Positions 1-64,000 of a DNA stretch of 64,000 bases are shown piece by piece. The position numbers were made by a program, and so were the translations under genes. Numbering within the stretch: position 1 is the first letter of the stretch; every line of letters starts with the position of its first letter. The notes under the pieces are model-generated. The model saw only the letters and a program-made list of their open reading frames with translations. It had not been told where the DNA came from and searched no databases. The DNA comes from Candidatus Sumerlaeota bacterium (GTDB lineage Bacteria > Sumerlaeota > Sumerlaeia > JAFGJS01), in assembly GCA_016928995.1 (NCBI GenBank), contig JAFGJS010000025.1:1-64000 (forward strand), in the 5' to 3' direction.

Positions 1-1
1 A

Positions 2-145
2 ATCGGCAACGCCGCCGTCAGCGAAAGCGAATACGAAATCGCCGGCCTCACCGCCGGCCAGCAATACTGGATTCGCGTCCGCGCCATTCGCGGCGGCGAG
101 TTCGGCCCCTGGAGCGACCCCGCAACCCGCGTCGCCAACGTCTGA
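2..145 (+). CDS. C-terminal fragment of fibronectin type III-like protein (5' end outside window)
   Basis: Open frame from base 2: IGNAAVSESEYEIAGLTAGQQYWIRVRAIRGGEFGPWSDPATRVANV*, typical FN3 F/G strand pattern (L-x-x-Y-x-x-R-V-R-A). Confidence 0.7.
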   Translation: MGNAAVSESEYEIAGLTAGQQYWIRVRAIRGGEFGPWSDPATRVANV

Positions 146-175
146 CGCGGCCAGGATCGAAGCGGATATGCAAAC

Positions 176-385
176 CGCAAGAGCGCTTTTCGCTCCCGAA
201 CGAGCGCTCGGCGCTCCTGCATAAGCGCATTGATCGGCTGCACGAGTGCTTTTCGCTCCTGCATTTGTACATTTACGGCCCGCAAAAGTGCTCCGCGCGG
301 CTGCATTTGTGCTCTTACGGGCTGCAAGAGCACTCCGCGCTCCTGCAAAAGTGCTTTTGCAGTCCGTAAAAGTGGTCTTGCAGGC
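176..385. repeat. Degenerate 21-bp tandem repeat, about 10 units, consensus roughly YGCAAAAGTGCTYTTCGCKCC
   Basis: Units align at 176, 197, 218, 239, 260, 281, 302, 323, 344 and 365 without indels; several contain small inverted repeats (GCAAAAG-TG-CTTTTGC at 345-360). Confidence 0.8.
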
Positions 386-573
386 GAAAGGATGACTTCG
401 ACAGACGGATTAAGTGCTTGTAATCCCAATAGGTAAAGTGATATGGACAAAATACACGCGAAAATCGGCTTTTTTGACCTTCGCTTTTCGCCCTTTTCAT
501 GGCCCGGCGAAAGCGAACCGAGCAACACCTTCATGGTAGTGCTGTGAATGATCTCTTTGTGAAGATAGGCAAT

Positions 574-1053
574 ATGAACTACAGAAATGAAATCAAAGAT
601 ATCGCATTGACCGTGAACGATGGCTTGACTGCTTATATTGCCGTTCATAATGCAATCTTTCGTGATTCGGCAACGTTCAAAAGCTTTCTTAAGAATCTGA
701 CAGGTCGAGGGGTGCCGATGTCAAAGTTACTTTCCGATTCCGAAGCGCTCCTGCCGTTATGGGATACCATTCAGCAAGAAGTGGACGTTTTCCGACAGTC
801 ATCATACTCTTTCTTGTCGAAAGACGAACAGCATTACTATGACATCCTTTCGCGTTATGTGAAATCCGTCCGTAAGACGGTCATTGCGCTGATTGAGCGA
901 CAACAGTTGATGAATGAAGGCAGCAAGGGCAGGTCGGGGAATCCAATGACTTGGAATGCGTTTCAAGAAAAGGAAGACAACTATCAGCAATCAGTCCAAG
1001 AATATATGGCGATAGGTCAGGAATTGAACAACGCCGCTCATCTTATCTATTGA
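574..1053 (+). CDS. Hypothetical helical protein (ORF opens at 499; MNYRNEIKD start preferred)
   Basis: Uninterrupted ORF, 14 nt upstream of the YfbU-like gene. Confidence 0.55.
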   Translation: MNYRNEIKDIALTVNDGLTAYIAVHNAIFRDSATFKSFLKNLTGRGVPMSKLLSDSEALLPLWDTIQQEVDVFRQSSYSFLSKDEQHYYDILSRYVKSVRKTVIALIERQQLMNEGSKGRSGNPMTWNAFQEKEDNYQQSVQEYMAIGQELNNAAHLIY

Positions 1054-1067
1054 AAGGAAAAACAGAT

Positions 1068-1598
1068 ATGGAACTCGAAAAGAAAGATCGTCTCATGCTG
1101 ATCAATCAATATCTTATTCTTGAGAAATTGGACCCAGACCCAGACAATGCAAATAAATATAAGTACTATCAGGGAATACTGAAGCATGGTTTTGAATCTG
1201 AGTACAGTGCATTTTTATCGGATATTGATGATGGATTATCGAAGGAAGATTGTCAAAAAGTACAAGCATTCCTGAATCTCTACCGTTTTATTAAGAATTC
1301 ATTCGATGCACTGGATGACAAGGGTGAAATAACTGAAGAACAGATACGATTTAAAGGATTTGATGGAACCTACGAATCTTTGCATCTGGCCTTTGCTCGC
1401 CATTTAATTAACGAGAAAGAGTATTGCAGTGAACTACGTCAAGGTCAGGAAGACTCGGATTTAAATAGTCATTGTACCATGCTCGATTATTATACGAGAA
1501 TGTTCGAGCTATGGTGTAAATGGAATCATCCCGGAAAAATGACAGCTAAACAAATAGAGGAGCTGGTCACGCCATCAGCGACCACACCCTCGTCGTAA
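1068..1598 (+). CDS. YfbU family protein
   Basis: MELEKKDRLMLINQYLILEKLDP...KYKYYQGILKHGFESEY resembles E. coli YfbU N-terminus (RLILSNQYKMMTMLDP...RYRRLQTIIERGY) over the full length. Confidence 0.75.
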   Translation: MELEKKDRLMLINQYLILEKLDPDPDNANKYKYYQGILKHGFESEYSAFLSDIDDGLSKEDCQKVQAFLNLYRFIKNSFDALDDKGEITEEQIRFKGFDGTYESLHLAFARHLINEKEYCSELRQGQEDSDLNSHCTMLDYYTRMFELWCKWNHPGKMTAKQIEELVTPSATTPSS

Positions 1599-1706
1599 CC
1601 TCCCGCCAGCGCGATAGCGCAGAACTCAGAACGGGCATGATCGGCGCCGCCCTCACGGACCCAAAGGTGCAGCCTCTGCACCCTGAGTTATAGGAAAGGA
1701 CACGAA

Positions 1707-2237
1707 ATGCCACTCTTCGGAAAACCTAAAAAGACCGAACTTGAAGCGGCAGTGGAGTTTGTGCAGGATGTTTGCCTGCAAGCGCAAGCGCAGTGGCCAG
1801 CCATTTGTGCTAGCTTCGAACCACTTGAGTCGCAGTTCGCTTCCTATCGTGACGACAAGATTGCAGCATACGAGTTCATGATCGCGGCGATCTCTGTGCA
1901 ATTGCAGGCTGTTTCGAATTTACTGCCGCCTGACCAAGGTTCTCGTATTCGGGCGCACGTCTTGGAGTGTTTGATCAACGATGATGTTGGCGACTATGCC
2001 AGAATGGCTATCGCAGCGTATGACGCGGAGTGGGATAAGTCGATGGCACAAGAAGAAGTTCCATCTAATGGAGTCGCTTGTTTACTCTATGACAAGATCG
2101 GATTATCCAACAGCGTCACTGTCGACGGCGATGCTTTCAAGAATCCTTTTCTTATTATGACTCTGGGCATGGTCATTGTTCAATTTGGTGGCGCGTGGTG
2201 GAAAAACTACATTGAACGTAATCGAATTGTCGCCTAG
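1707..2237 (+). CDS. Hypothetical protein
   Basis: 176-aa ORF preceded by GGAAAGGA. Confidence 0.6.
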   Translation: MPLFGKPKKTELEAAVEFVQDVCLQAQAQWPAICASFEPLESQFASYRDDKIAAYEFMIAAISVQLQAVSNLLPPDQGSRIRAHVLECLINDDVGDYARMAIAAYDAEWDKSMAQEEVPSNGVACLLYDKIGLSNSVTVDGDAFKNPFLIMTLGMVIVQFGGAWWKNYIERNRIVA

Positions 2238-2310
2238 CCTTGCGACGAAACCAATTAAAAACGACATGATGAAGGAGCACTTTTTCAATTGTCGGGTTAT
2301 GGCAAACATT

Positions 2311-2980
2311 AGCCCCGAATGGGGCTTGACATACCAGCCCAGGGCGACGCCCTGGGTTGGCGGACGCCCATGATTTAACATGCCCTGCAGGGGCATGACA
2401 TCACACCTCCGGTCAAGGAGCCTGCCATGTCGCAATCGCTGTCGAAGATTTTGCTGCACGTGGTGTTCAGCGCGAAACAGCGGCGGGATTTGATCCCGCC
2501 GGAATTGCGGGAGGGGCTGCACGCATACCTTGCGGGTGCTTGCCGGGAGCAGGGGAGTCATGCGTATCGGGTGGGCGGGACGGAGAACCATGTGCATCTG
2601 GCGTGCACGTTGCCGCGAACGTTGGCGGTGGCCGATCTGCTGGAGGGGACCAAGCGCAGTTCATCGAAATGGATGAAAAAGGAAGCCCCGAAACGTTGCG
2701 GAGATTTCGTGTGGCAGAATGGATACGGCGCGTTTTCATTGGGGCAGTCGCAATTGCAACGGTTGATCCGGTATATTGACAATCAGATGGAGCATCATCG
2801 GAAAGAGGATTTCAAGGCGGAGCTGTTGGCGTTGCTGGATAAATACGAGGTGGATTACGACGAACAATACCTGTGGGAATGAGGGGTGTATATCATGCCC
2901 TTTCAGGGCATGGGTGGTTTTGTGCGCAGACCCAGGGCGTTGCCCTGGGCTGGTATGTCATGCGCCATTGGCGCATACGT
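2311..2980. mobile_element. IS200-like / REP-associated element: Y1 transposase flanked by mirrored hairpins
   Basis: Upstream hairpins AGCCCC-GAAT-GGGGCT (2311-2326), CCCAGGGC-GAC-GCCCTGGG (2338-2356), CATGCCC-TGCAG-GGGCATG (2379-2397); downstream CATGCCCT-TTC-AGGGCATG (2894-2912), CCCAGGGC-GTT-GCCCTGGG (2931-2949), ATGCGCC-ATT-GGCGCAT (2960-2976). Confidence 0.7.
2427..2882 (+). CDS. IS200/IS605-family (Y1, HUH) transposase
   Basis: HVHL HUH motif (ENHVHLACTLPR), SSSKWMK, YGAFSLGQSQ, and RYIDNQMEHHRK with the predicted catalytic Tyr. Confidence 0.9.
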   Translation: MSQSLSKILLHVVFSAKQRRDLIPPELREGLHAYLAGACREQGSHAYRVGGTENHVHLACTLPRTLAVADLLEGTKRSSSKWMKKEAPKRCGDFVWQNGYGAFSLGQSQLQRLIRYIDNQMEHHRKEDFKAELLALLDKYEVDYDEQYLWE

Positions 2981-3073
2981 GCAAATGGCATGGAGGGAGC
3001 CTTGCCGTGCGGGATCGTGGTGTAGATCAGGGTGAAAATCAATAATACTAACTAATGCGATATTGCGGGAGGT

Positions 3074-3316
3074 TTGGTTTTGAAAAGACGTGTCCGGACC
3101 GAAGTGTATGGAAAATGGGAAGATGCTGGGCAGCCCAATTGGGACATCGAATCAACAATTCGCATCTGCATCGAAGTAAACTCCTCACTAAAAAAGGATG
3201 GGCAGAATCCCGCTCCCAAATTTCGTAAAGCCATCGAAGCGGACGATGGTGTTTACATCAAGCAATGGGTGTTGGGATGTAGTTTTGAATGGATTAACCC
3301 GCGAAAAAATAAATAG
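3074..3316 (+). CDS. Small hypothetical protein
   Basis: 80-aa ORF downstream of the IS200-like element. Confidence 0.4.
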   Translation: MVLKRRVRTEVYGKWEDAGQPNWDIESTIRICIEVNSSLKKDGQNPAPKFRKAIEADDGVYIKQWVLGCSFEWINPRKNK

Positions 3317-3353
3317 GCATAACCAGGCCTGAAAACGCTGTTCGCTTTGCCAT

Positions 3354-4742
3354 TTACTGTCCCAAGGACATAGCGATGCGTTTTTCGTAGTTGACGGTTT
3401 GGGCGTGATGGGGGGCGGCGGATTGGGGGGCGTGGAGGATGGCTTCGACTAAATCTTGCATATCGCCGCCGAGGGGGTGGATGGGAGCGCCGGCTTGCTG
3501 GGCGAGGTCTTCGACAGTCATGTCGTCGAGAAAAATTTGATCCCACGGGCGCAGGGCGTTGGCCGGGATGAGGTAATAGTCGCACGGCGCGTGCTCGCGG
3601 ATCGTGCGGACGAAATCGCAGCCGGCCAGCAAACCAGTGACCGTGATCTCCTTGCCGAAAATCGCGCTCCAGGATTGCATCAGCGCCACGTCAAGGCCGC
3701 CAATCCGTTTGAGTCGTTCGATCGCCGGAGCGAGCATCTTATACCCCAGCGCGCCCGTGACGACGCCGATGCGCCGCGCGGGATGGATGGATGGCGGCAG
3801 TTTCTTTTCCAACCGCTTCCACGGCTGCATGAAGCGGTAAACCATACCGACGCCGTTTTCGATCTGCGGCAAGTCATGTCGTCCGCGATAACTCGGCAGC
3901 CGCGTATCGCTCATCAGGTAAAATTCGTCGCCGAGATAGATCAGCTTGTCGCCGGTCTCCTGCTCATATTGCCGCTGGATCGGCTTGATCGTTTTGATCA
4001 GCGCCCGCGCGTATTCCGGCGTGACCGGATCGAGCTGCGGCAGCTTGTCGCGATGATCCGTAAGCCCCACCGGCACGACAGCGACGGAACGCAGCCACGG
4101 CCAATAGCCGCGCAGCTCGCGGACGGTGTGGAGCAAATGCTCGCCGTCGTTCCAACCGGGACATAAAACGATCTGCGCATGAAATTCGAGCTCGTGCTCC
4201 GCCATGAAATCGAAAAACTTCTGCACCGGCTCGATGTTCTCGCGCCCCAGCATGCGCTTGCGCAATTCCGGCTCCGTGGCGTGCACGGAGATGTAAAGCG
4301 GACTGAGCTGGTATTCCGCGATGCGCTCGAAGTCGCGCTCGCTCAGGTTCGTGCCGGTGATGTAATGACCGTAAAGGAACGACAGCCGGTAATCCTCGTC
4401 CTTGAAGTAGAGCGGCTTGCGCAGACCCTTGGGCAGTTGATGAATGAAACAGAACGGACAGCGATTGCGGCAGGCTCGCGCGCGGAACGGCTCGAAATCA
4501 ACGCCGAGGAACTCGCCGTATTCGCGGTGGATTATCGCCGTGCACCCGGCGCCGTGTGGATCGAGCCAGCGCAATTCAATCTCCGGCTCCGCCGCGTGAA
4601 ACATGAAATCAATCATGTCCTCGATCTCGCGGCCATTGACCGTAAGCACGACGCAGCCTTTGGTCAGACCGGCGCGCGCGGCCAAGCCATCCGGTTCCAC
4701 TTTGCTGACGATCGCCCCCTGATTGCCGCGTGCCTTTTTCAT
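3354..4742 (-). CDS. PDZ-radical SAM protein, DUF512 family
   Basis: N-terminal PDZ-like (GAIVSKVEPDGLAARAGLTKGCVVLTVNG), CRNRCPFC radical SAM cluster motif, DUF512-like C-terminus. Confidence 0.85.
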   Translation of the reverse strand: MKKARGNQGAIVSKVEPDGLAARAGLTKGCVVLTVNGREIEDMIDFMFHAAEPEIELRWLDPHGAGCTAIIHREYGEFLGVDFEPFRARACRNRCPFCFIHQLPKGLRKPLYFKDEDYRLSFLYGHYITGTNLSERDFERIAEYQLSPLYISVHATEPELRKRMLGRENIEPVQKFFDFMAEHELEFHAQIVLCPGWNDGEHLLHTVRELRGYWPWLRSVAVVPVGLTDHRDKLPQLDPVTPEYARALIKTIKPIQRQYEQETGDKLIYLGDEFYLMSDTRLPSYRGRHDLPQIENGVGMVYRFMQPWKRLEKKLPPSIHPARRIGVVTGALGYKMLAPAIERLKRIGGLDVALMQSWSAIFGKEITVTGLLAGCDFVRTIREHAPCDYYLIPANALRPWDQIFLDDMTVEDLAQQAGAPIHPLGGDMQDLVEAILHAPQSAAPHHAQTVNYEKRIAMSLGQ

Positions 4743-4753
4743 GAGTCGTCACC

Positions 4754-5239
4754 CTAGCGCCATTCCAGCCGGTGCGCATTGACGATGGTTTCGATCTCGC
4801 CATGATCCAGCCAAATAAGGCCGCACTTGCCGCAAGTGTCGATCAGCACGTGACCCGGTCCATAATACGGATGCGCCTCCATCTTGCGCTTGCAGGACGG
4901 ACAGGATAAAACGCGCTCCAGTTCCTCTGCTGTGATCGGTTGTTTCGGCGTCTCCACGGGATCAATCCTCGCCGCGCGTGTGTTGATGATTGGCAGAAAC
5001 GTGGCCTGTTGCGTCAACACGCCCCGGCAGTTCAGGCAATGCCAGACCTGCCGCCCCTCCAGCGACGCCGTGGCCATGATCGATCGGCAAACCGGACAAT
5101 CGAACTCGCTGTCCGGCTCCACGACGGCCACGCCGTCCGAATTTTTCTCCGCAAAAACGATGGACGAACAATACTCGCAAAAGAAATACTCACCCTTCGG
5201 CATAAAAGCCATCGGTCCGCCGCAATTCTCGCAATTCAT
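4754..5239 (-). CDS. Multi zinc-ribbon (zf-TFIIB-like) protein
   Basis: Repeated CxxC pairs: CENCGG, CEYC, CPVC, CLNC, CPSC, CGKCG. Confidence 0.75.
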   Translation of the reverse strand: MNCENCGGPMAFMPKGEYFFCEYCSSIVFAEKNSDGVAVVEPDSEFDCPVCRSIMATASLEGRQVWHCLNCRGVLTQQATFLPIINTRAARIDPVETPKQPITAEELERVLSCPSCKRKMEAHPYYGPGHVLIDTCGKCGLIWLDHGEIETIVNAHRLEWR

Positions 5240-5427
5240 GGCTGGTTTCCTTCGCATCAATGCTGACAAGTGGTGCATCTTGCCTTGCACTATTGCGAAA
5301 ATCCAGCAATACTTACGGCGTTTTTTTCGCGCCGCGGAGAGAAACAGCTTGAATGTGCGGCAAGGCTTTCGCATTGCTTAAAAGCGCTCGAATCAAGCGC
5401 GATTTTCACACAGAAATGGAATTTGGA

Positions 5428-6561
5428 ATGGCTCAACGGGTTTTGATCACTGGCGGCGCGGGATTCATCGGATCGCATTTGGCGGACTTGCTGCTGAAGG
5501 AAGGCTACGCCGTGCGCGTGCTGGACAATCTGGAGCCGCAGGTGCATGGCCCGAACGCCGCGCGTCCGGCCTATCTGCACAGCGACGTGGAATTCATCCA
5601 GGGCGACGTGCGCGATCCGGAAGCGGTGGCGCGCGCCCTGCAGGACGTCGATCTCGTCTCGCATCAAGCCGCGCTGGTCGGCGTGGGGCAATCGATGTAT
5701 GAAATCGCGCGCTACACGGAGATCAACGCGCTCGGCACGGCGCGGCTGCTCGACGCCATCGTCCAGACTCCCGCCATCCGCGACCGCATGCAACGCATCG
5801 TCGTCGCCTCCTCGATGTCCTGCTATGGCGAAGGCAAGGCCTATCACCGGTCATGCGGCGAATTCGCCCCGCCCCTGCGCACGATCAAGCAAATGCAACG
5901 CGAAGAATGGGAGATCCTGGCGCCGAACGACGAGCCATGCGAAGCGCGCCCGACCGACGAAGAGCATCCCATGCGCCCGACCTCTGTTTATGCCGCCAGC
6001 AAGCACAACCAGGAGCAACTGGTCCTCGCCACCGGCCTCGCCTACGGTATAGCCGCTGTGGCCCTGCGCTACTTCGGCGTATACGGCTCGCGCCAATCCT
6101 TGAGCAACCCATACACCGGCGTCGGCGCGATTTTCAGCAGTTCACTGCTCAACGGCCGCCCGCCGCTAGTCTATGAAGACGGCAAACAAACCCGCGATTT
6201 CATCCACGTCAGCGACATCGCGCGCGCCAACCTGCTCGCCCTGCGCGAGGAGAGCGTGCGAAACGGAGCGTTCAACGTCGGAACCGGCCGCCGGATCAGC
6301 ATTCTCGAACTGGCGCGGATGCTCAGCGAAAAAATCACCGGTGGAAACATCGAGCCGGAAATCACCAAACGCTTTCGCTCCGGCGACGTGCGGCACTGCT
6401 TCGCGGACACCAAGCAGGCCCGCGACTGGCTCGGTTTCTACGCCCAGGTCGCGCTGGAAGACGGCATCGACGAACTCGTGGAATCCGTGCGCGCACAAAC
6501 CCCTCCGGATCGCCGCGACGAAGCGCACGATGAATTGCAAAAGCACGGACTCGTGAAATGA
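5428..6561 (+). CDS. NAD-dependent epimerase/dehydratase (extended SDR), dTDP-L-rhamnose 4-epimerase-like
   Basis: GGAGFIGSHLADLL Rossmann motif, YAASKHNQE active site, RDFIHVSDIARAN. Confidence 0.85.
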   Translation: MAQRVLITGGAGFIGSHLADLLLKEGYAVRVLDNLEPQVHGPNAARPAYLHSDVEFIQGDVRDPEAVARALQDVDLVSHQAALVGVGQSMYEIARYTEINALGTARLLDAIVQTPAIRDRMQRIVVASSMSCYGEGKAYHRSCGEFAPPLRTIKQMQREEWEILAPNDEPCEARPTDEEHPMRPTSVYAASKHNQEQLVLATGLAYGIAAVALRYFGVYGSRQSLSNPYTGVGAIFSSSLLNGRPPLVYEDGKQTRDFIHVSDIARANLLALREESVRNGAFNVGTGRRISILELARMLSEKITGGNIEPEITKRFRSGDVRHCFADTKQARDWLGFYAQVALEDGIDELVESVRAQTPPDRRDEAHDELQKHGLVK

Positions 6562-6974
6562 GGCTCCCCCGCGCCTTGCGCATGTGGCGACTGCGACATC
6601 TTCCGCCGCGCATTCCGCCGGAAAATCCGCTCGAGCTCGGAGCATGGGGCGAAGCCGTCGCCGTGCGCCACTTCTGGAAACAAGGCTGGCGCATCCTGGA
6701 GCGCAACTACGTTTACGGTAAAGCGGAGATCGATGTGATCGCCGAAGACCACGGCGAACTGGTGATCCTTGAAATCCGCACCCGCGTCGACCCAAACGTC
6801 CATCCCTCGGAAACCATCACCGCCCGAAAATCCGAAAAAATTTCACAGGCGGCGCATCAGTACATCCAGCGCCATTGCGCAGGCTGCCAGCATTTCCGTT
6901 TCGACACAGCCAGTGTCATCGTCGCCGCGGACCGCCGGTCCTACGTCATTGACCACCAGCGCGCCATGTTTTAA
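6558..6974 (+). CDS. YraN/UPF0102 family endonuclease-like protein
   Basis: LGAWGEAVAVRHFWKQGWRILERNYVYGKAEIDVIAED...LVILEIRTR; ATGA overlap with upstream gene. Confidence 0.85.
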   Translation: MRLPRALRMWRLRHLPPRIPPENPLELGAWGEAVAVRHFWKQGWRILERNYVYGKAEIDVIAEDHGELVILEIRTRVDPNVHPSETITARKSEKISQAAHQYIQRHCAGCQHFRFDTASVIVAADRRSYVIDHQRAMF

Positions 6975-7287
6975 CGCAACTTATTGAAAGTAGCGAAGCG
7001 CGCAACGTATTGCAAACTCAGAGGATTGAATCAAACCGTCGTCGGCTTCGCTGAAATGCCTATCGGCAATTTCCTGCTTGCTATTTATACGGTAAAACGT
7101 GTATAGGTATAACCTAAGAGCAATTTTCACAAGCGTCGTTGCGCAGCCATCATTGGCGCAGACGCTTCAATCAACACTGTTGATTCAACGCCTCTAGGAT
7201 AAATTCATCATCCGCTGCGGCAAGCGGATGACGCGGTGAAATTCAACGCGGTGGAATGCCGCGTCAGACTACCAACGGAGCGCGAAG

Positions 7288-8415
7288 ATGGCCCTGCATC
7301 ATCCCCCACAACACCATGCTGAAGAAAAAACCGACGTCAAACTGCCCTATACCATGGCCGATCTGCTCAAGGCCAGCGTCGAGCAGAAAGCATCCGACTT
7401 GCATATCGCGGTCGGCCGTCCGCCGGTGCTGCGCATCCACGGCAACCTGGTGGATATGGATTACCCACCGCTCAAGCCGACGCACACCGAGCATCTCATT
7501 TACAGCGTCCTGACCGACCTGCAAAAGCAATTCTTCGAAGAAAACATGGAGCTCGACTTCTCCCTGAGCATCGCGAACATCAGCCGCTACAGGGTTAACG
7601 TGCACTATCAGCGCGGCACCGTGGCCGCGGCTTTCCGCACGATCCCCACCGTGATCCCGACGTTCGAAGCGCTGCATCTGCCACGACGCATCATGGAATA
7701 CATCGCGCGCCGCCCGAACGGACTCGCCCTGGTCACCGGCCCCACGGGACACGGAAAATCAACTACGCTGGCCGCTATCGTCGACCTGATCAACCGCGAG
7801 AAAGACTGCCATATCATCTGCGCTGAAGACCCCATCGAATACCTGCATCCGCATAAAAAAGCGCTCGTCGAGCAACGCGAAGTCAATGAGGACACCAAAT
7901 CATTCTCCACCGCCCTGAAGTTCGTTCTGCGCCAGGATCCGGACGTGATCATGGTCGGCGAAATGCGCGACCTGGACACCATCACCGCCGCGCTCACCGC
8001 CGCGGAAACCGGCCACCTGGTTTTCAGCACGCTGCACACCAACGACGTGATGCAGACCGTGGACCGCATCATCGACGTCTTCCCGCCATACCAGCAACAA
8101 CAAGTCCGCGTCCAATTGGCGGCGACCATCGAAGCCGTGTTCTGCCAGCGCCTGCTGCCATCCATTCTTGGCTCCGGACGCGAACTCGCCATCGAAATCC
8201 TGCTGGGCACCGACGCCGTGCGCAGTTTGATCCGCGAAGGAAAAACAGAGCAATTGCAGACCATGCTGGAAACATCCAGCAAGCAAGGCATGCAGACTAT
8301 GGACCGCAGTTTGAGCGACCTGGTGCTGCGTAAACGCATCTCGATGGAAACCGCGCGGCGCAACGCCAAGAAACCGCAGGAAGTCGAACGCTTCGTGATG
8401 AGCGGGGGCAAATAA
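7288..8415 (+). CDS. pilT: Type IV pilus twitching motility ATPase PilT
   Basis: Walker A GPTGHGKST, EDPIEYLHPHKKALVEQREV, GEMRDLDTI, TGHLVFSTLHTND. Confidence 0.95.
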   Translation: MALHHPPQHHAEEKTDVKLPYTMADLLKASVEQKASDLHIAVGRPPVLRIHGNLVDMDYPPLKPTHTEHLIYSVLTDLQKQFFEENMELDFSLSIANISRYRVNVHYQRGTVAAAFRTIPTVIPTFEALHLPRRIMEYIARRPNGLALVTGPTGHGKSTTLAAIVDLINREKDCHIICAEDPIEYLHPHKKALVEQREVNEDTKSFSTALKFVLRQDPDVIMVGEMRDLDTITAALTAAETGHLVFSTLHTNDVMQTVDRIIDVFPPYQQQQVRVQLAATIEAVFCQRLLPSILGSGRELAIEILLGTDAVRSLIREGKTEQLQTMLETSSKQGMQTMDRSLSDLVLRKRISMETARRNAKKPQEVERFVMSGGK

Positions 8416-8495
8416 AATCACGCGACAGCTGCTCATATATTTTTAAACTTGCCCCTATGCCCAGTCATACCGTTTAATAAAACAAAGGGAATCGG

Positions 8496-9569
8496 TTGGC
8501 GCATATCGCGATTCCAACAAACTACCGATCAGTATCATCCTCCATCAGGAGTCCGGTTGTGCAAACTTATCCCCTGCTCAGCCAGCCGATTTTCAAGGAG
8601 AAGATTTGGGGGGGGAGACGCCTGGAGCGCTGGTTCGCGGACCAGATGCCCGCCGATGTTCATATCGGCGAAATCTGGACGATTGCCGATCTCAAGGAAG
8701 GCTCATCCGCCGTCGCCAACGGACCGCTGGCCGGCAAAACGCTCTCGGAAGTCCGTGAAATCTGGGGACGGGAACTGATCGGAACCGCCTGGCCCGATCA
8801 CGAGCCGCGATTCCCCCTGCTCGTAAAATTCCTCGACGCGCATGAAAAGCTCAGTGTGCAGGTGCATCCCAGCGAAGAGGATTGCCTGAAGCATTTTCCA
8901 AACGGCAACGGCAAAGATGAGACGTGGATCGTGCTCGAATCCGAGCATGGATTCATCTATTACGGCTTTCAGCCCGGGGTCGACATCAATGACTACGACT
9001 GGGCCATGTCCCTCGGCGCGATTGAAAAACGCCTGCGCCATGTGGAGGTCAAGCCCGGCGACTGCTTCCGCATCCAGCCGGGAACGGTGCACGCAATCTG
9101 CGGCGGAGTGATGACGCTGGAAATCCAGCAGCCTTCCGACACTACCTTCCGCATCTTTGATTACGGCCGCACGGATGACGAAGGCAATCCGCGCCCCATG
9201 CATTACCAGGAATCGCGCAAGGTCATCCGCTTCAATTACGACGAGAATCCCGCGTTGAATCCGGAACGCGTTGAGACAAAGTATGGCGCGCTGGAGCTGC
9301 TGATCGAAGTCGAGGCTTACCGCATCGAACGGGCGCAAATCGAGAAATCGCTGAAATGGGAAGTCGATCCTCGAACCGCACAGACCCTGGTCGTGCTTGA
9401 AGGCGCCGGAGAACTCAGCGGCGGCGGTGAAAAAATTGCGCTCAAACCCGGCTCGACAGCGATCCTTCCCGCATCACTCGGTTCCGTGAAACTCACGCCC
9501 GAAAAAACCGGCGGCATGCTCATCGTCATCGCCGGCGCCAGCGGAGCGCCGCTGCTGCACCAAACGTAA
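8496..9569 (+). CDS. manA: Mannose-6-phosphate isomerase, class I
   Basis: IFKEKIWGGRRLE, KLSVQVHPSEEDC, KPGDCFRIQPGTVHAICGGVMTLEIQQPSDTTFRIFDYGR; start may lie further downstream than 8496. Confidence 0.88.
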   Translation: MAHIAIPTNYRSVSSSIRSPVVQTYPLLSQPIFKEKIWGGRRLERWFADQMPADVHIGEIWTIADLKEGSSAVANGPLAGKTLSEVREIWGRELIGTAWPDHEPRFPLLVKFLDAHEKLSVQVHPSEEDCLKHFPNGNGKDETWIVLESEHGFIYYGFQPGVDINDYDWAMSLGAIEKRLRHVEVKPGDCFRIQPGTVHAICGGVMTLEIQQPSDTTFRIFDYGRTDDEGNPRPMHYQESRKVIRFNYDENPALNPERVETKYGALELLIEVEAYRIERAQIEKSLKWEVDPRTAQTLVVLEGAGELSGGGEKIALKPGSTAILPASLGSVKLTPEKTGGMLIVIAGASGAPLLHQT

Positions 9570-9591
9570 TTTCCTCAATTTTGTCAAAAAG

Positions 9592-9627
9592 ACATCGGGG
9601 GACGCGCCCTTGCGCATCCCCCGATGT
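9592..9627. terminator. Bidirectional hairpin between convergent manA and murB
   Basis: ACATCGGGGGA ... TCCCCCGATGT arms between converging ORF ends. Confidence 0.7.
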
Positions 9628-9651
9628 TATGAAATATAATTGCCGCCGATA

Positions 9652-10587
9652 TCAACGCGGCGACTGGATGATCTGCACTTCCACCGACAGATCGATGTCC
9701 TTCTGTTCCTTCACCGTCTGCTGGACCTGCATGATCAGTTCGAGGATGTCCTGCGCCGTGGCCTTGTTCTTATTCACGATGTAATTCGCATGGTCCGTCG
9801 AGACCATCGCGCCGCCCACGGTTGTGCCCTTCAGGCCGCATTCATCGATCAGCTGGCCTGCGGAATGATCCGGGGGATTCTTGAAAACGCAGCCGGATGA
9901 CTTGACGCCCGCTGGTTGAATTTGACGCAGCTTCTTATAGTGGGCCAGCCGTTCCTCGATCGCCTCGGGCGAATCGTGCACCAGCCGCAGCACCGCCTCA
10001 GTGACCACCATGCCGCGCAAAGCCGAATTGCGGTACTCAAATTCATACCCGCCCTTCTTGCAGGCGAAGCGCTCCCCAGCCGGAGTGTATCCGCGCACAG
10101 CCTCCACGAACGAACCGATGGACTGATTGGCGCTGCCGGAATTGCCCGTGACCGCGCCGCCCACCGTGCCGGGAATGTCCCAAAGAAACTCGATGCCGGT
10201 CAGGTTTTCCGCCACGGCGATATTCAACAGCCGGCTCAACGGCAACGCGCAGCCGACCCGGATCAAGTGTCCGTGAATCTTGATGTCGCGGAAAGCCTGG
10301 CCCAGTTTGATCACATAGCCGTCGTAATAATCATCCGCGAAAAAACAATTGGTACCGCCGCCGAGCATGTGCCACGGCACATCATTGGCATGCGCCCAAC
10401 GTAGAAATTCTCCCAGTCCTTCATCCGAATCCGCCACGACCAAAGCCTTGGCGCGGCAATCAATGCTGATCGACGTGAATTTCCCGACCGGCACATCCTG
10501 CCGTATTTCAATGCCGGGTATTTCCGGCGGGGCGAGATTGGTCATTGTGCAAATTCGCTCCTCAGACTCAGTGCAAAGAATATTCAT
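9652..10587 (-). CDS. murB: UDP-N-acetylenolpyruvoylglucosamine reductase
   Basis: MLGGGTNCFFAD, GIEFLWDIPGTVGGAVTGNSGS, SSGCVFKNPPDHSAGQLIDECGLKG. Confidence 0.92.
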   Translation of the reverse strand: MNILCTESEERICTMTNLAPPEIPGIEIRQDVPVGKFTSISIDCRAKALVVADSDEGLGEFLRWAHANDVPWHMLGGGTNCFFADDYYDGYVIKLGQAFRDIKIHGHLIRVGCALPLSRLLNIAVAENLTGIEFLWDIPGTVGGAVTGNSGSANQSIGSFVEAVRGYTPAGERFACKKGGYEFEYRNSALRGMVVTEAVLRLVHDSPEAIEERLAHYKKLRQIQPAGVKSSGCVFKNPPDHSAGQLIDECGLKGTTVGGAMVSTDHANYIVNKNKATAQDILELIMQVQQTVKEQKDIDLSVEVQIIQSPR

Positions 10588-10766
10588 TCTCGCGCAAATG
10601 ACAACTCCGCATCATTCAACGCGATTTTCATTTTGCCTTCCCATCCGGCGAAAATGCAAGCGCATTTTGGCCCGGAAAATAATTTGCGGCGCCGAAGATC
10701 CATCACCCAAGCATAAAACTAATTGCTTGACCGTCCAGAGGGCGACAGCAATGCTATCGCAACAAA

Positions 10767-12830
10767 ATGACTATTACACGTGCGATGAATACCGCAAAAT
10801 ACACCGCTACATATCGCGAAATCCTCATCATGGCGGCCCTGGCGCTGGGGATCGCCACGATTCTTGTGGTCAGCAGCCACCGCCGCATCGAACGCGTCAA
10901 CAGCGACACGCTGATCATGGTTTCGTTTTACCGCGATCTGTTTGTCGATCACATTCGCATTCGCGGCTGGGAACTCGGTCCGGCGCCGTTCCTCATGCCC
11001 GACCTGCCCATTCTCTCCCTCGCCCTGGCCCTCACGTCTAACATCGGTTATGGCCTGACGCTGTATTCATTGCTGGTCTACGGCTTATTGCTGCTCAGCA
11101 TGGCCGTCTTGTTCAAACCGCCAAGCGAACAGTGGGCGCATGATAAAACCTTCGCGTGGGCCACTCTGCTGACCGGTCTGTTGCTGGCCACGCTGCTCAG
11201 CGCTGGCCGCAATAACGCGCTCGCGTTTTATCTCTTGCTCCCCTGCAACCACACCGGAGCGCTGCTCTGCGGCATATGGATTTTTCTGCTGGTCAAGCGC
11301 ATGGCTCTGCGCGGCGGAAATTGGAAAGCCATGCTTGGACTGTCGCTGCTGGTCATCGCGTCCACGTTCTCCGATCTCTGGCTGATTCCTCAATTCATCG
11401 CCCCCATCATCCTCAGCATCCTCGTCTTCTCCGCGCTGCGCTATATCCGCTGGCCCCTCGCGCTGGGTCTGAGCGTCAACATCGCGCTCAGCGCGGCTCT
11501 CGGCAAATACCTGATCCGCGAAATGCGAAAATATGGAATTTTCAACATCCCCCGCTCACGCGTAAAGGAATCCGAGGAATACCTGCATGCCTACCTCCGC
11601 GATTTGAGCCATATCGTCCAACACCAGCCGCTGCTGTTCGCACTGATCGCGATTTTCATCATCCTGACGCTCGCATTCTTCTGGAGCAAACGCAAAGAAC
11701 TGCTGCGCCCCAATGAGCGCTCCGCAGAAACGCGAGACGAGGATTTCAATCTGCGCTTCAGCCTGTTCTTCATCCTCATCGCATCGCTCGCCTCTCTCGC
11801 CGCCCCCATCGCCTTGAAAAAATGGGGCAGCATGGAAAACATCCGCTATCTGCTTCCCTTTTTCGCCTTGCCGCCGCTGGGGCTGGGCGCCCTGCTGGCG
11901 CACTCCCTGCGAGCATGGCCCGCCAAACGCCTGTGGATCGCCGGAACCATGCTGACAGCCGTCTGCCTGGGCTTCAGTTCTCACAACATTAAATACTTCC
12001 GCCGCTCAGACTTGGCGCTCCCCTACCGCGAATCATTCCGGAAAATGGAGCGGCACCTCGCCGGACGGAACATGCTGTACGGCTACGGCAACTACTGGTA
12101 CGCCCGGCTGCTCACTCTCGAATCGCGCCGCGGTCTGCAAATCAACGAGATTCACCCCGACGTATACATGAATCAATGGATGAACAATCCCAATCGCTAT
12201 TTCGGCTTGCCCGGCTCGAATCATGGCGAATATCCGGCGTATACTTTCATCCTGATGAACGGCATCGAAAGCCCACGCGTGCTCGCTCAATTCGGCGAAC
12301 CGGCGCAGAAACTGCGTTTCGAGGAAAACGACGAAGCGTTGGAAGTCTGGATCTACAACCGGCCGCAGGACGTCAAGTTCCGCAACTTCTGCCGCACAGC
12401 GGCTTTTTTCCGCGCCTTCCGCCGGCCGGAATCGAAACCGGTCGTTTACAGTGATTTGGCGCAATACATCGCCGACGGCACGTATTGGGAAGACAGCGAC
12501 CTCTTCCCCGTGCCGGCAGATTTGACGCTCGAAGTGAAATACGATCAGCCGCTCAGCGGGGACGTGCTGGAAATTTCGGCCGACGCTAATGACAAATATC
12601 ATGTGACGCTGCTCAGCGAAGGAGAAACCATCGGCGAACTGGATCTGCCGCCCATGCTCGGAGGCAATATGCGCGCACGGTTTCTGCCCTTGCCGTCCGA
12701 AGCCGCCAACCGGCCCATCGACACGATCCAACTGAGACCGGACAATGACGCCGCGCCATTCCTTCTGGGCCATCTGGCGCTCTACAAGGACCCTTCGCCG
12801 CCGGAAGCGAAGGCGACGCATGAAAGATAG
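10767..12830 (+). CDS. Polytopic integral membrane protein, function unknown
   Basis: Multiple hydrophobic segments in the N-terminal about 420 aa, then a soluble C-terminal domain. Confidence 0.7.
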   Translation: MTITRAMNTAKYTATYREILIMAALALGIATILVVSSHRRIERVNSDTLIMVSFYRDLFVDHIRIRGWELGPAPFLMPDLPILSLALALTSNIGYGLTLYSLLVYGLLLLSMAVLFKPPSEQWAHDKTFAWATLLTGLLLATLLSAGRNNALAFYLLLPCNHTGALLCGIWIFLLVKRMALRGGNWKAMLGLSLLVIASTFSDLWLIPQFIAPIILSILVFSALRYIRWPLALGLSVNIALSAALGKYLIREMRKYGIFNIPRSRVKESEEYLHAYLRDLSHIVQHQPLLFALIAIFIILTLAFFWSKRKELLRPNERSAETRDEDFNLRFSLFFILIASLASLAAPIALKKWGSMENIRYLLPFFALPPLGLGALLAHSLRAWPAKRLWIAGTMLTAVCLGFSSHNIKYFRRSDLALPYRESFRKMERHLAGRNMLYGYGNYWYARLLTLESRRGLQINEIHPDVYMNQWMNNPNRYFGLPGSNHGEYPAYTFILMNGIESPRVLAQFGEPAQKLRFEENDEALEVWIYNRPQDVKFRNFCRTAAFFRAFRRPESKPVVYSDLAQYIADGTYWEDSDLFPVPADLTLEVKYDQPLSGDVLEISADANDKYHVTLLSEGETIGELDLPPMLGGNMRARFLPLPSEAANRPIDTIQLRPDNDAAPFLLGHLALYKDPSPPEAKATHER

Positions 12831-12869
12831 CGGCGCAACGAGTCATTATCGCCATCTTATTTTTTCTTG

Positions 12870-12960
12870 CTCTTGCTCTCGCTCTTGCTCTGGCTCATAC
12901 TCAATCTCTGACGTAATTTAAGAGCGAGATTGAGAGCAAGAGCAAGAGCGAGAGCAAGAG
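12870..12960. repeat. Hexanucleotide-rich inverted repeat with perfect 22-bp arms
   Basis: CTCTTGCTCTCGCTCTTGCTCT (12870-12891) and AGAGCAAGAGCGAGAGCAAGAG (12939-12960). Confidence 0.9.
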
Positions 12961-12966
12961 TATAAT
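12961..12966 (+). promoter_or_regulatory. Candidate -10 box TATAAT immediately after the repeat arm
   Basis: TATAAT located 16 nt before the predicted ATG at 12983; any -35 would lie inside the repeat arm. Confidence 0.35.
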
Positions 12967-12982
12967 AGAAAGCATATCACCC

Positions 12983-15631
12983 ATGCTCTGGGAAGCGCGG
13001 CTGCATGCGGATCGCCCTTCGATCCGCCGTCATCAAACCTACCTGCGGTTGGAATTCCGCGCGGAGGATGGATCGGCGTTTGCCAGCAACTCCGTCGAGG
13101 CCGAACAGGCGCGGAAAATCTGGAGCGCCCTCGAAGGCGGACTGGAACGCAACTATCAGCTGCGCTTGACCATCCTGAAAAACCGCATGGCGCACGATCT
13201 CGAAGATTGGTTCCACGCCTTCTTCCCCAACCCCGGCGGATACGGCGAGGCCTTCGCCCGGCTCTTCGAAGAGACCGGACACACCATCCTCTTCAGCGTG
13301 GACGCGCCGGAATGGCAGTGGTTCCCGCTCGAAGCGTTTTATTTTAATCAACAATTCCTGGCCTTGCGCCATTGCGTGATTCGCCGCACCGGCTCCACGG
13401 AATGCCACGCGCCTCAAGCCGGTCAATCCTTCGCCGCACTCACCGGCGCCGCCAAGCTCGGCTCCGGCGAATGGGCTGACGCCTCCCGTCTGCTCGCTTC
13501 GACCCGCCGCGCGGAAGACCGCATGCTGGCCGCCGAATTGCAACCTCGCCCTCAAAACCCCTTTCAAGCCGATCACATCTATTACATTGGCCATCATGAA
13601 ATCGGCAAAGGGTTGGCTCTGCAAACGGACGATGAAAATGGCGATTCCACATGGTTCTCCGCGAATCAACTGCAAACGAACGAGGAGCCGCCCGCCTCTG
13701 TTTTTCTGAACGCCTGCCACAGCGCCGCGGCATACACTGAATCCACTGACGCAGATTCCAGGGACGAACCATTCGCCACTTGGGCCGCGCAACGCCAGGC
13801 GCCGCTGTTCATCGGCCACGCCGGGCGCATCGCCCCGGAATTCGCCGCGAGCCTGGCCGACCGCTTTTACGATGCCTGGCTTGGCCGGCGCCAGTCCGCT
13901 CCGGAAGCATGGCGGCAAGCGCTCGGTTCGCAAACCTCGCTGCAAATGCAGGACGGCTCCGCCGCGCTGATCGGCTGCCGTTTTTATGCCGCACATCCCG
14001 CGTTCAAAATCAACGCGAAACAGCAAAACGAATCGCAGGCTCAACAGACAGCAGGTTCGACGGCTTCAACCCTTAGCGCCCGTCAAGCCTCGCTGCGCCT
14101 CGCGCTTCGAGCCGCAGTCGCCTTGCTCCTGGGGCTGATCCTGATCTTTCTCTTTTTCAAAAGCCGCGACACCCCATTCATGACACCCATGTCCCAGCCC
14201 CGCATGGTTTTGCGCGGCAACGTGCTCTATTCCACAAAGCCCTGGATGATCACGAACAAAGGAACGCCGGTTTCGCTCTTGCCGGTAAAATACGAGGACC
14301 AGGTGACAACCATCGTGCTGGAGCAGGACGTTCAGATCGCCCATCAATCAACGCTGAACATACCCGCCGGGCTGGACATCATCATCGCGCCCAAGCGCCG
14401 CATCATCTGCCACGGACGCCTTGAGGCATATGGCGAGGTGAACGCGCCGATCCGCTTCCTGGCGCGCGATGCCGCCGAAGCATCCCGCTGGGGCGGCATC
14501 TTCATCGGACCCAAAACGTATCAAGACCTCAGCCCTTTCGCCAGTTTCTCCTACTGCGAATTCAGCGGCGGAGGCGGCGTGGCAATTTCGCATCGCACCC
14601 AGCCGGATCCGCAGCTCGGGCAAAACTGGTTTGAGTACGACCAGATCGACATCCCGCCGTTTGGCCAAGACGTCGCCGTGCCCGCGCAAAGTCATCGCGG
14701 AGGCGCGATCTTCGCCTGGCGCGCCGCCCCGGAATTCTACAACTGCCGCTTTGAAAACAACAGCGCGGCTTACGGCGGCGCGGTCTATCTGCGCAACACC
14801 GGCTTCGGCGCCGTCATGTCCGACTGCGTCTTTGAAAACAACAAAAGCCAGATAGTCGGAGGCGCGCTGTTTCTACTCGGCGCCATGTTCGAGGCAGACG
14901 AACTGCATTTCACGAACAACCGCACTGGCCAGGCCGGCGGCGCCATCTGCGTCTTCCGCGACTCCAGCCTGACTCTCAGGCACTCAGCATTCATCAATAA
15001 CCGTTCCGGCATCGCAGGCGGCGGCATCTACTTCTACACCAAGAAAGGCAGCGCTCAACGGGAGAACTGCGAACATACGCTGGAGCAGTTGGAGTTTTAC
15101 GGCAACACCGCCGGACGCGACGGCGCAGGCATCAGTTACGACGGCGACAACGGCGACTTGAAAGCCAAGAATCTCATTTTCAAAGGGAACCGCCTGATCG
15201 GCCAGGCCACGGAAGGAATCCCCAATCCCGCCGACGAGCAGAACAAGGAAGGATGCGCCCTGTTCTTCAATCCGGAAAACGACAATCCTCAGGAACCGCT
15301 GCATGTCGAGTTCTCCTCGATCATCGCCCGGGGCAACATCATCGTCTGGCGCGAACATTACAATCACGACGGACAGACGATCCAGGCGTCCGGCAGCGCC
15401 GCGTACTTCGGCCCATGCATGGACGTCCGCTTGAACCTCGCGCAATGGACGGTGAGCGACAACATGGGGTATAATTCCTGCACGCCGATCGGCTACGACG
15501 AACGCATGGAGGGCGCCTCGCTCGAAGCGATTGAGCGCATCACGCGAACCTTGAATCCCGCGGCCAATCCCAACCGCAAAATCCCCCCCGAAGAAGCGGA
15601 ACAAATCGCGCGTAATATCATGACTCAATAA
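12983..15631 (+). CDS. Predicted CHAT-like (caspase-type) protease domain - TM helix - parallel beta-helix (PMP-like GGAI/FENN repeats)
   Basis: IYYIGHHEIGKGLALQ...ASVFLNACHSAAAY (candidate His204/205 and Cys245); TM LALRAAVALLLGLILIFLFF; repeats GGAIFAWRAAPEFYNCRFENNSAAYGGAVYLRN..CVFENNKSQIVGGALFLL. Confidence 0.65.
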   Translation: MLWEARLHADRPSIRRHQTYLRLEFRAEDGSAFASNSVEAEQARKIWSALEGGLERNYQLRLTILKNRMAHDLEDWFHAFFPNPGGYGEAFARLFEETGHTILFSVDAPEWQWFPLEAFYFNQQFLALRHCVIRRTGSTECHAPQAGQSFAALTGAAKLGSGEWADASRLLASTRRAEDRMLAAELQPRPQNPFQADHIYYIGHHEIGKGLALQTDDENGDSTWFSANQLQTNEEPPASVFLNACHSAAAYTESTDADSRDEPFATWAAQRQAPLFIGHAGRIAPEFAASLADRFYDAWLGRRQSAPEAWRQALGSQTSLQMQDGSAALIGCRFYAAHPAFKINAKQQNESQAQQTAGSTASTLSARQASLRLALRAAVALLLGLILIFLFFKSRDTPFMTPMSQPRMVLRGNVLYSTKPWMITNKGTPVSLLPVKYEDQVTTIVLEQDVQIAHQSTLNIPAGLDIIIAPKRRIICHGRLEAYGEVNAPIRFLARDAAEASRWGGIFIGPKTYQDLSPFASFSYCEFSGGGGVAISHRTQPDPQLGQNWFEYDQIDIPPFGQDVAVPAQSHRGGAIFAWRAAPEFYNCRFENNSAAYGGAVYLRNTGFGAVMSDCVFENNKSQIVGGALFLLGAMFEADELHFTNNRTGQAGGAICVFRDSSLTLRHSAFINNRSGIAGGGIYFYTKKGSAQRENCEHTLEQLEFYGNTAGRDGAGISYDGDNGDLKAKNLIFKGNRLIGQATEGIPNPADEQNKEGCALFFNPENDNPQEPLHVEFSSIIARGNIIVWREHYNHDGQTIQASGSAAYFGPCMDVRLNLAQWTVSDNMGYNSCTPIGYDERMEGASLEAIERITRTLNPAANPNRKIPPEEAEQIARNIMTQ

Positions 15632-15730
15632 TCATCCGCGCATCGCGGGGAGAACCCTGGTGAAAGCATCCACGCGCTGGCGAAAAAAGATAATCGGATC
15701 AATCGGCGGGTTTTTCTTAAGGCAACCTTT

Positions 15731-15831
15731 AAATTTTCACACATAAGCGCACGGCATATAAAAAATTCAATCATTACATTTATCGTGATCTCAATTCGGT
15801 TCTTTGCGCCTTGGCGTCTTTGCGTTAAATT
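15731..15831 (-). repeat. Dispersed intergenic repeat, copy A
   Basis: Reverse complement AATTTAACGCAAAGACGCCAAGGCGCAAAGAA...TAAATGTAATGATTGAA...GTGTGAAAATTT aligns with 25064-25160. Confidence 0.75.
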
Positions 15832-16182
15832 GCTTACGGTTCTCTTTGATTTTAAAATAAACACTCCCCCGCAATCGTCGTCGCCGCTTTTCGGACACTG
15901 ACCCGAATCCACTACTGACGGGGCCGCAGCCGGAGGTTGGAGTCAGCCTGACAGGCAAGCCAGACGCCTAAATTCCGGACCTTTAGAACCCTGGGAAAAT
16001 TAATTTGATCCAGTTCCGAATAGTCAAAGCACGTGCGCCGCAGGGGAGCATGCTCGCTATATTTTCAAACTTTTCAATGAGCCTGTTTGCTCGTAACTTC
16101 CGCTTCCTATAGTCCCTCATAGCTTGATTGAGATTATACTCAAAACGCCTTGCGAAGTCAATCCAAATCCATGCTCAATCGC

Positions 16183-16758
16183 TCAATTTTGAGCTTGCGC
16201 CATGGCATGCCGGACGACGTCCAGATCAATCGCCGTTGCGTAAATTTCATCGCATCCAGCCAGACGCAATCGCGAAACCTGACGCTCTCCGCCAAACGGC
16301 GCGAACGCGATCAAGCGTAGTTTTTTCGAAGCGAGATTCTCGCGAATCAACCGGATCAACTCGACGGCTTCAGCCAGCACCGCGTTGTTGCTGAGCTCCA
16401 GCACAATGCACTGATACTGATGCCGCCCTAAACGAAGGCCGACCTCAAGCATGTTATCCGCATGATCCAGCACCAGACCGTTGGTGCTTTGCGCGTTCAA
16501 ACTGCGCGCATCCAGCAGACTCTTGAATGGAATGCCGATAATCAAAACACGCGTGCGGAACTGACGATAAAGATCCTCAGGCAACGGCATGCTGTGCGCC
16601 ACCAGAAATTCAAGCAAGTCTTCCGGAGCCACGCGACGGTGACCGCCAGGCGTTCTATGCGCCGGAATTTGCCCATGCTCGATCCAATACGCCACGGTCG
16701 CCGGTTGGACATCGCAAATTTTCGCAATGTCAAAAGTCGTATAATGTTTTCTACTCAT
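16183..16758 (-). CDS. MerR/excisionase-type HTH protein with receiver-like C-terminal domain
   Basis: MSRKHYTTFDIAKICDVQPATVAYWIEHGQIPAHRTPGGHRRVAPEDLLEFL, then RVLIIGIP...CIVLELSNN...LRLAGCDEIYATAIDLDVV. Confidence 0.7.
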   Translation of the reverse strand: MSRKHYTTFDIAKICDVQPATVAYWIEHGQIPAHRTPGGHRRVAPEDLLEFLVAHSMPLPEDLYRQFRTRVLIIGIPFKSLLDARSLNAQSTNGLVLDHADNMLEVGLRLGRHQYQCIVLELSNNAVLAEAVELIRLIRENLASKKLRLIAFAPFGGERQVSRLRLAGCDEIYATAIDLDVVRHAMAQAQN

Positions 16759-16971
16759 CAGTCCTGCGCTTTCGCCGCATGGCGGCTGCAAGATCGATTT
16801 GCATCCTGCTAGCATCGGATTGTATAATCACTTATCATTTATATCGTCCGGCAAGCCGGTAAGCTTGAGAACTGATATTGCATGCAAGAGATTGTTTTTT
16901 CATTATATGCGCCGGATCGGTCCCGGAAAAAGCCAGATCCCCCCCTTAAAATCACCATTCGCGTATGGTTG

Positions 16972-17001
16972 TTGACAATTTACCTGCGACAGCAATATGT
17001 A
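16972..17001 (+). promoter_or_regulatory. Candidate sigma70-type promoter for the peptidyl-prolyl isomerase gene
   Basis: TTGACA (16972-16977), 18-nt spacer, TATGTA (16996-17001). Confidence 0.35.
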
Positions 17002-17069
17002 TTATTGCATGCAACTGTTGAAGCCATTGATCTATCCGTTTAAAATGCGCTGATTCAGAAAGGGTTGCA

Positions 17070-18038
17070 ATGAATCTGAAGAACTGGACATGGACCGCGA
17101 TCATTGCGCTGATCGGCTCCGGCGCGCTCCACTGCGCGCGGAACGGCGCCACAGAGCCGCCTCCCGCTCATCCTCAATCCAGCGCGGCGGAACAAATGTT
17201 CGCCGCTGACAAAGCGACCGAGTCGCCCGGCATCACCAATCCCGAATCACGACAAACGAACACAACGCCGGACGAAGCGCCTGCCGGTCCGATCACCTCG
17301 CAAACCTTTCAATTCGAAGATCTAAATCTCAACGCGGGGATGTATGAATGGCTTTGGAAAGCCTACCAGGCCGACGCCGCGGCGAACGGGCGGACCGAAA
17401 CCGATCCGGCGGCTTTGCACGGCGACTTCGAACGATCCCTGGCGCTCGAATACCTGCTTGCACAATACGCGCGGCGCCAAAAACTGAATGAAGATCCCTG
17501 GTTTCGCGCCGAGATGTGGCGCCAGGAGAATCAATTGCTGCGTGTACTGGTGGAGCGCCGCATTCGCGAAAACGTGCATGTCAGCGCCGCCGAAATCCGC
17601 GCATATTATCAGGCCAACCCGGACAAATACACAGACCCGGAGCGGGTGCAGGTGCGTTTGATCCTGGTGGACACAGAGCAGGAAGCGCGCGCGGCGCTGC
17701 AGGATTTAACCGGCGGAGATGACTTCGCTGAACTGGCCCGCCGCTATTCGAAGCATCCCTCGCGCGACAAAGGCGGCGTGCTGCCTCCATTCACCCGAGG
17801 AACGTACTCGGACGCGATGGAGAGCGCGGTCTTCGCCGGCAAGGTGGGCGACCTGATCGGGCCGTTGCAGACAGAGCTCGGCTATCAAATCCTCGAAATC
17901 ACATCGCTGCAGGAAAAGCGCGTCATCCCCTTCAGCGACGTGGAATCCGCAATCCGCGAAGAGCTGCTTCAGCGCAAATACAACGAACAATATCAGGAAC
18001 TGCTGCGGCAGCTGAAGGCCGGCTCGGAATTTAATTGA
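17070..18038 (+). CDS. Parvulin-type peptidyl-prolyl isomerase, exported
   Basis: PPIC-type motifs VQVRLILVDTEQEARAALQDLTGGDDFAELARRYSKHPSRDKGGVLPPF; N-terminal signal-like sequence. Confidence 0.85.
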   Translation: MNLKNWTWTAIIALIGSGALHCARNGATEPPPAHPQSSAAEQMFAADKATESPGITNPESRQTNTTPDEAPAGPITSQTFQFEDLNLNAGMYEWLWKAYQADAAANGRTETDPAALHGDFERSLALEYLLAQYARRQKLNEDPWFRAEMWRQENQLLRVLVERRIRENVHVSAAEIRAYYQANPDKYTDPERVQVRLILVDTEQEARAALQDLTGGDDFAELARRYSKHPSRDKGGVLPPFTRGTYSDAMESAVFAGKVGDLIGPLQTELGYQILEITSLQEKRVIPFSDVESAIREELLQRKYNEQYQELLRQLKAGSEFN

Positions 18039-18055
18039 CGCTATCCCGGAGACGA

Positions 18056-19063
18056 ATGATGAAACCATCGGCGCTGACGCTTTGCGCCATCATATGCCTC
18101 GCGGCCTCATTCGGCGCGCCGCGCATCGCCCGCTGCGACGAACAAAGCCTCGATCGCACCGTGGCGCTCGTCAATTCCGAGCTGCTTTATCTCAGCGACG
18201 TGCGCCATGAAGCCATGCTGGCGCAAATGATGGATGCGGAAAAACGCGGCAATCCCGTGAATGCCCCTGAGGCCCTTCTCGCGCTGATCAACCGCAAATT
18301 GCTCGTGCAATACGCCAGTCAGCGAAACATGACGGTGGACAACGCCATTATAGTCCGCCGCGTCGAGGACTGGATCGCCGGACTGGCTCAAAGCGCCGGA
18401 GGCCGCGAGGCGTACCAGCGCCGCCTGGCCAAGGAAAACATCGACGAAGAGCAGGTCAAGCGCCTCATCTACCAACGCGAGAAAGAGCGCATGCTGGCCC
18501 AGCGCGCCGCCGCGTCGCGCGTGCAGCTCAACCAGGCGGACGTGCAAGCATTCATCAAGCAAGCCGAAGCGGAAGGCCGCTGCGTGGAACAGGCCGTGCT
18601 GGCCCATATCTGGCTCCCCTATCCTCCCGAAGCGACCGAGGAAGACCGCGCGGCAGTGCGCGAAAAGGCGCGTTCGATTTACCGCGAACTGGAAAACGGC
18701 GCGCCGTTTAACAGCCTCGTGCGCAGCTATTCCCAAGACGCCGCGACCCGAGCGCAAGACGGCTATCTCGGCGCGATAGACATCACGGCGCTGGACGCGA
18801 CGGTGGCTGAGGCGCTCAAAGACAAGGCGCCGGGGGAATTCACCGAACCTGTGATGCGCGAAAAAGGCTGCCAGTTATTGTTGCTGTTGCATCGCATCAC
18901 GCCGCGGGATTATCTATACCGCGAGCGTTTCGAGCAATTCAGCCAAGACCTGATCGAGGAATTGCGCAACGACGCCACGATTGAAATCCTTGATGAAGAG
19001 TTGAAGCGCGGCGTCGAAACATTGCGGCAAAAAAACGATTCGCCGGACGCCGCAAGCCGCTGA
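18056..19063 (+). CDS. SurA-like periplasmic chaperone / PPIC domain protein
   Basis: Signal peptide, SurA-N-like VALVNSELLYLSDVRHEAML, rotamase-like LENGAPFNSLVRSYSQDAATRAQDGYLGAI. Confidence 0.8.
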   Translation: MMKPSALTLCAIICLAASFGAPRIARCDEQSLDRTVALVNSELLYLSDVRHEAMLAQMMDAEKRGNPVNAPEALLALINRKLLVQYASQRNMTVDNAIIVRRVEDWIAGLAQSAGGREAYQRRLAKENIDEEQVKRLIYQREKERMLAQRAAASRVQLNQADVQAFIKQAEAEGRCVEQAVLAHIWLPYPPEATEEDRAAVREKARSIYRELENGAPFNSLVRSYSQDAATRAQDGYLGAIDITALDATVAEALKDKAPGEFTEPVMREKGCQLLLLLHRITPRDYLYRERFEQFSQDLIEELRNDATIEILDEELKRGVETLRQKNDSPDAASR

Positions 19064-19079
19064 TCATCTCCACCGGACA

Positions 19080-20126
19080 ATGCCATATCCTATGCTGACT
19101 GAAAACGCACATGCAACCAAACCGGAAAGCCGCCTGCGCATCGGCCTCACCATGGGCGATCCGAGCGGCGTGGGTCCGGAAATCATCGCCAAGGCGCTGG
19201 CTCAAATCAACCGCGGCAACATCGCTCCGGTCATCCTGGGGCTGGAAGGCTGCATGCGTGCGGCAGGCATGGATGCAAGTTCGCTTGAAGCGCTAAATTC
19301 AGCCGAAGACCTTGACGTGCTGCCGCTGGACAAGGCGGGTTTGCTGACGGCAGGCGATCCGACGCTGGCAAGCAAGATCGAAATTGGATGCGTATCAACG
19401 GCAGGTGGCGCCGCATCTCTGGCGGCGATTGAACTCGGCATCCGCCTCTGCCTCGCGGGCAAACTCGATGCGCTCTGCACTGCGCCGATCAATAAACACG
19501 CCATCAGCCTGGCCGGCAGCAAGTGGCCCGGACACACCGAAATGCTGCGCGACATGACCGGCGTCAGCCAGGTCGCCATGACGCTGGTCGGCGGCGGTCT
19601 GCGCACCGTGCCGCTGACCAACCATGCGCCATACGCCGAAACGCCGCGCCTGATCACGCACGAAGCCATCCTCGAAATGCTCGCATTGCTCGACCGCCAC
19701 GCGCGCCTGTTCGTCAAACGCCAACCGCGCATCGGCGTCGCCGGACTCAATCCGCATGCCGGCGACGGCGGCGTGCTGGGGCGTGAGGAAATCGACGTGA
19801 TCGAGCCTGCCGTCGTGGCCGCGCGTGAAAGCGGCATCGACGCGACAGGCCCGGTTTCCGGCGACGCGATCTTCCTGCAAATGCTGCACGGCCGTTTCGA
19901 CATCGTGCTCGCCATGTACCACGACCAGGCGCTGATCCCAGTCAAGACGCTCGATTTCGACGGCGGAGTGAACGTGACTCTGGGGCTGCCGTTCATCCGC
20001 ACCTCGCCAGACCACGGCACTGCGCATGACATCGCCGGCAAGGACATGGCGCGGCCGGAGAGCATGATCGCCGCCATTCAAATGGCCTGCGAACTCACTG
20101 AAGCCCAACGCACAATGAACCAGTAG
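19080..20126 (+). CDS. pdxA: 4-hydroxythreonine-4-phosphate dehydrogenase
   Basis: IGLTMGDPSGVGPEI, CTAPINKHAI, GHTEMLRDMTG, YHDQALIPVKTLDFDGGVNVTLGLPFIRTSPDHGTAHDIAGK. Confidence 0.95.
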   Translation: MPYPMLTENAHATKPESRLRIGLTMGDPSGVGPEIIAKALAQINRGNIAPVILGLEGCMRAAGMDASSLEALNSAEDLDVLPLDKAGLLTAGDPTLASKIEIGCVSTAGGAASLAAIELGIRLCLAGKLDALCTAPINKHAISLAGSKWPGHTEMLRDMTGVSQVAMTLVGGGLRTVPLTNHAPYAETPRLITHEAILEMLALLDRHARLFVKRQPRIGVAGLNPHAGDGGVLGREEIDVIEPAVVAARESGIDATGPVSGDAIFLQMLHGRFDIVLAMYHDQALIPVKTLDFDGGVNVTLGLPFIRTSPDHGTAHDIAGKDMARPESMIAAIQMACELTEAQRTMNQ

Positions 20127-20271
20127 CGATTTTCTGATTTGAACGGCTCGCGAAAGGTTTTGCCACATCGCCCGACGAAATACTGTGGCCCGGCCATGAG
20201 GGATGGCTCGGATGCGGCAAGAACTTTAAAGAAACGCTATCATCACCACAATTGATCGAGGCGTAAAAAAC

Positions 20272-20631
20272 ATGAGGCGAATCATCAAAACCATCATGAG
20301 TTTCGCGTCGGCATTATGCCCATGTGCTTTGCTGTTCGCATGCGCATCGAATAATCATCGCGAATTCGATGAAAGCGCATTATGGATCGATGTCAGAACA
20401 GCGCAGGAGTTTGAATCCGGCCACATCGAAGGCGCGATCAATATTCCATATGATGTGATCGCCGAGAACATCGCCGGGGTGGCGCCGGATAAATCCGCGC
20501 CGATCAGGCTCTATTGCCGCTCAGGACGACGATCCGGCATCGCTCAAAAAACACTCGCCAAACTTGGATACACCGATCTCGTCAACGAAGGCGGCTATAA
20601 AGACGTTTTGGCAAGATATCAAAAGAAATAA
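20272..20631 (+). CDS. Rhodanese-like domain lipoprotein
   Basis: Lipobox-like LLFACAS, IDVRTAQEFESGHIEGAINIPYD, active-site loop YCRSGRRSGIA. Confidence 0.85.
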   Translation: MRRIIKTIMSFASALCPCALLFACASNNHREFDESALWIDVRTAQEFESGHIEGAINIPYDVIAENIAGVAPDKSAPIRLYCRSGRRSGIAQKTLAKLGYTDLVNEGGYKDVLARYQKK

Positions 20632-20643
20632 TTCGTTTACTGA

Positions 20644-21540
20644 TCAAATGCAGCGTTCGATCGCCTTAAGCTCCTTCAGGCTTTTTTGCCGCAGAGAGAA
20701 ATCCATCGCCGGAGCGGAATGCGTGATCGCGCCTACGGAAATGCGTGGAACGCCCAGCGTGGCGAGCTGCCTGATCCGGCGCGGTTCGATGCCGCCGCTG
20801 AGTTCCACGTCAATCCCGGACGGCACAAGCGCCAGCGCCTTGCGGACTTTCGGCAGAGACATGTTGTCCAGCATCACCACGTCGCATCCGCCTTCCACGG
20901 CGATGCGCACCTCATTCAGATTGCGCGTCTCCACGATCACGGGGATCTTTTTCTTCCGCCGCTTCAATCCGGCATGCACGGCGGCCAGCGCATGCTCCAG
21001 ACCGCCGGCAAAATCCGCATGATTGTTCTTGATCAGCACAGCGTCGAACAGGCCGTAGCGATGATTCACGCCGCCGCCTACGCGCACAGCGTAGCGCTCC
21101 AGCGTCCGCCAGCCAGGATTCGTTTTGCGCGTATCGAAAATCTTCACTGGGCTATCCGGACCGCCCGTCAATTCCACATATCGGCGCGTAAGCGTGGCCA
21201 CGCCGGAAAGCCGTTGCACGAAATTCAACAAAACACGCTCCACGGTCAGCAGCGAGCGCACGTCGCCGCGCAACGTCATCACCCAATCGCCTTCGCGCAC
21301 CGCCGTCCCGTCGGGCACAAGCGCCTTCAGCCGCAGCTTGGGATCGAAAATCCGCGTCAATTCGCGCGCCACGGGAAATCCGCAAAATACCCCATCCTCG
21401 CGCGCCAGCATCGCCGCGCCGCCGGGTTTGGGATGCACAATGGTCAACTGCGTTGTGATGTCGCCGGAGCCGATGTCCTCCCTCAACGCATCCTTTAATT
21501 GCCGCCGCAGGCTATCGTCGATTTTCAAGCGTGGAGTCAT
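20644..21540 (-). CDS. nadC: Nicotinate-nucleotide diphosphorylase (carboxylating)
   Basis: EDIGSGDITTQL, RVLLNFVQRLSGVATLTRRYVE, DTRKTNPGWRTLERYAVRVGGGVNHRYGLFDAVLIKNNH, VMLDNMS. Confidence 0.95.
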   Translation of the reverse strand: MTPRLKIDDSLRRQLKDALREDIGSGDITTQLTIVHPKPGGAAMLAREDGVFCGFPVARELTRIFDPKLRLKALVPDGTAVREGDWVMTLRGDVRSLLTVERVLLNFVQRLSGVATLTRRYVELTGGPDSPVKIFDTRKTNPGWRTLERYAVRVGGGVNHRYGLFDAVLIKNNHADFAGGLEHALAAVHAGLKRRKKKIPVIVETRNLNEVRIAVEGGCDVVMLDNMSLPKVRKALALVPSGIDVELSGGIEPRRIRQLATLGVPRISVGAITHSAPAMDFSLRQKSLKELKAIERCI

Positions 21541-21547
21541 GGCATAC

Positions 21548-21888
21548 AAATCCTAAATCCGAAATTCTAAATCAGAAGCAAATTCTAAATCCGAATGCTC
21601 GAAATGCAATGGAAGATTTAATTGCTGTCAACGGTCGATTGTGCAAACATTTTTCCCTTCCATGCTTTTGAATTTAGAAGTATAAAGGTGGAAGAATTCA
21701 GTGTTCGGCTTTTCGAAAACGCAATCGTTGGACTTGTCTGACATGTCAGACAAGTCGGACTAGTCCGACACTTCCGACAAAACGATTCGATCCACCGGCC
21801 AATTAAGTCGGACTCATCACCTTTTTATCAATTTTAGAATTTAGAATTTGTTTCGGATTTCGGATTTCGGATTTAGCATTTAGGATTT
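21548..21888. repeat. AT-rich inverted-repeat arms flanking nested perfect palindromes
   Basis: Left arm AAATCCTAAATCCGAAATTCTAAATCAGAAGCAAATTCTAAATCCGAATG; reverse complement of the right arm begins AAATCCTAAATGCTAAATCCGAAATCCGAAATCCGAAACAAATTCTAAATTC; core CTTGTCTGACATGTCAGACAAG (21733-21754) and GTCGGACTAGTCCGAC (21754-21769). Confidence 0.75.
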
Positions 21889-21892
21889 TTCA

Positions 21893-23305
21893 ATGAAAGC
21901 TCGCGAACTCATCAACCTCGGCGTCCCGCATGGTCCGCTGATCAAGACCGCCCTCGAATGCATCCGCGCGGCGGCGGAGTTCGGCATGAAAAAAGCCGCG
22001 ATCCGCAAAACCGTCCACGACCTTATTGACCGCCCTGAATCCTATCATAACGATGCGCTTTTCGCACCGTTCGCTCAAGCGCTGACCGAGGCGCGCAGCG
22101 ATCCAAGCGCACATTTTATGCCGCGTGAGGCGCCCGCGCCGCACCGCATCTGGGGCGAAGGGCTGGACGAGAACGCCTTGCAACAGTTGCGCAACGCATG
22201 CAGCCTGCCTGTGTCGGAGCGCGCGGCATTAATGCCCGACGCGCACGTCGGTTACGGCCTACCCATCGGCGGAGTGCTGGCCGTGCGCGGCGCGGTGATA
22301 CCGTATGCCGTGGGCGTGGACATCGCCTGCCGCATGAAACTGACCGTGCTTGACATCCCGCCCGCAACGCTGGATGAAGACAAAGGCCGGCAACGGCTGA
22401 CAAAAGCGCTAGAAACGGAAACGCGTTTTGGCATCGGCGCGTCGTTCAAGGGCGCCGAACGCCGCGAACATACGGTAATGGACGAGGATTGGAAAATCTC
22501 ACCAGTCACGCGCGACCTGAAGGACAAAGCCTGGTCGCAACTCGGCACAAGCGGCAGCGGCAATCATTTCGTAGAGTATGGCGTGCTGACGTTGGAGCAG
22601 CCCGACCTTGGGCTGGCGGCGGGAACGTATCTCGCGCTGCTCAGCCATAGCGGCAGCCGCGGCACAGGCGCCGAGGTCTGCTCGTACTATAGCAAACTGG
22701 CGATGCAGCTACACGCGGACCTGCCCAAGGAACTGCGCCACCTGGCCTGGCTCGAATTGAAAAGCGAAGCGGGCCAGGAGTACTGGCGGGCGATGAACCT
22801 GATGGGGCGCTACGCCGCGGCGAATCATGCGCTGATCCACCAGCGCATCGCGCGGCATCTGGGCGTCGATGTGCTGCTCGATGTGGAGAACCACCACAAC
22901 TTCGCCTGGGAGGAGCAGCATGACGGCGAACGGCTGATCGTGCATCGCAAAGGCGCCACTCCTGCGGGCAAGGGCGCGCTGGGCGTGATTCCCGGCAGCA
23001 TGGCCGATCCCGGCTTCATCGTACGCGGCAAAGGCGGCGAAGGATCGCTCGATTCCGCCTCGCACGGCGCGGGCCGCCAAATGAGCCGCAAACAGGCAAT
23101 GAACAGTTTCACCTGGAATGAGTTGAAAAAGCGGCTCAAGCAGCGCAATGTGACGTTGCTCACCGCCGGACTGGACGAAGCGCCGATGGCGTACAAGAAT
23201 ATCGAGGCCGTGATGTCGCAGCAAAGCGACCTGGTGGAGATCATCGCCCGCTTCGATCCGCGTCTGGTGAAGATGGCTCCGGCCGGCGAGCGGCCGGAGG
23301 ATTGA
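21893..23305 (+). CDS. rtcB: RtcB-family RNA ligase
   Basis: PDAHVGYGLPIGGVLAV, GVDIACRM, GTSGSGNHFVEYG, LLSHSGSRGTGAEV, HRKGATPAGKG..IPGSM, SHGAGRQMSR. Confidence 0.9.
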   Translation: MKARELINLGVPHGPLIKTALECIRAAAEFGMKKAAIRKTVHDLIDRPESYHNDALFAPFAQALTEARSDPSAHFMPREAPAPHRIWGEGLDENALQQLRNACSLPVSERAALMPDAHVGYGLPIGGVLAVRGAVIPYAVGVDIACRMKLTVLDIPPATLDEDKGRQRLTKALETETRFGIGASFKGAERREHTVMDEDWKISPVTRDLKDKAWSQLGTSGSGNHFVEYGVLTLEQPDLGLAAGTYLALLSHSGSRGTGAEVCSYYSKLAMQLHADLPKELRHLAWLELKSEAGQEYWRAMNLMGRYAAANHALIHQRIARHLGVDVLLDVENHHNFAWEEQHDGERLIVHRKGATPAGKGALGVIPGSMADPGFIVRGKGGEGSLDSASHGAGRQMSRKQAMNSFTWNELKKRLKQRNVTLLTAGLDEAPMAYKNIEAVMSQQSDLVEIIARFDPRLVKMAPAGERPED

Positions 23306-23326
23306 TCAGGAACGAGTGATCAGCTT

Positions 23327-25099
23327 ATGGATAAAATACCATGGCGGCAGGCTTGGGTGGTGTTCGGCGTTGTGTCGGCGATGTATGCGCTGACCATGAG
23401 CGGGCATTTGTATTCGCCGGACGAGGAACTGATGTTCCGCACGACGCAGTCGATGGTGGAAAATCGCTCGCTGGCAGTGGAGCCGCTGGGCGGATTCGCC
23501 ACGCGCATGGGGCGCGATGGGCGCGAATATGCGCAGTATGGTCTGGGCCAGCCGGTTGCGGCGATTCCGTTTTATTTATTTGGCAAACTACTTGCCGCCA
23601 TTCTACCGCCAGCTACAGAGTTCTGGCGCGGGCAGGAAATCGTTTTCGCGGAGGAGTATCATGGCGCAGCGCATGCGGAGCAAGGGAGCTACTGGCTGCG
23701 CTTCGGCGTGTCTTTATTCAATCTGTTCTGCGGCGCGGCGTTGGCGGTTGCGGTGTTTTTGCTGGCGCTGGAGTTGACCGGCGAGATTGGCGCGGCGCGG
23801 CGCACGGCGTGGCTGTACGCCTTCGCCACGATGTCCTGGCCGCATAGCAAGGCGTTCTTCAGCGAGACGCTGGCGGCGCTGTACGTAGTGCTGGCGTTCT
23901 GGTTTTTGCTGCGCGCGGCGCGGACGCAACGGCTTTCAACTTACGCCTGGTCTGGTGTTTGCGCTGGCTATGCCGTACTGACACGAATGGATTCGCTGAT
24001 TTTGCTCAGCGGGGTTTTTTTACTCGCGCTGTGGTTGAATCAAGGCGAACCGCGCGAACGGATTCTGCGCCGCGCGGCGGCGTTTTGCGCGCCGCTGGCC
24101 GCTTTCACCGCGCTGATCATGCTGATCAACGTTTCGCTCTATGGCTCGCCATTGGCCAGCGGCTACAGCGATCAAGCCGAAGGCGTCAAGTTCGTCACGC
24201 CGCTTAACATTGGACTGTATGGCTTGCTATTGAGTTACGGCAAGGGCCTGTTCTTCTTTTCGCCCGCGCTGATTCTGTTTTTCTTCGGCATCCGGGAGAT
24301 GCTGAACGCGCAACGCAAATTCACTGTGTCGCTGCTCGTGTCGTGCGGCGTGTTCCTGCTGCTAATGTCCAAATGGCAAAACTGGGGCGGCGGCTGGTGC
24401 TGGGGGCCGCGTCATATTTTTCAGCTCAACGCGCTGCTGATCTTGCCGGTGGCGATGGTAATGCAAACATGGGAGCGTAAATCCACGCGCGCGCTGTTTT
24501 GGGCGGCGCTGCTGATCGGCGGCGCGGTGCAGGTCTATGGTTGCAGCCAATCGCCTATCGGCTTTTACTGGCATTGCTTTCGACAGCCGCAGGCGGAGAC
24601 GGCGATGCGGCTGCGCTATGCGCAGGGCGAAGACGAGCCATTGCTATTCCAGGATTACGTGCTATTGAAGCGCCACGATTCAACGCCGCAAGACGAAACG
24701 GCGCAACCTGCATTTCGCTTGTGGCAAGAGGCGCAGGTTGTGGAAACGCTTCAACGCGAGCTGATGCTGGAACGTTTCGCCGCCGAACCGGACGCGGCGA
24801 TGTTGCACGCAATGCCGCAAGAGATGCGCGAACAGGCGTTGCGTCACATTCAACAGCGTCGCGCCAGCGGTGAGGCGAAGCCGGGATTGCCCCCTCCCCT
24901 GACGCACTCGTTCTGGGTTCCCGAGCATACCGTATGGAGCGGCTATTCCACGCTCTGGCGCGAGCTGGGCAGCCACGATTTTTTCTGGCTCCATGCGCTT
25001 GGTTTGAACACGCAGAAACGATCCGATGTGGATTTCACCCAGAACCAAAAGAGAATCTCTAATAATTTAACGCTAAGACGCAGAGGCGCAAAGAACTGA
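23327..25099 (+). CDS. Polytopic membrane protein, GT39/PMT-like glycosyltransferase candidate
   Basis: SPDEELMFRTTQSMVENRSLAVEP near N-terminus, about 10 hydrophobic segments. Confidence 0.6.
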   Translation: MDKIPWRQAWVVFGVVSAMYALTMSGHLYSPDEELMFRTTQSMVENRSLAVEPLGGFATRMGRDGREYAQYGLGQPVAAIPFYLFGKLLAAILPPATEFWRGQEIVFAEEYHGAAHAEQGSYWLRFGVSLFNLFCGAALAVAVFLLALELTGEIGAARRTAWLYAFATMSWPHSKAFFSETLAALYVVLAFWFLLRAARTQRLSTYAWSGVCAGYAVLTRMDSLILLSGVFLLALWLNQGEPRERILRRAAAFCAPLAAFTALIMLINVSLYGSPLASGYSDQAEGVKFVTPLNIGLYGLLLSYGKGLFFFSPALILFFFGIREMLNAQRKFTVSLLVSCGVFLLLMSKWQNWGGGWCWGPRHIFQLNALLILPVAMVMQTWERKSTRALFWAALLIGGAVQVYGCSQSPIGFYWHCFRQPQAETAMRLRYAQGEDEPLLFQDYVLLKRHDSTPQDETAQPAFRLWQEAQVVETLQRELMLERFAAEPDAAMLHAMPQEMREQALRHIQQRRASGEAKPGLPPPLTHSFWVPEHTVWSGYSTLWRELGSHDFFWLHALGLNTQKRSDVDFTQNQKRISNNLTLRRRGAKN

Positions 25100-25160
25100 T
25101 TATTTCTGTAAATGCAATGATTGAAATCTTTGTGCGCTTTGTGCCTTCGTGTGAAAATTT
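25064..25160 (+). repeat. Dispersed intergenic repeat, copy B, overlapping the 3' end of the 23327 ORF
   Basis: AATTTAACGCTAAGACGCAGAGGCGCAAAGAA...TAAATGCAATGATTGAA...GTGTGAAAATTT; inverted relative to copy A. Confidence 0.75.
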
Positions 25161-25370
25161 CACTGATTTAAGGCCGCCAAAAACCAAATTTTAAACACGA
25201 AACATATTGCTCCCGAAAAACGACTGATCTCTCAGCGCCACTGCGCCTCTGCGGGAAAAACGGCGGTTCACAGATCCGATGCAAACTTTGTATTTTCAGC
25301 TCATTCGTGTATGATCCCGGTGAATATCTTTTTGAAATGGAAGAGAAGGATTAAGACACTAAAAGGCAAA

Positions 25371-25401
25371 AAACAGGCGGCTTGTGGCAAGCCGCCTGTT
25401 T
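25371..25401. terminator. Intrinsic terminator downstream of the 25430-26224 gene
   Basis: Perfect 14-bp stem AAACAGGCGGCTTG-TGG-CAAGCCGCCTGTTT. Confidence 0.8.
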
Positions 25402-25429
25402 GGTTTTACGCTTGGAATCAATCAGCCGC

Positions 25430-26224
25430 TTAGTGTGAATGCGGCGGTTCGATTCCGCTGTTTTTCAGATCTTGGGCGATGCCTTGAGCGAGTTTGACCA
25501 ATTCGACAAGTTCATGGCCGGCGCCTTTGATCTTGCCGCCTGCTTTCATACATTGGACATTGCCGCCAGCATGGACGTTATCGCCAACATTACCGCAGGT
25601 GACATTGCCGCCCGCATGAACGCCGTCGCCGACATCGCCGCAAGCGATATTGCCGCCGGCCTTGACTCCGTCGCCCACTTTTCGGCATTGAACATTGAAC
25701 CCAGCGGTGACGCTGTCGCCCACATTGCCGCAAATGACATCGTGTCCGGCGTTAAGGTTGTCGCCAACGTTGCCTTCCATTTTGACGGAGAATGCGCTGT
25801 TCAGGCTGGCGAGATCGCCGAAGACTTCGATTTCAAATTCGCCGTCCTCCAGCGGGAGTTCGGCTGTCTCTCCGTCGATTTCGATTTTAATTTCGCGGCC
25901 TTTGTAGGTTTTGCCGCCGATTTTTATCGTCGCTTTCTTTTCCTGGTCTTCCATGTTTGTTTGCTCCTTTGGGGTTGTGCTGAGCACGTGTTGTTTCAGC
26001 GCATTCCAGCTCTTAAAGCCGTAGTCCATCGCCAGCGCGAATTGCGCTTCATGCAGGCTTGCGGCGGCATTCGCCATTTCGGCGTCCGTCGCGTCCTTGA
26101 AGCGTCGCAATCGGCGAAGCGTTTCGCAGGCCTTGAGATCGCCCTGCTTTTGCGCTTCCAGCAATTCTTTGGCTTGTTTCTTGAGCTGGCCGAGATTCGG
26201 CCGTAAAGGCAGAGTTTTGGGCAT
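25430..26224 (-). CDS. Protein with five 15-aa cysteine-ladder repeats (GxVGDxVxAGGNVxC) behind a helical N-terminal domain
   Basis: GNVGDNLNAGHDVIC / GNVGDSVTAGFNVQC / RKVGDGVKAGGNIAC / GDVGDGVHAGGNVTC / GNVGDNVHAGGNVQC encoded at 25550-25774. Confidence 0.85.
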   Translation of the reverse strand: MPKTLPLRPNLGQLKKQAKELLEAQKQGDLKACETLRRLRRFKDATDAEMANAAASLHEAQFALAMDYGFKSWNALKQHVLSTTPKEQTNMEDQEKKATIKIGGKTYKGREIKIEIDGETAELPLEDGEFEIEVFGDLASLNSAFSVKMEGNVGDNLNAGHDVICGNVGDSVTAGFNVQCRKVGDGVKAGGNIACGDVGDGVHAGGNVTCGNVGDNVHAGGNVQCMKAGGKIKGAGHELVELVKLAQGIAQDLKNSGIEPPHSH

Positions 26225-26546
26225 ACATCAATCTCCTTTCGGTTGAACCTGAGTCTGCAATCACAGGCGAAAGAAGACGCGATGTGATTTTCATAGTTAA
26301 TGAGGTGAGCTCGGCTCTTTCCGCAGACAAGGGAGGCGCCCTCGATGCGCCAATGTAATGGATGATACTCTTGCGATGCTTACGGCGTCAATCAATTTTC
26401 AAACCGATCCAAACGGCTGGGCAGCAGGGCGGCATAATGTTCGAATCCTACCGATATTGACGGAATCAGGCGCGGTGCGATAAAGTGCAACTTTTCAGCG
26501 GATGGCTTGTCGAATCATCAGGGAATAGGAAAGCAAAGGCGCTTCG

Positions 26547-27032
26547 ATGATTTATTGCATGCGGCAGAAAATTTGGAGTTTCGGCGATCAATTCACCATC
26601 AAGAACGAACAGGGCGAGAATTGCTACGAGGTGAAAGGGCGCATCTTTACATTGGGCGATCAGCTCGCGGTCAATGACATGGACGGCAATAAACTGGCGT
26701 TCATTAAACAGAGAATCTTCTCTTTTATGCCTAACTACGAAATCTATGTCGGCGATGAACTGCGTGCGCGCGTGGAGAAGCAATTCACTCTGTTCAAGAG
26801 CCGCTTCACGGTGGACATCCCAGGTCCGAACGATTATTCCGTCGAGGGCGATTTCCTGGGATATAATTATCAATTCCTGCGCGGCGGCCAGAACATCGCC
26901 AGCGTGTCGAAGCAGTTCTTCGCCTGGTCGGATACCTATGGCGTGGATGTGGCTGAGGGCGAGGACGACCTGCTGATCCTTGCGTCCACGGTGGTGATCG
27001 ACATGGTCTGCCATAGCAATGATGATAGTTAA
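26547..27032 (+). CDS. LURP-one-related (LOR) / tubby-like family protein
   Basis: MIYCMRQKIWSFGDQFTIKNEQGENCYEVKGRIFTLGDQLAVNDMDGNKLAFIKQRIFSFMPNYEI typical of the bacterial LOR family. Confidence 0.8.
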   Translation: MIYCMRQKIWSFGDQFTIKNEQGENCYEVKGRIFTLGDQLAVNDMDGNKLAFIKQRIFSFMPNYEIYVGDELRARVEKQFTLFKSRFTVDIPGPNDYSVEGDFLGYNYQFLRGGQNIASVSKQFFAWSDTYGVDVAEGEDDLLILASTVVIDMVCHSNDDS

Positions 27033-27052
27033 CAATTCTACGGATGACTGCT

Positions 27053-28459
27053 TCAGTATAGCAGGAACATGACTTGATCAACCTTGGTGGGCAGCGGGGA
27101 GTATTCATAGGCTCCCAGGTCGACGATAGAGCCGATGACACGGGGATTGCCTTCGATATCCGTATGCGCCAGGCCGATGTTCGTGCCGGCGTCGATGGCC
27201 GGTGAGCCTGCGCGCAAGTGGAAGTCATTGCCGTATGGATCGGCGATGACCGCTTCGAGATCATCCAGAATGAGATTCGAATCCACGGTGGGCGTGCCGG
27301 AGTCTGCATTGATCGAAATACTGTGCGCGAGGTTGTTGCGCACGACATTGCCGTAGCCGCCGGTTCCGTCCTTGTGCGTGGTCACCATGATCCAGGCAGG
27401 ACCGGGGCGGCCGTCGTAGATGTCGGCGACGGTGTTGTTTTGGATGCGGCAGTTGCGCGCGCCGTACATGGAGATGCCGTGCCAGTGGTTCACGACGACG
27501 AGATTGTTCTCGATGATCCAGTCGGTGTAGAATCCGTCGAAGAGCCCAATGCCCTGAAAGGTTGAGATCAGGGCGGGATTGGGGTGGTTGAAGTCGTGAA
27601 AAAATTTATTTCCACGCAGAACGACGCCTTTGACTTCGCCGGTGGCTTCGTCGGTGGCCCAGCTTTGAAAGCCGTCGTCGTGGTTTTCGTTCACATCGAA
27701 GGCATTGGCGACGAAGTTGTTTTCAAAGAGTCCGTAGTCGCCGAGTCCGCGCATGGCGTCGCCGGAGAAATTGATGATGCGGTTCTTCGCGACAACGCAG
27801 TGATCGCCGCTCACCGAGATGCCGAAGTTGATATTGACGAGGCGGTTGTTGCGGATTTCGCAATAGTCGCCGGAGACGGAGATGGCGCTGGGGGCGCGAT
27901 CGAGCCAGTCTTGCGCGGTCCAGGCGGATGCGTCTTCCACGCTGAAAAGATTGGAATCTTCGAGGGTGATATAGGAACTGGGGCCCCTCCAGTTGTGGGT
28001 TTCGATGTAGAAAAGACGCGTTGTGGTGTATTCCGGCGCATAGGACGGGCTGATGGAGATTCCTTGAAAACGCCATCGTTCGGAGGCGCGGACGTTGATG
28101 TTGCCGAAGCAGGGCGTTTGAAGGGCGCCGGCTTTGACCGTGATGGTGTCCGTGTTGAGGTATGCCTGGATCAGCACTTCGCCATGATAGCCGGACATCA
28201 GAATGATTTCGTCGCCAGCCTTGATCGGGGCGCCTTCGTTTCTGATCACTCTGCCGGTGGCTTCGTACCAGGGGAAGGTGTTCCAGGTTTCCGATTCGAT
28301 CAGGTTCGAATCAACGACTTCCTGAAACGTTCGCCAGGGAGTTTGGTGGGAGCCGTCGCCTTCGGCGCTGCCGTTGATCGGATCGACGTAAAACGTGGCT
28401 GCGGCAGCCGTTCCGAGGCTGGCAAGAAAAATCCCCAATATCAGCATGAAACGCAACAT
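27053..28459 (-). CDS. Secreted right-handed parallel beta-helix protein
   Basis: Signal peptide; ATFYVDPINGSAEGDGS..PWRTFQEV; repeated CEIRNNRLVNINFGISVSGDHCVVAKNRI, CRIQNNTVADI rungs. Confidence 0.8.
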   Translation of the reverse strand: MLRFMLILGIFLASLGTAAAATFYVDPINGSAEGDGSHQTPWRTFQEVVDSNLIESETWNTFPWYEATGRVIRNEGAPIKAGDEIILMSGYHGEVLIQAYLNTDTITVKAGALQTPCFGNINVRASERWRFQGISISPSYAPEYTTTRLFYIETHNWRGPSSYITLEDSNLFSVEDASAWTAQDWLDRAPSAISVSGDYCEIRNNRLVNINFGISVSGDHCVVAKNRIINFSGDAMRGLGDYGLFENNFVANAFDVNENHDDGFQSWATDEATGEVKGVVLRGNKFFHDFNHPNPALISTFQGIGLFDGFYTDWIIENNLVVVNHWHGISMYGARNCRIQNNTVADIYDGRPGPAWIMVTTHKDGTGGYGNVVRNNLAHSISINADSGTPTVDSNLILDDLEAVIADPYGNDFHLRAGSPAIDAGTNIGLAHTDIEGNPRVIGSIVDLGAYEYSPLPTKVDQVMFLLY

Positions 28460-28527
28460 GATTGATCCACCAGGATTCCGGTTTTCTAAAGCGTTTAATA
28501 CCCGGCGGATTCAATTCTATTCATGTT

Positions 28528-29643
28528 TCATTCGCGGCGCAGCACGTTGACCAGGCAACGCAGCGTGCCGAAACAGGGGTAGACGCCGGTGCAGTCAATG
28601 GGGCGGACTTCGCAATACAAATGCTCATTCCAGACTCTGGCCGCAACGTCGTTGAGGCGCTCCAGCCCGCGATAGCTCGGCATGTATACGATGCGGCGTC
28701 CGTCGCGTTGATCGAGAATGGCGTTGAGCCAGGTGAGCCAGGTGCGCCCATCGGCGTCGGGGATGACGGGCATGCGCACGACGTGATAGCCTTGCCGTTC
28801 GCAAAACTGCGCCACGGCGTCAAAACGGGCTTGCGTTGCGGCGGAGAAATCCGGCGCAGCAAGCGGCAATTCGTTTGGCTCAATGAGCGCTTGAGCGAGG
28901 GATGGATCGCCGACGGCGACGGTGTCATCGCCCGCAAGCATCATGAACATACCGGCGTGATGCGGCGGGGCGTCGGGCAGCAGAGCAACATCGCGGCGCA
29001 GGATCTGCTCCAGCAGCCGCGTCAGTTCATCGGGCGGGATGGCGTTGCGGCGTTGCACTTCCGGCGTGACGAACGCCGTACGCGTGTCGATGACGAAGTC
29101 TCCTCCGTCAAACTCGAATCCTGCTCGCAAGGCCCGGCAGCGCTCTCCCAGCGCGTCGTCAAGATCAAAAGGCGTCTGCATGTCGCCTCGTCGCGCGGGC
29201 CAGACGGATTCACCGCTTTCTCGCGCCGGCGCCAGCAAAACCACAGGCTCCTGGTCCGACACCGGCGCCAGCGCCAGCCAGCGATCGCGCGACCAGCAGG
29301 TCATCGGATGACCGGTCGGCACAGAATACAGGGAGCACGCCGTTGCGCCGATCCGCCGCCGCAGATCATTGAATGCGTCATCGTCCGGGCAAACCACGTG
29401 CACTATGACATCGCCGGGCAATTGCGTGAGGAAATCGCGATATGCGGTTTCAACCATAGGCGCGGCTTCTGCGACGTAGTGAATTACAAGCTCGCGGATC
29501 GCGCCGTCGCAGTCCGATAACACGACGGGTCCGGCGGGCGCTTCCTGCCGGGATGGCCTGTTGAGCCAATCCACGGCGGGAAGCGTCAATACCGCCAGCG
29601 CCAAGCCAATCAGCGCGCCGATGCGGGCCGGACTGTTGTTCAT
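28528..29643 (-). CDS. Agmatine deiminase/PAD-porph-like (guanidino-modifying superfamily) protein, N-terminally membrane-anchored
   Basis: CWSRDRWLAL, FEFDGGDFVIDTRTAFVTPEVQRRN, HHAGMFMMLAGDDTVAVGD, PCFGTLRCLVNVL in the order of the superfamily motifs. Confidence 0.55.
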   Translation of the reverse strand: MNNSPARIGALIGLALAVLTLPAVDWLNRPSRQEAPAGPVVLSDCDGAIRELVIHYVAEAAPMVETAYRDFLTQLPGDVIVHVVCPDDDAFNDLRRRIGATACSLYSVPTGHPMTCWSRDRWLALAPVSDQEPVVLLAPARESGESVWPARRGDMQTPFDLDDALGERCRALRAGFEFDGGDFVIDTRTAFVTPEVQRRNAIPPDELTRLLEQILRRDVALLPDAPPHHAGMFMMLAGDDTVAVGDPSLAQALIEPNELPLAAPDFSAATQARFDAVAQFCERQGYHVVRMPVIPDADGRTWLTWLNAILDQRDGRRIVYMPSYRGLERLNDVAARVWNEHLYCEVRPIDCTGVYPCFGTLRCLVNVLRRE

Positions 29644-30221
29644 TGCACTGCTTCTTCCTGGGTTTGCGCCAGAGCGATTGTTTGCTCAGCGTTTTCGTCC
29701 GGAATGGACATGACGGCCAGCAATCCTGATGAATATGGATCGCTGCGCAGCGCGAACAACATGTATTCCTTTCCGGCTTCCAACGGTTTCGTCACGGTGA
29801 ACTCCGCCGTCCCATCGGCGCCCGGAAGCGATGTCATGTGGATTTCTCCAGTGAAGAATTGTTCCGGCATAGGCATCATGCGCGAGAATGGAGACGTGAT
29901 TTGACTCGCTTTCAGTTCCAAGGTCAGTTCCACGTCCTGTTGCTGCTCGCCGCTGTTGCACGCGGTGATTTGAAACGTGGGCATGTCTCCGGCTTTCAGC
30001 GTCTGCTGCGGCGCTTGAGCGCGAACGGTCACACCGTCCAATTCCAGTTTGAAATCCTGATTCACTGGGGCGCCGTCAGAGAATGAAATCAGGATTGCCT
30101 CAGGAGGCGGCGCGTTCGTGTCGCCTGCTCTCGCCGCGCCGCCGAAATAAAGAGCGACGGTCGCGACAGACCAAACGGCCAACGCGGTGACTGCGATGGT
30201 TGTTGCGTGCGTGCGTTTCAT
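29640..30221 (-). CDS. Secreted hypothetical protein
   Basis: N-terminal hydrophobic segment; start overlaps the end of the adjacent gene; beta-rich. Confidence 0.6.
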   Translation of the reverse strand: MKRTHATTIAVTALAVWSVATVALYFGGAARAGDTNAPPPEAILISFSDGAPVNQDFKLELDGVTVRAQAPQQTLKAGDMPTFQITACNSGEQQQDVELTLELKASQITSPFSRMMPMPEQFFTGEIHMTSLPGADGTAEFTVTKPLEAGKEYMLFALRSDPYSSGLLAVMSIPDENAEQTIALAQTQEEAVQ

Positions 30222-30327
30222 GGCACAATCTCCTTGTCATGGATTTCCGTGCGCTGTGATGTATAGTAATACTACGCGCCACAAGTTGAGTGGTCAGTTT
30301 TATGCAAAGAGATTGTAAAAGAATTGA

Positions 30328-30363
30328 ATCAGCGCCGTTCGTGAGTTTACGAACGGCGCTGAT
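30328..30363. terminator. Intrinsic terminator of cysK
   Basis: Perfect 15-bp stem ATCAGCGCCGTTCGT-GAGTTT-ACGAACGGCGCTGAT just past the cysK stop. Confidence 0.85.
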
Positions 30364-30384
30364 GGGTGATGTGAAGTGAGGAGT

Positions 30385-31353
<969 letters not shown>

Positions 31354-31566
31354 AGTTCATCTGTCCCTGTATTGAGATAGTCTTCCAGTGGATTTAGCTT
31401 TTTATTGGAACATAATAATTGGTTTTCGTCAAGCGCATTAGAGCGATGCGTGTTTCTTGGTACCGGCTTCACATGTTCAATGCGTTAGTGAGCGCGAAAC
31501 ACTCCAATTACTTGCGATAGATTGATCTGTATTATTGGATCCATTTTCGGCGAGATCGTATAATCA

Positions 31567-31643
31567 GTGCCGCGACCGTAAAGGAGCGCTCCAACTGACG
31601 TTGCAGCTAGGATTAACGGGCCGCTCCCTCACGGTCGCGGTGC
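31567..31643. repeat. Palindromic intergenic element (CCGCGACCGT..GGAGCG type)
   Basis: Left GCCGCGACCGTAAAGGAGCG (31569-31588) and right CCGCTCCCTCACGGTCGCGGTGC (31621-31643), imperfect inverted repeats. Confidence 0.75.
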
Positions 31644-31697
31644 TGAATCGGAAACATAAAGAATTCTGCAGACTTCAAGAGAATATGGACCGATGTG

Positions 31698-33644
31698 CTA
31701 TAATTCCAGCTGCTCGCCTAATTCGGCCCATTCTTCGGCGAGCGTGTCGATCTCGGTCTTAAGGCGCTCGATTTCCGCCTGGGTTTCAGTCAGTTTGACG
31801 TGATCAGCATAGACCGCCGGATCTTGCAGCCGGATCATGGCGGCGTCACGCCCGCTTTCCGCCTGCTCGATCTCACGCTCCAGTTCATTGAATCGCACGC
31901 GCATCTTGCGCCGCTCTTCTTTGGAGAGTTGCGGCTTGTCGTCTTTTTTTTCCTCGCGTTGCGGCGGATTCGATTTTTCCGGCTGGACCGGCGGCGGATT
32001 GAGCGTCAGCTGCGGAGCTTCCTCGCCGAGTTCCTCTTTTTTGTCGAGGTAGTAGTCATAACCGCCAGGATACAGCGTCAACCGGCCATTCTCGGTTTCG
32101 AGGATGTTGTCCGCCAGGTTGCGGACGAAGGTCTCGTCGTGCGTGATGAAGCAGAGCGTGCCGGTGAATGGATCGAGCGCAGCCTCCAGCGCCTCGCGCG
32201 AACTGACATCCAGATGCGTGGTCGGCTCGTCCATCAGCAGCAGGTTCGGCGGATCGAGCAGGATCTTAGCCAGCGCCAGACGGCTCTTCTCGCCGCCGCT
32301 GAGCACGCTGCAGCGTTTGAAGTGGTCGTCGCCGTGAAAAAGGAAAAGTCCGAGCAGCGAGCGCAGGTATTCCTCGCCCTGATCCGGCCGGGACACGGTG
32401 CGGAGTTCGTCAAGCAGCGTGTTGTCCGCGTTGAGCATGTCCATGCGCTGCTGGGAGTAATACGCCATCGTAATGTCATGCCCCAGGCGGCGCGATCCGC
32501 TCTCGAACGGCAGCACGCCGGCCATGATGCGCAGCAGGGTCGATTTGCCTGCGCCGTTGCGGCCGACGATGCAGATGCGCTGGCCTCGATAGAGCGTCAG
32601 GTTCACGCCCTGATAGATCGTACGGTCGTCGTATGACTTGCCGAGATTTTCAAGGATCAGCGCCTCCTTGCCGCCACGCGAGGGTTGCGGCAGATTGAAT
32701 TGCAGCGCGCGTTTGGAATCCGGCCGCACGCGCACAGCCTCCGCTTCCATGCGTTTCAAGCGCCGCACACGGCTCTGCGCCTGACGCGCCTTGGTGGCTT
32801 TGGCGCGAAAACGCTCGATGAAACGCTCCAACTCCTTGCGGCGGCGGTCCTCATTGCGCGCCTGCGCATCCAGGTGCTCGCGATGCAACGCACGCTGCTC
32901 CACGTACGCGTCGTAGTTGCCGTCGTAGCGGACGATCTTGCTATGTTCGATGTCGAGGATGCCGGTGACCAGTTCGTTCAGCAACGCGCGATCATGCGAG
33001 ATCAACAGCAGCGTGCCGTCGTACTGTTTCAGCCGTTTGCGGAGCCAGATCACGGATTGCAGGTCGAGATGGTTGGTCGGCTCGTCGAGCAGCAAGACCT
33101 GTGGCGGCCGCACCAGCAGCCGCGCCAGCGCCACGCGCATCTGGTAGCCGCCGCTGAGCTGATTCAGCGGCTGTTCGATATTCTCCTCATTGAAACCGAG
33201 GCCGAAAAGTATCTGCTTGGCTTCGTATTCACCGACGGGATCGACCGCCTCGTGATGCTTTTCGATCAGCTCGGCGTATTCATGCAGCAGCGCGTCCTGC
33301 TCTTCGCCGGGTGGGACGGTCTCCAGCAGCTGCTCCAACTCCTCGCGGCGCAATTGGTCGCGCGCGTCATGGCGCGAGACGGACATCGTCTCGGCGAGGG
33401 CATTCCCTTCCAGCGAGACGGGCGAAAATTCCTGCGCCAGATAGCCCACGCGCGCGTTGGGATTGATCCATATCGCGCCTTTTTCCGGCTCCTCATCGCC
33501 CATGACGATCCGCAGCAGCGTCGATTTGCCGGAGCCGTTCGGTCCGGTCAGGCCCAGCCGTTCGCCCGGCCGGATGTGCAGCGAGACCTGATCGAAAACG
33601 ACGCGCTCGATGTGGCGCTGGGATATGGATTGCAGCCGTATCAT
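31698..33644 (-). CDS. ABC-F family ATP-binding protein
   Basis: Two ABC cassettes (GPNGSGKST / GRNGAGKST, LSGGYQMRVALARLL / LSGGEKSRLALAKIL), linker, coiled-coil C-terminus. Confidence 0.93.
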   Translation of the reverse strand: MIRLQSISQRHIERVVFDQVSLHIRPGERLGLTGPNGSGKSTLLRIVMGDEEPEKGAIWINPNARVGYLAQEFSPVSLEGNALAETMSVSRHDARDQLRREELEQLLETVPPGEEQDALLHEYAELIEKHHEAVDPVGEYEAKQILFGLGFNEENIEQPLNQLSGGYQMRVALARLLVRPPQVLLLDEPTNHLDLQSVIWLRKRLKQYDGTLLLISHDRALLNELVTGILDIEHSKIVRYDGNYDAYVEQRALHREHLDAQARNEDRRRKELERFIERFRAKATKARQAQSRVRRLKRMEAEAVRVRPDSKRALQFNLPQPSRGGKEALILENLGKSYDDRTIYQGVNLTLYRGQRICIVGRNGAGKSTLLRIMAGVLPFESGSRRLGHDITMAYYSQQRMDMLNADNTLLDELRTVSRPDQGEEYLRSLLGLFLFHGDDHFKRCSVLSGGEKSRLALAKILLDPPNLLLMDEPTTHLDVSSREALEAALDPFTGTLCFITHDETFVRNLADNILETENGRLTLYPGGYDYYLDKKEELGEEAPQLTLNPPPVQPEKSNPPQREEKKDDKPQLSKEERRKMRVRFNELEREIEQAESGRDAAMIRLQDPAVYADHVKLTETQAEIERLKTEIDTLAEEWAELGEQLEL

Positions 33645-34095
33645 GAGTTATCCGCTATGATCATTTGCGAGCCGCGGTTGGATCAGGAAATGCGGCTCAG
33701 CGCAAAGTTGCTGCACCCTGAGCCAGCGCAAAGGCAAAAACAAGGATAAATTCAAGGGATTAGTGGAATTACGTGGTTCTGATGAGAGTGGACAAGACAT
33801 TAGTCTTGATTTTATTTGAAATTTCTAATAAAATATCTTTTTTAATGCGAGTAAACAAACAATTTGAAAATCCTTCCGGTCTTTTGGTTTGCGTCAAGGC
33901 GGGAGGACTTTTCTCAGATTTTGCTATGTTTATTTCATTCTCCCAGCTCAAGCTTATTATGGGAGATAATGAGCTTCAGTAGTGAATTTGTCGTCGTTGT
34001 GCACCAGCCTGGCGTTATACCGAAGGTTCGCTGGATCAGGAAATCCAGTCCTGGCAAAGATTTGAATCCATTCTATTTGGAGAGGTTGTTGTATT

Positions 34096-37000
34096 ATGCA
34101 CATGAAGATGAAGCCTGTTATCAGAACGTATTTAATCGCAGTTTTGGCGTTGAGTTTGAGCCTGATCAGCCCCCTATCAATTTCCGCCGACGTCACATAC
34201 ACGCTCCATCTGGACGGCGTCGATTCAGGCATCGCCAGCCAAATCAGCGCGTCGATGGCTGAGGCGGTTGCGCTCTACAATCAATATGGCAGTTTCAACA
34301 AGTCGCTGAATGTCTATTATAATTCGGGAGTGCCAACGGCTCAGGCTAGTTACAACGGCACAATCGAATTTGGCGGATCGAGAAACACGCGCGTTGCACT
34401 GCATGAAATCCTGCATACGATGGGCACGGGGACTTATTGGGCTTATGGGAATCTGATGACGGGCGGCACATGGGACGGGGCGTACGCAAACGCGCGGCTG
34501 TCGGAATTCGACGGGGCTGGTAGTATCTTGCACGGCGACAGCGTTCACTTCTGGCCATATGGTCTGAATTACGACACGGAAGACAGTTTTCTCGCTCGGT
34601 ATCGCAGTGTACGCATGATGGCGGCGCTTCGCTGCGACATGGGGATTTTATCCTATATCGAAGAGCCGGAGTCGCAGGTTGTGCCGGAGGGCGGAACGGC
34701 TGAATTTTACGCCCCGGCCGTGGGTGCAAGCAGCTACGCCTGGTATCGCACGGATAGCGGGACGGCGCTGGCCGACGGCGGGGATATCTCCGGCGCTGAA
34801 ACGGACACGTTGCGGATTGAAAACATGGAGCTCGCCGACGAGGGCTATTACTACTGCGTGGCTTCCGGTCTTTCGTCCCGGCCTGCACATCTGATGATGC
34901 AGCGATATGTTTCGCATTGGGGCTTCGACGGCGACGCAACGGACAGCATCAGTTCCAACGATGGCGTCGCAACGGGAAGCCCGAGTTATGTCACCGGCGT
35001 GGACGGCCAAGCCATTGATCTGGACGGCTCCGGCGACTACGTGACGCTGCCGGACGGCTTTGCCGATGCGGTTGATCTCACCGTGGCAGCCTGGATTTAC
35101 TGGGATGGCGGCAGCGATTGGCAGCGCGTTTTCGATTTTGGGAATGGAACCAACCAGTATATGCTTTTGACGCCGAGTTCCAGCAGCGACACTTTGTGTT
35201 TCGCAATCAAGAACGGCGGAAGCAAGCAGTATGTGGAAACGTCGCAGCTGGCGACCGCGCAATGGGTGCATGTGGCGGTGACGCTGCACGATGATGTCGC
35301 CACGCTATATGTCAACGGCGCATCGGTGGACAGCGGCGCGATGACGATCTCGCCCATCGACTTTCAGCCGACGATCAACTTGATCGGCGACAGCCAGTAC
35401 AGCGCAGATCCGCTGTTCAACGGCAGGATCGACGATTTCCGTTTTTATAACTATGCTTTGACCGATGCATTGATTGACGCAATCTACAATGACGACGGCA
35501 GCAACATCGCTCCGGATTTTTACGACGATCCGATCGCCAGACCGAACGTCATCCCCGGCGTGACCTACAGCGATACACTTGCCGGCGAAGCGGTCGATCC
35601 CGACGCGGGCGACACGCTCACCTATAGCAAGCAAAGCGGAGCGGACTGGCTGTCCATCGCGGCGGACGGCTCGCTCTCCGGCACACCAGACATTTCGGAT
35701 ATCGGCTCCAACTCCTTCACGGTGCGCGCCACGGACGGTTCGGGCGCATATGCCGAGGCGACGTTGATCATTAACGTGGAAGCCGAGGGCATGCGCGCGC
35801 AGTACCTATTTGAATCCAACTGCAACGACAGTATTGGATCGTATCATGGCACGGCCACGGGTGCTCCAGCTTATAGCGCGGGATACTCCGGCGAGGCGAT
35901 CAACCTTGACGCAAGCGATGATTATGTGACGCTGCCGGCGGGAGTGGCCACACTCACTGATATGACGATCATGACCTGGGTGTATTGGAACGGCGGCAGT
36001 CAATGGCAGCGCATTTTCGATTTTGGCAACGACACTACTCAATATATGTTCCTGACGCCTTGCTCCGACGACAATACTTTGCGTTTCGGCATCACAGACG
36101 GAGTGAGCGAGCAGACTGTGGAGACATCGCAGCTGGCGAGCGGCGAGTGGGTGCATGTGGCCGTGACGCTGGAGGAAGATCTGGCGATGATCTATGTCAA
36201 CGGCGTCGCCGTGGGATACAATAGCGCGGTCACGATCGATCCCTTTAATTTCACTCCATCCGTCAATTACATCGGCAAGAGCCAGTTCCCGGCCGATCCG
36301 TTGTTCGACGGCAGCCTTGATGACTTCCGTATTTACAACTACGCCCTGACCGGCGCCGAGATCAATGATTTGATCGGAGAGAGCAACCGCATCAAAACCA
36401 TCGCGCGCTGGCGCTTCGAAGACGGCGTGGCGGGCCATCCGGTCACAGGCACTTCGGGCGGGACGGCGTATGCGTTGGGAGTGACAGATGTTTCCGGCAA
36501 TGGCAACCATCTCTGCGCGTATAATGAGACAGCTTCGGGATGGAATTACAGTTCCTTGCGCCCGCCGGTCGTTTCGGGAGCGAACACGCTATCCGTGCAG
36601 AATATCGGCTCGTGGCCTTCGCTGTTCACCTGGTCGGCGGAAAGCGCGCCATCTCTCGATCTGGAGACTGTTGTTTTCTCGGAATGGACCATCGAGGCGT
36701 TCATCTATCCGACGACGATCACAGGTCAAAATCGCGGCATCGTGGGACGCGACGGCGCGCGGCCTTCCGGCTCCAGTTCGCCGTTGTATTTCAATATCCA
36801 ATCGTCCGGCGCCTTGCTGTGCGAATATTCCGACTTGGCCGGCAACGTCCATCTCGCGTCCACCGCAACGGGATTCATCACGACCGGCAACTGGTATTAT
36901 GTGGCCGTGACGTGCAATGGCTCGAACCTGACTTTATACAGCGCCAATCTGACCGATGGCGACACTGTCGCGACGCAAGCGGCTCAAACCGCAATCGTCA

Positions 37001-37266
37001 GCGATAATCCCAGCTTTGGAGCTTATCCCCATTCATCGCCAGAAGGTCCGCCGACTCCGCGCACCGCCTGGTCCGTGGGGCGGCAGTTTTATAGCGGCGG
37101 CGACGTGGATCGCTTCATCGGCAACATCGATGAAGTGCGCATCAGCTGCGTGGCTCTGGATATCAGCACGGAATCCCTGCTGGCCGTAGGATTGATCGAG
37201 CCGAATGATGATGACGACAAAGAGCCTGTGACGACTTCTGTCACAAGCAATTGGATGCTTTATTGA
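34096..37266 (+). CDS. Secreted multidomain protein: HEILH-containing N-terminal domain, Ig-like, three LamG/ConA-like domains, cadherin/He_PIG-like domain
   Basis: TRVALHEILHTMGTG (His103..His107); SQVVPEGGTAEFYAP..ADEGYYYCVASG; LamG WIYWDGGSDWQRVFDFGNGTNQYMLLTP repeated as WVYWNGGSQWQRIFDFGNDTTQYMFLTP. Confidence 0.8.
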   Translation: MHMKMKPVIRTYLIAVLALSLSLISPLSISADVTYTLHLDGVDSGIASQISASMAEAVALYNQYGSFNKSLNVYYNSGVPTAQASYNGTIEFGGSRNTRVALHEILHTMGTGTYWAYGNLMTGGTWDGAYANARLSEFDGAGSILHGDSVHFWPYGLNYDTEDSFLARYRSVRMMAALRCDMGILSYIEEPESQVVPEGGTAEFYAPAVGASSYAWYRTDSGTALADGGDISGAETDTLRIENMELADEGYYYCVASGLSSRPAHLMMQRYVSHWGFDGDATDSISSNDGVATGSPSYVTGVDGQAIDLDGSGDYVTLPDGFADAVDLTVAAWIYWDGGSDWQRVFDFGNGTNQYMLLTPSSSSDTLCFAIKNGGSKQYVETSQLATAQWVHVAVTLHDDVATLYVNGASVDSGAMTISPIDFQPTINLIGDSQYSADPLFNGRIDDFRFYNYALTDALIDAIYNDDGSNIAPDFYDDPIARPNVIPGVTYSDTLAGEAVDPDAGDTLTYSKQSGADWLSIAADGSLSGTPDISDIGSNSFTVRATDGSGAYAEATLIINVEAEGMRAQYLFESNCNDSIGSYHGTATGAPAYSAGYSGEAINLDASDDYVTLPAGVATLTDMTIMTWVYWNGGSQWQRIFDFGNDTTQYMFLTPCSDDNTLRFGITDGVSEQTVETSQLASGEWVHVAVTLEEDLAMIYVNGVAVGYNSAVTIDPFNFTPSVNYIGKSQFPADPLFDGSLDDFRIYNYALTGAEINDLIGESNRIKTIARWRFEDGVAGHPVTGTSGGTAYALGVTDVSGNGNHLCAYNETASGWNYSSLRPPVVSGANTLSVQNIGSWPSLFTWSAESAPSLDLETVVFSEWTIEAFIYPTTITGQNRGIVGRDGARPSGSSSPLYFNIQSSGALLCEYSDLAGNVHLASTATGFITTGNWYYVAVTCNGSNLTLYSANLTDGDTVATQAAQTAIVSDNPSFGAYPHSSPEGPPTPRTAWSVGRQFYSGGDVDRFIGNIDEVRISCVALDISTESLLAVGLIEPNDDDDKEPVTTSVTSNWMLY

Positions 37267-37378
37267 TCGACCGCCAGGCGGCGATAAAGTCTCTATATAT
37301 GTTTTGTCCGTATCCCGTTGAGCATTGCGATGGATACGGACAAAACATTTTAAACCCGCATCACGCGTAGTGATTCGG

Positions 37379-38563
37379 TCAATCTTTGCGTTGCTTCCGC
37401 CAGGCAGCGGGAGAAATGCCTTCTTGTTTGACGAATGTATTCACGAAGTAATTTGCGTGACAATATCCCGCGCGCTTGGCGATTTCGGATAAACTCATGT
37501 TCGTGTCGAGCAGCAACTCCTTCGCCTTCTTCAGCCTTCGGCGGCGGATTTCCGCGCCGATGGTATGATTCACGCAAGATTTGAAGCGGCGCCCCAGGTG
37601 AGAGTGGGAAATGCCGGCAGCCTTGGCGGCATCAGGCGCGGAGATGGGTTCGGTGAAATGCTCCGCAATGAATTGCATGGCCTGGGCCACCGCCTGATCT
37701 TCAACCGCAAGTATGTCCGTCGATGCGCGCGTCACAACATAGCTGGGCGGGATGCGTTGATGAAGCTCCGTGTATTTTGGACTGCGCATGAGCTTGTCCA
37801 GCAATTGCGCCGTGCGATAACCCTGAAGCTCGTGGTCGATATCGATGCTGGAAATGCCGGGACGGAACGCTTCGCACAATGACACTGTATTATTCACGCC
37901 CAGGATCGCGACTTCGTAGGGCGTTTCGATCTTGGACATCTGGCAAGCGTGCAAGATATCGACGGCGCATGGATCGTGGCATACGAAAATGGCGACAGGC
38001 TTGGGCAAATCCCGGATCCAGACAAAAAGATCGTCGGATGAGATCCACCCCCCTTGATGGCTGAAAGGTGTATGAATTAGCGGCATATTGAGAAAACAAT
38101 GGTATCCTGCTTTCACTACAGCCTCTTTGAAGCTCATTCCACGTTCATAGGACCAGCCTCGGTCTTTCGGTCCAAAAAAAGCATAGTTGCGAAAGCCGCG
38201 TTCGGCAAAATGTTCAAAGGCCATCTGACCGATCCGTCGATTGTCGGTTTGAACGGATGGAAAAAACTGATCATCCGCATAACCGGTGTAATCGACCGCC
38301 GGGATTCCCATTTTCCGGACAAACTCGGATTTCTCCTGATCGGCGCCAGGAAAGATGATCCCATCGATACTCTGTTGTCGTAATTCCTCATAAGTGCAAT
38401 AACGGCAATTGAGCGAGAACCAATATTCGTTCAGCACAACATCCCAATCCTGATGTTCCCGGATATAGTGGAAGATGCCTTGAAAGCATTGCTCCAGATC
38501 GTTCTGGAAGAACGAGATCTTTGGGCAGTCAATCGCCACCCTTTTCATTCGTTTTCGCGCCAT
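37379..38563 (-). CDS. XylR-like AraC family transcriptional regulator (periplasmic-binding-type sensor + AraC HTH)
   Basis: SIDGIIFPGADQEKSEFVRKMGIPAVDYTGYADDQFFPSVQTDNRRIGQMAFEHFAERGFRNYAFFG; C-terminal AGISHSHLGRRFKSCVNHTIGAEIRRRRLKKAKELLLDTNMSLSEIAKRAGYCHANYFVNTFVKQEGISPAAWRKQ. Confidence 0.92.
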   Translation of the reverse strand: MARKRMKRVAIDCPKISFFQNDLEQCFQGIFHYIREHQDWDVVLNEYWFSLNCRYCTYEELRQQSIDGIIFPGADQEKSEFVRKMGIPAVDYTGYADDQFFPSVQTDNRRIGQMAFEHFAERGFRNYAFFGPKDRGWSYERGMSFKEAVVKAGYHCFLNMPLIHTPFSHQGGWISSDDLFVWIRDLPKPVAIFVCHDPCAVDILHACQMSKIETPYEVAILGVNNTVSLCEAFRPGISSIDIDHELQGYRTAQLLDKLMRSPKYTELHQRIPPSYVVTRASTDILAVEDQAVAQAMQFIAEHFTEPISAPDAAKAAGISHSHLGRRFKSCVNHTIGAEIRRRRLKKAKELLLDTNMSLSEIAKRAGYCHANYFVNTFVKQEGISPAAWRKQRKD

Positions 38564-38632
38564 CGCAGCGATCTCCCGAAAAAGTCAAAAATCTTAGCGA
38601 GATAATCGTTTTTCATATTTGTATAATAAGGC

Positions 38633-38638
38633 CATTTT
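38633..38638 (+). promoter_or_regulatory. Candidate -10 (TATAAT) for the leader of the 38941 gene
   Basis: Exact TATAAT; no good -35 seen. Confidence 0.3.
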
Positions 38639-38722
38639 TGATTCAATATGTTTGTGTTGGGAAAAGAGCCAAAAATATCCGAATGCAACGCATACTTTTT
38701 CCTCATTTGTATTTGCATTGAT

Positions 38723-38755
38723 CCGGATGGCTCACAAGGCCATCCGGTAATTTTT
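38723..38755 (+). terminator. Intrinsic terminator/attenuator-like hairpin in the leader of the 38941 gene
   Basis: Perfect stem CCGGATGGC-TCACAAG-GCCATCCGG followed by TAATTTTT. Confidence 0.65.
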
Positions 38756-38940
38756 AAAAGAGGATTTTGGCATAAATATTTTGATGAGCCGCCAAGAAAG
38801 GAGAGGGAAACGGTTCCTGTGATTTGTATGTGTCCTCGACCGAAGAGAGAGCCAACTATATGACTGAAGAGAGTATAGCTTGAATCGGTAGAATCAAAAC
38901 TGAAAGAGGCGCTCGAAAAAACTACAAGGAGAAAGGAAAG

Positions 38941-40260
38941 ATGATGAGAAGAATCGCAGTAGCACTGGCAGTCTCTTTTGTGATCCTGATCATGGCCGTT
39001 ACGAGCCAGGCGCAGACCGGCAATGGCATGTCTATTCTCAATCTGGCCAGCGGGAAAGCGATGGATGCCTACGGCAATAGCAACGGCTCCAACGTGCTGA
39101 TCTGGGATTACTGGGGCGGCACGAACCAGCGCTGGAACGTCGCGTCGCTGGGCGACGGCCTTTATAGCATCCGCTCCCTGCAGAGCGGCAATCGCTCCCT
39201 CGATTGTTGGAACTTTGGCACGGCCAATGGAACGAACATCGCGCTCTATACTTATTATGGCAATGCGTGCCAGAAATTTTATTTAACCAAAACTGTGGCC
39301 AGCTCCTATCGCATCACTCCGAGCCATGCCACGGCGCAATGTGTGGATGCATACGGCACGAGCAGCGGCTCGAACGTCGGCACGTGGAGCTACTGGGGCG
39401 GCACGAACCAGCAGTGGTGCTTCGGCGTCTCAAACAGTTCCATCACGCTGAATCCCGGCGAAGATATCCAGGCGGCGCTGGATACGTATCAGACGGTGAA
39501 TTTACGTGCCGGAACGTGGACTCTTTCCGAGCCGTTGTATATCAACGCCGGCAACACGTTGAATGGCGCGGGCATGAGTTCCACCATCCTGCGCGGACCG
39601 AACTCCACATACACCTATTCGCTGATCCGCGGCTCCTACATCGGTTCTATGTTCAATATCACCATCAAGAATCTGAAGCTGGATGGATGGCTGGGCGGAG
39701 AGCATGGGATTAATATCGGCGGAACCACAAACCTGAGAGTTGAAAACGTCTGGTGTCTGAATATGAAGGGCATGGGCGTCAGCTGCGGCCAGGGAGTCAA
39801 TGCCTATTACAACAACGTCGTTTGCGAAAACTGCGGGCGCGTGGACATGTGGCACAACTGGTACAACCGGAATGTGTACGGCGGCAGCATCAATAACTCC
39901 GTCTGCAAAAACTCGCCCAATGGCGTAGGCATGAAACTCTCGGTCGGCAATGACTGGACCCTCAACGGCTGCACCTTCTCAGGCAATGTATGGGATGGCT
40001 TGTGCACCCAGGATAAAAACTATCGCGTCAGCATACTCAACTGTTCCGCCTATAACAACGGCAGCAAAGGCATGTATGTCTATGCGAACGATGGATCGCT
40101 GATTCAATACTGCACTGCTTACAACAACGGCAGCAATGGCATTTACGTCAACTCCAACGATACGGGCGACACGTCTTGGATCAGGAACTGCACTGCGTAC
40201 GGCAATGTCGGCAATCAGATTGAAACCCATGGTTACTGGGCATGGGACGGTATTTACTAA
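38941..40260 (+). CDS. Secreted ricin-type lectin + right-handed beta-helix protein
   Basis: Signal peptide; SGKAMDAYGNSNGSNVLIWDYWGGTNQRWNV and CVDAYGTSSGSNVGTWSYWGGTNQQWCF (QxW repeats); C-terminal beta-helix rungs NCSAYNNGSKGMYVYANDGSLIQYCTAYNNGSNGIYV. Confidence 0.85.
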   Translation: MMRRIAVALAVSFVILIMAVTSQAQTGNGMSILNLASGKAMDAYGNSNGSNVLIWDYWGGTNQRWNVASLGDGLYSIRSLQSGNRSLDCWNFGTANGTNIALYTYYGNACQKFYLTKTVASSYRITPSHATAQCVDAYGTSSGSNVGTWSYWGGTNQQWCFGVSNSSITLNPGEDIQAALDTYQTVNLRAGTWTLSEPLYINAGNTLNGAGMSSTILRGPNSTYTYSLIRGSYIGSMFNITIKNLKLDGWLGGEHGINIGGTTNLRVENVWCLNMKGMGVSCGQGVNAYYNNVVCENCGRVDMWHNWYNRNVYGGSINNSVCKNSPNGVGMKLSVGNDWTLNGCTFSGNVWDGLCTQDKNYRVSILNCSAYNNGSKGMYVYANDGSLIQYCTAYNNGSNGIYVNSNDTGDTSWIRNCTAYGNVGNQIETHGYWAWDGIY

Positions 40261-40306
40261 GTCGAACTGCGGTTGATACAGAATGGAATCCAAGCAGTGG
40301 AAACAT

Positions 40307-40335
40307 CGGGCAGCCCGGCTTGACTGGGCTGCCCG
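40307..40335. terminator. Terminator downstream of the lectin/beta-helix gene
   Basis: CGGGCAGCCC ... GGGCTGCCCG stem. Confidence 0.7.
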
Positions 40336-40388
40336 GTTGTGATTATTAAATTATACTATCCCATGTTGCATAATACACAAAAAGAACC

Positions 40389-42053
40389 ATGAAAAAAAAC
40401 ACTTTTGTATCGCGGACACTGAAACTCGTGACGGCCGTTGCGATCGTTCCATTATTGATCTCATGCGCTTGGATCTTACAAGGCGAGGCTGGGCGATATA
40501 CAAAAACGCAGTTGGGCCTCTTCCCTGAACATAGTCAAATCATTGGGCTGATCCGCAGTGCGGACAACCGGCATTTCGCGCTTATCATCGCCAATGGTGA
40601 AAAACAACAGGTGATCGTCGATGGACAGCCCGATCCAGAGGTTGAAGGCGCGGTGGCGCTTAACACAGTACGCTTCAGTCCGGATGGTGCGCATCGGGCA
40701 TATGCCGCTGCGCGCAAGGATGATGATGGCGCGAGATGCTTCGTGGCGCTGGATGGGAAACGCGGACGGGAATTTGATTCGGTGTCGAGCGAGAACTTTC
40801 TCTTCAGCCCCGATGGCAGGCGGTTGGCGTATATCGCCGGGAAAGGCGATAAAAGGATCACAGTGATCGATGGCCAACCTGGACCGGAATATGATTTGAC
40901 GATGGGCGTCCGTTTCAGTCCAGACAGCCGGCGCGCGGCGTATGTCGCGGTGATGAAAAAAGGCGGACGCTTTCATGAATTCCAGCTGGTTCTTGACGGT
41001 CAGCCGCAACCGGTATTCCGCGATGTGCTGGAGGATTCCGTGGTCTTCAGCCCAGACGGCAAACGCGTCGCATACAGCGCCATGATCGATTTGAATCAAT
41101 GGGTTGTGGTTGTCGATGGCCAGGCCAGTCCGGTTTATGAGGAGATTCTTCCGGCGTATCCCGTTTTCAGCCCGGATAGCCAGCATGTGGCTTATGCCGC
41201 CAAGATTCGGGAAGGCTGGTTTCAAGCCGTCATCGATGGCAAAGCAAAACCGGCCAATCAAGCAATGAGCAAGATTCTCTTCAGCCCGGACAGCCGACGC
41301 GTGGCGTATTCCGGCCGGACAGCCGGCGCGTGGCGAGTGATCATTGACGGTCAAGCCGGGCCCAATTTTTACGACGGCGATGACGATAGCATTCTCTTTA
41401 GTCCGGACAACCGGCGCGTGGCGTATCTCGTCCGCGACGGCGAAGGCGATAAGAAACGTGTGGTCGTTGATGGCGTGGCCGGACCGGAGCATGACGGAGT
41501 TTTACGAAACTCGCTGCGCTTCAGCCCGGACAGCAGGCATCTCGCGTTCATCGCAAAAAAAGGCGACAAGGAACAAGTCGTGATCGATGGCCAAGCCGGA
41601 TTGGAGTATGACGCCATTATATCGGATTCGCTGATATTTTCCGTTGATGGTTCAAGAGCCGCCTATGTTGCGCGAAAAGAAGACAAGGAACTGGCGATCA
41701 TTGACGGCAAACCTGGACTGGAGTTCGACAAGATTGCGAATCTATCCTTTAGCGAGGATGGAGCGCACGTTGCTTATGCGGCACAAAATGGCGCCGGAGC
41801 GCTGGTCGTCTTTGATGGCATCGCCCAAGCGGAATACGATGTCATCATTCCAGGCTCTCCCATTTTCAATCGTGATGGATCGCATTGGGCATATACGGCA
41901 GTGAAAGATCATAGCCTCACGATTGTCATCGACGGCGAAACCCAAATTGCCTGCGGCAAATTGCTTTGTCCGCTGGTCGCGCCGGAGGACAATGGATTCA
42001 AAGCGATCACGGTTTCTGATCAGCAGATCTGGCGCATCCACTGGCGTCCCTGA
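40389..42053 (+). CDS. Lipoprotein with about 12 PD40/WD40-like beta-propeller repeats
   Basis: Repeats FSPDSRRVAY...VVIDGQAGPEYD, about 40 aa each; lipobox-like LLISCAW. Confidence 0.8.
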   Translation: MKKNTFVSRTLKLVTAVAIVPLLISCAWILQGEAGRYTKTQLGLFPEHSQIIGLIRSADNRHFALIIANGEKQQVIVDGQPDPEVEGAVALNTVRFSPDGAHRAYAAARKDDDGARCFVALDGKRGREFDSVSSENFLFSPDGRRLAYIAGKGDKRITVIDGQPGPEYDLTMGVRFSPDSRRAAYVAVMKKGGRFHEFQLVLDGQPQPVFRDVLEDSVVFSPDGKRVAYSAMIDLNQWVVVVDGQASPVYEEILPAYPVFSPDSQHVAYAAKIREGWFQAVIDGKAKPANQAMSKILFSPDSRRVAYSGRTAGAWRVIIDGQAGPNFYDGDDDSILFSPDNRRVAYLVRDGEGDKKRVVVDGVAGPEHDGVLRNSLRFSPDSRHLAFIAKKGDKEQVVIDGQAGLEYDAIISDSLIFSVDGSRAAYVARKEDKELAIIDGKPGLEFDKIANLSFSEDGAHVAYAAQNGAGALVVFDGIAQAEYDVIIPGSPIFNRDGSHWAYTAVKDHSLTIVIDGETQIACGKLLCPLVAPEDNGFKAITVSDQQIWRIHWRP

Positions 42054-42217
42054 AAACGCTCTCCCGCATAATTCGATTGAAATCGCCACTCAATCTGTAG
42101 ATAAAATAATAGCTGGGGCAAATTTTTTTGATTAAAATGAAAAGCCTACGAAAGGCCTTATAATTTTTTTCAAAACTGCCGCCTTTCACTCTCATAAAAA
42201 AAAAGGAGAGTCGTACC

Positions 42218-43588
42218 ATGCGTATTCGTATGCTTCTGTTTTCCATCGCCCTGTCGTTTGTGATGTCTGGATTTTTATTCAACGCCCTCGCGCAGGAATC
42301 GCCGCCTCAACAAAGCACCACCGGCCCCGTACCTCCGCCATCCGTGCTGGAAAAAAGCGCCATGCGCATGGCGCCTCCAGCCGAAGGCAGGGCATCGAAA
42401 ACACTGCCCGTGCCTGGATATGAATGGAGGCATGGCTGCGGCCCAACCGCGGTGGGAATGGTCATCGGCTATTATGACGGCCTTGGATTTGACGACCTGA
42501 TTCCCGGAGACGCCAGCACTCAGACTGCTGATGTGAACCAGTGCATCGCCTCGCAGGGCAGCGGCGTTCGCGGCGTGGGTGTGCAAAAGCATTATGAGGA
42601 TTACGCGCTGCCGATGGACTCCAGCGAGCCGTCTGTTTTGGCGGACAGTTCCGAAACATATCCCGTCGGCTGCCATACTGATGATTCGATCGCGGATTAC
42701 ATGCATACATCCTGGAGCAGCGACGGCAACTTCTATGGCTGGAGTTGGTCGAACATGATTTCAACGGCATTCGGTTCTTTCGTCGACCAGCAAAATTATG
42801 ATTATTGGTACTCGACTGATGATCTCATGATCTCCAACGGGACGTTGTCATGGAGCGTGTTGACTCAGGAAATCGATAATAATCGGCCAATGGTCTTTCT
42901 GGTCGACACCGACGGCGACGGCTATACGGATCATTTTGTCACGGTTGTCGGCTATTCCGACGGACCGCCGCAGCAATATGGCTGTCTCGACACGTGGTAT
43001 CCCTATGGGGATGTCCGGTGGTGTAATTTCAGCGGAATCGGCTCTGGGGTTCCCTGGGGCATCTGGGGCGGCTGGTCGTTTCGCATGTATTGCCTCCTGC
43101 AAGTTCAAGCGGTCAATGGCGAGGTCGCCAGCGATCCGGATCAATCGATGTTCGATCCAGGAGCATCTGTCACGCTGACCGCAACGCCGGATGAGGGTTA
43201 TACTTTTGTATCATGGACCGGCGACGTTCCTTCCGGCCATGAAACGGACAATCCGCTTGCCCTGACGATGGATGGCAATAGAAGTCTGACAGCTGTTTTC
43301 GCACTCGGTCAGTATACCGTGACATACCAAACCGATGGGACGCCGGGAGCGACATTGAGCGGCGACACATCGCAGACCGTCACGTATGGAGACGCCTTCA
43401 CGCCGGTGACGGCCAATGCTCCGGCGGGCTACATCTTCAAATACTGGGTTCGCACAGACGGCGCGCCTTACTTTTTCTTTAGCGCGAATCCCCTGACACT
43501 GACAAACGTCGCCTATGACATGACTTTGACGGCGACGTTCGTCCTCGACTTCTCCTGCGGAGCCGAAAACTGGGGCCGGTATCGATAA
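42218..43588 (+). CDS. Secreted C39-like cysteine peptidase with C-terminal InlB-type repeats
   Basis: Signal peptide; WRHGCGPTAVGMVIGYY (Cys) and DHFVTVVGYSD (His); SVTLTATPDEGYTFVSWTGDVPSG and YTVTYQTDGTPGATLSGDTSQTVTYGDAFTPVTANAPAGYIFKYW. Confidence 0.75.
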   Translation: MRIRMLLFSIALSFVMSGFLFNALAQESPPQQSTTGPVPPPSVLEKSAMRMAPPAEGRASKTLPVPGYEWRHGCGPTAVGMVIGYYDGLGFDDLIPGDASTQTADVNQCIASQGSGVRGVGVQKHYEDYALPMDSSEPSVLADSSETYPVGCHTDDSIADYMHTSWSSDGNFYGWSWSNMISTAFGSFVDQQNYDYWYSTDDLMISNGTLSWSVLTQEIDNNRPMVFLVDTDGDGYTDHFVTVVGYSDGPPQQYGCLDTWYPYGDVRWCNFSGIGSGVPWGIWGGWSFRMYCLLQVQAVNGEVASDPDQSMFDPGASVTLTATPDEGYTFVSWTGDVPSGHETDNPLALTMDGNRSLTAVFALGQYTVTYQTDGTPGATLSGDTSQTVTYGDAFTPVTANAPAGYIFKYWVRTDGAPYFFFSANPLTLTNVAYDMTLTATFVLDFSCGAENWGRYR

Positions 43589-43603
43589 GGCGTTGCACGG
43601 GGC

Positions 43604-45160
43604 CTAATCTTCCCGGTAATGGGCGCCGCAGGATTTGCGGTTTTCGTAGGCGCCGTGCAGGACGGCAAGCGCGGTGATCACGCCGTTGCGCAGGCCGATC
43701 ATCTCGTCGGTCATGCGCGCGCTTTCGTAGAAGTCTTCGACTTCCTGCCGCAGTCCGCGCAGGATGCGGTAGGCGCGTTTCATGCGCCGGTTAGTGCGCA
43801 CGAGGCCGACGTAGTTCCACATAGTCTGCTTGATGGTGAGCCAGTCCTGCTTGATCAGCGCGGGATCCACTTCCTGCGTCTGATACTGCCAGGGATCGAT
43901 CTCGGGGTAGTAGTAATCCTGCTCATGCACGAGTTTGCCGATTTCACCGCCGCAGCGCCAGCCCCAGACCAGGCCCTCCAGCAGCGAGGAGGAAGCCAGA
44001 CGGTTGGCGCCGTGCAAGCCGGTGCAGGTCGTCTCGCCCGCGGCCCAAAGCCGCCGCATGTTCGTGCGGCCCTTCAGATCGACCCACACGCCGCCGCAGG
44101 CGTAATGCGCGGCAGGCACGACGGGGATCGGCTGCTTGGCGATGTCGATGCCGAGTTCGGCGCAGCGATGGTAAATCGTGGGGAAGCGCTGCTCCAGCCA
44201 GGCGGCGTCCTTATGCGTGATGTCGAGATAGACGCACGGACCTCCGTCAATCAGCATCTCGTTATGGATCGCGCGGCTCACGACGTCGCGGGGCGCCAGG
44301 CTGCCGCGCTCGTGGTAACGCTGCATGAAGGCCTCGCCGCGGTGCGTGACGAGCTCGCCGCCTTCGCCGCGCACGGCCTCGCTGATCAGAAAACTTTCCG
44401 CGTTGCGATGGTAGAGCATAGTAGGATGGAACTGGATGAACTCCATGTTCAGCAGGCGCACGCCCGCGCGGTAGGCCATGGCGATGCCGTCGCCGCGCGC
44501 GCCGGCCGGATTCGTGGTGTGGAGAAAAATTTGCCCGATGCCGCCTGTGGTCAGCACGGTGTGCTTGGCCAGCATCGCCTCCACTCGCCCGGTTTGCTGA
44601 TTGAGTACATACGCGCCGAAGCAGGCGGGTTTACGGTAATGATCGGCGGCGACGTTGGAATGATGCGAGAGCGTGAGCAGGTCGATCGCCGTGTGGCGCG
44701 TGAGCAGGCGGATGTTCGGATGCTGCTGCACGACTTTGAGCAATTGGAGCTCGATGGCCTTGCCGGTCAGGTCCGCGACGTGCAGGATGCGCGGCATGGC
44801 GTGCGCACCTTCCTCGGTGCGATGCAGTTCGTCGGCGCTGTCGCGGTCGAACTCGACGCCCACCTGTTCGATCAGCACTTCTCGCACGAGACGCGGACCG
44901 AGTTTGCTGAGTTGCCGGACGGCTTTGGGATTGCAGATGCGTCCGCCGGCCTCCTGGATGTCCTCGGCCAGCAATTGCGGCGAATCGCCCTCGCCTTCGT
45001 AGATGATGCCGCCCTGCGCCCAGCGCGTGTTGGCGTCTTCGGGCTCTTCCGCGCGCGTGATGAGCGTGACTTGCGCTCCGGCTTCGGCGGCGGTCAAAGC
45101 CGCCGTGCAGCCTGCGATGCCTGTGCCGAGAATCAATACATCCGCGGGTTGATCTTGCAT
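43604..45160 (-). CDS. nadB: L-aspartate oxidase
   Basis: VLILGTGIAGCTAALTAAEAGAQVTLITR, NTRWAQGGI, EGGELVTHRGEAFMQRYHERGSLAPRDVVSRAI, GETTCTGLHGANRLASSSLLEGLVWG. Confidence 0.95.
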   Translation of the reverse strand: MQDQPADVLILGTGIAGCTAALTAAEAGAQVTLITRAEEPEDANTRWAQGGIIYEGEGDSPQLLAEDIQEAGGRICNPKAVRQLSKLGPRLVREVLIEQVGVEFDRDSADELHRTEEGAHAMPRILHVADLTGKAIELQLLKVVQQHPNIRLLTRHTAIDLLTLSHHSNVAADHYRKPACFGAYVLNQQTGRVEAMLAKHTVLTTGGIGQIFLHTTNPAGARGDGIAMAYRAGVRLLNMEFIQFHPTMLYHRNAESFLISEAVRGEGGELVTHRGEAFMQRYHERGSLAPRDVVSRAIHNEMLIDGGPCVYLDITHKDAAWLEQRFPTIYHRCAELGIDIAKQPIPVVPAAHYACGGVWVDLKGRTNMRRLWAAGETTCTGLHGANRLASSSLLEGLVWGWRCGGEIGKLVHEQDYYYPEIDPWQYQTQEVDPALIKQDWLTIKQTMWNYVGLVRTNRRMKRAYRILRGLRQEVEDFYESARMTDEMIGLRNGVITALAVLHGAYENRKSCGAHYRED

Positions 45161-45351
45161 GAGTCGGGTTCCGTCCTTCCGTGGCGATCAATAGCGCAAC
45201 ATGCCCAACCGCCCCGGAAACTGCAATAAAGAAAATCGCGGAATGAGGCGTACAGACGCCTTCCTCTTCAGCGGCAAATCATGTCATGATTTGATTGGAA
45301 GGAAATGGAGCAAACTCGCTATGCGCCTGTCTTAATTTCAAGCGCTTGTGA

Positions 45352-47310
45352 TCATTTATTTCGTTGGCGAATGAGCGCGACGGCTTCAATGGCGCGTTCC
45401 TGTAGTGAACGCAACCTGATCTGTTTTGGGTCACGGCTCCAAAAGCCGCACAATGGCAGAAGCAGCTCCAGGTCATCCGGCTGGCCAATCTCAGCGAATT
45501 GCTCCAAGGCATACCACTTTAAGCCAAAATCATCTTCGCTGATCATACGGCGTAGTAATTTCCGGTATTGTTCACCCTGGAATTCATACAACGTTTTCAT
45601 TGCCATCAGGCGAATATTCTCATCTTCATGAGTGAGCCGTGACAACATGCCATTTTCTGTTTCAGCGCAGTTGAGGCGGGTGAACGTAGTAAAGAGAGCT
45701 TTATTCGTGGGATTACCGCCCCATTTGCTGGTTGCATCAAGGCACTCCAACAGGATCGGAACTGTCCGTCTGTCCTGCAATTCACCCATGCGAGTGACGA
45801 TCCAGTAGATTCCGCTGGCTTGCAGGTTGGGTTCATTGTTTAAAATCGTTTCAAGAATTTCAATCAACATAGCCGCTTCGTCATCGGCGCTTGAAAGACC
45901 GATCCAAGGCTGTATGCGCTCAAAATATGGACCCCTGCTCATTTTATTAAATTGTTGATAATACTCTTCGGCGATCCTGAAGTGTTGCGCATCGCCCACA
46001 TATGCCAAACTGTAGAGCAATTGCATCAAACTATCGACACTAGATCCACGATTCCCATTCAGCCACTCTTGGATATTATTCAGATTCTGGCTGGCCGCCT
46101 GCTCGCAAGCCTCAGACCCGAGTTCGACCACTGCCCACGTGGCGATTGGCATCGCTTCGGATACTGAATTCTTCAGATTCAGGATGGCTAGCAATGGCTC
46201 CTGGCATTCCGGCAGTCGGATTGCGCGCAACATTCGAGCCGCATAAGGCGAGAGAAAGGCGACGCTATACTTGAGTCGTGGATGATCCTCGTCATACATC
46301 GAAGGAAGCATGGCGAGCAGCTCATTGCATATCGATGTCTTCTCTTTTTCAGTCAACAATGGGATGAGCATTTCTCCCGCTATTAGGCGATTGCCGCTCG
46401 GTTCTTTCTCATCGTGAAACATGTCGAGATAGTATTTTTTCTTTTCCTTTTTTGCGAGTTTGCCGCCTCCCGGTTGAGAAACCAGTTCGCCGGTCCAGAA
46501 TCCCATGTCTGATACTCGAGTGATCTTATATTGAGCAAGCGGCCTTTTCACGCTGATATTAGACGCATCTGCGACATCCGGAAAATATCTCAACAACAGA
46601 CGGTTTGCCAGTCTGGCTATTTCGTTATTCGGCGATTCTGATATATCGAGCAGCAAGGGGATTGTCCGTTTGTCGCCGGTGCTCGCGAGCTGGCATAAAA
46701 TGGAAGATTGATTGTCGGGATGAGCCTGACGGCAGATGTCGATGGCTAGTGGAAAGTTGGAAGGTTCTTTCATCGAACGCAACAGTTCTTCAAATCCTTG
46801 CTGGTATGCCCAGCCAGCTTCTCGAAAGGATTTCTTCATATACGGCAGAAATTTGGCGATGCGGATTTTCTCATCCGGTTGCTGATAAATTTCGATCAGC
46901 GTCCGAAAATTCTCGATGTCTTCAGGCTTTGTGAAGCCTTGGGAAATTGGCCAGTGCTCTGTAGTTCGCCAATCTTTGCGAAACAGAATCGCAACACTCG
47001 TAGCGCCATATGGCAATCTGTAATCGGCGCTTGAACATGATAACATTTGGTGGATTTCTAATGGAACTTGGACGGTCTGGTTTTTCATACCGGGATCGCC
47101 CATCAGCACTTCGACAATCTCTATTGGCGTCTGAAATGTGGTTGAACTGAGTTGCCCTACGTTTGCGATGACGATTAATTCCGCATTGCCGATATCCCTC
47201 CACATATGCGGGGGTATCCGGCTTGCACGAGCCTGATTCTCTCCAAAAAGAGCAAGAATTCCTGAGAGTGCGATGATCAAAACACTGGTCAGTCGCGTGC
47301 GTCTTTTCAT
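45352..47310 (-). CDS. Exported HEAT-repeat protein
   Basis: Signal-like MKRRTRLTSVLIIALSGILALFGENQARAS; repeated helical pairs such as YRKLLRRMISEDDFGLKWYALEQFAEIGQPDDLELLLPLC. Confidence 0.65.
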   Translation of the reverse strand: MKRRTRLTSVLIIALSGILALFGENQARASRIPPHMWRDIGNAELIVIANVGQLSSTTFQTPIEIVEVLMGDPGMKNQTVQVPLEIHQMLSCSSADYRLPYGATSVAILFRKDWRTTEHWPISQGFTKPEDIENFRTLIEIYQQPDEKIRIAKFLPYMKKSFREAGWAYQQGFEELLRSMKEPSNFPLAIDICRQAHPDNQSSILCQLASTGDKRTIPLLLDISESPNNEIARLANRLLLRYFPDVADASNISVKRPLAQYKITRVSDMGFWTGELVSQPGGGKLAKKEKKKYYLDMFHDEKEPSGNRLIAGEMLIPLLTEKEKTSICNELLAMLPSMYDEDHPRLKYSVAFLSPYAARMLRAIRLPECQEPLLAILNLKNSVSEAMPIATWAVVELGSEACEQAASQNLNNIQEWLNGNRGSSVDSLMQLLYSLAYVGDAQHFRIAEEYYQQFNKMSRGPYFERIQPWIGLSSADDEAAMLIEILETILNNEPNLQASGIYWIVTRMGELQDRRTVPILLECLDATSKWGGNPTNKALFTTFTRLNCAETENGMLSRLTHEDENIRLMAMKTLYEFQGEQYRKLLRRMISEDDFGLKWYALEQFAEIGQPDDLELLLPLCGFWSRDPKQIRLRSLQERAIEAVALIRQRNK

Positions 47311-47323
47311 GAGTTTCACCTGA

Positions 47324-50300
47324 TTAAGCATTATGGGATAAGGCGCGGATGGATTCGATGATTTCCGCGCAGGTCTGGGGACGCTCGGTGGGATCTTTGG
47401 CGAGACAGCGGGCGACAAGGTCGCTGATGTCTGGCGGAATCTCGGAGTCAAGTTCGTTGGGAGTGGGGGGCACCTTGTGCAGGTGCTGCGCGAGGATGTT
47501 TTCGCCGGTGAAGGGGCGCTCGCCCAGCAGCATCTCGTACATCACGACGCCGCAGGCGTAGATGTCAACGCAGGGGCCGATCCCTTCGGAGCGGATTTGC
47601 TCGGGCGACATGTAGGCCATGGTGCCGACGACGACGCCTTCCTTGGTGAGATGGCTGTCGTCGCTGAGCCGGGCGAGGCCGAAGTCGACCATTTTCACTT
47701 CGTCCGTGGCGTTGGTGATGAGGATGTTCTCGGGCTTGACGTCGCGGTGGATGACATCCGAGTCGTGCGCGGCCTGAAGTCCTTCGGCCATTTGACAGAC
47801 GTAGCGCAGCGCTTGCTCCAACGGAATTTTGTGGTGCGCGTGCAACTTGCGCCGCAAGGTTTCTCCATCAACGTATTCCATGGTGATGGAAAATTCATCC
47901 TCGCTGGTGATGATGTCGTAAATCGAGACGATGTGCTTGCTGGCGACCTGGGCCACGGTCTGGGCTTCGCGGAGCATACGTTGCTGATGCTCCTCGCTGC
48001 GCGCGAGATGCGACGGCAACACTTTCCAGGCCACCTGACGGTTGAGGATGGTGTCCTGCGCGAGGTAAACGACGCCCATGCCGCCTTCGCCGATTTTCTG
48101 AATGATCTTATAGCGTTGCGTGCGCTTTTCCTGCTTGTCCGGCGCGGTTATCGCCCCGGTGCGCTGTTCGCCAAAGTCCGTCGGCGTGTCCACGTCGTGC
48201 TTCGTGACGAGCTGCGACAGTTCCGCGGATTGCCGCAGCCGTTCCTGGATGTCTTTGTAATAGTAATCGATGGCCAGCACTTTCTCGAAGGCTTCCTTGG
48301 CCATGTCATACTGGCCGCTGCGTTCGAAGGTACGGCCGATGAGATAATAGACGTCGATATTGTCGCGGGTGGGTTTCTTGTTTTCGCCCAGGCATTCCTC
48401 GAAGCGGTCGATGGCGACTTCGAAGAGGTCTTTTTCCATGAAACACTCGCCCAGCGCCTTGAGCGCCCGGCGAGCGTATTGTTCGTTATCGTTTAGGCCC
48501 TGGAACAGACGGATCGCTTCGTCGTATTCGGCGTAGCCCTGCAAGAGCACGCCGAGTTCGTACATGATGTCTTTGTCGCGCGGATTGTTCTTCAGCTCGG
48601 CGCGGAAATTTTCGATGGCCTGATCGGCCTGTCCGACACGATTGAAGATCTGGCCGGCTTTCTTGAAGTTGCCCGCACGCTCATAATAACTGGCGGCGAG
48701 GATCAGGTTGTCGAGCTGTTCGAACATCTCGGCGGCTTTTTGCGCGTTGCCGGCCTTGCCGTAGCAATTGGCGGCCTGATTCGCATTATTGGCCTGCTCA
48801 AAAAGTTCCGCGGCTTTCTGATACTCCCCTGCCGCTTCGAAATGCCGCGCCGCAGTCTCCACGTCGCCCGTGAGTTGCAGCGTCTGCGCGGCGCTGGCGA
48901 AGTCGCCGATCTCGCGAAACAGCGAGTAGGCCTGGTCGTAGGCCTGGATGTTGCGGTAAATCTCGGCGGCTTCCTGCAGGCGCCCGGCCCGTTCATAGCA
49001 TTCGGCGGCCAGCTTTTCGCAATCGGAGGGCAGATATGAAATCAACTCGCCGGAATGAAGGCCGAAGTAAACCAGCTGATTTTCGGGATGCACAAAGCAC
49101 AATGAGAGGGAATCCGGCATGTCCATTTGATAAAGACAGCGGCCTTCTTCGTCGAGCAGCGATATTTCCTTGGTTCCGGTCGCTACGGTAATGCCGTTCA
49201 ACGTGAGATAAGCGATCCGGCGAACCTTGTGGGTGAGTTCGGCCTCCCATAAGAGATTCATCGCGGAGTCGAAACGCATCAGCTGGTTGTCGCCCACAGC
49301 GGCGGTCAGAAACGAGCCTCCGGGTTCGAGTTCGAGGGCGTGCACCCGGGCGTCCAGCTGCGCGCGCGCCAATTCATTGCCGTCTTCATCGTAGATCATG
49401 ATTTCGCCGCCCAACGTGCCGACGGCCAGCTGCACCGGAAGACGGGCCATGCTCAGCGTCCAGGCTTTAAAATCGACGGGCTTCTCCCACAGCGGCTTGC
49501 CTTCCATGTTGTAGCAAACGAGTTTGTCGTCGGTGGCCACGGCGAGAATCTCGTCGCCGGGAAGAAAAATCAGATCTTCGGCCGGTGCGGTCAAAGTGGT
49601 TCGCCAGCGTTCCTCTTTTGTTTCATCGAGCATGATCAGCGGATGCCGCCCGGAGTCGAGCTCGCCTTTCACGCCGATGGCGATGCGGTCGCCGGCCGTG
49701 TTCAACGCCAAGGAGCCGGGCTTGTAGTCGCCGCCGATTTTGTATTTCCATTTATGGGCGAAAGTATCGGTCAGATACAAAATTTCGCGTCCGGCCGTGC
49801 CGAGGGCGACCTTCTTGCCATCGCCGGAAAAGGCAAAGACGACGAGCATGGACTTGAAATCGCGGTGTTCGGCTTCGTTCAGCACGACCAGACGGGCATA
49901 GAGCTCCGCCGCCTTGATTTGCCCTTCTTCGGTTTGGCTGTATGCCTCGGCGGCCAGGTTGAGCTGTCCGAGCTGCTCGTATATTTCCGCCAGCCGTTGA
50001 TGATTCCCGGCCTTCTCGTAGAGAGCGATCGCCTGTTTTGTGTCGCCTTCCTCATAGTAGAGGTCGGCGGCCCGGTTCGGTTGTTTATCGAGCTCATAGA
50101 GCATGGCGGCGTAGAGTTTGTCGCCGTTTTGCTCGAATCCCATCGCGGTGCGCTCAAGATCGCCTTGCTGCGCGCATGCGGCGATCATCTGCTCCACGAG
50201 TCCCAGTTCGCGGTAAATAGCGATCGATTTATCGTATTGTCCGGCCTTCAGATAGAGGCTTGCGGCTTGCGAGCGGTTGCCGATGGATTCGCAAAACACC

Positions 50301-50662
50301 GCGGCCTGAAGAGTTTGATCCTGATCCAGATAGAGCTGGACGGCGTCCTTTTGCCGGCCGGCCTTGACGAGAGCCTGCGCGGCGTTTTCAAAATCATCGG
50401 CCCGCAGGAAAAGTTTCGAGGCTTGTTCAAATTCGTTCGCGGCCAGAGCCGCCTCGGCCGCACGCACGTATTCGCCAGCGCGTTTGAATGCCTCGCAGGC
50501 TTCTTTCGGTTGCTGGAGCTGTATGAACGTCTCGCCCAAGCCGGCTTCATTGCCGGCCATGCGAAACCAGCGCAAGGCCTTGGTGAACTGGTTTTTCCTG
50601 GCGCAACGTTCTCCCAGCTTGTTGCTGATGTTCTTGATCAAACCCATAGCGCCATGTTCCAA
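47324..50662 (-). CDS. TPR - beta-propeller - TPR - Ser/Thr protein kinase (kinase at C-terminus)
   Basis: Kinase motifs IGEGGMGVVYLAQD, VAWKVL, HRDVKPENILI, KMVDFGLARL, GTMAYMSPEQ, DIYACGVVMYEML; TPR pattern AAELYxxAGxxxxAAE. Confidence 0.92.
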   Translation of the reverse strand: MEHGAMGLIKNISNKLGERCARKNQFTKALRWFRMAGNEAGLGETFIQLQQPKEACEAFKRAGEYVRAAEAALAANEFEQASKLFLRADDFENAAQALVKAGRQKDAVQLYLDQDQTLQAAVFCESIGNRSQAASLYLKAGQYDKSIAIYRELGLVEQMIAACAQQGDLERTAMGFEQNGDKLYAAMLYELDKQPNRAADLYYEEGDTKQAIALYEKAGNHQRLAEIYEQLGQLNLAAEAYSQTEEGQIKAAELYARLVVLNEAEHRDFKSMLVVFAFSGDGKKVALGTAGREILYLTDTFAHKWKYKIGGDYKPGSLALNTAGDRIAIGVKGELDSGRHPLIMLDETKEERWRTTLTAPAEDLIFLPGDEILAVATDDKLVCYNMEGKPLWEKPVDFKAWTLSMARLPVQLAVGTLGGEIMIYDEDGNELARAQLDARVHALELEPGGSFLTAAVGDNQLMRFDSAMNLLWEAELTHKVRRIAYLTLNGITVATGTKEISLLDEEGRCLYQMDMPDSLSLCFVHPENQLVYFGLHSGELISYLPSDCEKLAAECYERAGRLQEAAEIYRNIQAYDQAYSLFREIGDFASAAQTLQLTGDVETAARHFEAAGEYQKAAELFEQANNANQAANCYGKAGNAQKAAEMFEQLDNLILAASYYERAGNFKKAGQIFNRVGQADQAIENFRAELKNNPRDKDIMYELGVLLQGYAEYDEAIRLFQGLNDNEQYARRALKALGECFMEKDLFEVAIDRFEECLGENKKPTRDNIDVYYLIGRTFERSGQYDMAKEAFEKVLAIDYYYKDIQERLRQSAELSQLVTKHDVDTPTDFGEQRTGAITAPDKQEKRTQRYKIIQKIGEGGMGVVYLAQDTILNRQVAWKVLPSHLARSEEHQQRMLREAQTVAQVASKHIVSIYDIITSEDEFSITMEYVDGETLRRKLHAHHKIPLEQALRYVCQMAEGLQAAHDSDVIHRDVKPENILITNATDEVKMVDFGLARLSDDSHLTKEGVVVGTMAYMSPEQIRSEGIGPCVDIYACGVVMYEMLLGERPFTGENILAQHLHKVPPTPNELDSEIPPDISDLVARCLAKDPTERPQTCAEIIESIRALSHNA

Positions 50663-50836
50663 ACATTCATCCGCCGCAAGATCATTGCGTTGAAGGATGA
50701 TATTTTAACCGCACGGGCGTCCTGCTCAGGAACCATGAGTGAATCTCGCCGCTACATTATTGGATCGGCTGATGTTGCCGAAAAGTTTACATCGATCTTC
50801 ATCATCGTTATCCTGACAGCGATCATCGGATGCCGC

Positions 50837-52819
50837 CTAAAGCCGTTCAGCCTCCTTTTCCATCCAATAGTTGATGTCGTCAAGGGTCATGCTCATGGAG
50901 GCGAAGGCTTGGCGTTCGCTGTAGGAGAGGATGCTGAAGATCTCGTCCAGCGTCGTTGAGCCATGCAGCGCCCGGATCAATCCGGCCTGTCGCAAGGAAA
51001 TGTAATTCCGGCTGTTCTGGCAGACTTTGCGGATGAGCCCGGCGTTGCTTTCTTCCAGGAAGGCGTTTCGCACTTCATCGTATACAGCGAGCAGTTCGTA
51101 GACGCCGCTGCGCCCCTTGAAGCCGGATTGCCCGCAGGTGACGCAGCCTTTGCCGCGATAGAAGTCCCAGTCGTCGGGATCGGTGTCCACGAGGTTGAGC
51201 TGCTGAAAGAGGCTGCGCGGCGGAGTGTATTTTTCCTTGCAGGCGCTGCACACTTCGCGCACAAGCCGCTGCGCGAGCACCGCAATACCCGTGCTGGAAA
51301 GCAGATAAGTGCGCAGTCCGACGGACATCAGCCGATGAATCGCGGCGAAGGAATCGTCAGTGTGGATCGTGGAGAAAAGTTTGTGGCCGGAGAGCGCGGC
51401 TTGCACCGAGGCTGTCGCCGTGACTTCATCGTGGATTTCGCCAATGACGATGATGTCCGGATCCTGATGCATGATGCCCTTGAGAATCTCCTCCATTTGC
51501 TTGCTGTTGGCGTGCTTGTATTGGCGCTGGGCGATGCCTTCGATGTTGTATTCCACCGGCGATTCGAGCGTGCAGATTTTCATGTCGTCGCGGTTGAGAT
51601 AATTCAGGCAGGCATAGAGCGAGGTGGTCTTGCCTGTGCCGGTGGGGCCGGAGAAAAGCACAAAACCGGAGGGCGCATGCAACAGCCCCTTCAATGTGCT
51701 CAGCACACGGGGCAGCATGCCCAGATCCTCCAGATCCTTCAATCCCAGATCCTTGGTCAGCAGCCGGATGGTGATCGACGTGCCAAGCACCGTGGGATAG
51801 ATCGAAACGCGCAGGTCGTGCTCTTTTTCATCAACCTTGACGTACATTTGGCCGATCAGCGTGTCCGAGGAGTCGGCGAGATCGATCTGCGCCAAGATCT
51901 TGATGCGGCGAATGATCGAGTCCTGCAGGTTGCCGGGCAGGTCGGTTTTGAACACGAGCTTGCCGTCGATGCGATAGCGCACACGCTGCTTGTTGTAGAG
52001 CGATTCGATGTGGATGTCGCTGGCGCCTTCGTTGATCGCATTGGCGATGATGTAATCGACCATGTTGGATATCTGCGTGGTGCCGCCGGATGCGTCGCCG
52101 CGCTGGGTTAAATCGTAGCGGCTGAAGGATCCTGTAGTTTCTGTGGATTGCTGCGCCATCTGCGCGACGTTCTGCACCATGGAGCGTTCCATCATGATTT
52201 CGCGCAACACGTTTTTAATGACGCTCTTCGGACCAACGGCCAGTTCGAAGCGCTCTTTAAGGATGGAATTCAGCGTCTGGAGCATCTGCGGATCGAGCGG
52301 ATTGTGCACCAGGACGGTGACGATGTCGTTGTTTTTATACAGCGGCAGCACGATATGTTGACGTAGAAAGGCCGAGGGGAACAATGCCAGGAGTTTGGTG
52401 TCCACGGTGCGTTTATCGGGCACGAAATAGGGATAATCCAGTTGCTGACTGATCGCCTTGGCGAGTTGCTCTTCGTCGAGGATCCCATCCTCCATCAGGA
52501 TTTCACCGAGAGGACGATGGACAGTCTGTTGCTTGCTGAGCGCCTGGCGCAGCTGCTCCTCCGTGATGTAGCCGTTTTCCACCAGCAGAGCGCCGATTTG
52601 AATGCGGAAGTGATATTTGCGGGAGACTTCGCGCAGCTGCCGCTTGGTTACATAACCCAGATCAAGCAGGATTTCACCCAAGAGTTTCTTGTCCAGCGAT
52701 TCCTGCTGCAGTTGCAGGGCGTGCTGCAATTGATTGGGGGTGATGATGTTTTCCTTCAGCAGCGATTTCCCCAATTGGTTCGCCAGTCTCATCGCTTGAC
52801 TTTGTGGATTCATGGCCAT
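50837..52819 (-). CDS. PilB/GspE-like ATPase with repeated MshEN-type N-terminal domains
   Basis: Three LGExLxxxGxITxxQLxxAL-like units; GPTGTGKTTSLYA; GEIHDEVTATASVQAALSGHKLFSTIHTDD; CSAC..CVTCGQSGFKGRSGVYEL. Confidence 0.88.
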   Translation of the reverse strand: MAMNPQSQAMRLANQLGKSLLKENIITPNQLQHALQLQQESLDKKLLGEILLDLGYVTKRQLREVSRKYHFRIQIGALLVENGYITEEQLRQALSKQQTVHRPLGEILMEDGILDEEQLAKAISQQLDYPYFVPDKRTVDTKLLALFPSAFLRQHIVLPLYKNNDIVTVLVHNPLDPQMLQTLNSILKERFELAVGPKSVIKNVLREIMMERSMVQNVAQMAQQSTETTGSFSRYDLTQRGDASGGTTQISNMVDYIIANAINEGASDIHIESLYNKQRVRYRIDGKLVFKTDLPGNLQDSIIRRIKILAQIDLADSSDTLIGQMYVKVDEKEHDLRVSIYPTVLGTSITIRLLTKDLGLKDLEDLGMLPRVLSTLKGLLHAPSGFVLFSGPTGTGKTTSLYACLNYLNRDDMKICTLESPVEYNIEGIAQRQYKHANSKQMEEILKGIMHQDPDIIVIGEIHDEVTATASVQAALSGHKLFSTIHTDDSFAAIHRLMSVGLRTYLLSSTGIAVLAQRLVREVCSACKEKYTPPRSLFQQLNLVDTDPDDWDFYRGKGCVTCGQSGFKGRSGVYELLAVYDEVRNAFLEESNAGLIRKVCQNSRNYISLRQAGLIRALHGSTTLDEIFSILSYSERQAFASMSMTLDDINYWMEKEAERL

Positions 52820-52858
52820 GTTAGCTGTCCGTCCGGCGCGCCAATGCGCGTTAATGAA

Positions 52859-54496
52859 TCAATGATTCGTGGTCCGCCTTGGGATGAGGATCGTAAATTT
52901 CGCGCCGCGCCCTTCTTCGGAGTCGAGTTCAAGGCTGCCGCCATGCTCCTCGATGACCTTGCGCGTCACAGCCAGCCCCAGCCCGGTTCCCTGGGCGCCT
53001 TTGGTGCTGAAAAACGGCTCGAAAATTTTCTCCTGGATTTCTTGCGGAATGCCCGGTCCGTTGTCTTCGATGACGACAGCGAGCCGTTTTCCGCCGTCGC
53101 ATTGTTTGGTGGCCAGCTTCACGCATGCGTTTTCCGTTTCCGCGCATGCTTCGATGGCGTTGCCGGTCAGATTGAGCAGCGCGTCATGCAGCTGCTGCGC
53201 ATCAAACATAGTGTCCGGCAAATCCGGATCGAATTCGCACTGCAACACCACACCGAATTCATGCGCGCGCCGCTCTTGATTGTCGATGACATCAGTCATC
53301 AACGCGTTCAGATTGCCCGTTCCCCATTCCGGCTCGCGCTTTTTGCTCAGCGTCAGCATTTGCTGCACGAGACTGTGAATTTTCTGCGTGGCGCGCTCCT
53401 GAATGGGCCAGGCCTCTTCGACTAATTTGAGATCGCCGCTTTCCAATCCCATGTTGATCAGACCGGAGGAACCGAGCAACCCGGTGATGATGTTCTTGAT
53501 ATAATGCGAGATTCCGGCGACGGCGACGCCCATGGCCGAGAGTCTTTCCGCGGCGACTTTCTGCTCAACAAGCATGGCGTTTTCAATCGACATCGCGGCA
53601 TGCGTCGAGATGATGTTGAGCAACGCCAGTTCGTCTTTCTGAAAGTTGATCGGCCTTAGCCGCGAATCAATATAAATCACGCCCAGCACGGCGTTCCGTC
53701 CGGCCAGAGGCGAGCAGATCGCGGATTGGATGCTTTGCCGAATCACGCTTTGCGCCTCGCTAAAACGCTCATCGTCAGCGGTGTTGGAGATCAATAGCGA
53801 TATTTTCTCCCGCATGGCGTATTCCACGATGGTGTTGCTGATCTTCTGCTCTTCCCGTTCCGGTTTCTGGGCGGCGAGACGCAGTTCGCCAGTCTGGGGA
53901 TCCGTGAGCAAAATCAGCACACGATCGGGGGTGAAAATCTCATGGAGCATATCCGCAAGAATTTTAAGCAGCACATCGCGATCCAAAACGCTATGGATGG
54001 CGTCAGCGACCTTGATCAACATCTCCGACTGCGCGTCAGAGAGATTGGCGCTACGAGCTAAGGGGCCAGTCGCGGATACGTAATGCGTGACTGTGTCGCT
54101 GAATTCTTCCGGCAACAGAGGCTTCGATTTTGCTTCTGGCGCCGCGGCGCCGCCGATCAACTGCGCCGCCGGGGATGGAGTCGAGGCTTCATCGCTAGTT
54201 GCTCTGTCGGGTTCCTTGAAGACCATCTCGGTGGAGCCGATGGAAATGATCGTGTCGTGCAAGAGCGGGGTGTCGTGCACGATTCTTTCGCTGTTGATGT
54301 ACGTGCCGTGCGAGCTATCCAGATCGCGGATGAAATGGCGTCCTTCGTGCAGAAAAATCTCCGCGTGAAAGCGAGAAGCTGTTTCGTCGAATAAGACTAT
54401 ATTGTTTTTCGGATTGCGGCCGATCGTGACCTTGTCTCCATGCAGATCAAACACACGATTGCGATCATTGCCAGAGATGATTTGTAATTGAGCCAT
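52859..54496 (-). CDS. FHA - GAF - histidine kinase
   Basis: FHA VTIGRNPKNNIVLFDETASRFHAEI..DLDSSHGTYINSERI; GAF region; H-box GISHYIKNIITGLLG; HATPase NLTGNAIEA, DNGPGIPQEIQEKIFEPFFSTKGAQGTGLGLAV. Confidence 0.9.
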   Translation of the reverse strand: MAQLQIISGNDRNRVFDLHGDKVTIGRNPKNNIVLFDETASRFHAEIFLHEGRHFIRDLDSSHGTYINSERIVHDTPLLHDTIISIGSTEMVFKEPDRATSDEASTPSPAAQLIGGAAAPEAKSKPLLPEEFSDTVTHYVSATGPLARSANLSDAQSEMLIKVADAIHSVLDRDVLLKILADMLHEIFTPDRVLILLTDPQTGELRLAAQKPEREEQKISNTIVEYAMREKISLLISNTADDERFSEAQSVIRQSIQSAICSPLAGRNAVLGVIYIDSRLRPINFQKDELALLNIISTHAAMSIENAMLVEQKVAAERLSAMGVAVAGISHYIKNIITGLLGSSGLINMGLESGDLKLVEEAWPIQERATQKIHSLVQQMLTLSKKREPEWGTGNLNALMTDVIDNQERRAHEFGVVLQCEFDPDLPDTMFDAQQLHDALLNLTGNAIEACAETENACVKLATKQCDGGKRLAVVIEDNGPGIPQEIQEKIFEPFFSTKGAQGTGLGLAVTRKVIEEHGGSLELDSEEGRGAKFTILIPRRTTNH

Positions 54497-54700
54497 ATCG
54501 CACGGTTCCCCTTTTAGCCGATGTCAGCGAAAGCTTACACATCAACCAGCGGCATCAATCCAGCCGTGGATTTCGCGTGGGCGCGCTCAAACTAGATCCA
54601 GCATTGATTTTTCTATCTCTACGCCGCGCAAATGTCAATACAATTGCAGCTGGGCGCGGCGGATCGGGCGCTTGGATTAAGAAATTCAGGGGATACGCGT

Positions 54701-55102
54701 TTATGGTTGAGCCGAGGGGGAAAGCGCCGAAGCGCGGGCGTGGATGCGTTTGGCCGGTCCGATCCGCCGCATTTCCCGGCGAATTTTATCGTAGGCTTGC
54801 ACGTAATAGAAATAATCGCGACCGGGAACCACAGTGGCGTCTTCGTATGAGTACAGCGGTTCCCGGCCCGATTTGGGATCAATCGTCAGCACGATCTGTC
54901 CGTTCACTTGCTGATACGGTCCTTCGTAACGATCCGCGCGAAACACATAAAATCCATAGATGGCTTCATCAGGGGCGAAAGTCCACTCGACGGTTGCGAC
55001 GCCTTGCTCCGGCGAATCGTCATGATTCACATGCGGCGTAAAAATAGCGCACGACATCAGCGTCGAAAGCATGCTCACGATTAAAAATATGCGAGGCGTC
55101 AT
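54701..55102 (-). CDS. Hypothetical lipoprotein with FN3-like fold
   Basis: Signal/lipobox MTPRIFLIVSMLSTLMSCAIF; YGFYVFRADRYEGPYQQVNG...PLYSYEDATVVPGRDYFYYVQAYDK. Confidence 0.6.
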   Translation of the reverse strand: MTPRIFLIVSMLSTLMSCAIFTPHVNHDDSPEQGVATVEWTFAPDEAIYGFYVFRADRYEGPYQQVNGQIVLTIDPKSGREPLYSYEDATVVPGRDYFYYVQAYDKIRREMRRIGPAKRIHARASALSPSAQP

Positions 55103-55142
55103 TCCCTGTCTCCCGCCTGATTCAAGCTCAAATCGCCGGCGA

Positions 55143-55832
55143 TTATTCGCCGGTTGTGACCGCCGTATCGCTCGAAACGGCGACCGTCTCGTCCGTAACC
55201 GCGCTCGTTTCATCCGGAGCGGTGGTCGGCTCGTCCTGATCGGCGGTCAGCGAGTCTTGAGCCGGAACGACTTCATCCGTGAAATGAGCGGCTTGCTGCT
55301 CCGCCGCGCGACGGGCCATGTTTAATTCGGTCAAGGCCTCGTCCAGATGCAGGCGCTCCCGCGGCGCGCGCTTGATCACGTCCAGCGTGGCGGCGAAATT
55401 GTAGACTTTCTGGGCTTCCTCGAACTGCCCGTTTCGCACGTAGACCTTCATCAGGTTATAATAATTTTCCGAATCATCAGGATCAACCTCGGTGGCCCGT
55501 TTAAAACAGTCAATCGCGTTTTCCCAATCCCCGATATTCTTGTAGCATTTCGCCAGTTTGCTTATGAATTTGCCGTTCTCTGGTTCTTTTTCGACGGCCA
55601 GTTTCAACTGCTCGATGGCGTTCTGATAAGCCTTCACCCGCTCATCACCTTCCATTTTATCCGCCAGATTCTTCAAATCGCCGCCTTTGTCGTAATAGGC
55701 TTCACCGGGGCCTTTGCAGGCGCTGAGCGCCCCGATAGTCAACAACAGGAGCATGATTCGCGTCGCGGATTTCATTCCGATCTTCCAATGCATCGTTATG
55801 GTCCTTTCATGTGTCATTCGGGTTATTGTCAT
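55143..55832 (-). CDS. TPR-containing lipoprotein
   Basis: Lipobox IGALSACKG; TPR CYKNIGDWENAIDCFKRATEVDPDDSENYYNLMKVYVRNGQFEEAQKVYNFA; start may be the internal MHWKIGMKS. Confidence 0.7.
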   Translation of the reverse strand: MTITRMTHERTITMHWKIGMKSATRIMLLLLTIGALSACKGPGEAYYDKGGDLKNLADKMEGDERVKAYQNAIEQLKLAVEKEPENGKFISKLAKCYKNIGDWENAIDCFKRATEVDPDDSENYYNLMKVYVRNGQFEEAQKVYNFAATLDVIKRAPRERLHLDEALTELNMARRAAEQQAAHFTDEVVPAQDSLTADQDEPTTAPDETSAVTDETVAVSSDTAVTTGE

Positions 55833-55901
55833 CAGTGCGTCATTTTGAACGCTGAATTCCGGCTGTCAATGGTAATGTCGAACGCCGGAATTGACGCGTT
55901 T

Positions 55902-57383
55902 TCAGACTTGATGCGCCTGCGTTTCGTCCGATTCACCGCTTTTAACCTTGCGGATAATCCATGCTATTCCGCCGAAGAAAAGGCAGAGAACCGCCGGTTC
56001 CATGTGCCAGCGCATGCGTTGACTTTCCGTGCCGTCGATAAAGGTTCCCATCGCCCAAACCCATAGGCAGCAAAAAACCATGGCCGCCGTCAGCAAGCCT
56101 TCCTGAGTTCCAAGCCGCCTTCCTCGAATCAGTCCGGTCAGCATGCTGATGTAAAAAGCCAGCATGAATATATTGATCGGCGAAGCCCATTCGCCCAACA
56201 AGCCGCAGAGTCCACGACGTATGATCTCGCCGTAGTACAAGTCGGCGTGCATGCGGCTGTATATCGTATTGATCAACAATTGATAATCAATCTGATTATC
56301 CTCGAGGGTATAGGGGCGATAATAGGATGGCAGGGCAAAAAGAGTCTGATACTGCAAACACCGGTCCAAATATAGAATGGGGTAGCGTTTAAGCCATTCG
56401 CGTTTTTTCTGCATCATCTCGTGATTCAAGGCTGGGATGGCGTAATGATTCAGATTGACATAACGGGATGTCTGATACGGCGCCTTGATGGTTTCGTTCA
56501 GCGCGGGATGGGATGCAATTCGCTGCAGCTGCCATTCGCTGTAAAACGGGTTCACTTGCCGGGAATCATATTTTCCATTTTGATAGATGAAGTCGTAAAA
56601 TGGGTCTCCCGTGACCAATCGTAAATTGATGGCGGACCAACTGGAAAAACTCGGGCTGTTGAACAAGACTGCGTTTTTCACGATCCATGGCGCCGCAAGC
56701 GCTGCGACGATGCCGCAAAAGATCAGGCCGCTCTTGAGTCCAGCCTTCCAATCGCTGTTTCTCAGCCAGAGATGCGCGCCGATCAGCGCGCCCAGCGGAA
56801 GCGCGGCAAGCGGATGCCACAGTGAACGCAAATAGACAATGAGCGTGAAAATCAGCGCCAGCCCAATCAGGCGGGCCATTGATGGACGTTCCGCCCATTT
56901 CCAGAGCGACCAGAAAAAGACACCGAACAATGCCATGAGCATATTGGGATAAAAAAACAGGCGCGTGAACAGGTAAAACGAGGGATTGAGCAGCAGCCCT
57001 GCGAGCAGAACGGCCGCTAGCGCGCGGCTTTTCAGATAATGCCGGGCGACGGCGAACCAGCAGACGCAACAACACAGGGCTACAGCGAACATGATCGCCG
57101 TGGCCGAAAGGTCCAGCGGCACGGCGCATCGATCATCGAGATACAGCGTCAGCCAAAGCAGCACATTCAGCAAGGGCGGCTGGCTGTGGAGGTCGATGAG
57201 GCTGCCGATGGGATCATGAAGCAAGTGCTCCGGCGAGAGAAATTGCCACATGAAAAAATAAATTTCCGTCCCGGGGTGGCTGGAAAGCGCCCAATGCATG
57301 AATCCATATACGCTGAAGAGAGCCAGGGGAATCAGCGAATCAGACAGCCGCTCTTTCAGTCGTGCTGGCGATCCAATAGGCAT
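55902..57383 (-). CDS. Polytopic membrane protein, glycosyltransferase GT39-like
   Basis: SQPPLLNVLLWLTLYLDDRC after TM1, multiple TM segments. Confidence 0.6.
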   Translation of the reverse strand: MPIGSPARLKERLSDSLIPLALFSVYGFMHWALSSHPGTEIYFFMWQFLSPEHLLHDPIGSLIDLHSQPPLLNVLLWLTLYLDDRCAVPLDLSATAIMFAVALCCCVCWFAVARHYLKSRALAAVLLAGLLLNPSFYLFTRLFFYPNMLMALFGVFFWSLWKWAERPSMARLIGLALIFTLIVYLRSLWHPLAALPLGALIGAHLWLRNSDWKAGLKSGLIFCGIVAALAAPWIVKNAVLFNSPSFSSWSAINLRLVTGDPFYDFIYQNGKYDSRQVNPFYSEWQLQRIASHPALNETIKAPYQTSRYVNLNHYAIPALNHEMMQKKREWLKRYPILYLDRCLQYQTLFALPSYYRPYTLEDNQIDYQLLINTIYSRMHADLYYGEIIRRGLCGLLGEWASPINIFMLAFYISMLTGLIRGRRLGTQEGLLTAAMVFCCLWVWAMGTFIDGTESQRMRWHMEPAVLCLFFGGIAWIIRKVKSGESDETQAHQV

Positions 57384-57402
57384 GCTTTTCCGCAGTTTCG
57401 TT

Positions 57403-60081
57403 CTATTTCAGCAACGCGTCGTTAAATGCTTCGCGCGCGGCTTTCATCGCGACGGGGATGCCGTTGGGATCCTTGCCGCCGGCCTGCGCCAGGTCGGGCC
57501 GGCCGCCGCCGCCGCCTTGCACGAGCGGCGCGACTTGTTTGACCACGTCGCCGGCCTTGAGCTTGCCGTGCAGATCCTTGCTCACGGCGCAAAGCATGGA
57601 GACCTTGCCTTCCTGCGCCGTTACGAGGAAAGCGGCGTGTGTGGGCAGTTTGCTTTTCACCACGTCCATCGCGGCGCGCAGTTCATTCATGCCCAGACCG
57701 TCGAGCTGCGCCACCACGACCGGCGTGCCGCCGATGTTCTCCGCTTTGTCCGTCAGATCCTGCACTTCGCCCGCCGATTGCTGCTGCTTGGCTTTGCTCA
57801 GTTCCTTGCGCAACTCTTTGATTTCTTTTTGCATGGCGGCTACGCGCTCAGGCGCCTCTTCGATCTTGGCGGAAAGCTGCTGGCAGACCTCGGCCAGTTT
57901 GCGGCGCTCGCTCAAGATCACGTTCACTGCGCCGTCGCCTGCCGTCGCTTCGATGCGGCGCATGCCGGCGGCGACCGAGGATTCGCCGGTGATCACAAAC
58001 GGCCCGATCTGACCGGTGGCCTGCACGTGCGTGCCGCCGCAGAATTCAATCGAGTACGGCCGCTCATCACCCACCTTTTTACCGACTTGCACAACGCGCA
58101 CCACGGCGCCGTATTTCTCGCCAAACGGGGCGATGGCGCCGCGTTTCTTGGCTTCGTCAATGGGCAATTCCTCCGTGGTCACGGTGTTGTTGCGCGTGAT
58201 TTCGGCGTTCACGATGCGTTCGATCTCTTCAATCTCGCCGGGCTTGACTGCCGCGAGATGGGTGAAGTCGAAACGCAGATAATCCGGGCAGACATAAGAG
58301 CCAGCCTGGGTGACATGCTCGCCCAATACGCGCTTCAAGGCGCCCTGCATCAAATGCGTCGCGGTATGATTGCGCATCGTGCGCCAGCGCGCAGGCGCGT
58401 CAATCGAAGCGCAAATTTCCTCGCCTTCCTGAATCGATCCGGCGAGGACCACAGCTTCATGCAGGAACAGCCCTTCCGCGGATTTCTGCGTGTCGCGCAC
58501 TTCCACTTCCAGCCCGTTGGCAGTCAGTTTGCCGATGTCGCCGGTCTGTCCGCCAGATTCGGCGTAAAACGGCGTCCGATCCAGTATAATTTCGAGCTCG
58601 GCGCCGGCCTCAGCCGAGGCTACGCGATGGCCTTGCTGAAAGATCGCAAGGATTTTCGCGGTCGCGGTAAACTGAGAATAATCGTAGCCGAGAAACTGCG
58701 TGGCGCCATGCTCGTGAAACAGGCCTTTCAGTTCTTCCGCGTGATCGGCGGATTGATAGAATTTCGCTTTGCGTTTGGCGCCTTCTCCGGCCATTTCCTG
58801 GCGGATGCGTTTGTAGCCTTCCAGGTCGGCTTGAATGCCTTTTTCCTCGGCGATCTCCTGCGTCAGGTCGGGCGGAAAGCCGTAGGTGTCGTGAAGTTTG
58901 AACACATCCTCGCCGGGAATCACGCCCCCTTCGCCGAGATCCGCCATGATCTTGCCCAGCAATTCCACGCCGGTGTTCAGCGTGCGATGGAAAGTCTCTT
59001 CTTCCGCCGCCACGGCTTTTTTCAGATGAGCGGGATTTTTGTTCAGTTCGGGATAAGCCTCTTGCATCTGCTCGATCACGACGTCGATCAAGCCGGCGAG
59101 AAACGGCCGGTCCATGCCGATCTTCTTGCCGTGACGGATGGCGCGGCGCAGGATGCGTCGGACGACGTAGCCGCGGCCTTCGTTGCCGGGCAGGATGCCT
59201 TCGTTGATCACGAACGCCATCGCGCGGATGTGGTCGGCGATCACATTGAGCGAAAGGGAAATTTCTTTCGAATCGTTATAGTTGACGCCGCAGGCTTTCG
59301 CCGCCGCGTCGCAGATCGGGCGCATCTCGTTGGTGTGATAGGGGCTCTTGACGCCTTGCAGGATGCATGCAAGCCGTTCGAGACCCATGCCCGTGTCGAT
59401 GCCGCGATTCTTCAGCGGCGGGCGCGAGCCGTCTTTCTGCTGATCGAATTGCGGAAAAACAAGGTTCCAAAACTCCAGGTAGCGTTCGTCGCCGTTTTCG
59501 ATTCCGGTCTTGGGATCGTCGCTCCCCTCGAAGTCCGGCCCCATGTCGTAAAGAATTTCGGAGGACGGTCCGCAGGCGCCCGTGTCGCCGGCCGGACCCC
59601 AGAAATTATCCTTCGCGCCCAGCCGGAAAATGCGCTCCGCCGGGAAGCCGACTTCGTCGCGCCAGATCGCCTCGGCTTCGTCATCGTCTTCGAAGACCGT
59701 CACGTATAGTTTCATCTGGTCGATGCCCACAAGGTTGATGAACTCCCAGGCCCACTGGATCGCCTCGCGCTTGAAGTAGTCGCCGAACGAGAAATTGCCC
59801 AGCATTTCGAAGAAGGTGTGATGGCGGATCGTGCGGCCAACGTTCTCCAGGTCGCTCCCCTTGCCGCCGGCGCGAAAACATTTCTGCACGCTGCACGCGC
59901 GGCGAAACAGCACATCAACCGTGCCGGAGTAATACGGCTTGAATTGCACCATGCCCGCGCTGGTGAAGAGCAGCGTCGGATCGTCCGGCGGCACAATCGG
60001 CCATGAGTCCACGGCGCGGTGCTCGCGTTCTTTGAAAAATTCGATATATCGCTGACGGATGTCTTGTACGGTCCAGCCCAC
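57403..60081 (-). CDS. alaS: Alanyl-tRNA synthetase
   Basis: VGWTVQDIRQRYIEFFKEREH (GTG start at 60081), TLLFTSAGMVQFKPYYSG, GVDLERLA-like GMGLERLACILQG, HTATHLMQGALKRVLGEHVTQAGS, EFCGGTHVQATGQIG. Confidence 0.96.
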   Translation of the reverse strand: MGWTVQDIRQRYIEFFKEREHRAVDSWPIVPPDDPTLLFTSAGMVQFKPYYSGTVDVLFRRACSVQKCFRAGGKGSDLENVGRTIRHHTFFEMLGNFSFGDYFKREAIQWAWEFINLVGIDQMKLYVTVFEDDDEAEAIWRDEVGFPAERIFRLGAKDNFWGPAGDTGACGPSSEILYDMGPDFEGSDDPKTGIENGDERYLEFWNLVFPQFDQQKDGSRPPLKNRGIDTGMGLERLACILQGVKSPYHTNEMRPICDAAAKACGVNYNDSKEISLSLNVIADHIRAMAFVINEGILPGNEGRGYVVRRILRRAIRHGKKIGMDRPFLAGLIDVVIEQMQEAYPELNKNPAHLKKAVAAEEETFHRTLNTGVELLGKIMADLGEGGVIPGEDVFKLHDTYGFPPDLTQEIAEEKGIQADLEGYKRIRQEMAGEGAKRKAKFYQSADHAEELKGLFHEHGATQFLGYDYSQFTATAKILAIFQQGHRVASAEAGAELEIILDRTPFYAESGGQTGDIGKLTANGLEVEVRDTQKSAEGLFLHEAVVLAGSIQEGEEICASIDAPARWRTMRNHTATHLMQGALKRVLGEHVTQAGSYVCPDYLRFDFTHLAAVKPGEIEEIERIVNAEITRNNTVTTEELPIDEAKKRGAIAPFGEKYGAVVRVVQVGKKVGDERPYSIEFCGGTHVQATGQIGPFVITGESSVAAGMRRIEATAGDGAVNVILSERRKLAEVCQQLSAKIEEAPERVAAMQKEIKELRKELSKAKQQQSAGEVQDLTDKAENIGGTPVVVAQLDGLGMNELRAAMDVVKSKLPTHAAFLVTAQEGKVSMLCAVSKDLHGKLKAGDVVKQVAPLVQGGGGGRPDLAQAGGKDPNGIPVAMKAAREAFNDALLK

Positions 60082-60316
60082 GGTCGGTCCTCGTTTCTTG
60101 CGCAAAAATCGCCGTCTCAGTTCAAGAAAGCCTGTTTTTGCGAATTGCGCGGCGGATGGCAAGAGATTTTTCCGCGGAATCGAAGGGAAGCAGGACGGCA
60201 TATTTCGCCACCGGCGGATCATTCGACAGAAGCGCAATGAAAGGCTTGCCTTTTCATCCTGACGGCGCCATGTTGCGCTCGTTTTTAATTACACGGTGAT
60301 CAACAGGAGCGCGACC

Positions 60317-60946
60317 ATGATTTTTCAACGGCAGGATTTGATCTTATTCCAGGGCGACAGCATCACGGATTGCGGACGGAATCGACTGGCTCCGAATGAT
60401 ATGGGATTCGGCTACGCGATCATGGCCGCCGCGTGGCTTTCCGCCATGCGACCGGAGCATGAACTGCGTTTCCTCAATCGCGGCATCGGCGGCGATCGCG
60501 TGTGCGATTTGAAAAGACGGTGGACCACGGATTGCATCGAACTGAAACCGGACTGGGTTTCGATCATGGTCGGGATTAATGAGGTCTGGCGAAGGTTTGA
60601 CTCAAACGACCCGACAGCGACAGAAGTATATGAGCGCGATTACCGCGAGATCCTGGGTCAAGTTCGGGAAGCCCTGCCTGAAACGCGCTTCATCTTGATC
60701 GAGCCATTCGTGCTGGAGACTTCGCCGGATCGCGCGGCCTGGCGCGAGGACCTGGATTCGAAGATCGCCGTTGTGCGGCGCCTGGCCAATGAGTTCAGCG
60801 CGATTCTGATCCCGCTCGACGGCATTTTCGCCGGCGCCGCAGCCAAGCGTAAACCGGCCTTCTGGGCCGAAGACGGCGTGCACCCAAGCCCGGCCGGGCA
60901 CGCGCTCATCGCGCAGTCCTGGCTGAATGCCGTCGAAGCGAATTAA
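60317..60946 (+). CDS. SGNH/GDSL hydrolase family protein
   Basis: LILFQGDSITDCGRNR, GIGGDRVCDLKRRW, VSIMVGINEVWRRF, WAEDGVHPSPAGHALIA. Confidence 0.92.
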   Translation: MIFQRQDLILFQGDSITDCGRNRLAPNDMGFGYAIMAAAWLSAMRPEHELRFLNRGIGGDRVCDLKRRWTTDCIELKPDWVSIMVGINEVWRRFDSNDPTATEVYERDYREILGQVREALPETRFILIEPFVLETSPDRAAWREDLDSKIAVVRRLANEFSAILIPLDGIFAGAAAKRKPAFWAEDGVHPSPAGHALIAQSWLNAVEAN

Positions 60947-60991
60947 AGAAAACATTACGGATCATCCATTCATAACGAAGCTTGCATAAAC

Positions 60992-61027
60992 AATCGCGCG
61001 CCGGCCATTTAAGGCCGGCGCGCGATT
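60992..61027. terminator. Bidirectional terminator between convergent genes
   Basis: Perfect 15-bp stem AATCGCGCGCCGGCC-ATTTAA-GGCCGGCGCGCGATT. Confidence 0.85.
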
Positions 61028-61080
61028 TATCGTTACAACTGTGACCGCCGTCTTCAGCGGGCGGTTTCGCGATGCTCCAG

Positions 61081-64000
61081 TTATTTCTCGAATTCGCCTG
61101 GAGGCATGCTGCTGAGGCCGGGAATGACGAACTCCGGAATGCCGATGGAGGCGTGGCCTTCCCAGCGTGGATGATTGTCGATGGTCCAGTACATGACGCG
61201 TTCCACGATGATGCCTTTGCCGTCGATTTCCTTCACCAGCGTGGAGATGGATTGTGTGCCGCCGGGGTTCGCCACGAAGTTGTTCGCTTTCACCGTAAGG
61301 CGCTGCCCCGGACTGACGGCATACGGACTCGGCGCCGGAACGACCACGCTGCTGTCGGGCTTGATGAACTCCACGCTGACGTTCGCGGTGGTGTCGCCGG
61401 GATTTCCGACGGTGATGAAGCATTCGAAGTTTGAAGTGCCCCAGACCGCGCCTTCCGGCAAGTACCAACTCGGTTGCGTTCCCGTCATGCCCACGACGCC
61501 CGTGGCGCCGGTGCGGGAGTTGTATCCCGGAGCCGTGAAGTATTGCGGGCGCTCAGCAGTGAAGGTCATTTCGTTCTCAGATTCAAATACCGTGGCGAAG
61601 CCGGGATTGTCGGTCATCTGAGCCGGATAATCCCGTTCGACATCGATCGTCTTGCGCGTGGCCGGTCCGATTTCGAACTGATCGGTCACCTGCGTTCCAT
61701 CAGACAACAGGAAGCGCAAGTTGATGGTGATCGAGGTCGGATGCGAATTCGCCAGCGTAAAGAAAGTATCAAACGACGAATGCGTGGCGCCTTCGGCGAA
61801 ATACCATATGTCGCTGGGTTCCGTGATGCCGAGCGAGGTGTGGCCCCATTTCAACGGCAGGTCCGGCATGTCGCCGGTGGCCAGAACGTTGCCGTACATC
61901 GTGCGCTCGATCACAACCGGCACGGGATGCTCGCCGATGGATTGGATGCGCGTGGAGAAGTGGCGGTTGGGCGCTTGATCCGAGTTGTTCGGGATGATGT
62001 TGTAGCGGCTCAGGGCCGGGATGTTGAAGGTTTTTTCAATGTTGGCTCCGTTCTCCACGAGGTAAATGACGCCGAGCTGAGCAGTGCGGGTTGTGGGATT
62101 GCCGACGGACACAATCATGAGCCGTGGTTGACCGCTGCTGTCATTCGCCGTGGTGCCTTCCGCCAGGTACCAATCCGTGTCGAGATGGACCGAGCCGATG
62201 GAGTCTGTGCCGCCCATGCGCGGAGTTGAGGGAACGCCCACGCCGGTGAGCGGCCAATACATCGCTCGCTCAGCGTAAACCAGGGCCTGATCCTCGGCCA
62301 GCAGTTCGGCCGCGACGAATCCCTGGGTGCGGCCAGCCGCGCTGATCACATCGCCCAGGTTGAAAGTATAGCGGGAATTGGCCGCAAGGGTGCGAGTCGT
62401 GGTCAGCGGTGCGTCGCCATTGTCAAAGAGGATGTTCAGCCCGACCACGGTGGGATCGGTCGGATGCGGGTTGACGACGAGCACATACGTCTGGAAGCCG
62501 CCGTCGGTCTTGCCTTCGGCGAAGTACCATTTGTCGCTCAGCATGCCGGTCAAACTCCAGACCAGGTCGTATTCATTGCCTGAATTCGTGCCGGTGACGA
62601 CGATGTAATAGTAACCTTCCGACGGCATGTCGATGATGATCTGCTCATTGTCCGTATCGGTCGAAGAGGATGCGACCAAATTGCCATACTCGTCATAGAG
62701 CAGCAGGTTCAAATCGCCCATGTCATCCAGGAAGGTCAGATCGATGATCAATTGATCCTGCCGTTCGCCGACGTAGATTTGATACCAATCGTCATCCAGT
62801 TGCACGCCGTATCCGTCGATGTCGCTCAAATTCTGGTTCTCATTGCCGGTCAGGTCATACGCGGACGCCTGGTCATTGTTGCCGCTGGAGCCTTCGTATC
62901 CATCCTCGGTGATTTCGTGCCATTCGAGATCATAGCTGTTTCCGTTATCGTCGCCGGTGACTTGCACGTAGACCGTCTGCCCGGCAAGGCTCGGATCCAC
63001 GCAGAGGATGTATTCATTGTCGGTCGTGCTGTGGGCGGAGCCGATGATGTTGCCTTCCTCATCGTAAAGCGTGAGGTTGATGTCGCCGTCAGCGTGCTCG
63101 AACAGCGCCTGAATCGAAATGCCCAGCGCGTCGCCGGAGAGCGTAATCGCGTACCAGTCGTCGTCGAGTTGCGTGCCTGTGATGCTGCCGCTGGTATCGC
63201 CGTCCGAGATCAACGTCGCGGAGGTCTGGTCGTCATTCTCCTCGTATTCGTCGTCGTCCAGCAGCTCGTAGCACAGGTCGTATTGATTGCCGTTGTTGGG
63301 TCCGTAAACGCGGACGAAGTAAGAGCCGTTCGGATTCATGATCACGACCTGCTCATTGTCCGTCTGGCTTGCACCCGCGCCGACCAGGTTGGTTTCGTCT
63401 CCGAGGAAGACCTGCACGTTGATGTTGCCGCCGGCGTGGTCGAAGGTGACGTCGATCACCAGCGAGTCGTAGCCCGCAGCCACGTCAATCTGATACCAGT
63501 CGTCGTCGAGCTGCGTGGCGGGTCCGCCGAGGAAGGCGGGATCCGAAAGACAGGCGGCGACGCCGTTCGTCAGGTTATACGCGCTGCCGATGTCGTCGTT
63601 GGGCTCCGCGCCGTCCTCTTCGTATGCGTTCCAGATCAAGTCGTAGAGGTTGCCGCTATCGTCGCCGATGATCTCGATATAGTAGCAGCGCGTCGAACCA
63701 GGCGGATCCGCCGGCGGCAAGGCAAAGACGATCACTTCGTTGTCCGTGGTCGATTCCGCCCTGGCGATTTCAACGCCTGCGCTGTTGTAGAGAATCACAT
63801 CGATATTGCCTTGGCTGTGATCAAAGGTGACGGTGATTTCCAGCACGTCCTCTTCGGGGCCGACGCAGATTTCGTACCAGTCGCTGCCGGACTGCACGCC
63901 CTGGCCATCCGGCAGGCCTTCGCCTTCGTTGCCGGTCAGGTCGTATGCGTTGCCCATGTCGTTGTTGTTGTAGCCGTCTTCAACATAGCCGTTCCAGATC
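61081..64000 (-). CDS. Large secreted repeat protein: PPC-like domains followed by four WY(F/L)xEG modules (5' end outside window)
   Basis: Repeats LDDDWYQIxV..DLxxTFxxxxGDINLxLYDExGN...TDNEQ..YYxxVTGxNxGNxYDL; WYFAEGKTDGG, WYLAEGTTAND, WYFAEGATHSS, WYLPEGAVWGTS; frame open to the window edge. Confidence 0.85.
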   Translation of the reverse strand, partial: IWNGYVEDGYNNNDMGNAYDLTGNEGEGLPDGQGVQSGSDWYEICVGPEEDVLEITVTFDHSQGNIDVILYNSAGVEIARAESTTDNEVIVFALPPADPPGSTRCYYIEIIGDDSGNLYDLIWNAYEEDGAEPNDDIGSAYNLTNGVAACLSDPAFLGGPATQLDDDWYQIDVAAGYDSLVIDVTFDHAGGNINVQVFLGDETNLVGAGASQTDNEQVVIMNPNGSYFVRVYGPNNGNQYDLCYELLDDDEYEENDDQTSATLISDGDTSGSITGTQLDDDWYAITLSGDALGISIQALFEHADGDINLTLYDEEGNIIGSAHSTTDNEYILCVDPSLAGQTVYVQVTGDDNGNSYDLEWHEITEDGYEGSSGNNDQASAYDLTGNENQNLSDIDGYGVQLDDDWYQIYVGERQDQLIIDLTFLDDMGDLNLLLYDEYGNLVASSSTDTDNEQIIIDMPSEGYYYIVVTGTNSGNEYDLVWSLTGMLSDKWYFAEGKTDGGFQTYVLVVNPHPTDPTVVGLNILFDNGDAPLTTTRTLAANSRYTFNLGDVISAAGRTQGFVAAELLAEDQALVYAERAMYWPLTGVGVPSTPRMGGTDSIGSVHLDTDWYLAEGTTANDSSGQPRLMIVSVGNPTTRTAQLGVIYLVENGANIEKTFNIPALSRYNIIPNNSDQAPNRHFSTRIQSIGEHPVPVVIERTMYGNVLATGDMPDLPLKWGHTSLGITEPSDIWYFAEGATHSSFDTFFTLANSHPTSITINLRFLLSDGTQVTDQFEIGPATRKTIDVERDYPAQMTDNPGFATVFESENEMTFTAERPQYFTAPGYNSRTGATGVVGMTGTQPSWYLPEGAVWGTSNFECFITVGNPGDTTANVSVEFIKPDSSVVVPAPSPYAVSPGQRLTVKANNFVANPGGTQSISTLVKEIDGKGIIVERVMYWTIDNHPRWEGHASIGIPEFVIPGLSSMPPGEFEK

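Follow-up and report, generated by a model that had tools for sequence, protein, structure and literature searches.

A known membrane-bound CHAT protein is HetF of Anabaena/Nostoc, whose role is in heterocyst development and division. HetF is membrane-localised and consists of a CHAT part (amino acids 1-555 were used as such), one transmembrane (TM) segment and a TPR domain, and it loses its function when the putative active site is mutated (PMC8406250). A related arrangement was reported in a 2012 survey, namely a metacaspase–CHASE2 protein of Trichodesmium with an external receptor domain and the protease in the cytoplasm (PMC3501461). CHAT proteases also take part in CRISPR-linked immunity, as in Craspase (PMC9729208) and SAVED-CHAT (PMC11417357), and CHAT is further found in a putative antigen sensor that is diversified by a DGR (PMC10907252).

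The window analysed here is a stretch of 64,000 nucleotides from a Candidatus Sumerlaeota genome (contig JAFGJS010000025.1, positions 1 to 64,000). It contains a gene whose product looks like a receptor-protease, with a CHAT domain, a TM helix and a β-helix in one chain (Table 1). A preliminary description made from the sequence alone had proposed this three-part layout, and all three parts are indeed present in the ORF. The reading frame is continuous across them. Third-position GC lies at 0.71-0.78 for the CHAT, β-helix and C-terminal parts, similar to the adjoining genes, and at 0.63 for the 163-nt piece that holds the linker and TM helix. Since the frame is unbroken and third-position GC matches that of the neighbours, the fusion is probably no artefact of assembly, and we rejected a chimeric assembly.

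Table 1. Coordinates of the features of the CHAT–TM–β-helix gene and its upstream region, in positions of the window
Feature	Residues	Coordinates	Strand	Basis
Long hairpin between two genes just upstream, CTCTTG/CTTGCT-type hexamers		12870..12960 (wider bounds 12862-12966)	.	Inverted repeat
Full ORF, CHAT–TM–β-helix protein		12983..15631	+	882 aa, intact
CHAT protease domain	23-313	13049..13921	+	Pfam CHAT and CHAT profile built without the query
Candidate catalytic His204	204	13592..13594	+	Aligned column is H in 38/39 other CHATs
Candidate catalytic Cys245	245	13715..13717	+	Aligned column is C in 37/39 other CHATs
Polar, Arg-containing linker before the TM helix	about 346-372	14018..14098	+	Sequence
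Single transmembrane helix	373-391	14099..14155	+	Kyte-Doolittle mean 2.71 over 19 residues
Right-handed β-helix, GGAI/FENN PMP-like rungs	about 522-740	14546..15202	+	Pfam Beta_helix and Chlam_PMP

The assignment of the N-terminal part to the CHAT family (PF12770), with a putative His/Cys pair, is supported by several comparisons. When residues 1-346 were used as the query, Pfam CHAT matched residues 175-314 with 27.9 bits (the cut-off is 24), and the score for the full 882-aa protein was 24.6 bits. A CHAT profile made from 39 proteins, with the query left out, scored 58.6 bits, although there is a mild circularity in this value in that the 39 proteins had been picked by a profile that included the query. 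The same profile reported 0 of 2000 shuffled copies, and all 41 other ORFs in the scanned CHAT set match Pfam CHAT independently. CHAT identity, as initially described, was thus upheld, but the domain extends over the range given in Table 1 rather than over residues 195-330. His204 or His205, together with Cys245, had been suggested as catalytic, and a lack of conservation of these residues in homologues had been set beforehand as refuting. This test did not refute the proposal: the column of His204 is H in 38 of 39 other CHATs and that of Cys245 is C in 37 of 39, and both are nearly invariant in A3. His204 is the residue that occupies the catalytic-His column, and His205 stands at the usual Gly of ‘GHG’. 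P115 and E117 correspond to the conserved P.E of ‘PWE’ (35/39 and 34/39 other CHATs, respectively). Among solved structures, the profile that included the query matched SAVED-CHAT (8tl0) best, with an E-value of 1.7e-12, and the query alone matched no CHAT structure. An AlphaFold model of the CHAT part alone, made without an alignment, had a pLDDT of 35, too low for use.

For the other end of the protein, the proposal was that the C-terminal 500 or so amino acids form a β-helix. The PMP-like fold is borne out, but the recognisable part is smaller. Pfam Chlam_PMP (PF02415, 2.3e-11) and Beta_helix (1e-10) match at about residues 522-690, and rungs continue to about residue 740. Six GG[AG][IVL] motifs occur after residue 400, against 0.15 expected (5000 shuffles, in which the maximum was 3). 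The GG-type motifs are at residues 530, 573, 598, 626, 652 and 679, with a GAGI at 714, and FxxN turns come after the PMP rungs, at residues 590, 617, 643, 670, 705 and 733. The β-helix modelled alone by AlphaFold had a pLDDT of 40, again too low for use, and a Foldseek search with this model gave no significant match. A family search found no autotransporter family, sorting signal or outer-membrane anchor beyond the β-helix. Chlamydial Pmp proteins share the GGAI/FxxN β-helix repeats (PF02415) with our protein, which, in contrast to them, has neither a signal peptide nor an autotransporter barrel, and instead has a TM helix in mid-protein and an attached protease.

Among the other PMP-type β-helix proteins of this genome, two were read from the N-terminus onwards and both have a signal peptide, which argues that the PMP-type fold is extracytoplasmic in this organism. 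One of the two is a 1743-aa secreted C25 (gingipain-type) protease (L074:1577-6805, on G000:C84) composed of a propeptide, a PMP-type β-helix and fn3, so that proteases of the caspase fold (clan CD) are paired with a PMP-type fold twice. A second β-helix protein (NosD/Beta_helix) lies in the same window, at positions 27053-28459 on the reverse strand.

We did not find the complete architecture elsewhere. With the full protein as the query, there was no protein of the same architecture in 61 genomes and no relative in IMG/VR, and the CHAT and TM parts together had no relative in 386 genomes at an E-value of 1e-4, or among plasmids; these single-sequence searches are insensitive, given that the latter query missed even other CHATs of its own class. 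Two further phyla (5 and 195 genomes) likewise yielded no instance of this architecture, and matches in GTDB contigs were confined to the β-helix, with no relative of the whole architecture. One weak match (L090) was set aside because it resembles a frame on the antisense strand of a gene with high GC. The gene studied here is the only CHAT gene found in its genome, and CHAT is present in 19 of 40 genomes of the phylum; those that we read comprise TPR-CHATs, N-terminal CHATs with or without an ATPase, and short forms. Another genome of the class has a short, separate CHAT-like ORF of about 300 aa, just under the Pfam cut-off (L045, on G003:C69).

We also searched 376 genomes with a CHAT profile and read the ORFs of 40 regions, which gave 42 CHAT ORFs. 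In four of these, the CHAT domain is followed by TM segments, and none has a detectable β-helix of the type found here. L128 is a CHAT–TM protein whose C-terminal part is TPR-like by eye, with no Pfam TPR match, and so has a HetF-like layout. L134 (3216-6131, reverse strand) has the order guanylate cyclase–CHAT–TM–TPR/CsgG/LpoB-like, so that one chain carries both a nucleotide cyclase and a caspase-fold protease. L158 is CHAT–TM–FlgT_C-like, and in L159 CHAT is followed by several TM segments. L134 and L158 resemble our protein in that CHAT and one TM helix are followed by a periplasmic-type domain, but their outer domains are different ones, without a β-helix, and L134 has the cyclase in addition.

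The described systems can be compared in the same way. HetF shares with our protein an N-terminal CHAT, one TM segment and a C-terminal repeat domain, but this last domain is TPR in HetF, whereas our protein has a β-helix in that place and no TPR match. In the metacaspase–CHASE2 protein, as in the layout predicted for ours, a caspase-fold protease is inside and a receptor domain is predicted outside; however, the protease is of the C14 type rather than CHAT, four TM helices surround CHASE2, and there is no β-helix. With the TPR-CHAT of Craspase and with SAVED-CHAT, our protein has the protease family in common, but those proteins are CRISPR-linked and have other sensor domains, without a TM helix or β-helix. 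With regard to the traits of Craspase (Csx29), the protein has no TPR–CHAT fusion, and there is no type III-E CRISPR system among the assigned nearby genes. The initial impression that the three-part architecture is uncharacterised therefore holds for the β-helix version only, because HetF (PMC8406250) is a known case of CHAT–TM–X. Nor is the receptor-protease idea new, because of the HetF layout and the metacaspase–CHASE2 protein of 2012. We found no record of a CHAT–β-helix pairing in the limited body of literature that was searched. Membrane-bound CHAT is thus already known, and it is the β-helix outer part that appears to be new.

A lone hydrophobic helix had been noted at about positions 14098-14160, and residues 373-391 are the only segment of such hydropathy in the protein; in 2000 shuffles of the protein the maximum hydropathy had a mean of 1.53 and a largest value of 2.91 (versus 2.71 observed). 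The hydropathy scan found no N-terminal hydrophobic stretch or signal peptide. In the 15-residue flanks of the TM helix, the net charge is +2 on the CHAT side and +1 on the β-helix side. The CsgG/LpoB-like and FlgT_C-like domains that follow the TM helix in L134 and L158 fit an outside placement of the domain after the TM. The N-inside orientation is likelier, given this weak bias in charge, the analogous proteins and the kind of domain at the C-terminus; we infer from it a cytoplasmic CHAT domain and a periplasmic β-helix.

Those nearby genes that could be assigned have housekeeping roles. The neighbours encode a sugar-nucleotide epimerase, a PilT-like ATPase, mannose-6-phosphate isomerase, MurB, an HTH protein, an unassigned hydrophobic protein, PPIC/SurA-like foldases, a rhodanese, PdxA, NadC and RtcB. 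No candidate for a substrate gene was seen near the CHAT gene. Directly upstream (10767-12830, forward strand) is a gene for a hydrophobic protein of 687 aa, which probably crosses the membrane several times and to which Pfam, NCBIfam and PADLOC gave no match. The intergenic hairpin is an inverted repeat of 40 nt (83%) with a folding energy of -64.3 kcal/mol (z -8.95). We considered whether it is specific to the CHAT gene and rejected this, as the hairpin is a member of a genome-wide repeat family: its unit has 208 matches in the genome, versus 32 for the reversed control, and two copies often face each other across some tens of bases. The family possibly represents terminators, leader structures or a repeat element.

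We consider it fairly probable that the protein is a single-pass receptor-protease of the inner membrane, in which a periplasmic β-helix controls a cytoplasmic CHAT domain. The individual steps are conjectural throughout. The β-helix might bind a ligand of the envelope, the surface or a neighbouring cell, which could be a polysaccharide or a protein. Upon binding, the protein would cluster or rearrange, such that CHAT domains are brought together, and this proximity would activate the protease against one or a few substrates in the cytoplasm or close to the membrane, such as a regulatory protein, a division protein or the precursor of a toxin. As to the output, control of the envelope, division or development, as for HetF, is at least as likely as phage defence, and we favour it, with low confidence, because the neighbours are housekeeping genes and PADLOC found no match. 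The defence-system framing that had accompanied the first description is, for the same two reasons, unsupported.

A defensive role would take the form of an abortive-infection receptor, in which the β-helix detects the contact of a phage with the envelope and the CHAT protease brings about cell death. Such a role has precedents in the CHAT proteins of CRISPR-linked immunity (PMC9729208, PMC11417357) and in the DGR-diversified putative antigen sensor (PMC10907252), but we regard it as improbable, since the flanking genes are murB, PPIC/SurA-like, pdxA, nadC and rtcB, since PADLOC matched neither the full protein nor the CHAT part up to an E-value of 1, nor the upstream neighbour, and since this is a lone gene, with no ATPase, adaptor or nuclease partner seen at the locus. 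It is also quite improbable that the CHAT domain is an inactive pseudoprotease or structural scaffold that serves as a protein-binding platform. The domain is divergent, with a weak Pfam score and replacements at Tyr200 (usually His), Leu116 (usually the Trp of PWE) and His205 (usually Gly), which would agree with a loss of activity; both catalytic residues are nevertheless retained.

Finally, the protease might serve controlled shedding, by cutting itself or the linker or TM of its own or a neighbouring molecule, with the β-helix as an adhesin that is released or retained. The long low-complexity linker ahead of the TM helix would suit this, as would the occurrence of the C25 gingipain-type secreted protease–PMP-type β-helix fusion in the same genome. 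However, the linker presumably faces the cytoplasm, and after a cut at that point the β-helix would still be held by its TM helix; nor was any sorting signal or outer-membrane anchor seen after the β-helix. We therefore consider shedding, too, to be quite doubtful. A more far-reaching version of the receptor-protease reading, which we put forward only tentatively and think rather unlikely, is a system resembling death receptors, in which a PMP-type β-helix on the surface or in the periplasm would act directly, through the inner membrane, as the gate of a cytoplasmic CHAT protease. The protein would then belong to a modular class of membrane-spanning CHAT receptors whose outer domains can be exchanged (TPR, CsgG/LpoB-like, FlgT-like and β-helix).

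If the topology holds, the receptor-protease would provide a single-chain model for how a signal from outside controls a caspase-like protease within a bacterium, and one that offers a testable residue, Cys245, and a defined outer domain. It would also place HetF and further CHAT–TM–outer-domain proteins together in one receptor-like class, and give context to the membrane anchor of HetF.
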